Part shown: positions 1 through 34,721 of the stretch, one piece after another
Layout: the number at the start of each line of letters is the position of its first letter
Position numbering within the stretch: the first letter of the stretch is position 1
From: Erysipelotrichaceae bacterium
Lineage (GTDB): Bacteria > Bacillota_I > Bacilli_A > Erysipelotrichales > Erysipelotrichaceae
Reading direction: 5' to 3'
Length of the DNA stretch: 34,721 bases
Assembly (NCBI GenBank): GCA_017459795.1
Contig: JAFUCG010000004.1
Coordinates: 1 to 34,721, forward strand
Made by a program: the position numbers and the translations under genes
The notes under the pieces: generated by a model
Databases searched by the model: none
The model's input: the letters and a program-made list of their open reading frames with translations, nothing else
What the model was told of the DNA's origin: nothing

Positions 1-516
1 AACAATCTCTTCTTCGTTTAAAACCTTGTCAACTTCACCTAATTCTTCATCTTCACATAAGATCAGGTTGAGTATTTCTTCCTTGCTCTGTGCCTGTGAT
101 AATTTGGTGACTCTGACGTCATTTCCTAACTTGCCAGCGAGCTCACTTAATAACATCATGTGGTTTCTGGCAAATTCCTTATCAGCGCTTACGCAGAATA
201 AGAAGATCAGATGTGTATCCTGGAATCCATCATCACTCATGCTGCTTTCCCAACGAATTGGATTAACAGTCTTACCGATCATGATGCCGTTACGTAAGAC
301 AGCGTTTGACTTTCCATGAGGAATTGAAAGGTGTGAGCCCATTCCTGTAGGGCCTTCTGCTTCTCTTTCGTAAATGTCCTTTACAAATACGTCAACATCA
401 TTGATATATCCGTTCTTCAAAAGAACATTTGCCATGTAGTGCAGTACTTCATCCTTGGTAGTACCCTGAACTTCGAGATCAATAATGTCTGTGTTAAGAA
501 TATCGATTAATGGCAT
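1..516 (-). CDS. PTS EIIA domain, fructose/mannitol type (3' end outside window)
   Basis: The reading frame starts at an ATG at 516 after a GGGAGG ribosome binding site and stays open for 172 codons to the window edge, so the C-terminus is missing. The phosphocarrier IIA domain covers about residues 1-152. The phosphorylatable histidine is probably H67, in S-I-P-H-G-K after a G-M-G-S-H-L segment, as in the fructose-type IIA family. An acidic linker follows (about 153-172), which suggests that IIB and IIC domains come next in a FruA-like fusion, but that part is not seen. The gene lies 41 nt after the IolB-like isomerase and is probably the last visible member of the same leftward operon. It would pass phosphate from HPr to an incoming sugar; which sugar is unknown. 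Confidence 0.85.
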   Translation of the reverse strand, partial: MPLIDILNTDIIDLEVQGTTKDEVLHYMANVLLKNGYINDVDVFVKDIYEREAEGPTGMGSHLSIPHGKSNAVLRNGIMIGKTVNPIRWESSMSDDGFQDTHLIFLFCVSADKEFARNHMMLLSELAGKLGNDVRVTKLSQAQSKEEILNLILCEDEELGEVDKVLNEEEIV

Positions 517-557
517 ATTAATTGTCCTCCCTTATATGCATCATAATAGTAGCAGAT

Positions 558-1349
558 TTAGTCAAAATTAGCATTATGCAACCACAGATATTTTTCGTCC
601 TCATTTCTGGTTGTCTGTAACCATGGATTGCCATCAAGATGACGGATCATCCAGCAGGTATACATCTGGAAACCAGGAGCTACGGCCTGTGGATGCAGCT
701 CTTCAGGTGTAATGGCTGAGAATGAGTTATCAACACTCTTAAATACCTTATCACCAATGAAGCTTGCGCCGAATCCTTCAGGTCTGTCGAACTTGAAGTA
801 GTACAGTTCAGGCTGTGGATGTCTGTGTGGTAAGTAACCTGACCAATTACCGCGGTCATTCAGTACTTCACCTAACACCATGTTAGAATATGGAGCGATT
901 TCCTTATCAAAAATGGTGTTAACTCTTCTTTTGGCAACGTTGCCAAACTTGCCAACACATGAATAACCCCATGGGGCATCTTCAGGTCTGTATAACTTTG
1001 TAGCGAATTCAGTTTCATTCTTTGTGCACTGTACCAGGAATTCACTTTCACATAATGCCTTTACGGTTGCTTCCTTGCCTGTGCATAAGTGTAATGCGTA
1101 TGGACCTTCAGTAAATACATCCTTACGGCTTACGGTTTCCTTATTGCCTTCATAGGTTAATTCAAGCTTGCCTGAGAGAATCAGAACAGCTGTTTCTTCG
1201 CCTGTTCTCTTGAATGTTCTTTCTTCGTTTTCCTTTAGATGATAAACACGTACATCCATGAGCATGTCACTGTACTCATTGTCATAAGTACTTAAGATCT
1301 CTTCGCCGTTTTCATCAAAATGTGGGTAACCAAACAGTTTCTTTTCCAT
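558..1349 (-). CDS. iolB: 5-deoxy-glucuronate isomerase family protein (IolB-like cupin)
   Basis: The protein has 263 residues, a usual length for IolB. The double cupin fold is recognisable from the C-terminal half: H175-R-H177 followed by E181-L-Y-Y-F-K-F-D-R-P-E-G-F, then H219-P-Q-A-V-A-P-G, which supply the predicted metal ligands H175, H177, E181 and H219. In inositol catabolism IolB converts 5-deoxy-glucuronate to 2-deoxy-5-keto-gluconate. No other inositol genes (iolC, D, E, G, J) are visible here; the neighbours are a split transketolase (17 nt upstream) and a PTS domain. I therefore trust the family assignment more than the textbook substrate; a different keto/aldose isomerisation is quite possible. 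A clear AAGGAG precedes the ATG. Confidence 0.75.
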   Translation of the reverse strand: MEKKLFGYPHFDENGEEILSTYDNEYSDMLMDVRVYHLKENEERTFKRTGEETAVLILSGKLELTYEGNKETVSRKDVFTEGPYALHLCTGKEATVKALCESEFLVQCTKNETEFATKLYRPEDAPWGYSCVGKFGNVAKRRVNTIFDKEIAPYSNMVLGEVLNDRGNWSGYLPHRHPQPELYYFKFDRPEGFGASFIGDKVFKSVDNSFSAITPEELHPQAVAPGFQMYTCWMIRHLDGNPWLQTTRNEDEKYLWLHNANFD

Positions 1350-1366
1350 ATTACTTCTCCTTCTTT

Positions 1367-2332
1367 TTATTTTCTGCTGATGGCTTTCCTAGCAGCATCA
1401 GCTATGTCTTCTACAGTCATTCCATATTCCTTTTCCAGGAAATCCTGGGAACCTACCTGTCCATACCTGTTATGAATTCCAATGAATTCCTGCGGTACAG
1501 GACAGTTAGCTGCCAGTACATTGGCTATTGCGGAACCTAGACCGGTATTTACTTCATGATTTTCAGCCGTTACTACAGCGCCTGTCTTACCGGCTGATCT
1601 AATGATGAGTTCCTCATCAAGTGGCTTCCAGGTATGCATGTCTATTACTTCGGCCTCAATTCCTTCTTCTTTTAATAATTCAGAAGCCTTTATGGCATTA
1701 TATACCATAACACCTGAGGCAATTATCGTAACATCCTTGCCTTCTTTTAATAATACTCCCTTGCCTATTTCAAAGTCTGAACCGTCTTCATATATGGTCT
1801 TAAAGCTTCTTCTGATCAGACGCATGTAGGTGAGAGAATCAGTTTCAGCTGACCTTTTTGTCAAGACATAGGTCTGGGCATAATCACATGGATCCATGAT
1901 TATGGCATTTGGAACATTGAGGTATAAACCGCAATCTTCCAGAGGCATGTGTGTTGCACCATTGAATGCGGCGGTAATACCAGGGTCAGAACCAATGATG
2001 TGAATCGGTCTTTCACCATATCCGGCAGACAGGAATACCTGGTCAAATGCTCTTCTTGAGGCAAATACGCCAAAGGTATGCACAAACGGTATTATTCCCG
2101 TAGCACTTAAGCCGCAGGCAACGCATATCGCATTGGCCTCAGCTATGCCGGCATTGAAGAATCTTTCCGGAAAGTCCTTCTTTATTCTTGTGGCATTGAT
2201 GCAGCCGGCTAAGTCACAGTCAATGTGAACGATCTTGTCATTGACCTTCATCATGTCCAGCATTGCATCATCATAGGCATCTCGGTTGTTTCTCTTGTCA
2301 TTGGTATGTTCCTTAGCTAGTTTATACATCAT
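1367..2332 (-). CDS. Transketolase, C-terminal subunit (pyrimidine-binding and C-terminal domains)
   Basis: This 321-residue protein is the second half of a split transketolase. The thiamine-diphosphate pyrimidine-binding domain includes the F-N-A-G-I-A-E-A-N segment with the conserved glutamate E65 that activates the cofactor, followed by a G-I-I-P-F-V-H-T-F-G-V-F stretch. The C-terminal domain contains I-D-M-H-T-W-K-P-L-D. The start codon overlaps the stop of the N-terminal subunit gene (ATGA-type overlap at 2329-2332), so translation is probably coupled and the two chains made in equal amounts. Split transketolases are a normal family variant in Bacillota and often serve specialised sugar pathways, so this is not a frameshifted pseudogene. 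Confidence 0.9.
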   Translation of the reverse strand: MMYKLAKEHTNDKRNNRDAYDDAMLDMMKVNDKIVHIDCDLAGCINATRIKKDFPERFFNAGIAEANAICVACGLSATGIIPFVHTFGVFASRRAFDQVFLSAGYGERPIHIIGSDPGITAAFNGATHMPLEDCGLYLNVPNAIIMDPCDYAQTYVLTKRSAETDSLTYMRLIRRSFKTIYEDGSDFEIGKGVLLKEGKDVTIIASGVMVYNAIKASELLKEEGIEAEVIDMHTWKPLDEELIIRSAGKTGAVVTAENHEVNTGLGSAIANVLAANCPVPQEFIGIHNRYGQVGSQDFLEKEYGMTVEDIADAARKAISRK

Positions 2333-3183
2333 GACAACTCCTCCTTTAATGCCTCATATTTTCTTTCGGCTTCAGCGATTACCACCTTCCATTGCTCAGC
2401 ATTTAATGTGGATGAGTGTTCACCGCTGGTTTCCGCAAAGTCGATTCCCTTGCCCTTAACCGTATTTAATATGATCATTGTCGGCTTATCCTTTATTTCA
2501 TAAGCCCTGTGGATTGCTTCAAGTATTTCCTTAACGTCATTACCGTCTTTTACGTCAATTACTTCCCAGCCAAAGGCATCAAACTTTGCTCCAATGCCCT
2601 TGCCATGAGACATTACTTCTTCAACGGTACCGTCAAGCTGTCTGCCATTGTTATCAACAAAGCCGATCAGGTTATCCAGATGATAATGAGCAGCGAACTG
2701 GGCAGCTTCCCATACCTGGCCTTCATCACATTCACCATCGCCACATATGACAAAGACATGTGAATCAATTCTCTGCATCTTATTGCCAAGTGCAGCGCCT
2801 ACTGCCTGGGAAATGCCCTGGCCTAATGACCCAGTTGTTAAGTCAACGCCCTTGGTCTTGCTATGGTCAGTGTGTGATGGGAAATCTGAGCCTGCTTCAT
2901 TAAGATGATAGGCGTCTTCCTTTGCATAGTAACCAACTATGCCCAGGGCCGCATACATTGCCGGACCGGCATGACCCTTTGATAATACCAGCCAGTCCCT
3001 TTCTTTCCAGTCAGGATCTTCAGGCTTATAGTGCATTACTTCGCCATAAAGTACTGCCAGTACATCGGCAATCGATAAAGAACCACCTACGTGACCATTG
3101 CCCTTTGAAGCGATGATTTTCATGGTTTCCAGTCTGATTTCCGAAGCTAACAGTTTCAGTCTGTTCAGAGTTTCATTCTTCAT
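2329..3183 (-). CDS. Transketolase, N-terminal subunit (ThDP diphosphate-binding domain)
   Basis: I chose the ATG at 3183 (284 residues) because an AGGAG lies 8 nt upstream; an in-frame ATG at 3207 has no such site. The chain carries the diphosphate-binding part of transketolase: G-H-V-G-G at 30-34, K-G-H-A at 69-72, and the cofactor motif G148-D-G-E with the Mg2+-binding asparagine about 30 residues later (near N178). With the downstream subunit it would form an active cytosolic enzyme moving two-carbon ketol units between sugars or sugar phosphates. It is the first gene after the regulator, behind its own extended -10 promoter, and precedes iolB and the PTS gene in a leftward operon. Confidence 0.9.
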   Translation of the reverse strand: MKNETLNRLKLLASEIRLETMKIIASKGNGHVGGSLSIADVLAVLYGEVMHYKPEDPDWKERDWLVLSKGHAGPAMYAALGIVGYYAKEDAYHLNEAGSDFPSHTDHSKTKGVDLTTGSLGQGISQAVGAALGNKMQRIDSHVFVICGDGECDEGQVWEAAQFAAHYHLDNLIGFVDNNGRQLDGTVEEVMSHGKGIGAKFDAFGWEVIDVKDGNDVKEILEAIHRAYEIKDKPTMIILNTVKGKGIDFAETSGEHSSTLNAEQWKVVIAEAERKYEALKEELS

Positions 3184-3245
3184 AGCTTTCTCCTGTTTCA
3201 AGGACATATTTGTCCCATTATTAAAGCAATTTTATCCACAAGACG

Positions 3246-3254
3246 ATTATATCA
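3246..3254 (-). promoter_or_regulatory. Extended -10 promoter of the transketolase-iolB-PTS operon
   Basis: On the minus strand this reads TG-A-TATAAT, an extended -10 element, about 65 nt before the chosen start codon. The -35 region is not a good match, which is common with an extended -10. The inverted repeat at 3265-3284 lies over the expected -35 position. Confidence 0.6.
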
Positions 3255-3264
3255 TACGAAAAAA

Positions 3265-3284
3265 GCAATTTCCATATAAATTGC
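3265..3284. repeat. 7-bp inverted repeat over the -35 region, candidate operator
   Basis: GCAATTT and AAATTGC flank a 6-nt spacer, a perfect 7-6-7 inverted repeat just upstream of the extended -10 element. Binding here would block transcription of the transketolase operon. The DeoR-type regulator encoded next door is the obvious candidate ligand; this is inference. Confidence 0.45.
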
Positions 3285-3290
3285 TCATAA

Positions 3291-3304
3291 TTTAATCAAA
3301 TTTA
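3291..3304. promoter_or_regulatory. Motif shared with the transaldolase upstream region
   Basis: TTTAATCAAATTTA here differs by one base from TTTTATCAAATTTA at 4163-4176. The two copies lie upstream of the two oppositely oriented halves of the sugar locus, as expected for a common regulator site, although both are AT-rich and could match by chance. Confidence 0.3.
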
Positions 3305-3316
3305 TCATAACATTAC

Positions 3317-3335
3317 CATTGACAAGTTATCAATG
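3317..3335. repeat. 6-bp inverted repeat between regulator and transketolase genes
   Basis: CATTGA and TCAATG flank a 7-nt spacer, 27 nt after the end of the DeoR gene. There is no T-run on either side, so it is not a convincing terminator; a protein-binding site is the alternative. Confidence 0.3.
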
Positions 3336-3362
3336 TGCGTATTAATATTGTAATGTATGAAA

Positions 3363-4118
3363 TCAATAGATCAACTTGATATGGTTGTTCTCGAAGTAAT
3401 TGATGAATTTCTCTTCTGGACACTTATCAGTGATGATTGCATCGATCTTTGAAAAATCTGCGAAGCGGTTGTAGGCTATTACATCAAACTTGCTGTAATC
3501 AGCAACTATGTATCTTACTGCACTGTGACTCATGACGGCATCCTTTATTGCTCCTTCATTAAGTACGGTGTTAGTCAGACCACGTGATACTGAAATGCCT
3601 ACAGTCGAGATGAAAGCCTTATTACAGTTGTAGTTATATAAGGATGTATCCATGAGGAAAGAGCCGGTATTGTGATCAAGCACACCACCGACACCGATTC
3701 CAGTAATGTTCGTCAGTCCTCTGAGGGCCTGCAGGACATCGATGGAATGAGATATTACTGTTACATTCTTAAGATACTGCATGTAATGCAGCATGCGGTA
3801 GGCAGTTGTTCCTGAATCGATGAATATTACATCGCCGTCCTGAACCATGCCGGCTGCAAGTCTGCCGACGTATTCCTTTCCTTCATTATTTGAACCCTGG
3901 CGTTCACTTACTGAAGACACTGAACTGATTGATTCTCTGTGTTCGTTAAACACGACTCCACCGTAAACCTTGGAAACAAGTCCCTGGTCTTCCAGGTAGT
4001 TGAGGTCACGGCGTAATGTCTGTATGGATACATTGAACTTCTGCATCAGGTCTTCGTTCTTGGCTGTCTTAATTTCGCGGATGTATGACAACATTTCCTT
4101 TTGTCTGTTGAGTTTCAT
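3363..4118 (-). CDS. DeoR-family transcriptional regulator
   Basis: The 251-residue protein has the DeoR layout. An N-terminal winged helix-turn-helix (about 1-57) includes V-S-I-Q-T-L-R-R-D-L-N-Y-L-E and K-V-Y-G-G-V, and a sugar-phosphate sensing domain related to ribose-5-phosphate isomerase (about 75-230) includes V-I-F-I-D-S-G-T-T and V-I-S-H-S. I chose the ATG at 4118 with AGGTGA just upstream over a GTG nine bases earlier. DeoR proteins usually repress sugar genes until a phosphorylated intermediate binds. This gene lies between the two divergent arms of the locus and probably controls both. Its leftward transcript may also run into the transketolase genes. Confidence 0.88.
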   Translation of the reverse strand: MKLNRQKEMLSYIREIKTAKNEDLMQKFNVSIQTLRRDLNYLEDQGLVSKVYGGVVFNEHRESISSVSSVSERQGSNNEGKEYVGRLAAGMVQDGDVIFIDSGTTAYRMLHYMQYLKNVTVISHSIDVLQALRGLTNITGIGVGGVLDHNTGSFLMDTSLYNYNCNKAFISTVGISVSRGLTNTVLNEGAIKDAVMSHSAVRYIVADYSKFDVIAYNRFADFSKIDAIITDKCPEEKFINYFENNHIKLIY

Positions 4119-4145
4119 ATTTATCACCTATCTTTATTTATCTAT

Positions 4146-4151
4146 ATTATA
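4146..4151 (-). promoter_or_regulatory. Possible -10 element of the regulator gene
   Basis: TATAAT on the minus strand, 28 nt before the regulator start codon. A TTGATA lies only 14 nt upstream of it, which is too close for a standard -35, so the call is tentative. The 69-bp gap between the divergent starts must hold both promoters. Confidence 0.4.
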
Positions 4152-4162
4152 TTTTAGCAAGA

Positions 4163-4176
4163 TTTTATCAAATTTA
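4163..4176. promoter_or_regulatory. Candidate operator upstream of the transaldolase gene
   Basis: TTTTATCAAATTTA, matching the 3291-3304 motif with one difference, lies directly before the AAAGGAG ribosome binding site of the transaldolase-family gene. Confidence 0.3.
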
Positions 4177-4187
4177 AAGGAGTATTT

Positions 4188-5240
4188 ATGAGCAAATTAG
4201 CAGAAATGACCAAAACTTATCCACAGACAGAGTTGTGGAACGATTCATGTTCTTACAAGGAACTATCTTATTCAGTAGAAAGAGGAGCTACCGGTGCTAC
4301 AACTAACCCGGTAATCGTCTTCAACGTCTTAAAGAAGGAACTTCCTGAATGGGAAGACACAATCAAAAAACTTGTTGATGAAAATCCAACCTGCACAGAA
4401 GATGAACTCGCATGGATGGTCATCAAGGCTTTAGGCGCAAATGCTTCTACATTGTTACTGGATAAATTCAGAGCTTCAAACGGACAGCTGGGCAGAATCT
4501 CATTCCAGACAAACGCCAAGTATTATCAGAACAGCCAGAAGATGGTTGAACAGGCATGTGATCTTGCCGCAACCGTTGAAAACTCTCAGGTAAAGGTTCC
4601 TGCTTCAAAAGCCGGCATCGAAGCCATCGAAGAAATGACTTACAGAGGAGTTTCAGTTAACGCAACCGTTTCATTCACAGTTGCTCAGGCAATCGCCGTT
4701 GCTGAAGCAGTTGAAAGAGGTCTGAAGAGAAGAGCTGCTGAAGGACTTGATTCTACAAAGATGCATCCTGTATGCACAATCATGTCAGGAAGAGTTGATG
4801 ACTATCTGAGAAACTTCTATGGCGCTACAGATACTCTGGTATCAAGCGAAGCCTATGACATGGCCGGTGTTGCCGTCATGAAGAAGGCATATAAGTTATA
4901 TAAGGAAAGAGGCTACCGTACAAAGCTGTTAGTTGCTGCATTCCGTAACCGTCATCATTTTGAAGAATTCATCGGCGGAGACATCATTCTGACAATCCCT
5001 TACGGCTGGCAGAAGAAGTATGACAACTCAAACGTTGAAATCAAGGACAACATGTCAAGAGACGTTGATAAGGCCATCCTGGATGAATTAATGACTCTGG
5101 AAGAATTCAGAAAGGCATATGACGAAAACTTCCCACAGGAACAGTTCCAATATTACGGAGCATTCAAGGCTACCATCAACCAGTTCCTGAACGGATATGA
5201 CGGATTATTACAGTTATTAAGAAAGTACATGGTGAAATAA
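4188..5240 (+). CDS. Transaldolase-family protein with altered active-site positions
   Basis: The 350-residue class I aldolase-type barrel is recognised by T38-T-N-P, the probable Schiff-base lysine K136 in V-K-V-P-A-S-K-A-G-I, a G201-R pair, and A-A-F-R253-N. Aligned by eye with E. coli TalB, D19 and N40 match catalytic residues. Q107 (in I-S-F-Q-T-N) replaces the glutamate E96, A251 replaces the phosphate-contacting serine S226, and M199 replaces F178. Glutamine at the first position is also found in fructose-6-phosphate aldolases. The enzyme may therefore be an aldolase, or act on a substrate whose end group is not an ordinary phosphate; this is inference. A strong AAAGGAG precedes the start, and the dehydrogenase gene begins at the next base after its stop. 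Confidence 0.82.
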   Translation: MSKLAEMTKTYPQTELWNDSCSYKELSYSVERGATGATTNPVIVFNVLKKELPEWEDTIKKLVDENPTCTEDELAWMVIKALGANASTLLLDKFRASNGQLGRISFQTNAKYYQNSQKMVEQACDLAATVENSQVKVPASKAGIEAIEEMTYRGVSVNATVSFTVAQAIAVAEAVERGLKRRAAEGLDSTKMHPVCTIMSGRVDDYLRNFYGATDTLVSSEAYDMAGVAVMKKAYKLYKERGYRTKLLVAAFRNRHHFEEFIGGDIILTIPYGWQKKYDNSNVEIKDNMSRDVDKAILDELMTLEEFRKAYDENFPQEQFQYYGAFKATINQFLNGYDGLLQLLRKYMVK

Positions 5241-6392
5241 ATGGCTAACACATTCCTTACACCAAAGACCATCGTCTCAGGCAATAACGCCCTGGACGAT
5301 GCCGGCAAACTCTTAAACGGTTTTGGTAAGAAGGCCTTCGTCGTAACTGATGCTACAATGGTCAAGCTGGGAAATGCTGACCTTCTGTTAAAGGTTCTTG
5401 ACAAGCAGGGAATTGAATACTCAGTATTCCCGGAAGTAAACTTCGAGCCAAACGATATCATTGTAAAGCAGGGTGCTGAAGCATATAAGACTTCTGAGTG
5501 TGACTTCCTGATCGCCTTAGGCGGCGGTTCACCAATTGATACAGCCAAAGCCATTTCAATTCTGCTTGCTTCTGATGCTCCTTTAGCTTCATACATGGGT
5601 AAGCTCATTGACATCAAGAGACCTGGCCTGGTCGCTATTCCAACAACAGCCGGTACCGGATCTGAAGCTACCAAGTTCACGATCATCAACGATACTGAAA
5701 CAAAGGTAAAGATGTTACTTACAGGTGCCTGCCTGATTCCTGATCTGGCAATCATCGATCCTATGTTTACCATCAGTGCTCCAAAGTCAGTTACCGCTCA
5801 TACCGGAATTGATGCATTATGCCACGCTCTTGAATCCTATACCTCAAGAAAGGCTCAGCCATTATCTGATACATTTGCCTTAAGTGCCATCAAGAGAATC
5901 TTCGGCAACTTAAGAACATGTTATAACGAAGGCAGCAACACTGAAGCCAGAATTCAGATGTCATTAGCCGCATTAGAGGCCGGCATTTCATTCAACAATT
6001 CATCAGTTACCATCGTTCACGGCATGTCAAGACCTATGGGCGCTCTGTTCCATGTACCTCATGGCTTAAGCAATGCAATGTTATTAAAGGAATGCATGGA
6101 TTTCGCTGTAAAGGGTGCATATAACAGATTCGCTGATGTATCAAGATACCTTGGCTTCTCCGACAACGCAGATGATAAGGCTGCAGCTGAGACATTCCTT
6201 AAGGAATTAAGCGCACTGTTAAATGACCTGCATGTTCCTACAATGTCTGAATACGGCATCGACAGAGACGAGTACTTCAGCAACATCGATAAGATGGCTC
6301 ATGATGCATTTGCCTCTGGATCTCCTTCAAACACCATCAGAGAAACATCTGTTGATGACATGAAGGAATTATACAAGCAGATCTACAGGTAA
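5241..6392 (+). CDS. Iron-containing alcohol dehydrogenase
   Basis: The 383-residue protein is a group III (Fe-dependent) alcohol dehydrogenase. The nucleotide-binding part has G94-G-G-S-P-I-D-T-A-K, followed by P-T-T-A-G-T-G-S-E-A-T. The metal ligands are predicted as D191, H195, H260 and H274, in G-I-D-A-L-C-H-A-L-E and H-G-M-S-R-P-M-G-A-L-F-H-V-P-H-G. Members reduce aldehydes or oxidise alcohols with NAD(P)(H). The start immediately follows the transaldolase stop, with GGTGAA in the end of that gene as ribosome binding site, so the two are co-translated. A natural role would be reducing the aldehyde released by the transaldolase/transketolase steps, which would regenerate NAD+; this is inference. 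Confidence 0.9.
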   Translation: MANTFLTPKTIVSGNNALDDAGKLLNGFGKKAFVVTDATMVKLGNADLLLKVLDKQGIEYSVFPEVNFEPNDIIVKQGAEAYKTSECDFLIALGGGSPIDTAKAISILLASDAPLASYMGKLIDIKRPGLVAIPTTAGTGSEATKFTIINDTETKVKMLLTGACLIPDLAIIDPMFTISAPKSVTAHTGIDALCHALESYTSRKAQPLSDTFALSAIKRIFGNLRTCYNEGSNTEARIQMSLAALEAGISFNNSSVTIVHGMSRPMGALFHVPHGLSNAMLLKECMDFAVKGAYNRFADVSRYLGFSDNADDKAAAETFLKELSALLNDLHVPTMSEYGIDRDEYFSNIDKMAHDAFASGSPSNTIRETSVDDMKELYKQIYR

Positions 6393-6419
6393 CATTGATA
6401 TTCAATGTTACCTTTTTTT
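6388..6419 (+). terminator. Rho-independent terminator of the transaldolase-dehydrogenase operon
   Basis: A perfect 11-bp stem (6388-6398 with 6402-6412) with a 3-nt loop is followed by seven T. The stem begins inside the dehydrogenase stop codon, and its distal arm overlaps the promoter of the next gene. Confidence 0.9.
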
Positions 6420-6429
6420 ACCTTATAAT
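6401..6429 (+). promoter_or_regulatory. Promoter of the NERD-like gene
   Basis: TATAAT at 6424-6429 lies 17 nt after a weak TTCAAT (6401-6406). It starts inside the preceding terminator and ends 25 nt before the start codon at 6455. Confidence 0.5.
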
Positions 6430-6454
6430 AGTAGTAATTCAAAGGAGTCAGATT

Positions 6455-7129
6455 ATGATCGCATTATTTAATACCGCAGCCAATGAAAACTCAAACATGT
6501 CATTCCTGTTCTACGTGATATTCGGATTCATGGCCTTAATGTTCCTGTTCAGGGCAGCTTTAGGCTATAAGCGCTACAGAAATTCCATTTATCCGTACAT
6601 CTATGACAATTACCTGATAGATTATTTCTATAAGCTTAATGTTTTCAGAGATGCTTCAAAGTCCGGAATGCTGAAGAAGCTGCTTGGCTATCATCGTTTG
6701 AACTATGCCAGCATAACAAATAATGAAGGCAAGCTGGTTACACAGATCATTACGCTGATTCATTCCAAGGGCATTCTGTCAATTGCCTATCTGACTTCTG
6801 AAGGCAAGTACAGCGGCAGCGACAGCGGTAACTGGTACATTAAGAGAACTGAAGACGGTAACGAAAAGAAATTCAAGATTGAAAATCCAACAGTTTATCT
6901 GAAGGAATACAATCTGCACCTGTCCCAGGCTCTTGAAGGAAGAAAGGCCCAAAGTCTGATAGCCGTACCTGATAATTCAGACATTACCAATCTGCACCCT
7001 ACATATAAGGTTGTTAAATATTCTGAACTTCCTGATGTATTTAAGGAAGCTGACTGCGGCTACGGGTTAAATGATTCTGAAATAGATGAGATTTATGAAA
7101 AACTTGGCGGAAAGGTAGATCGTAAGTAA
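6455..7129 (+). CDS. Membrane-anchored NERD-like protein lacking nuclease residues
   Basis: I chose the ATG at 6455 (224 residues), which has AAAGGAG 8 nt upstream; an earlier in-frame start would run through the terminator stem. One hydrophobic segment (about residues 16-36) predicts a membrane anchor with the rest in the cytoplasm. Residues about 95-175 resemble a NERD (nuclease-related) domain: K-G-I-L-S-I-A-Y-L-T-S-E-G-K-Y-S-G-S-D-S-G-N-W, then N-P-T-V-Y-L-K-E-Y-N-L-H-L. Active members have an E-x-K motif just before the glycine-rich turn; here those positions read A111 and L113. If the match is right, the domain should be non-catalytic. It is a single gene with its own promoter and terminator. 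Function unknown. Confidence 0.6.
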   Translation: MIALFNTAANENSNMSFLFYVIFGFMALMFLFRAALGYKRYRNSIYPYIYDNYLIDYFYKLNVFRDASKSGMLKKLLGYHRLNYASITNNEGKLVTQIITLIHSKGILSIAYLTSEGKYSGSDSGNWYIKRTEDGNEKKFKIENPTVYLKEYNLHLSQALEGRKAQSLIAVPDNSDITNLHPTYKVVKYSELPDVFKEADCGYGLNDSEIDEIYEKLGGKVDRK

Positions 7130-7136
7130 AGCAAGG

Positions 7137-7152
7137 TATTTCCCGGGAAATA
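7137..7152. repeat. Perfect 16-bp palindrome
   Basis: TATTTCCCGGGAAATA begins eight bases after the NERD-like gene stop and ends just before the terminator. It has no spacer, so it would form a poor hairpin and fits a dimeric protein site better; no ligand can be named. Confidence 0.5.
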
Positions 7153-7156
7153 TTCA

Positions 7157-7189
7157 AAGAAGCGGTTATGAAGAACTGCTTCTTTTTTT
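7157..7189 (+). terminator. Rho-independent terminator of the NERD-like gene
   Basis: An 11-bp stem (7157-7167 with 7174-7184, one G-T pair) with a 6-nt loop leads into a run of seven T. Confidence 0.9.
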
Positions 7190-7317
7190 GATTCAGTTTT
7201 CCTTTGCGCCACATCAGACAACGTTCATCCGATACACGAATTACGCGATAATGTATTATCTTATATAACAATCATTGTTTATTTATACTTTTTTTTAGAT
7301 ATAAACGATTTATTTCA

Positions 7318-7346
7318 TTAACTATAATAATGAAAAGTGGTAAAAT
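7318..7346 (+). promoter_or_regulatory. Promoter of the pckA-oxaloacetate decarboxylase operon
   Basis: TTAACT (7318-7323), 17 nt, then TAAAAT (7341-7346), with TG at 7338-7339 giving an extended -10. The expected transcript starts near 7353, about 28 nt before the pckA start. The rest of the gap from 7190 to 7317 is AT-rich and shows no gene or riboswitch that I recognise. Confidence 0.5.
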
Positions 7347-7380
7347 GTCTTTGATTTTGGGTTTTTTTGGAGGTAATAAA

Positions 7381-8985
7381 ATGAAAGCTTTAGATTTAAC
7401 TAAGTATGGTGTAAAGAATACCACCGAAATCATATACAATCCATTATATGAAACATTGTTTGAAGAAGAAACAAAGCCTGAATTAGAAGGTTATGAAAAG
7501 GGTACTGTTACAGAATTAAACGCAGTAAACGTCATGACCGGTATCTATACTGGCAGATCTCCTAAGGACAAGTACATTGTCATGGATGAAAATTCAAAGG
7601 ACACTGTCTGGTGGACAAGTAAGGAATATCCTAATGACAACCACCCAATGAGCGAAGAAACCTGGAAGGTTGTTAAGGAAAAGGCCTTAAAACAGTTAAG
7701 CGGTAAGAGACTGTTCGTCGTTGACGGTTTCTGCGGCGCTAACAAGGATACCAGAATGGCTGTCAGATTCATCATGGAGGTTGCATGGCAGGCTCACTTC
7801 GTACGCAACATGTTCATAAAGCCAACTGCTGAAGAACAGGCAAACTTTGAACCTGACTTCGTAGTTTACTGCGCTTCTAAGGCAAAGGTTGACAACTATG
7901 AAGAATTAGGTCTGAATTCAGCAACATGCATCGCTTTCAACATCTCAAGCAAGGAACAGGTAATCTTAAATACCTGGTATGGTGGCGAAATGAAGAAGGG
8001 CATGTTCTCAATGATGAACTACTATCTACCATTAAAGGGCATCGCCAGCATGCACTGCAGTGCCAATACTGACATGAATAAGGAACACACCGCAATCTTC
8101 TTCGGCTTATCAGGAACTGGTAAGACAACATTATCAACTGATCCAAAGAGATTACTGATCGGTGATGATGAACACGGTTGGGATGACAACGGTGTATTCA
8201 ACCTGGAAGGCGGCTGTTATGCCAAGGTAATCAACCTTGATAAGGAAGCTGAACCAGACATCTACAATGCCATCAGAAGAGATGCGTTATTGGAAAACGT
8301 TACCGTAAGAGAAGACGGTTCATTGGATTTCGCTGATAAGAGCGTTACCGAAAATACCCGTGTATCTTACCCAATCAACCACATTGAAAAGATCGTTACT
8401 CCTGTATCAAGCGGTCCGGCTGCTGAAAACGTAATCTTCTTATCAGCAGATGCATTTGGTGTATTACCACCTGTATCAATCCTGACTCCTGAACAGACAA
8501 AGTATTACTTCTTAAGTGGCTTTACAGCTAAGTTAGCCGGTACAGAAAGAGGCATTACCGAACCTACACCAACATTCAGTGCCTGCTTCGGTCAGCCATT
8601 CCTGGAATTACATCCAACTAAGTACGCTGAAGAGCTGGTTAAGAAGATGGAAAAGAACGGTGCCAAGGCTTACCTGATCAACACAGGCTGGAACGGCACA
8701 GGCAAGAGAATCTCAATCAAGGATACCAGAGGAATCGTTGATGCCGTATTATCAGGTGCCATCAACAAGTGTGAAACAAAGGTCATCCCATTCTTCAACT
8801 TTGAAGTACCAGTTGAACTGGAAGGCGTAGCTACAGAGATCCTCGATCCAAGAGATACATACGCAAACGCCGAAGAATGGAACACAAAGGCCAAGGATCT
8901 GGCAGAAAGATTCATTAAGAATTTCCACAAGTATGAAACAAATGAAGCTGGCAAGGCTTTAGTAGCTGCCGGCCCACAGTTATAA
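7381..8985 (+). CDS. pckA: Phosphoenolpyruvate carboxykinase (ATP)
   Basis: The ATG at 7381 follows GGAGG and gives 534 residues, the family's usual length; an in-frame ATG at 7330 would add 17 atypical residues. The nucleotide P-loop is G242-L-S-G-T-G-K-T-T, with the metal-binding G-D-D-E-H-G-W at 261-267 and the R-x-x-Y-P-I segment further on. This is the ATP-type enzyme, interconverting oxaloacetate + ATP with PEP + CO2 + ADP. The oxaloacetate decarboxylase genes follow 15 nt later in the same direction. In fermentative bacteria with this arrangement the enzyme often runs towards oxaloacetate and gains ATP; direction here is inferred from context. No damage is seen. Confidence 0.96.
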
Positions 8986-9000
8986 AATAAAAGAGGTTTT

Positions 9001-10374
9001 ATGGTTAAATTAGTTGAAACTTCTCTCCGTGACGGTCATCAGTCGCTGTTTGCGACCCGTATGACTACGGAAGAGGTTGTGAAACTGGCGAAGATCTATG
9101 ACAATGCCGGTTTCTATGCCCTGGAAGTCTGGGGTGGAGCAACCTTTGACTCAGCCATGCGTTTCTTAAACGAAGACCCATGGGAGAGATTAAGAGCAGT
9201 TAGAAAAGCATGTCCTAAGACAAAACTGCAGATGCTGTTCAGAGGACAGAACATTCTGGGTTACCGTCATTATTCTGATGACGTTGTCGACATGTTTGTT
9301 AAGAAATCAATTGAAAACGGCATCGACATCATCCGTGTATTTGACGCTTTAAACGACATCCGTAACCTGCGTCAGGCTGTTGAATCAACCAAGAAATACG
9401 GCGGTGAATGTCAGATTGCCTTGTCTTACACTACATCACCGGTTCATACCATTGACTACTATGTATCCCTGGCTAAGGAAGTTCAGCAGTTAGGTGCTGA
9501 CTCATTATGCATCAAGGACATGGCTGGTGTACTGGTACCGGAAGATGCTACCAAACTGATAAAGGCCATCAAGAAGGAAATCAGCATTCCACTGGAACTG
9601 CATTCCCATTGTACGGCTGGTGTCTGTGAAATGACCTATATGGCTGCCATCAAGGCTGGCGTTGACATTGTTGATACATCAGTATCACCATTATCAAACG
9701 GCACAGCTCAGCCATCAACTCAGGCATTATGCACAGCCTTAAAGGGAACAAAGTTTGATCCGCAGATCAACTTGTCTGTAATTCATGAAGCAGAACCAAT
9801 CGTTACTGACATCGTTAACAAGTACGTTAAGAACGGCCTGTTAAATCCTAAGTCATTACAGATCAACCCTAACATTCTGACTTACCAGGTACCTGGCGGA
9901 ATGTTAAGTAACATGATCAAGCAGCTGACTGATCAGAACGCTATGGACCGCTATGAAGAAGTATTAAGAGAGATTCCTGCCGTTCGTAAGGATCTTGGTT
10001 ATCCACCATTAGTAACTCCTATGAGTCAGATGGTTGGTACTCAGGCAGTATTGAACGTATTAAACGGTGAAAGATACAAGATGGTTCTTAAGGAAGTTAA
10101 GGACTACCTGCATGGTCATTACGGCAAGAGCCCTGCTCCTGTAAACGAGGAAGTCAGAAAGAAAATCATCGGTGATGATGAAATCATTACCTGCCGTCCA
10201 GCCGACTTACTGGAACCTGAGTTTGAAAAGCTTAAGGAACAGTATAAGGATCTGGCCAGAAGTGATGAAGACGTTCTGTCACTGGCATCATTCGAATCTG
10301 TCGCAACGGCTTTCCTGAAGAAGAAATATCAGGAAGACACTGTTGAAACAGAAGAATTCGAAATGTTCATTTAA
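9001..10374 (+). CDS. oadA: Oxaloacetate decarboxylase alpha chain (carboxyltransferase) without biotin domain
   Basis: The 457-residue protein matches the carboxyltransferase part of OadA and pyruvate carboxylase. It has L-R-D11-G-H-Q at the start, the probable carboxyl-acceptor lysine K172 in L-C-I-K-D-M-A-G, and the metal-binding H201-S-H203. The C-terminal biotinyl domain present in many OadA proteins is absent; a separate biotin carrier gene lies two genes downstream. The reaction moves the carboxyl group of oxaloacetate onto biotin and releases pyruvate, in the cytosol at the membrane complex. A related acyl-CoA decarboxylase is less likely because this domain is the pyruvate/oxaloacetate type. 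The AGAGG before the ATG is modest. Confidence 0.93.
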   Translation: MVKLVETSLRDGHQSLFATRMTTEEVVKLAKIYDNAGFYALEVWGGATFDSAMRFLNEDPWERLRAVRKACPKTKLQMLFRGQNILGYRHYSDDVVDMFVKKSIENGIDIIRVFDALNDIRNLRQAVESTKKYGGECQIALSYTTSPVHTIDYYVSLAKEVQQLGADSLCIKDMAGVLVPEDATKLIKAIKKEISIPLELHSHCTAGVCEMTYMAAIKAGVDIVDTSVSPLSNGTAQPSTQALCTALKGTKFDPQINLSVIHEAEPIVTDIVNKYVKNGLLNPKSLQINPNILTYQVPGGMLSNMIKQLTDQNAMDRYEEVLREIPAVRKDLGYPPLVTPMSQMVGTQAVLNVLNGERYKMVLKEVKDYLHGHYGKSPAPVNEEVRKKIIGDDEIITCRPADLLEPEFEKLKEQYKDLARSDEDVLSLASFESVATAFLKKKYQEDTVETEEFEMFI

Positions 10375-10385
10375 GGAGGCTGACC

Positions 10386-10655
10386 ATGGAATTATTAGCA
10401 AGATATTCAGGCATTACAGCCATCATCGTATATCTGTTCATCTTCTGGGTTTACTTACAGATCAAAAAGAACAGAAAGCCAAGCGTTGAAGCTGAAGAAC
10501 CAGCTGTTAAGTCTGCACCGGTTGTTGCAAGTGAAAGATATCCTTTGGACATCAACGATGAAGACGCAACAGTCGCAGCTTTAATCGCAAGTATTGAATA
10601 CAGACAGGAAAAAGGAACTGACGTAAGAGTATTATCAGTTAGAGAGGTAAGATAA
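10386..10655 (+). CDS. oadG: Oxaloacetate decarboxylase gamma-like small membrane subunit
   Basis: The 89-residue protein has one N-terminal membrane span (about residues 8-27), a charged and alanine/proline-rich linker, and a soluble C-terminal segment. This is the plan of OadG/MmdD-type subunits that hold the decarboxylase together at the membrane. Sequence similarity in this family is weak, so the call rests on size, topology and position between the carboxyltransferase and biotin carrier genes. A strong AAGGAGG precedes the ATG, and the stop overlaps the next start by one base (TAATG). Confidence 0.75.
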   Translation: MELLARYSGITAIIVYLFIFWVYLQIKKNRKPSVEAEEPAVKSAPVVASERYPLDINDEDATVAALIASIEYRQEKGTDVRVLSVREVR

Positions 10656-10996
10656 TGAAGGTATATAAGGTTAAGGTAAACGGCCGTGTATTTGAAGTAG
10701 AAGTTGAAGCCGTTGATGAAAAAGCAGGTCATATTGAAACTGCAGAAAAGAAAGAAGAACCTGTTAAGGAAGTTAAGGCTACAGGATCTGAAATTCTGGC
10801 TCCTATCGCTGGCAAGGTTACTGACATCAAGGTAAGTGTTGGTGATGTTGTTAAGGAAGGCCAGACTGTAATGATCATTGAAGCCATGAAGCTGGAAAAC
10901 GAGATCCAGTCAGCTTATGCAGGTACTGTTAAGCAGATCCTGGTCAAGAGCGGTGATGATGTCAGAAATAAGGACGTCCTCATTGTCTTAGGCTAA
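10655..10996 (+). CDS. Biotin carboxyl carrier subunit of the decarboxylase
   Basis: The 113-residue protein carries a complete biotinyl domain (about 44-113) with the biotin attachment lysine K79 in I-E-A-M-K79-L-E-N-E-I. Residues about 28-42 are a Glu/Lys/Val-rich linker. It corresponds to the gamma subunit of glutaconyl- and methylmalonyl-CoA decarboxylases (GcdC, MmdC) and to the domain missing from OadA here. It shuttles the carboxyl group from the carboxyltransferase to the beta pump. The gene overlaps oadG by one base and is followed after 1 nt by biotin ligase, its modifying enzyme. Confidence 0.93.
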   Translation: MKVYKVKVNGRVFEVEVEAVDEKAGHIETAEKKEEPVKEVKATGSEILAPIAGKVTDIKVSVGDVVKEGQTVMIIEAMKLENEIQSAYAGTVKQILVKSGDDVRNKDVLIVLG

Positions 10997-10997
10997 G

Positions 10998-11699
10998 ATG
11001 AAGGAAATACATTTCAGAGAAATTGATTCCACAAATACCTACCTTAAGGAAAACTATGCATCATTAGATGATCTGACATTTGTCAGCGCTGACTATCAGA
11101 GTTCCGGCAAAGGCAGAAACCAGCGTGTATGGGACAGTAGGGCTGGCGAGAATCTGTTATTCTCCTTATTAATTAAGGACAGTAACTACTTCCCTTTATA
11201 CAAGGCCATTTCCATTGTCTCAGCCTATTCGGTAATGAAGACGCTGAATGAATTCAGCATTAAGGATACGATGATCAAGTGGCCTAACGATGTTTATGTC
11301 AAAGGTCAGAAGATCTGCGGCATCCTATTAGAATCCGTCAGTCGAAATGAAATTGAATGTCTTATCATCGGCATTGGCATAAATGTTAATCAGAAGACCT
11401 TTGGTACAGATTACATTCATCCGCCGGTTTCCATGAGAAATATTCTTAATAAGGAAATTGACATGAATGAATTCAAGGTTGCCTGTTTCTCAAATCTGTT
11501 ATCAGATCTGGAGAAATTAAAAGAAGGGTATGATTATTATCCGGAAATAAGCAATTATGACTATTTGAAAGGTCAGAATGTTTTCCACGAAGGTAAAAAA
11601 TATACAGTTGAGGGAATCAACGAAGACTATACATTAAAACTGTCCCATGATGGACAGGAAAGAAATGTTGAAGCTGGAGAAATCAGCTTTCACAGTTAA
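10998..11699 (+). CDS. birA: Biotin--protein ligase, class I (no DNA-binding domain)
   Basis: The 233-residue protein begins directly with the catalytic domain and lacks the N-terminal helix-turn-helix of regulatory BirA proteins. The nucleotide loop is S36-G-K-G-R-N-Q-R, and K94-W-P-N-D is the second hallmark; K-I-C-G-I-L-L-E follows. It activates biotin with ATP and attaches it to the carrier lysine. Its place 1 nt after the carrier gene and 12 nt before the pump gene couples carrier synthesis to its modification. Without an HTH it is unlikely to regulate biotin genes. Confidence 0.95.
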   Translation: MKEIHFREIDSTNTYLKENYASLDDLTFVSADYQSSGKGRNQRVWDSRAGENLLFSLLIKDSNYFPLYKAISIVSAYSVMKTLNEFSIKDTMIKWPNDVYVKGQKICGILLESVSRNEIECLIIGIGINVNQKTFGTDYIHPPVSMRNILNKEIDMNEFKVACFSNLLSDLEKLKEGYDYYPEISNYDYLKGQNVFHEGKKYTVEGINEDYTLKLSHDGQERNVEAGEISFHS

Positions 11700-11711
11700 C
11701 AGGAGAGTTAT

Positions 11712-12830
11712 ATGAGTTTTTTATACGAGAATTTACTGGCTCTTACCTGGCAACAGGTAACCATGTGGGTAATCGGTGGCATATTGATTTACCTGGCAAT
11801 TGCCAAGGAAATGGAACCGTCACTGTTACTTCCAATCGGCTTTGGGGCCATTCTGGTTAACATGCCTTTTTCCGGGGCTGTAAACCAGTATATCAACGGA
11901 ATCTTACAGGAAGGTCCATTGACATCCTTATATGAAGCAGGCATTGCCAATGAATTATTCCCGTTACTGTTATTCATCGGTATTGGTGCGATGTGTGACT
12001 TCGGTCCACTTTTGAGCAATCCGGTACTCATGATATTCGGTGCAGCTGCACAGTTCGGTATCTTCTTTACCTTCTGTATCGGTTCAATGTTCTTCCCGGT
12101 CAATGACGCTGCTTCAATCGCAACCATCGGCGCTGCCGACGGTCCGACAGCCATCGTCGTTGCTCAGGTATTAAAGTCAAACTATCTGGGACCTATCATG
12201 GTAGCCGCATACTCATACATGGCCTTAGTTCCAATCATTCAGCCTCCGGTCATCAGATTATTAACGACCAGAAGAGAAAGAATGATCAGAATGGACTATG
12301 AACCAAAGGAAGTATCAAAGCTGACCCGTATCTTATTCCCAATCATCATTACAGTAATCGCCGGTTTGATTTCACCTGCAGCTGTATCACTGGTTGGCTT
12401 CCTGATGTTTGGTAACTTACTTAAGGAATGTGGCGTATTAAAAGGCTTGTCTGATACAGCTCAGGACGCTTTGGCTAATATCATTACATTGATTCTTGGT
12501 ATTACCATTGCTTCTCAGATGCAGGCAGAAAGCTTCTTAAGATTAGATACATTAATGATTTTGGGCTTAGGCTTATTCGCCTTCGTATTCGATACAGCAG
12601 GCGGCGTATTATTTGCCAAGTTCCTGAACCTATTCTTAAAGAAGAAGGTCAATCCGATGATTGGTGCAGCCGGTATTTCCGCCTTCCCAATGTCAGGCAG
12701 AATCATTCATAAGATGGGTCTTGAAGAAGACAATCAGAACTTCTTATTAATGCACTCAATGGGTGTTAACGTTTCAGGCCAGATTGCCAGTGTTATCGCC
12801 GGCGGTCTGATCATGAGTTTCTTCATGTAG
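11712..12830 (+). CDS. oadB: Na+-transporting oxaloacetate decarboxylase beta chain
   Basis: The 372-residue protein is a multi-span membrane protein typical of the sodium-pump decarboxylase beta family. Conserved features include F-I-G-I-G-A-M-C-D-F-G-P-L-L, the I-G-A-A-D-G-P-T segment that is a hallmark of the sodium path, and the late M-G-V-N-V-S-G-Q-I segment. The beta chain decarboxylates carboxybiotin and couples CO2 release to Na+ export. It has AGGAG before the ATG. The stop codon overlaps the GGAGG of the small downstream gene. Confidence 0.95.
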   Translation: MSFLYENLLALTWQQVTMWVIGGILIYLAIAKEMEPSLLLPIGFGAILVNMPFSGAVNQYINGILQEGPLTSLYEAGIANELFPLLLFIGIGAMCDFGPLLSNPVLMIFGAAAQFGIFFTFCIGSMFFPVNDAASIATIGAADGPTAIVVAQVLKSNYLGPIMVAAYSYMALVPIIQPPVIRLLTTRRERMIRMDYEPKEVSKLTRILFPIIITVIAGLISPAAVSLVGFLMFGNLLKECGVLKGLSDTAQDALANIITLILGITIASQMQAESFLRLDTLMILGLGLFAFVFDTAGGVLFAKFLNLFLKKKVNPMIGAAGISAFPMSGRIIHKMGLEEDNQNFLLMHSMGVNVSGQIASVIAGGLIMSFFM

Positions 12831-12839
12831 GAGGTAACT

Positions 12840-12971
12840 ATGAATTTTACACCAGTTAATTTTGTGGTAAATCTGCAATACCTTTTAAAAGGTGAACTGG
12901 GCTTGTTCTTCGCTTTGGGAATCATTGCCCTTTCAACAATTGTTTTAAATAAGATATCTGAAAAGAAGTAG
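12840..12971 (+). CDS. 43-residue single-span membrane protein ending the decarboxylase operon
   Basis: A short frame starts at ATG 12840, eight bases after a perfect GGAGG, and stops with TAG at 12971. The product begins M-N-F-T-P-V-N-F-V and ends N-K-I-S-E-K-K, with one hydrophobic helix around residues 20-36 (L-G-L-F-F-A-L-G-I-I-A-L-S-T-I-V-L). The strong ribosome binding site overlapping the oadB stop, the tight spacing and the terminator right after it support a real gene. Veillonella methylmalonyl-CoA decarboxylase has a comparably tiny epsilon subunit, so an accessory pump subunit is a reasonable guess, but I see no residue-level homology to prove it. Confidence 0.7.
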   Translation: MNFTPVNFVVNLQYLLKGELGLFFALGIIALSTIVLNKISEKK

Positions 12972-12998
12972 TTCGAATGAACTACTTCTCTTTTTTTT
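12964..12998 (+). terminator. Terminator between the decarboxylase operon and convergent mutS
   Basis: An 11-bp perfect stem (12964-12974 with 12979-12989) with loop GAAT is followed by C and eight T. The stem contains the stop codons of both the small membrane gene and mutS. On the minus strand only four T follow, so it is weaker in that direction. Confidence 0.9.
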
Positions 12999-15516
12999 CT
13001 GTCTTTTTCTTTAATTCAGCTACCAGCTGTAAGGCTTCTATAGGTGTCATGTTATTTGGATCCGCCTTGGTAAGGACATCTTCTATTTCCTTTAGTTCCT
13101 TAGGAACCTTTTCTACCATTACCATCTGTGTCTGATCGTTATGGTGTTTCTTGGTTGTTTCAAAGTCCTTTAACAGATCCTTGGCTCTGTCGATGACACT
13201 GTCAGGCAGCTTGGCTAATGAAGCAACATGGATACCGTATGACCTATTGGCCTTGCCGTCCTTTACCTTATATAAGAAGGTTATCTTGTCATTTTCCTCA
13301 TGAACGTCAACGTGCTTGTTCTTGATGCCGTTCATGTTATTCTCCAGACTGGTCAGTTCATGATAGTGCGTTGAGAATAATGTCTTGGCACCTATTACGG
13401 CATCAATGTATTCCAGCATTGCCTGAGCTAAGGCCATGCCATCATAGGTAGAAGTGCCTCTGCCTATTTCATCAAAGATGATCAGAGAATCCTTTGTGGC
13501 GTTCTGTAAGGCGTTATTGGCTTCATTCATTTCTACCATGAATGTTGACTGACCGGCTAAGATATCATCGGTAGAACCGATTCTGGTAAATATCTGGTCA
13601 AATATCGGCATCTCAGCACTCTTGGCAGGTACATAACAGCCGATCTGAGCCATTAATACGATTAGGGCACACTGTCTCATGTAGGTGCTCTTACCGCCCA
13701 TGTTAGGTCCGGTAATTATCTGTATCGGCTGATTACTGTCAATGTAGATGTCATTAGGTATGTACTGATCTTTATTTATTGATTCCAGTATCGGGTGTCT
13801 GCCCTGTTTAACACTTAATATGCCTGTATCGTTAAATGAAGGTCTGACAAAGGCATTGTTACTGCTGACAACGCTTAAGGCATAGACACTGTCAATTACG
13901 GCCAGGCATGTTGCCAAGCGCTGTAAGGCAGGCAGATACTGCTTTATTTCACTGATCAACTGTTCAAACAGTTCGCTTTCCAGTCTTACGGCTCTTTCTT
14001 CAGCGTGTAAGATGGCATCTTCCTGTTCCTTTAGTTCAGCGGTAATGTATCTTTCACCAGTCGTTAATGTCTGTTTACGCTGGTAGCCCCATTCCTCCTT
14101 AACCTGGGAAACAGCACCTCTTGATACTTCAATGTAATAACCGAAAACTTTATTATAGCCGACCTTTAAGGTTTTGATTCCGGTTCTTTCCTTTTCCTTC
14201 TGTTCCAGTTCAACGACCCAGTTCTGACCCTGACGCTGAATCTTACGGTATTCATCAAGCTGCTGGTTATAACCGTCCTTGAATATGCCACCCTGATGAG
14301 TAGATACCGGCGGTTCGTCAACGATGCTGTTCTGAAGTCTTTCTCTTAAGCTGTCACACTGATCGATGTCATCATATTCAGAATAGATCTTACTGTTCTT
14401 AACGATTTCCAAAATGCCCGGAACCTGATCCAATGACTTCTGTAATCTCAAACAGTCTCTGCCGTTAGCACTGCCATAGGCAACTCTTGAAATCAGTCTT
14501 TCAATGTCATATAACTGGCTCAGATACTCTTTTAAAGTCTCTCTCTTAATGAAATTTTTCTTAAGATAGGCAATCATGTCCAGACGCTGATTGATCTTAT
14601 CCAGGTCTCTTAACGGCTTCTGAATCCACTTCTTCAACATACGTGAACCGGCCGCAGACTGAGCCTTATCAAGGTAATTCCATAAGGTTATGGCCCGGCT
14701 GTTCTGCTTGTTGGCTTCAACCAGTTCCAGATTCTGCAAGGTGGAATAATCCATCTTGAGATATTCATCATTGTTTTCCAAGGCAAACGGCATCAGATGA
14801 GTCATTGACCTCTTCTGAGTTGTTTCAAGATAGTTTAATATTCTGCCAATGGCTTCCAGTAAATGGACGTCCTCCGTGTCTTCACACAGATTTCTGTACA
14901 TTGGCTGAATGTCTGAAAGGTCACAGACAGATACCGTAACCAGATCCATGTTATTTATGCTCTTCAGATTCTTCTGGTTATAATCACTCTTTACGACTAT
15001 TTCCTTGATGTCATTGCTTAAAATGACCTGTTTCAATCTGATGTTATCATGTTCAATGTTTATTAACTTTGTTTCACCTGTCGTTATGTCACAGACAGCC
15101 AAGGCATAGCCATAGCCATAATCACATAAGGCCGCCAGGTTTACAGTAGCCTTTTCATCCATGACTTCATCAATGGCTGTACCAGGTGTAATGATTCTTA
15201 TTACGTCTCTTTTAACCAGGCCTACTGCTTCGGCAGGATCTTCCAGCTGTTCAACAATGGCTACCTTATAGCCCTTGTTTATTAATCTCTGAACATAACT
15301 GGTAACGGCGTGGTGAGGTACACCACACATTGGTACCCTTTCTTCAACGCCTGCATTTCTGCCGGTTAATACCAGGTCCAGTTCATGAGAAGCGGTCTTG
15401 GCATCATCAAAGAACATTTCATAGAAGTCACCCAGACGATAAAAAATCAAACAATCAGGATTGTTCTTCTTTATTTCCAGATAATGAGTCATCATAGGTG
15501 TATACTGTTGTGTCAT
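12982..15516 (-). CDS. mutS: DNA mismatch repair protein MutS
   Basis: The 844-residue protein has the full MutS1 layout. The mismatch-binding domain contains G-D-F31-Y-E33-M-F, whose phenylalanine and glutamate contact the mispair. The connector, lever and clamp regions follow, and then the ATPase with Walker A G603-P-N-M-G-G-K-S-T, Walker B D-E at 682-683 with G-R-G-T-S, and the H-Y-H-E-L segment. The start at 15516 follows GAGGT. mutL, its usual partner, is not next to it in this window. The stop is inside a terminator shared with the convergent operon. Transcription probably starts from the extended -10 at 15539-15547. Confidence 0.98.
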   Translation of the reverse strand: MTQQYTPMMTHYLEIKKNNPDCLIFYRLGDFYEMFFDDAKTASHELDLVLTGRNAGVEERVPMCGVPHHAVTSYVQRLINKGYKVAIVEQLEDPAEAVGLVKRDVIRIITPGTAIDEVMDEKATVNLAALCDYGYGYALAVCDITTGETKLINIEHDNIRLKQVILSNDIKEIVVKSDYNQKNLKSINNMDLVTVSVCDLSDIQPMYRNLCEDTEDVHLLEAIGRILNYLETTQKRSMTHLMPFALENNDEYLKMDYSTLQNLELVEANKQNSRAITLWNYLDKAQSAAGSRMLKKWIQKPLRDLDKINQRLDMIAYLKKNFIKRETLKEYLSQLYDIERLISRVAYGSANGRDCLRLQKSLDQVPGILEIVKNSKIYSEYDDIDQCDSLRERLQNSIVDEPPVSTHQGGIFKDGYNQQLDEYRKIQRQGQNWVVELEQKEKERTGIKTLKVGYNKVFGYYIEVSRGAVSQVKEEWGYQRKQTLTTGERYITAELKEQEDAILHAEERAVRLESELFEQLISEIKQYLPALQRLATCLAVIDSVYALSVVSSNNAFVRPSFNDTGILSVKQGRHPILESINKDQYIPNDIYIDSNQPIQIITGPNMGGKSTYMRQCALIVLMAQIGCYVPAKSAEMPIFDQIFTRIGSTDDILAGQSTFMVEMNEANNALQNATKDSLIIFDEIGRGTSTYDGMALAQAMLEYIDAVIGAKTLFSTHYHELTSLENNMNGIKNKHVDVHEENDKITFLYKVKDGKANRSYGIHVASLAKLPDSVIDRAKDLLKDFETTKKHHNDQTQMVMVEKVPKELKEIEDVLTKADPNNMTPIEALQLVAELKKKTEKKEK

Positions 15517-15538
15517 TGATTAATACCTCGGCTTATTT

Positions 15539-15547
15539 ATTATAGCA
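15539..15547 (-). promoter_or_regulatory. Extended -10 promoter of mutS
   Basis: The minus strand reads TG-C-TATAAT, 22 nt before the mutS start. The -35 region is poor. A plus-strand TATAAT at 15606-15611 may serve the divergent flavin-domain gene. Confidence 0.5.
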
Positions 15548-15633
15548 TTTTTAGTAAGCTGTATTCTCAAAAAGTATATTGAGTGTATATTATCAAAAAT
15601 ATATCTATAATATTAATATAAGGAGATGAAAAT

Positions 15634-16035
15634 ATGGATAATGTTAACAGAGTATGTGCATTTTTAAAGGAATGTGGAACTTACTATCTGGCAACCGTTG
15701 ATGGTGATCAGCCAAGAGTACGTCCATTTGGAACAATCAATGTCTTTGAAGGCAAGCTTTACATTCAGACCGGTAAGGTAAAGGATGTTTCAAAGCAGCT
15801 GGCAGCTAACCCAAAAGCTGAGATTTGCGGCTTTGTGAATGGCAAGTGGATCAGAGTATGTGGAAAACTCATCAATGATGACAGAGTAGAAGCCAAGAAG
15901 GCAATGCTGGATAGCTATCCTTCATTACGTAACATGTATGACGAGAATGATGACAATACTCAGGTTCTATACTTTTCAGAAGCTGTTGCCACAATATCAA
16001 GTTTTACTGCTCCTGCTGAAACAATCGAATTATAA
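15634..16035 (+). CDS. Pyridoxamine 5'-phosphate oxidase-like FMN-binding split-barrel protein
   Basis: The 133-residue protein fits the small split-barrel flavin family. A helix (about 4-14) is followed by strands including Y-L-A-T-V-D-G-D-Q-P-R-V-R-P-F-G, then Y-I-Q-T-G-K-V-K-D-V-S-K-Q-L and A-E-I-C-G-F, the usual FMN-phosphate contact area. Real PdxH is longer (about 200 residues) and has substrate-binding residues not seen here, so vitamin B6 synthesis is unlikely; a flavin reductase or F420-independent oxidoreductase role is typical. A strong AAGGAG precedes the ATG. It is a single gene between mutS (divergent) and a terminator. Confidence 0.8.
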   Translation: MDNVNRVCAFLKECGTYYLATVDGDQPRVRPFGTINVFEGKLYIQTGKVKDVSKQLAANPKAEICGFVNGKWIRVCGKLINDDRVEAKKAMLDSYPSLRNMYDENDDNTQVLYFSEAVATISSFTAPAETIEL

Positions 16036-16042
16036 GTCACTT

Positions 16043-16069
16043 AAAAGCGGATATTTAAATCCGCTTTTA
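16043..16069. terminator. Bidirectional terminator between convergent genes
   Basis: A perfect 10-bp stem (16043-16052 with 16059-16068) with loop ATTTAA carries A-rich and T-rich flanks that can act on both strands. T-tails are short (four). Confidence 0.7.
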
Positions 16070-17593
16070 TTATGCCTGCTGGTCTATGTATTTCTTGATG
16101 TTCTTATAGGCCCTTAGTTCTTTTTTGATCTGACGGTACATTGAAACACTGCCAGGTCCGAATTCAACTATGTACTTAAAGTATGTTTCTACTACCTTTG
16201 AGGCTCCCAGATTCAGTATTTCTTCCTTGTTTACCAGACTGTTGTCATAGGTAGTAACACTGAAGGAAGTAGGACTGCCGTCAACTATTCTGATGTTCTT
16301 GATGCCACCGAATGCTCTGATCATGTCCTTTCTGTTCTGTTTCTTCTTATCAGGTTCCAGGAAGTCGAGAGCGAGTATTCTGTAATATACCAAGACTTCC
16401 AATATGCCTATGACAAAGAACATCAGCCCAAATACAGCAAGAGTAATGATGGTGTTCTGCCCTAAACGCGGGAAGATTTCAATTAATCCCGGTAATGTTC
16501 CCGGTGTTGCATACAGTAACGGTCCGGTAAAGTTATAACCGATGCACACCTTGATGGCACTGAATAAGCCATATATCAGACTTGATACGACAACGTTACT
16601 GAACAGTAATGCCGGAGAAATGATGAACAGATAATACTGTAGAGGCAATATTGTTCCTGAGAACATTGAAGTGATGATTACAACAATCAGTAAGCCTAAC
16701 TGTCTCATTCTGTCGAGCCTATTTGAATATTGGGTATATATACCGATAACCAGTCCCGGTATGTATAACATGTTGATAATGTAATATGGCGTAATGTACT
16801 TACCTACACCAGGCTGTAAGCTGCCCTGGGCCAGCTGTGCTGTCCAGATGTTTACATCACCCACATAGCTGTTTCCTGCAGCGTCCATCCAACTGCCGCC
16901 AAAACCGGCAAACCAGAAATTACGGTGAATGATATCCTGTAACCCTGCTATTTCATGAACTCTTTCCGTTATTCCATACAGGAACATGCAGGCCGGATTG
17001 GTTGAGTTATCACTTAGGAAGTTCATCGCTCTTTCCAATACATTTACATAGAACGGATATACATACGCTGTAACAAAGCCTAATGCGGCACTTACAAGTA
17101 CGGTCAGGATCATGAACCAGGCATCGTTATCTATGAATCTCATGATGCCGTAATTTAGTCTCTGACGGGACATTTTATAAATCAATATAACTGTAATGAT
17201 TGCCATCATGCTGCAGATGATGCCCATGTTATAAGGATATCTGTTTATCGTTACCCCAAAGAAATTCCCTAATGGGGAGAATGAATAATAGTATACCGGT
17301 AAGGTCTGATTACCAAAAAACATGGTAATGATCTGAATAGTAAAATATGAAATTAACCCGCCAATGATAGGTACTGAATCCTCATGTCTCTTGCCAATGA
17401 CATTAATGACCAGAAACAAAGGGAAAAAAGCCTTTATTACGGCACCTGCGTATTGGCAGATTCCCAATAACAAAGACACTAGTTCATTATTGCTTGTAAA
17501 TGTATTACCTATCCCCAGTAGAATAATCGCAACAAAGTACATTATCAAAGGGGCTTTTAATCCATTATGAGTAGAATACCATAACTTCTTCAT
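16070..17593 (-). CDS. PTS EIIC-EIIB-like membrane protein without the phosphorylatable cysteine
   Basis: The 507-residue protein has about ten hydrophobic spans up to residue ~410. They include F-L-Y-G-I-T-E-R and a G-D-V-N-I-W-T-A-Q-L segment that recall the glucose-family EIIC permease. Residues about 423-490 follow the glucose-type EIIB pattern (A-F-G-G-I-K-N-I, then V-D-G-S440-P-T-S, L-G-A-S-K-V-V, then G-P-G-S-V). The EIIB phosphorylation site is normally a cysteine in D-x-C-x-T-R; here it is S440, and the arginine after the threonine is also changed. Phosphate transfer through this domain should therefore be impossible. It may be a facilitator or sensor, or use a partner EIIB. It begins 48 nt after nadK, with GAGGTGA before the ATG. 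Confidence 0.7.
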   Translation of the reverse strand: MKKLWYSTHNGLKAPLIMYFVAIILLGIGNTFTSNNELVSLLLGICQYAGAVIKAFFPLFLVINVIGKRHEDSVPIIGGLISYFTIQIITMFFGNQTLPVYYYSFSPLGNFFGVTINRYPYNMGIICSMMAIITVILIYKMSRQRLNYGIMRFIDNDAWFMILTVLVSAALGFVTAYVYPFYVNVLERAMNFLSDNSTNPACMFLYGITERVHEIAGLQDIIHRNFWFAGFGGSWMDAAGNSYVGDVNIWTAQLAQGSLQPGVGKYITPYYIINMLYIPGLVIGIYTQYSNRLDRMRQLGLLIVVIITSMFSGTILPLQYYLFIISPALLFSNVVVSSLIYGLFSAIKVCIGYNFTGPLLYATPGTLPGLIEIFPRLGQNTIITLAVFGLMFFVIGILEVLVYYRILALDFLEPDKKKQNRKDMIRAFGGIKNIRIVDGSPTSFSVTTYDNSLVNKEEILNLGASKVVETYFKYIVEFGPGSVSMYRQIKKELRAYKNIKKYIDQQA

Positions 17594-17641
17594 CGGCTCA
17601 CCTCAACTATTATCATACCATTTACTCAATGCTGATTCAAA

Positions 17642-18427
17642 TCAGGTAAAGAGGTGGTACAGATGCTCAATGTATTCTATATCTTTATATCTGGCTACCT
17701 GGAACTCCTTGTCAGAAAGAGTTACTTCAACTGAAGTTGAGCCCTTTAAGTTTATCGCATATCTGTCAAAGCACAGTAATGCGGTATCATCATAATCACT
17801 GTACAGCTTGATGACATTTTTGCCATCCATGATCAGTGGTACACCTAATGAACGGTAATGAACATGGTGAATACCTGTGATTTCGGTAAATTCAATGATG
17901 TTATCAAGACCTGATTCAACAACAGCTCCTCTTAAGGATCTGTTATAAGCCGTTGAACCTACCTGCGTACATACACATACACCTGTTCCTCTGTATGTTT
18001 CAAGCTTCTTATCATTAATGATAACGTCAATGGTCTGAGTCTTAATGACGTTTTCTATTCTCATTTCATTAACTGCCAGATAGGTCTTAACATCATCACC
18101 CTTGACAGTTATCTTTAACATTTTCTTCTTTTCAATTTTCGGAGTCTTATTCACAATGTCACTGACATACTGATCAAGTTCATCGACTGTATAGTCGGCA
18201 AAAAAGCCCAGGGTTCCGGTATTAACAGCCGCAAAGATGGTTGTGTCGAGTTTCTTTATGTATTTGTGAATTGCCGACAGAAAAGTTCCGTCTCCGCCAA
18301 TTACACAAACCAGATCAGGGTCCCTGTCAGCATATGAAAGACCACTGTTAAACAAAGACTTCTGTACTTCTTTTGATATTTTTATGGAATCTGCATCATC
18401 CTTAGATACAATGGCAAATTTTTTCAT
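17642..18427 (-). CDS. nadK: NAD kinase
   Basis: I chose the ATG at 18427 (261 residues), with AGGAAG about 8 nt upstream, over an in-frame GTG nine bases earlier. The family signature G44-G-D-G-T-F-L-S is present, followed by N-T-G-T-L-G-F and the second-domain segment Y-R-G-T-G-V-C-V-C-T-Q-V-G-S-T-A-Y-N-R-S. It phosphorylates NAD+ to NADP+ in the cytosol. A CYTH-domain gene lies divergently upstream, a neighbourhood also known from Bacillus (yjbK with ppnK). The PTS-like gene follows and may be co-transcribed. Confidence 0.95.
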   Translation of the reverse strand: MKKFAIVSKDDADSIKISKEVQKSLFNSGLSYADRDPDLVCVIGGDGTFLSAIHKYIKKLDTTIFAAVNTGTLGFFADYTVDELDQYVSDIVNKTPKIEKKKMLKITVKGDDVKTYLAVNEMRIENVIKTQTIDVIINDKKLETYRGTGVCVCTQVGSTAYNRSLRGAVVESGLDNIIEFTEITGIHHVHYRSLGVPLIMDGKNVIKLYSDYDDTALLCFDRYAINLKGSTSVEVTLSDKEFQVARYKDIEYIEHLYHLFT

Positions 18428-18480
18428 TTGTTTCACTTCCTGTTTTGTTTATTGTATCATAATTAGGAGAGGTTTTATAT

Positions 18481-19011
18481 ATGCAACACGCCATTGAAAC
18501 TGAATTAAAGATGATACTGACCCGTGAACAGTTCAATAAGCTGTTAAGCTTTTATCAGCCAATAAGATTTGTCAAACAGGTCAACACATACTATAAGAAC
18601 AACAATTCCAGCCACTACGCCTTCAGAATCAGAGAAAAGGAAGGAAGAACGCTCTTTACCCTGAAACAGAAGACTGATAATGGCGTCATGGAATACGAAA
18701 AGTACCTTAACTGCCCGATTGAAGAAGATGAAGACGTTGTAAGAACCTTAAATGATTTCAATGTTCATCAGCCGTATGAAATCCTGGGTACTCTTGTAAC
18801 TTACAGAGCAATGTACTGTGATGAACTCGCTGAATTGTGTTTTGACATTAACCTCTATAACGGTATCACTGATTATGAAGTAGAATATGAAATAAAAAAG
18901 GAACATGACTATGAAGCGGCCTTCATCAGCATATTGAATAAGGCAGACATCAAGTATGTTCCTAATAAGATTTCAAAATATAAGAGATTTGCCAACAGCG
19001 TTAATTATTAG
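18481..19011 (+). CDS. CYTH-domain protein (triphosphate tunnel metalloenzyme family, YjbK-like)
   Basis: The 176-residue protein starts with the family's E-x-E-x-K signature, E6-T-E8-L-K10. Alternating charged strands such as F-R-I-R-E-K, F-T-L-K-Q-K and Y-E-V-E-Y-E-I build the tunnel that binds triphosphate and metal. Relatives hydrolyse inorganic triphosphate, thiamine triphosphate or nucleotides, or cyclise ATP; the exact substrate cannot be told. It resembles B. subtilis YjbK in size and in lying next to NAD kinase. AGGAGAGG precedes the ATG. The 53-bp gap to nadK holds both promoters. Confidence 0.88.
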   Translation: MQHAIETELKMILTREQFNKLLSFYQPIRFVKQVNTYYKNNNSSHYAFRIREKEGRTLFTLKQKTDNGVMEYEKYLNCPIEEDEDVVRTLNDFNVHQPYEILGTLVTYRAMYCDELAELCFDINLYNGITDYEVEYEIKKEHDYEAAFISILNKADIKYVPNKISKYKRFANSVNY

Positions 19012-19021
19012 CGCTGTTTTT
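18994..19021 (+). terminator. Rho-independent terminator of the CYTH gene
   Basis: An 11-bp stem (18994-19004 with 19008-19018, one wobble pair) with a 3-nt loop is followed by five T. It includes the gene's stop codon and touches the end of the convergent gene. Confidence 0.85.
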
Positions 19022-20147
19022 AATTCTTTGCAATTCTCGGTAATAATACTTCGTTGTATAAAAGTGTAACGATTCCGGCAAATGGAATTGCCAGTAAGAT
19101 ACCAACTACACCAAACAGCTTTCCACCAACGACAATGGCAATCAGTACTATTACTGCAGGTATACCTAATGTATTGCCAAACAGTTTTGGCTTTACAATG
19201 TAGCCGTCGATGATCTGCAGAACTACTGTTATGGCGACGAATACCAGTGCATGAATCGGTTTTACTGATAAGAGGATGAATGCGCCAATTACACCGCCAA
19301 TGATAGGACCAAATGTCGGTAACATGTTAGTTAAGGCAACAACTACTGAAATAAGCGGTACATATGGCATGCCGAATATCAGCATTAATATGGCATTAAT
19401 GATACCTACGCCTGTAGCTTCCAATAATGTACACCAGATGTATCTGGTAAGAATGTCATTACATCTGCGGAAGAACTTCGTTCTCTCATCAAAATTTTCA
19501 TCATAGAACAGTATTCTTCTGATATTCATGAGTTCTTTCTTGATTTTTTCCTTATCATTCAGGAAGTAAATTGCCAGAATGAAGCCGATTACAACGTTTA
19601 TCATGCCTGTACCAAACTGATATGAAGTTGAAATCAACTTGGCAATGTATGATGGTAAGTTATTGGCAAAGTCTCTGATCAGCTGGTTTAAGGAGTCACC
19701 GACTTTTGAAATGTCGATGCCGAATCTCATTGCCAGCATTTCAATCTGGTAGATGATGTTATCCTGTGAATTCAGATACTTGTTAATGTTTGCGAAAATA
19801 CTGCTGAAGCTTTCAACCAATGATGGTATCAATAGTATTAACAGAATGAACAGTAATATAAACATTACAAATAAGGTAATGAGTATTGATAACCAACGCC
19901 AGTTAAAGTCAGGTTTGATCTTTTTAAGCTGTTTTTCAAACAGTTTCATCATTGGATTAAGAATATAGGCAATTACACAGCCAATGACTACTGAAGAAAA
20001 CAGGGAATAGATCTTGCCAATCAGACTGAATACAGCAGGTATGTGATTAAGAGCATAATAAAGCAGCACTCCTGCGCAGATTGCCACTGTATATGATGCC
20101 CAGACATGATTCTCCAGGTATTTGATAAACTTACTGTCTTTTTTCAT
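19020..20147 (-). CDS. AI-2E family transporter (PerM/YtvI-like membrane protein)
   Basis: The 375-residue protein has about seven to eight hydrophobic spans in the pattern of the AI-2E exporter family. Two N-terminal spans are followed by a polar region (about 115-165), then G-M-I-N-V-V-I-G-F-I-L-A-I-Y-F-L-N-D, the family segment N-M-L-P-T-F-G-P-I-I-G-G-V-I-G, and a hydrophobic end. Most members have no proven substrate; some are Na+/H+ antiporters or export small molecules, so the quorum-sensing name should not be taken literally. A GAAGGGG ribosome binding site and its own promoter precede it. Confidence 0.88.
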   Translation of the reverse strand: MKKDSKFIKYLENHVWASYTVAICAGVLLYYALNHIPAVFSLIGKIYSLFSSVVIGCVIAYILNPMMKLFEKQLKKIKPDFNWRWLSILITLFVMFILLFILLILLIPSLVESFSSIFANINKYLNSQDNIIYQIEMLAMRFGIDISKVGDSLNQLIRDFANNLPSYIAKLISTSYQFGTGMINVVIGFILAIYFLNDKEKIKKELMNIRRILFYDENFDERTKFFRRCNDILTRYIWCTLLEATGVGIINAILMLIFGMPYVPLISVVVALTNMLPTFGPIIGGVIGAFILLSVKPIHALVFVAITVVLQIIDGYIVKPKLFGNTLGIPAVIVLIAIVVGGKLFGVVGILLAIPFAGIVTLLYNEVLLPRIAKN

Positions 20148-20166
20148 TATTTACCCCTTCATTAAT

Positions 20167-20194
20167 ATAATAACAAACTTTTAAAACATGACAA
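20167..20194 (-). promoter_or_regulatory. Promoter of the AI-2E family gene
   Basis: On the minus strand TTGTCA, 16 nt, then TATTAT lies about 20 nt before the start codon. It is directly after the terminator of the upstream gene. Confidence 0.6.
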
Positions 20195-20196
20195 AC

Positions 20197-20225
20197 AAAA
20201 AGAATCAAAACGCCTGTTTGATTCT
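20197..20225 (-). terminator. Terminator ending the tadA/dnaX-recR-EVE operon
   Basis: A 9-bp stem (20201-20209 with 20217-20225) with a 7-nt loop is followed on the minus strand by a run of T, just after the EVE-like gene. Confidence 0.85.
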
Positions 20226-20240
20226 CTTTTGTTCATATTC

Positions 20241-21161
20241 TTAATCTATTCTTCTGTATTCGTACTTACAGTCCAGCAATGTTTCCTTCTGAATATCCAG
20301 TAAATCAATATTACTCAGTACAACGATCTTAACTTCCTCGTTGATGGTGTTTTTAAGGCTGTTATTGATGAAAACAAGTTCACCTAACATGTTAATGAAG
20401 TTTTCCTTATTGTCTCTCTGACTGCTTGTATATATGTAATATAAGGTCTTAGGTTCCTTAAATGATATGAAGCCAACATGTTCATTGTTTATCCATTCAA
20501 CATTCTCTTCCTTATAAAGGTTGAAACAGTGTTTACGGAATGAATCAGCTTTTACTGTCAGTTCGTTATGCATGCTCTCATATATTGAAGCTATCTGATA
20601 TCTTAATATCTCGTTATTGAAGCCATTAAGATCTATCTCTCTGTTATTGAGAGCAGCGCTCCATGAGTCAATTCCTACTTCCTTTACCTTCTGTAGTAAT
20701 TCCAAGGTAACATGACCTTCATGAGCATCAAGATAGGTAAAGCTTTCAAGATTTCCAGGAAGTTTTATGCCTAATTCAGACAGATATATTGGCCCCTGGA
20801 AGAAAATTACATCCTTTAAGATCAGACAGCTGATGGTTTCAGGGAGTTCAGTATTCTTATTTGTTTTCTGAATGGCCGCAACTAAATCTCCCTTGTCGAT
20901 ATAACCTGTCTTATTGCCGTATTTACGCCATAAGTTTCTTATGGACATCTGTTTTTCGCCAACAAAACAGCCATAACCAACAATTCCCTTTTCCTTATTA
21001 CGTGACTTCTCATTTCCCTTTGACAGGAAGAAGAGCAGATCACCGGGTTGGAAAGAAGAAAACCTTTTTGTTGATAAACGCCAGAAGACAATGTCCTGAC
21101 CGCCGTTCACACGGTGGTACTCCAGCATTTTATCATCTGATACATATGCAATTGCGGCCAT
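20241..21161 (-). CDS. EVE/PUA-like domain protein of unknown function
   Basis: The 306-residue protein resembles an EVE/ASCH-type (PUA-like) domain at its N-terminus (about 20-110). F-W-R-L-S-T-K-R-F, then Q-P-G-D-L-L-F-F-L, then G-I-V-G-Y-G-C-F-V match the usual pattern of such domains, which bind modified bases or RNA. The C-terminal half (about 185-306) is not recognised; it alternates charged helices with strands such as I-V-V-L-S-N. It starts 9 nt after recR with TAGGAGG and ends at a strong terminator, so it is the last gene of the recombination operon. A nucleic-acid sensing or nuclease role would fit, but this is inference. Confidence 0.55.
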   Translation of the reverse strand: MAAIAYVSDDKMLEYHRVNGGQDIVFWRLSTKRFSSFQPGDLLFFLSKGNEKSRNKEKGIVGYGCFVGEKQMSIRNLWRKYGNKTGYIDKGDLVAAIQKTNKNTELPETISCLILKDVIFFQGPIYLSELGIKLPGNLESFTYLDAHEGHVTLELLQKVKEVGIDSWSAALNNREIDLNGFNNEILRYQIASIYESMHNELTVKADSFRKHCFNLYKEENVEWINNEHVGFISFKEPKTLYYIYTSSQRDNKENFINMLGELVFINNSLKNTINEEVKIVVLSNIDLLDIQKETLLDCKYEYRRID

Positions 21162-21170
21162 AGGTACCTC

Positions 21171-21764
21171 CTATTGTTTGATTCTGCCCTGGAAAGCCCT
21201 CATCAAGGTGACATCATCAGCGTAATCAAGATTGCCGCCGCTTGGTAAGCCGCTGGCTAATCTGGTTACTGAAATGTTCTCATATTCCTTAAGTCTCTTG
21301 GTAAGATACAACGCAGTCGTATCTCCTTCCAAGGTAGAATTTGTTGCGATTATAATTTCCTTTGTGTTTTCGTCTATTCTTTCAAACAGGGATTCAATGT
21401 TTATGTCTTCCGGTAATACTCCCTTAACAGTAGAAATTGCACCGTGAAGAACATGATATAATCCATTGTACTGTCCTAACTTTTCCAAAGCCATTACATC
21501 CTTAGGCTGCTGAACAACACAGATGGTTGTTCTGTCTCTTTCCTTGCTTGAACAGACTTCACACTGCTCATTTTCGGTCAGATTACCACACACAGGGCAT
21601 CTTTTTATCTTGTGTAACACATCCTGAAGCAGTTCTGCGAAGTTTTCCACCTTTTCCTCAGGCATTTCAAGAACAGCCATGGCATATCTCTCAGCCGTCT
21701 TTCTTCCTACTGATGGTAACGATCTGAACTGTTCAATCAGTTTTTCCAGTGAAGAAGGATACAT
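21171..21764 (-). CDS. recR: Recombination protein RecR
   Basis: I chose the ATG at 21764 (197 residues, the usual length), which starts 1 nt after the ybaB stop; the longer in-frame option would run deep into ybaB. The N-terminal helix-hairpin-helix (L-P-S-V-G-R-K-T-A-E-R) is followed by the zinc finger C56, C59, C68, C71, then a Toprim domain with I-I-A-T-N-S-T-L-E-G-D-T-T-A. RecR works with RecO (and RecF, encoded further right) to load RecA on single-strand gaps. Gene order dnaX-ybaB-recR is conserved in Bacillota. Confidence 0.97.
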   Translation of the reverse strand: MYPSSLEKLIEQFRSLPSVGRKTAERYAMAVLEMPEEKVENFAELLQDVLHKIKRCPVCGNLTENEQCEVCSSKERDRTTICVVQQPKDVMALEKLGQYNGLYHVLHGAISTVKGVLPEDINIESLFERIDENTKEIIIATNSTLEGDTTALYLTKRLKEYENISVTRLASGLPSGGNLDYADDVTLMRAFQGRIKQ

Positions 21765-21765
21765 T

Positions 21766-22086
21766 TTATAACCCCAAACCAGGTATGTTAAGAGATCCAG
21801 CCAGATCTCCAACTAATCCTTCCTTATCTTCTGTTACCTTTGCGGTAACTTCATTAACTGCCAGCATGAGTGCATCTTCAAGAATTTCCCTGTCATCACT
21901 TGTGAAATTATTAGCAAACTCATCATTGATCTTTACTGATGTTAACTCATAATCACCATTCATCGTAACTTCTACGATGCTCTTGCTTTTAGTTGATGTA
22001 TATTCCTTATTCTTAAGCTCAGCGTCTTTTCTCTGCATTTCTTCCTGTATCTTCTGAGCTTCTCTCATTAATGAATTAAAATCCAT
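21766..22086 (-). CDS. ybaB: YbaB/EbfC family nucleoid-associated protein
   Basis: The 106-residue protein has the family's N-terminal coiled helix (M-R-E-A-Q-K-I-Q-E-E-M-Q-R-K), a three-stranded sheet (V-E-V-T-M-N-G-D-Y-E-L-T-S-V-K-I) and a closing helix with N-E-V-T-A-K-V-T-E-D. Dimers bind DNA with little specificity. It begins 1 nt after the dnaX stop and ends 1 nt before recR. The C-terminus (G-L-G-L) is usual. Confidence 0.95.
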   Translation of the reverse strand: MDFNSLMREAQKIQEEMQRKDAELKNKEYTSTKSKSIVEVTMNGDYELTSVKINDEFANNFTSDDREILEDALMLAVNEVTAKVTEDKEGLVGDLAGSLNIPGLGL

Positions 22087-22087
22087 G

Positions 22088-23779
22088 TTAATCCTCCACT
22101 ATGTCAAATCCATTCTGGCCAAATATCTTAGCCAGATTGTCTACGGTACTAGGTTTTTCCTCTACAGCAGGTTCTTCCTGCTTGATAACTGGCTGTACCG
22201 GCTGGCTCTTTCTGCTTCTGAAGTAATTAATTAAATATTCAGTCTGTTCTCTTGTGACGGCTACGACATTCTTATGAACGCCAAATTCCTTTTCAACAAG
22301 TTCTTCCAATAAGGCCAGATTGTTAAGTTCGTTTATGTTATCGGCTACTACTCTTTCTTCAACGGTAACGATAATGTCCTTTGGACTGTCAGCCATGATC
22401 TTTGAACCGTTTAGCATGCTTGTTACAGCCATGAACTTTCCTTCACGGCAGTTAACAACATTCTGCCAGTTAGAAAAGTCAGCTTCCTTAATGGCTTTAG
22501 TTGCCTTTGTCAGTATGTCATAGAAGTTTTCATCACTGAGGTTCTTGATCGCTCTTATTACAGGTTTCTTTTCTTCTACAACAGGTGTTTCTATCTGTAC
22601 TGGAACTTCTTCCACTTCTTCCTGTACTTCTATTTCAGCTGTTTCTTCCTTAACAGGCTGAGTTTCAGTAACAACTCTTACAATTGGCTCAGACTGTGGC
22701 ATAGTGCCGGCAACATTCATCATCTTTAACAGACAAACTTCCAGATAAGACATACTGTCTGAAGAATCCTTATATTTGCCTGAGGTATCCATCAGATAGT
22801 CAATGCATTTAAGCAGTTCACCACTGCTGTATTCATTTAACAGTTCTCTTACCTGATCTACTGTTGCCTTTTCCAGCAGATCCTTGTTTCTTGAATAACT
22901 GTATATTACTGCTTCTTTAGCCAGGTTAATCAGATCCAGTGTTAATCTCTGTAAGTCGATGCCTCTACCTGAAAAATCACTTACCATGCTCATGGTCTTC
23001 TGAACATCTTTATCCTTAACTGCCTTTAACAGTTCCAATTTCTCAGCTGTTGTGGCAATTCCATATACTATACTGACATCTTCAGCGGTAATATTGTTTT
23101 CGGCATAGGCAATGCACTGATCAAGAACGCTTAAGGCATCTCTCATTCCACCTTCAGCTAATTCAGATATCAGCTGTAAGGCACTGTCATCACAGTTTAT
23201 GCCTTCTTTATCAACAATGTATCTTAATCTTTCCTTCATGACAGGGACCGGTACCTTATTAAAGTCAAATCTCTGACATCTGGAAACGATTGTTGGTAAC
23301 ACTTTATGAGGTTCAGTTGTTGCCAGGATGAACACGCAATACTCCGGAGGCTCCTCAAGAGTCTTTAACAACGCATTAAAAGCACTTGGAGTCATCATGT
23401 GCACTTCATCGATGATGTATACCTTATATTTTCCCTGCATCGGGGCATATTTTACTTTTTCAATCAGTTCTCTGACTTCATCAACGCCATTATTTGTAGC
23501 TGCGTCGAGTTCAACTACATCCGGATGGGTTGATTCCTGTATATCTATGCAGTTGGCACAGTGTCCGCACGGTTTATTTTCAGATGTACAGTTAATGGTC
23601 TTGGCTAAAAGTTTGGCAACGGAAGTCTTTCCTGTACCTCTTGGACCACAAAAAAGATAAGCATGTGCCAGCTTATTATTCTTAACCGCATTCTGTAAAG
23701 TCATTACTACGTGCTTCTGACCAACAACTTCTTCAAACGTTGAAGGGCGATATTTTCTATATAGTGCTTTATATGACAT
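22088..23779 (-). CDS. dnaX: DNA polymerase III subunit gamma/tau
   Basis: The ATG at 23779, with AGAGG upstream, gives 563 residues beginning M-S-Y-K-A-L-Y-R-K-Y-R-P, the classical DnaX start. It has Walker A G45-P-R-G-T-G-K-T, a zinc module C64/C71/C74/C77, Walker B with D124-E-V-H, and the S-R-C sensor segment. A Glu/Val/Pro-rich linker (about 370-415) precedes the tau-specific C-terminal domain that contacts the polymerase. I see no A-rich slippery heptamer that would produce a separate gamma form. It heads the dnaX-ybaB-recR-EVE group. Confidence 0.97.
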   Translation of the reverse strand: MSYKALYRKYRPSTFEEVVGQKHVVMTLQNAVKNNKLAHAYLFCGPRGTGKTSVAKLLAKTINCTSENKPCGHCANCIDIQESTHPDVVELDAATNNGVDEVRELIEKVKYAPMQGKYKVYIIDEVHMMTPSAFNALLKTLEEPPEYCVFILATTEPHKVLPTIVSRCQRFDFNKVPVPVMKERLRYIVDKEGINCDDSALQLISELAEGGMRDALSVLDQCIAYAENNITAEDVSIVYGIATTAEKLELLKAVKDKDVQKTMSMVSDFSGRGIDLQRLTLDLINLAKEAVIYSYSRNKDLLEKATVDQVRELLNEYSSGELLKCIDYLMDTSGKYKDSSDSMSYLEVCLLKMMNVAGTMPQSEPIVRVVTETQPVKEETAEIEVQEEVEEVPVQIETPVVEEKKPVIRAIKNLSDENFYDILTKATKAIKEADFSNWQNVVNCREGKFMAVTSMLNGSKIMADSPKDIIVTVEERVVADNINELNNLALLEELVEKEFGVHKNVVAVTREQTEYLINYFRSRKSQPVQPVIKQEEPAVEEKPSTVDNLAKIFGQNGFDIVED

Positions 23780-23807
23780 ACGTAACCTCTTGCCTATATT
23801 ATACAAT

Positions 23808-23833
23808 AATAAGCCCTATTTTGCGGGCTTATT
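23808..23833. repeat. 9-bp hairpin overlapping the end of tadA
   Basis: AATAAGCCC (23808-23816) pairs with GGGCTTATT (23825-23833) around the tadA stop codon. The T-run expected of a terminator is missing. A minus-strand TATAAT at 23798-23803 lies 19 nt before the dnaX start. It is probably a partial attenuator between tadA and dnaX. Confidence 0.5.
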
Positions 23834-24277
23834 GCGTAGTTTTTTGAAAAATTGTTTGAGTAACTGGCTGCATTCTTCTTCAAGAATTCCGCCCTCTATC
23901 TCAGGATAATGATTGAGTCCTTCGATGGAAAACAGATCCATTTTGGAGCCCAGGGCACCGGCTTTTAAATCACTTGCCCCAAATACAACTCTTTTTATTC
24001 TGGATTGAAAGATTGCCCCGGCACACATTGGACATGGTTCCAGAGTAACATACATGGTACAATCCTCAAGCCGCCAGCTTCCTACTTTCTTGCAGGCTTT
24101 TCTGATGGCAATCATCTCGGCATGATCTGCCGTCTGCTCATTTCTGGTTCTTTTATTATATCCTCTGGCAATTATCTTACCATCAAGCACAATAACAGCC
24201 CCGACAGGAACATCATCGATCTGTTCTGCCTTCTTAGCCTGTTTAATTGCCTCTCTCATGTAATAGATATCATCCAT
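23816..24277 (-). CDS. tadA: tRNA-specific adenosine-34 deaminase
   Basis: I chose the ATG at 24277 (153 residues) because the longer frame up to 24304 would begin inside the SRP RNA gene. The zinc deaminase motifs are D-H-A-E-M with the catalytic glutamate, and P-C-P-M-C-A-G-A-I supplying two cysteine ligands. TadA makes inosine at the wobble base of tRNA-Arg(ACG). Context strongly supports this over a guanine or cytosine deaminase: SRP RNA-tadA-dnaX is a conserved order. The start codon is only 17 nt after the predicted end of the SRP RNA and has a weak GGTGA. Confidence 0.93.
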   Translation of the reverse strand: MDDIYYMREAIKQAKKAEQIDDVPVGAVIVLDGKIIARGYNKRTRNEQTADHAEMIAIRKACKKVGSWRLEDCTMYVTLEPCPMCAGAIFQSRIKRVVFGASDLKAGALGSKMDLFSIEGLNHYPEIEGGILEEECSQLLKQFFKKLRNKPAK

Positions 24278-24293
24278 AATTTCACCAAAATAA

Positions 24294-24370
24294 ATGGTAC
24301 ACACACAATTTGCTTACGTGGCTGCTACATTCCTGTCCTGACCAAATTAAAGTTAGTTGTGTTGTACCAT
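24294..24370 (-). ncRNA. ffs: Signal recognition particle RNA, short 4.5S-like form
   Basis: The minus strand holds the conserved SRP apical domain: GGTCAGGACAGGAATGTAGC followed by AGCC, matching the E. coli 4.5S core (GGTCAGG, GGAA tetraloop, AGCAGCC). The ends pair: the 5' arm beginning ATGGTAC at 24370 matches a 3' arm ending GTACCAT at 24294, giving a closed hairpin of about 77 nt with one bulge. It lacks the Alu domain of the long Bacillus form. A TTGAAA-17-TATAAT promoter predicts a start near 24368. Location between serS and tadA is conserved for SRP RNA. The gene was placed by motif and pairing only. Confidence 0.92.
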
Positions 24371-24374
24371 AGAT

Positions 24375-24403
24375 ATTATATATGGAATGATTTCTTTTTT
24401 CAA
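24375..24403 (-). promoter_or_regulatory. Strong promoter of the SRP RNA
   Basis: On the minus strand TTGAAA (24398-24403), exactly 17 nt, then TATAAT (24375-24380), one of the best sigma-A matches in the window. With no clear terminator after the RNA it probably also drives tadA. Confidence 0.85.
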
Positions 24404-24412
24404 ATATACTTT

Positions 24413-24428
24413 TGTTTCACGTGAAACA
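24413..24428. promoter_or_regulatory. parS centromere site 1
   Basis: TGTTTCACGTGAAACA is the exact 16-bp ParB (Spo0J) binding palindrome. It lies upstream of the SRP promoter, 32 bp from the second site and about 10 kb from dnaA. Confidence 0.95.
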
Positions 24429-24452
24429 TTGTTAATGGAGTCAGTGTAAAAC

Positions 24453-24482
24453 AAAAGGAATGTTTCACGTGAAACATTCCTT
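24453..24482 (-). terminator. serS terminator built around parS site 2
   Basis: The region 24455-24482 is a perfect 28-bp palindrome whose centre, 24461-24476, is a second exact parS (TGTTTCACGTGAAACA). It lies six bases after the serS stop, and the minus strand continues with a T-rich tail (TTTTGTTTT, counting the end of the arm), so the RNA forms an intrinsic terminator. One sequence thus appears to serve as both a centromere site and a transcription terminator. Confidence 0.85.
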
Positions 24483-24487
24483 AATTG

Positions 24488-25774
24488 TTATTTCTTAGGA
24501 ACTAATACCTTTGTTCCACCCATGTATGGCCATAATACTTCAGGAACATTAACACTTCCGTCAGCATTCAGGTTGTTTTCAAGTAATGCGATGAGCATTC
24601 TTGGTGGAGCAACAACAGTGTTGTTCAATGTATGAGCGAAGTACTTGCCGTTTTCACCGTTAACTCTGATTCCAAGTCTTCTTGCCTGAGCATCTGTTAA
24701 GTTAGAACAGCTTCCTACTTCAAAGTATTTCTTCTGTCTTGGACTCCAGGCTTCAACGTCAACGCTCTTACACTTTAAGTCAGCCAGGTCTCCAGAGCAG
24801 CATTCCAGCATTCTTACAGGAACATCTAATGTTCTGAACAGATCTACTGTATTCTGAGCAAGCTTCCAGAACCATTCATGGCTATCTTCCGGCTTACAAA
24901 CAACGATCATTTCCTGCTTTTCAAACTGGTGAATACGGTAAACGCCTCTTTCTTCGATACCGTGAGCACCTTTTTCCTTACGGAAACATGGAGAATAGCT
25001 TGTTAATGTGTATGGAAGATCCTTTTCTTCAAGAATATTGTTAATGAACTTACCAATCATTGAATGTTCACTTGTACCGATAAGATATAAGTCTTCACCT
25101 TCAATCTTATACATCATGTTTTCCATTTCAGCGAAACTCATAACACCTGATACAACTTCACTTCTGATCATGAATGGTGGAACACAGTATGTAAAGCCTC
25201 TGTTGATCATGAAATCTCTGGCATAAGCTAAACAGGCTGAATGTAATCTGGCAATGTCACCCATTAAATAATAGAATCCATTACCGGCAACTCTTCTTGC
25301 ACTGTCTAAATCAATGCCGTTGAAGCTTTCCATGATTTCAGTGTGATATGGAATTTCAAAATCAGGAACAACTGGTTCACCAAATCTCTTAACTTCAACA
25401 TTTTCACTGTCATCCTTACCAATTGGTACATCATCATCGATGATATTTGGAAGAGTCATCTGAATTTTCTTGATCTGAGCAGCTAATTCTTCTTCTCTTA
25501 CTTCGTTATTAGCGATTGTTTCACCAATTTCCTTAACTTCTGCCTTGATCTTTTCAGCTTCTTCTCTCTTTCCCTGAGCCATTAACTGACCAATCTGCTT
25601 GCTGATGAGGTTTCTCTTTCCTCTTAAGTCATCATCAGTGGTCTTAATTGAACGGTATTCCTTATCTAAGTCCAATAATTCATCAACTAATGGCAGTTTG
25701 CTGTCCTGAAACTTCTTTTTGATGTTTTCCTTAACCTTATCAGGGTTATTACGGATAAAATTCATATCTAACAT
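24488..25774 (-). CDS. serS: Seryl-tRNA synthetase
   Basis: The 428-residue enzyme has an N-terminal coiled-coil arm (about 30-105, rich in K/E heptads) that holds tRNA-Ser, then the class II core. Motif 2 is C-F-R-K-E-K-G-A-H-G-I-E-E-R-G, followed by R-I-H-Q-F-E-K-Q-E. Motif 3 is H381-T-L-N-N-T-V-V-A-P-P-R392-M, which differs from the usual bacterial T-L-N-G-S-G-L-A-V-G-R-T; N-x-T-x-A-x-x-R is closer to archaeal and eukaryotic enzymes. It charges tRNA-Ser. The gene begins 5 nt after gyrA, with the GGAG of its ribosome binding site overlapping the gyrA end. No T-box leader is present. Confidence 0.95.
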   Translation of the reverse strand: MLDMNFIRNNPDKVKENIKKKFQDSKLPLVDELLDLDKEYRSIKTTDDDLRGKRNLISKQIGQLMAQGKREEAEKIKAEVKEIGETIANNEVREEELAAQIKKIQMTLPNIIDDDVPIGKDDSENVEVKRFGEPVVPDFEIPYHTEIMESFNGIDLDSARRVAGNGFYYLMGDIARLHSACLAYARDFMINRGFTYCVPPFMIRSEVVSGVMSFAEMENMMYKIEGEDLYLIGTSEHSMIGKFINNILEEKDLPYTLTSYSPCFRKEKGAHGIEERGVYRIHQFEKQEMIVVCKPEDSHEWFWKLAQNTVDLFRTLDVPVRMLECCSGDLADLKCKSVDVEAWSPRQKKYFEVGSCSNLTDAQARRLGIRVNGENGKYFAHTLNNTVVAPPRMLIALLENNLNADGSVNVPEVLWPYMGGTKVLVPKK

Positions 25775-25779
25775 GGTAA

Positions 25780-28272
25780 TTACTCCTCTACTTCACTGTT
25801 TTCTTCATCAACAGCTTCTTCTTCACTTTCATCTTCCTTAGCAATTAATGCAACTGTAGCGACTCTGGATCCTTCATCAACGTTAATAAGCTTAACACCC
25901 TGAGTATTTCTACCATATGTTGATACAGTTTCCAGTGATATCCTAATCATTGTACCATTATCTGTCATAATTAGAACATCTTCATCACCATTAACTGATC
26001 TCATGGCCATTAATTTACCGTTTTTATCAGTAATATTGATTGTACTTACACCCTTGGCACCACGTTTTGTCATTCTGTAGTCTTCAAGAGGTGTCTTCTT
26101 ACCATAACCTTTTTCAGTTACAGCCAGGATATATTCACCCATCTTGTTAGTTGCACAGCCAATTACCATACTGCCATCTGTGTTAAATCCGATAACACCT
26201 GATGCGTTACGGCCCATTGGTCTTACATCCTGTTCATTGAATCTGATGGCTTTACCATTGTCACCGGCAATGATGATTTCATCGTTTCCACTTGTGATCA
26301 TGGCTCCAAACAGTTCATCATCCTCTCTCATTGAGATGGCAATCTTACCAGACTGTCTGATTGAGAGGAATTCAGACATCTGAACTCTCTTAACAAGACC
26401 TAATTTAGTAACAAAGAACATGAATTTATCATCAAGTTCAGGTCCTGGAATGACATCTATCATTGCTCTGACCTTCTCATTAGGCTGCATGTTCAGTAAA
26501 TTTACTACCGGAACACCCTTTGAGATTCTTGATGCGGCAGGAACATTGAATCCCTTTATTCTGTATACCTTACCTAAGCTGGTAAATAACAGTAAGTCAT
26601 CATGACTGCTCATGGTCAATACCTGGTCAATGATGTCATCGCTGTTAAGGCTCATGCCCTTAACACCCTTACCGCCACGGTTCTGTTTCTTATAGGTATC
26701 AACAGTTGTACGCTTGATATAACCGTTTGTTGTAATGGCAATCATGACATTTTCAACCGGTATCAGATCAGCGTCATCAATGTCACTGGCTGCTTCAATG
26801 ATTTCCGTACGTCTCTTATCATTGTATTTATCCTTCATTTCAGCTAATTCATCCTTAATTATGGCTAAAACTCTGTCATGCTTAGCTAAAATGTCACGGT
26901 AATCAGCTATTGCCAGTACTAACTGATCATATTCTTCATCAATTTTGTTTCTCTGCAGACCTGTAAGTCTTCTTAACTGCATGTCAAGAATAGCCTTAGC
27001 CTGAATGTCTGACAAACCGAAGCCTTCCTTCATTCTGTTGATGGATTCTTCGTCATTATATGAAGATCTGATTATATTTATGATTTCATCAATATGATCC
27101 AGGGCTATTTTCAAGCCTTCCAGGATATGAGCTCTGTCTAAAGCCTTGTTCAAATCATACTTTGTTCTTCTTTCAACAAGGTTTACCTGGTGATCAATGT
27201 ATGCCTGTAAGGCTTCCTTAATGCTCAATACTCTTGGAGTATTGTCAATTAATGCTAACATATTTACACCATAAGTAACCTGTAAGGCTGTTTTCTGGTA
27301 TAAATGATTTAATAACACCTCAGGCTGAACATCTTTTCTTACTTCCATGACAATTCTGATACCATTCATGTTGGATTCATCAACCAGGCTTGTAATGCCG
27401 TCTATCACTTTGTCACGATGTAAGTCCGCAATGTTCTTAACCATGTTTTCCTTATTTACACCGTAAGGTATTTCCTTGACTATTATCTCGTGCTTTCCGT
27501 TTTCCATTTCATTTATTTCAACTTTTGCACGGTTATAAATGATTCCACGGCCTGTTTCATAGGCTTTTCTGATACCGCTTCTTCCTAAAATAAGGCCTCC
27601 GGTAGGAAAATCAGGTCCAGGAAGATAATTTGTCATCAATTCTGTAACGGAAATCTCCGGATTATCTATTACTGCATCTATGGCATCAACTACTTCACCT
27701 AAATTGTGAGGTGGAATATTTGTGGCCATACCAACAGCTATACCTGTTGTACCGTTTACCAGTAAATTTGGAATATGAGCTGGTAAAACTACTGGTTCCT
27801 GCTCTTCACCATCATAGTTATCAATGAAATCTACAGTATCTTTTTGAATGTCTCTCAGCATTTCCATGGATATCTTGGACATTCTGGCTTCGGTATAACG
27901 TTGTGCAGCCGGGCTGTCTCCATCTATTGAGCCAAAGTTTCCGTGACCGTCTACCAATGGATAACGGTATGAGAAAGGCTGAGCCATTCTTACCATTGCT
28001 TCATAAATTGATGAATCACCATGTGGGTGATATTTACCCATGACTTCACCAACAATACGTGCTGATTTCTTATATGGTGCATTTGCATAGTTACCTAAGT
28101 TATTCATACCGTATAAAATACGTCTCTGAACAGGCTTTAAACCATCTTTTGCATCAGGTAATGCTCTCTGTACGATTACGCTCATAGCATAATCGAGGAA
28201 GGAATCCTTAACTTCACCGGTAATATTGACAAATTCTATCTTGTCATAACCGTTTTTTCTCTTTTCATCCAT
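25780..28272 (-). CDS. gyrA: DNA gyrase subunit A
   Basis: The 830-residue protein has the catalytic tyrosine Y126 in A-A-Q-R-Y-T-E-A-R, and the quinolone-determining segment G85-D-S87-S-I-Y-E91-A, which reads as wild type. The C-terminal beta-pinwheel wraps DNA and carries the GyrA box Q-N-R-G-G-K-G, which separates gyrase from topoisomerase IV. The tail is acidic (many Glu/Asp). With GyrB it introduces negative supercoils using ATP. It follows gyrB by 13 nt and is followed by serS after 5 nt. AGGTGA precedes the ATG. Confidence 0.98.
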
Positions 28273-28285
28273 TAAAGTTCACCTC

Positions 28286-31299
<3,014 letters not shown>

Positions 31300-31302
31300 T
31301 AT

Positions 31303-31509
31303 CTATTTGGTTACCTCATATTTTTTGTTTTGAATTTCAACGACATCACCAGGATAGATTTTCTTTCCTCTTCTGTTTTCAGGCTCACCGTTTAACTTTA
31401 TTTTGAGTCTTTTAACAGCTATTTTTGCTTCTCCGCCGGTTGAAATCCAATCAGTCAGTTTCAGTAACTGTTGGAGTTCAATATAATCAGTTGTAATTTT
31501 AACTAACAT
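31303..31509 (-). CDS. yaaA: S4-domain RNA-binding protein YaaA
   Basis: The ATG at 31509 follows GGAGG and gives 68 residues, the usual size of the S4-like protein between dnaN and recF. A longer in-frame start upstream would cross the promoter. The S4 pattern is visible: Q-L-L-K-L-T, G-G-E-A-K, V-L/I-N-G-E, R-R-G-K-K-I-Y-P-G-D-V-V. It probably binds structured RNA, and its conserved link to recF and dnaN remains unexplained. Transcription appears to start at its own extended -10 promoter. Confidence 0.93.
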   Translation of the reverse strand: MLVKITTDYIELQQLLKLTDWISTGGEAKIAVKRLKIKLNGEPENRRGKKIYPGDVVEIQNKKYEVTK

Positions 31510-31548
31510 ACGAATTCCTCCTGCAAAATGGCATAAATATACGTTTAC

Positions 31549-31557
31549 ATTATACCA
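31549..31557 (-). promoter_or_regulatory. Extended -10 promoter of the yaaA-recF-gyrB-gyrA-serS operon
   Basis: The minus strand reads TG-G-TATAAT, about 40 nt before yaaA. Together with the terminator after dnaN it separates this operon from dnaA-dnaN. Confidence 0.65.
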
Positions 31558-31636
31558 CATAATAAACAAGTTTTACGCATTTAAATGGCCTATGAAAGAA
31601 AAAAGTTAAAGTAAATAGTAAATGTCTATTCATAAT

Positions 31637-31687
31637 AAAAATGGCTTATTTGTCTTAAAAACAGCTTCAAAACAAATATAGCCATTT
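31637..31687 (-). terminator. Terminator after dnaN
   Basis: A long stem (31639-31653 with 31672-31687, one bulge) is followed by a run of five T on the minus strand, starting 27 nt after the dnaN stop. Confidence 0.8.
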
Positions 31688-31713
31688 ATTTTTATAATCA
31701 AATCAATTTAATG

Positions 31714-32829
31714 TTATGCGTAAGTTCTGATAGGAAGTACCAGCTGAAGGATACTGTCATTATCTACTGATGTAAGAACGAAAGGCTTCATTTCTCCACC
31801 AAACTGAATCTTGATCTGGAATGCATTTAAAGCTCTAACTGCTTCATATACATACTGTCCCTTGAATGAAATGCTTAAGTTTTCACCTTCATAGCTGATT
31901 GGTGTAATTGTTTCTACTGAACCAACTTCGCTGCTTCTTGAAGTAATTACTATTTCATTGCTGGAAAGTTCCATCTTAATGATTGAAACACCTTCATTCT
32001 TAATAAAGCTTGCTCTGTCAATGGCATTGAGAATGTCTCTAGCATCAACAACCAGTTCATAATTGAAACTGTTAGGAATCAATCTTGATGTTTCAGGATA
32101 AGAACCTTCAATTAATCTGGTCTGAATCAGAATGTTTTCCATGCTGAACAGTACTTTCTTATCAGAAATTGAAATTTCAATGTCATTATCACCGTTAATG
32201 ATCTTGGCAACTTCATTCAAACTCTTGGCAGGAATTGTAATATTGAAATCATCAATGTTATCAATGTGGATAACTTTCTGAGCCAGTCTGTAACTGTCAG
32301 TAGCTACGCATTTCAATTCACCGTTTTCATTTCTTAAGTTAAGACCGGTAAGAACAGGTCTTGTTTCCTTATCGCTTGTAGCGAAGCATGTCTGAGAAAT
32401 CAGTTCCTTTAAGTCATCTGAACTTAATACAAATGACTTATCCGGTTTTGTGAAGTCAATTAACGGATAGTTTTCAGCTTTGATGCCATTAATTTCAAAG
32501 TTAACTGAATTACCGCTGATTTTTGTTAATAAACCATCAAGTATTTCAATTTCTACTTCATCAGAATCAATCTTTCTGATCATGTCAAGAATGTATCTTG
32601 AATCAAGAATGATGTCACCTGTTTCAGCTACTTCTAATTTTGATTCTTCATTCTTCTGAATGGTAACAAGAATTGAGATGTTAGTATCAGAAGCTGTAAG
32701 TCTTATATAATCTTCCTTTACTGATAAAAGGATACCGTGTAATGATGGCAATGGTGAATTCATTGATACTGCTCTGGATACAATGTTTAGTCCATCCAGA
32801 AATTCTTTTTTTGCCAGTTTGAAATGCAT
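31714..32829 (-). CDS. dnaN: DNA polymerase III sliding clamp (beta subunit)
   Basis: The 371-residue protein has the three-domain clamp pattern, starting M-H-F-K-L-A-K-K-E-F-L and ending L-P-I-R-T-Y-A, close to the usual C-terminal segment of the clamp. Internal marks include L-P-S-L-H-G-I-L-L, T-A-S-D-T-N and C-V-A-T-D-S-Y-R-L-A in domain 2. The ring tethers polymerase to DNA and binds many repair proteins, including MutS. AAGGAGG precedes the ATG. It follows dnaA after 140 nt that hold DnaA boxes. Confidence 0.98.
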   Translation of the reverse strand: MHFKLAKKEFLDGLNIVSRAVSMNSPLPSLHGILLSVKEDYIRLTASDTNISILVTIQKNEESKLEVAETGDIILDSRYILDMIRKIDSDEVEIEILDGLLTKISGNSVNFEINGIKAENYPLIDFTKPDKSFVLSSDDLKELISQTCFATSDKETRPVLTGLNLRNENGELKCVATDSYRLAQKVIHIDNIDDFNITIPAKSLNEVAKIINGDNDIEISISDKKVLFSMENILIQTRLIEGSYPETSRLIPNSFNYELVVDARDILNAIDRASFIKNEGVSIIKMELSSNEIVITSRSSEVGSVETITPISYEGENLSISFKGQYVYEAVRALNAFQIKIQFGGEMKPFVLTSVDNDSILQLVLPIRTYA

Positions 32830-32869
32830 AACTGCCTCCTTAATTAATTTATTATGAATAATGTTATTG

Positions 32870-32919
32870 ATTATAAGGACTGTGGAAAACTGTGGAAAAG
32901 TCTCAAAAGTCCTTATAAT
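32870..32919. repeat. Inverted repeat enclosing two DnaA boxes between dnaA and dnaN
   Basis: Perfect 12-bp arms (ATTATAAGGACT at 32870-32881, AGTCCTTATAAT at 32908-32919) enclose two tandem copies of TTTTCCACA (minus-strand sense) at 32881-32889 and 32891-32899, spaced exactly 10 bp. Both arms contain a TATAAT, and the one at 32870-32875 could be the -10 of dnaN, putting the boxes at its -35 region. DnaA could thus repress dnaN or shape oriC. Confidence 0.75.
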
Positions 32920-32969
32920 ACCTAATCATTTTAGCATTTTTACCTATGTTTATAAATAGTTATGAAATG

Positions 32970-34337
32970 TTACTTATGGTGTGAAAAAGTAGATTCTATT
33001 TCAATTACGGCCTTTTTATAAGAGTCATTATCTCTTATTAATTTCTCTATTTTTTCACATGCTGATATGACTGTAGCGTGATCTCTGCCGCCAAATTCCT
33101 CACCAATCTTCAAATAAGATAAGTCAAGTTTCTTTCTGGCCAGATACATTGCGATATGTCTGGCATTGGATATGTTCTTTGTTCTTGATTTACCAAGGAT
33201 CTGCTGCTTGGTTAAGCCATAGTAATCAGAAACTGAATTAATGATGTCCTTGAAATCAAGATTCTTTGAACTGCTTGAAAAATCACCGATGTTATCACTG
33301 AAGGCTTCCATCGCTATATTTATATCTATTTTATTATTATTAGAGAAGTTTATTGAATAAAACAGTAATCTGTTAAGCGACCCTTCAAGACTTCTGACAT
33401 CACTTGAGAAGTTGGTTGCCAGAAATGACAGTACTTCAGGATCAATTGATGATTCATCTATGCCATGATTCTTTATCTTCATCTGTAAGATCTTATAAGC
33501 TGTTTCATATTCAGGTGTTGTAACGGTTAAGGTTAACCCCTGAGAGAATCTTGATATTAATCTTTCCTCAATGTCCTTGATCTGAACAGGAGGTCTGTCT
33601 GAAGATAAGATTATCTGTTTTCTGTTATTGAATAACTCATTATAGATGTCAAAAAAAACATCATTTGATGCCTTTTTACCAGATAATAGCTGTATATCAT
33701 CCATCATGAGGACATCTAGGGAATTTAGTTGATTTTTAAGCATATCGATTTCCTTGTTTTTGATAGCCATTACTACCTGGTTAACAAAGGCACTGCTGGA
33801 AATGTATAAAATCTTCTTTTCAGGCAGTTTATTCTTAATGTAATTACCTACTGCGCACAGTAAGTGGGTTTTACCCAGACCGGAATCACCATAAATGAAT
33901 AATGGATTGTAAATGTTACGGCCTGGATTTGTTGCGACAGCCAGGCAGGCAGCGTAAGCTTCTTTATTGCTTGGACCGTGAACAAAGTTTTCAAAGGTAT
34001 ATTCAGGCATTACATTGTCGGAAATCTTGTTGATTTGTTTGATAGTGTTCTGATCATTCTTTAATTTAATGTAATCTTCTTTATATAATACTCTGGCTCT
34101 GATCTGCTTGTTTAAAACTTCCTTTAATGAATTGTTTATCAGATTAAGGTTTTCGATGTCATTTAAAATAAGAGTATGGAACTGGTATTTGGTGAGAACG
34201 ATGGCTTCCTTATCATTAATTTCAGCTAATTCTGTCTCATCAAAAAACTCCGAGTAAACAATACTCTTATCATCATTATCTAAAGTTGATTTTATTAAAT
34301 CTTTGACTTGATTCCAGATAAAATTCAGTGAATACAT
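32970..34337 (-). CDS. dnaA: Chromosomal replication initiator DnaA
   Basis: The 455-residue protein has domain I (about 1-85), a linker, the AAA+ domain with Walker A G150-D-S-G-L-G-K-T-H and Walker B M-M-D-D-I-Q-L-L-S-G-K, and the DNA-binding domain IV with the DnaA signature G416-G-R-D-H-A-T-V-I-S-A-C-E-K-I. It binds DnaA boxes, opens the origin and loads helicase. Likely binding sites are present on both sides of the gene, at 32881-32899 and 34426-34540. The start at 34337 has only a modest AGGT upstream, which may keep translation low. Confidence 0.98.
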   Translation of the reverse strand: MYSLNFIWNQVKDLIKSTLDNDDKSIVYSEFFDETELAEINDKEAIVLTKYQFHTLILNDIENLNLINNSLKEVLNKQIRARVLYKEDYIKLKNDQNTIKQINKISDNVMPEYTFENFVHGPSNKEAYAACLAVATNPGRNIYNPLFIYGDSGLGKTHLLCAVGNYIKNKLPEKKILYISSSAFVNQVVMAIKNKEIDMLKNQLNSLDVLMMDDIQLLSGKKASNDVFFDIYNELFNNRKQIILSSDRPPVQIKDIEERLISRFSQGLTLTVTTPEYETAYKILQMKIKNHGIDESSIDPEVLSFLATNFSSDVRSLEGSLNRLLFYSINFSNNNKIDINIAMEAFSDNIGDFSSSSKNLDFKDIINSVSDYYGLTKQQILGKSRTKNISNARHIAMYLARKKLDLSYLKIGEEFGGRDHATVISACEKIEKLIRDNDSYKKAVIEIESTFSHHK

Positions 34338-34443
34338 TGTGCGTGACCTACTTCCGAATATGATTGTAATTATATTTTAGAATAAAAAGTGAATAATATA
34401 AATTACTAAATTGCTTGCCAAAAATTTATCAACACTTAAAAAA

Positions 34444-34465
34444 AGCCTTTAAAAAGGCTATTTTT
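34444..34465. terminator. Small hairpin inside oriC, terminator-like in both directions
   Basis: AGCCTTT (34444-34450) pairs with AAAGGCT (34453-34459), flanked by A and T runs on both sides. It separates the AT-rich DUE-like part from the DnaA box cluster. Confidence 0.55.
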
Positions 34466-34508
34466 AAGCATTATATTGAGTTTTCCACCATTTTCCACAA
34501 AATGATTT

Positions 34509-34517
34509 TGTGGATAA
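34509..34517 (-). promoter_or_regulatory. Consensus DnaA box
   Basis: TTATCCACA on the minus strand, the exact consensus, next to the tandem pair at 34481-34499. Confidence 0.85.
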
Positions 34518-34569
34518 ATTGTTAATAGTTATGTTGATAAAAATAATTGTTGATATTGTAAATAACAAT

Positions 34570-34593
34570 CCGCACGTGAAACGTGCGGTTTTT
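34570..34593 (+). terminator. Strong hairpin with T-run beside oriC
   Basis: CCGCACGT and ACGTGCGG form a perfect 8-bp stem with loop GAA, followed on the plus strand by five T. On the minus strand the same hairpin would close the GC-rich segment. No plus-strand gene is seen to its left, so its use as a terminator is uncertain. Confidence 0.6.
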
Positions 34594-34721
34594 AGGCTCC
34601 CCTGTAAGGGCCTATACCGCACAGCGACCCTAAAGGGTCTTGTGTAGTCCGACAACCGTGCTCTGCACTATGGCCTACCCCTTAAAGGGGTCCACATACT
34701 CCTTCTTGCTCAGATTGTCAG
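34570..34721. ncRNA. GC-rich hairpin-dense segment, candidate structured RNA or mobile-element end
   Basis: Five hairpins follow each other: 34570-34588, 34593-34614 (TAGGC/GCCTA), 34620-34644 (GACCC/GGGTC inside CACA/TGTG), 34658-34668 (GTGC/GCAC) and 34678-34690 (CCCC/GGGG). GTGCGGT at 34583-34589 is also complementary to ACCGCAC at 34616-34622, so the first hairpin and a helix enclosing the second are mutually exclusive. The GC content is well above that of the surroundings. On the minus strand a frame open from the edge stops at 34675, so the segment could be the 3' end of a protein gene plus an RNA, as in TnpB elements; an rpmH leader is another option. The family is not recognised. Confidence 0.45.

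Follow-up and report, generated by a model that had tools for sequence, protein, structure and literature searches.

IS200 elements are widespread and are kept nearly silent. Members of the group, such as IS200 and IS1541, span about 0.7 kb and carry one gene, tnpA, for a Y1 transposase; they lack terminal inverted repeats and target duplication, have a hairpin near each end, insert 3' of a short T-rich target, and form a hairpin over the ribosome site in the tnpA 5'UTR. Their near-silence has so far been explained by this ribosome-site hairpin, antisense RNA and Hfq, and the RNA features known in IS200 are the ribosome-site stem-loop, the antisense RNA art200 and the 5'tnpA RNA (PMC12594629). 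The 5'tnpA RNA of Salmonella (STnc490, Rfam RF01405) derives from the tnpA 5'UTR with its ribosome-site stem-loop; PMC12594629 presents it as a 5'-end RNA and art200 as an antisense RNA, and makes no mention of a partner in the tnpA 3'UTR. At the DNA level, each TnpA monomer binds a hairpin at each end (PMC7290912). IS200/IS605 elements are known to move as single-stranded DNA with the polarity of the tnpA mRNA (abstract of PMC6006769). In IS605-type elements of the same superfamily, the right end downstream of the gene is the site of the TnpB omega RNA (reRNA). A precedent for a bacterial mRNA whose 5'UTR and 3'UTR base-pair with each other is icaR of Staphylococcus aureus, a host gene whose translation is controlled by the pairing (abstract of PMC3868564).

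The window analysed here is a stretch of 34,721 nt from an Erysipelotrichaceae genome, and it ends in a GC-rich structured stretch. The initial annotation had proposed that this stretch might be the omega RNA of a TnpB or IscB element, overlapping the nuclease gene at its 3' end and taking its guide from oriC DNA, or else a regulated leader or switch beside oriC. We identify it, with virtual certainty, as part of an insertion sequence of the IS200 group: positions 34561-34721, on the minus strand, form the right end of a 724-bp element. The gene, the terminus and the target are as follows.

34675..34721, minus strand: 3' end of tnpA (Y1 transposase), ...DNLSKKEYVDPFKG and stop, truncated by the window edge
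34561..34569, minus strand: right terminus of the element, ...ATTGTTATT, last base 34561
34338..34560, no strand assigned: dnaA-side half of the oriC region, the target flank (DnaA-box scan and flank alignment)
34426-34434, 34491-34499, 34509-34517 (perfect) and 34532-34540: DnaA-box-like 9-mers found by the scan
32970..34337, minus strand: dnaA, a 455-aa ORF assigned to DnaA by reading and by its position beside DnaA boxes

As the initial annotation had observed, a minus-strand frame enters at 34721 and stops directly before the structures, at TAG 34677-34675. Its residues are identical to the C-terminus of a complete 154-aa ORF at locus L008 of the same-genus genome G006 (contig C161). This ORF matches Pfam PF01797 (Y1_Tnp, E 1.3e-39) and is the single transposase ORF of a complete 724-bp copy lying within the contig. 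The gene that ends at 34675, with structure following it, is indeed of transposase type and belongs to the IS200/IS605 superfamily, but it is tnpA (Y1) and not tnpB. The omega RNA, leader and switch readings were dropped on finding this complete one-gene copy: the 154-aa Y1 transposase is its sole gene, no Rfam omega or guide family matched, and oriC is a mere insertion target instead of a guide. The probability left to the earlier reading is close to nil. Unlike the omega RNA of IS605-type elements, the structure here belongs to the tnpA mRNA of an element that has neither tnpB nor a guide. The only TnpB-type match in this genome is an unrelated locus on another contig; L010 (G000:C53) encodes a TnpB-type protein of 425 aa with OrfB_IS605 and Cas12f1-like TNB domains, beside a Mutator-type transposase on a short contig.

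Rfam at the gathering threshold returned nothing for this stretch, so that no curated covariance model for a riboswitch or other known structured RNA matched. Sub-threshold matches fell mostly on the AT-rich DNA to the left, and to the right of 34597 the GC-rich element had none. The 3'UTR could not be assigned to any Rfam family in scans that covered the whole window, the short stretch and ten loci. Elsewhere in the window, the minus strand at 24288-24373 carries a bacterial small SRP RNA (Rfam RF00169, 57 bits).

The further copies that the initial annotation proposed to look for were present. The last 161 bases are 100% identical in the G006 copy and 98% identical in a second right end of this genome, at the end of contig C102; three left ends were also found in this genome, likewise at contig ends. 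The window and C102 terminate at the identical base within the element, as expected of an assembly broken at a repeat. The window edge is thus a contig end within a repeat, and the feature extends past it. A pattern scan of viral contigs did not find the right terminus. The complete copy holds a single Y1 (HUH) transposase gene of about 150 aa, of which the oriC copy shows only the 3' end; subterminal hairpins occur at both ends (on the right at 34570-34588, on the left in L008); and the insertion lies 3' of a fixed short sequence with no target duplication. By every feature tested, the window element is a member of the IS200 group.

The transposase has near relatives in Pasteurellaceae, Erysipelotrichaceae and other Firmicutes, with identities reaching 91-93%. 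Erysipelotrichaceae-type genomes and Pasteurellaceae share a transposase that is about 90% identical (L011-L013, L017 and L018 compared with L008), while many Firmicutes copies are less close. This distribution suggests a recent transfer of the transposase between phyla.

The boundaries of the element were defined from four junctions at each end. The right junctions all end in ATTGTTATT and then diverge, the first flanking base being T, G, A or C; at each left junction, TTATT or TTGTT directly precedes AGTTAGGAG (AGTTAGG at the element start). The initial annotation had correctly placed oriC next to the structured stretch. The left half of the oriC target is the flank at the end of contig C127, and when the C127 and window flanks were joined they were collinear with G006 (74% over 3.2 kb), with no junction gap and no duplication; they also aligned to genome G005 in two pieces, with no gap at the junction. 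The empty site is thus continuous in two relatives, indicating that the element landed inside oriC, 3' of TTATT and among DnaA boxes. At the junction G006 carries a perfect DnaA box, TTATCCACA, where this genome reads TTATT/TACA (the slash marks the insertion point). The element has therefore split oriC, the adjacency of C28, the contig of the window, and C127 being taken from synteny. The genes dnaA and tnpA read in the same direction.

Several copies (L138 on G000:C114, L008 and L139) sit directly behind the T-rich tails of predicted terminators, for example ...GATCAGCCTTTTTTGTT immediately before the element, so that the target preference puts the element at gene ends. Locus L003 (G000:C102) has a run of jag-, yidC- and rnpA-like genes (ORFs named by reading) on a contig other than that of dnaA, adjoining oxidoreductase and prepilin peptidase genes. 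In two relatives the neighbour upstream of dnaA encodes a secreted SH3/glucosaminidase-type protein. This genus thus seems to have lost the common gene order rpmH-oriC-dnaA. No rpmH gene was located.

The unusual structure that drew attention to the stretch was confirmed on both strands. The minus strand of 34545-34721 folds at -66.3 kcal/mol (z -4.7, with 0/200 shuffles as structured), and the plus strand of the structured stretch has a z of -4.1 against shuffles. The structural features on the minus strand are the following.

34570..34588, minus strand: right-end hairpin CCGCACGTTTCACGTGCGG, with a T5 tail on the plus strand and terminator-like there
34593..34614, minus strand: 3'UTR hairpin B, TAGGCCCTTACAGGGGAGCCTA (predicted fold)
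34626..34639, minus strand: 3'UTR hairpin A, GACCC-TTTA-GGGTC (homologue alignment)
34646..34657, minus strand: 3'UTR strand GGTTGTCGGACT of a conserved 12-bp helix (covariation and fold)

Conservation of the hairpins was scored on an alignment of the 3'UTRs of 15 elements. The right-end hairpin, which the initial annotation had recognised as terminator-type, was paired in 100% of cells, with both-sided changes at 7/8 pairs, and hairpin A in 94%, with both-sided changes at 4/5 pairs. Hairpin B as drawn was paired in 65% of cells, a partial support. The first two hairpins covary; the switch helix that had been drawn between 34583-34589 and 34616-34622 is not conserved. This helix can be drawn in the present copy, but only 42% of its cells were paired across the 15 homologues, a value that 53/500 shuffles reach and that one slid register exceeds; it was rejected, its pairing being no better than that of shuffled partners.

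In transposition the right-end hairpin most likely serves, as DNA, as the binding site of TnpA, a role established for the family. Through its T5 tail on the plus strand it is also predicted to be terminator-like for transcription entering from outside, and its L008 counterpart scored as terminator-like. The hairpin loop is inverted between two copies of the same genome (plus strand CCGCACGTGAAACGTGCGG in one and CCGCACGTTTCACGTGCGG in the other; window 34570-34588 and L003 3785-3803), with nearly identical flanks, as if the palindrome had flipped.

When the UTRs of homologues were set side by side, part of the tnpA 5'UTR proved complementary to a segment downstream of the stop codon. The 3'UTR of the window does therefore take part in conserved pairing, as a regulated RNA might, although its partner is not the one drawn in the initial annotation but the tnpA 5'UTR, which lies beyond the window edge. 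For 34646-34657 this partner is GGTCCGACAACC, in the left end of the element (L008 minus strand; contig ends of C127 and C114). The paired 5' and 3' stretches differ from element to element: GGCTGACAACC with GGTTGTCAGCC, GGTTTGCCAACC with GGTTGGCAAACC, TTGTTCAAGCTACT with AGTAGCTTGAACAA, and GTTACCAGCCA with TGGCTGGTAAC. Across 41 divergent representatives, an element's own UTR pair scored 28.0, while permuted pairs averaged 20.5 (z 12, a score that 0/20000 permutations reach), and seven controls built from coding, reversed, complemented or upstream sequence gave z values of -1.3 to 2.5. For about one third of the 41, the own 3'UTR did not rank in the top 5%. The pairing is weaker in the E. 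coli IS200 (L124), and no clear 3'UTR partner was seen in L097. A short IS1541C stretch from a Yersinia virulence plasmid (L125) was left out of the analyses.

Covariation was counted in 18 elements, the 5' pieces and the 3' pieces each having an alignment of their own. At the true register 91.7% of cells pair, compared with at most 51% when the pieces are slid, and 8/12 pairs have changed on both sides, a count that 0/500 shuffles reach. G.U outnumbers A.C by 26 to 6, which argues that the tnpA-sense strand is the strand that pairs. Conserved complementarity between the UTRs of one mRNA, the hallmark of icaR-type mRNAs, is thus present here, and we are confident that the covarying pairing is real.

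Inverted repeats near the ends are common among insertion sequences generally. On that ground the two stretches could be what is left of an ordinary inverted repeat that a protein recognises in its double-stranded form, no strands pairing with each other. However, their sequence changes completely between elements while the complementarity stays, and a mismatch bias of this kind is not expected of a double-stranded site, which makes such an origin very improbable.

A role in DNA is another alternative. In the excised single-stranded top strand, the near-left and near-right stretches could pair and so join the ends for excision or circle formation. Both stretches lie about 60-110 nt inside the element ends, and the covariation and the G.U bias fit either level, since the moving strand and the mRNA have equal polarity (abstract of PMC6006769). 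Against this, fifteen loci of distant Y1 transposases (28-36% identity), which share the mode of movement, were without the pairing next to tnpA (own 20.3, compared with 19.6), the stretch beside tnpA being what was compared and the true right ends lying outside it. An extension of the 5'-3' pairing to these transposases was accordingly rejected.

The position of the tnpA promoter bears on the same question. In 25/31 representatives the helix is preceded, at a distance of 3-8 nt, by the end of a -10 hexamer with at least 5/6 matches, compared with 0-4/31 at other positions; the promoter of the window's element type is TTGTTA-17-TATAAT. A DNA role does not predict that the 5' strand should lie so precisely behind a -10 box, within the ribosome-site hairpin, and we regard pairing in DNA as unlikely, although it carries more weight than the other alternatives. 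Because the upstream arm of the ribosome-site hairpin contains the -10 box, a transcript initiated at this promoter is predicted to start at the helix, in the loop of the hairpin, and would lack the anti-Shine-Dalgarno strand. The -10 box within the ribosome-site hairpin and the 5'-3'UTR helix set the Firmicutes-type elements examined here apart from the IS200 group as described. The stable 5'tnpA RNA of Salmonella contains the ribosome-site stem-loop (PMC12594629), and transcription must therefore start elsewhere there. With a cut-off of 56 bits, RF01405 matches the 5'UTR of one relative, L028, at 63.7 bits; the 5'UTR of L008, the element type of the window, gave no match.

Folding of the predicted transcripts without constraints agreed with the promoter position. 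With the native start, the helix formed with P > 0.5 in 26/28 divergent elements; in L031 the scored helix was not formed in the fold. In transcripts reading through from upstream it formed in 1/28 elements under a folding model that excludes pseudoknots, so that pairing of the loop with the 3'UTR could coexist with the hairpin in read-through RNA. Mean predicted pairing of the ribosome site was 0.33 in native-start and 0.75 in read-through RNA. For the window's element type, the native-start fold gave the helix a P of about 0.9-0.99 over most of its length, with a duplex energy of -20.9 kcal/mol.

The pairing might also act in trans: a small RNA, either cut from the 3'UTR or transcribed from it, would pair with the tnpA 5'UTR and so repress it, putting a brake on copy number. 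Two covarying hairpins make the 3'UTR a compact, structured region; an antisense RNA exists in IS200 (PMC12594629); and control of a transposase by small RNAs encoded near the gene is known for ISPpu9 (abstract of PMC8450116). However, no sense-strand promoter stands out near the 3'UTR, the tnpA promoter being the only one listed there, and the 5' strand is predicted to be free only in self-initiated RNA, where pairing in cis is favoured. We consider a trans-acting role improbable, more so than one in DNA.

We favour, by a little over an even chance, a role of the helix as a check on transcript origin and completeness that acts on the RNA. A transcript from the element's own promoter would begin in the loop of the ribosome-site hairpin, free of the anti-Shine-Dalgarno strand, and its 5' end would pair with the 3'UTR of the same full-length RNA. 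We infer that this pairing would leave the ribosome site comparatively open and would shield the 5' end from nucleases, affecting both translation and stability. RNA reading in from outside would fold the upstream hairpin instead and hide the ribosome site, so that transposase would be made mainly from complete, self-initiated transcripts. In icaR the pairing serves a host gene and controls its translation (PMC3868564), whereas in the IS200 helix the 5' strand is the predicted 5' end itself and the ribosome site is predicted to open. More tentatively, and with slightly less than even confidence, we extend this model to IS200-group transposase mRNAs in general: a covarying helix between the first dozen nucleotides and the 3'UTR, together with a promoter inside the hairpin, may report where transcription began and whether it was completed, so that stability and translation would be confined to transcripts that are complete and self-initiated.

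Our full-text literature search found no description of 5'-3' pairing in IS200; the primary IS200 papers lay outside its scope, and novelty is provisional. The pairing of the mRNA ends is apparently an undescribed control feature of the IS200 family. As such the feature in the window is ordinary, and what makes it of interest is that the pairing is conserved. The window is also a record of a chromosomal origin that an insertion sequence has split, with DnaA boxes around the point of entry. The pairing model yields point predictions that can be tested by reporter assay. If it is true, the pairing would explain why these elements have a structured 3'UTR, and the covarying pairing of mRNA ends would be an added layer of IS200 silencing.
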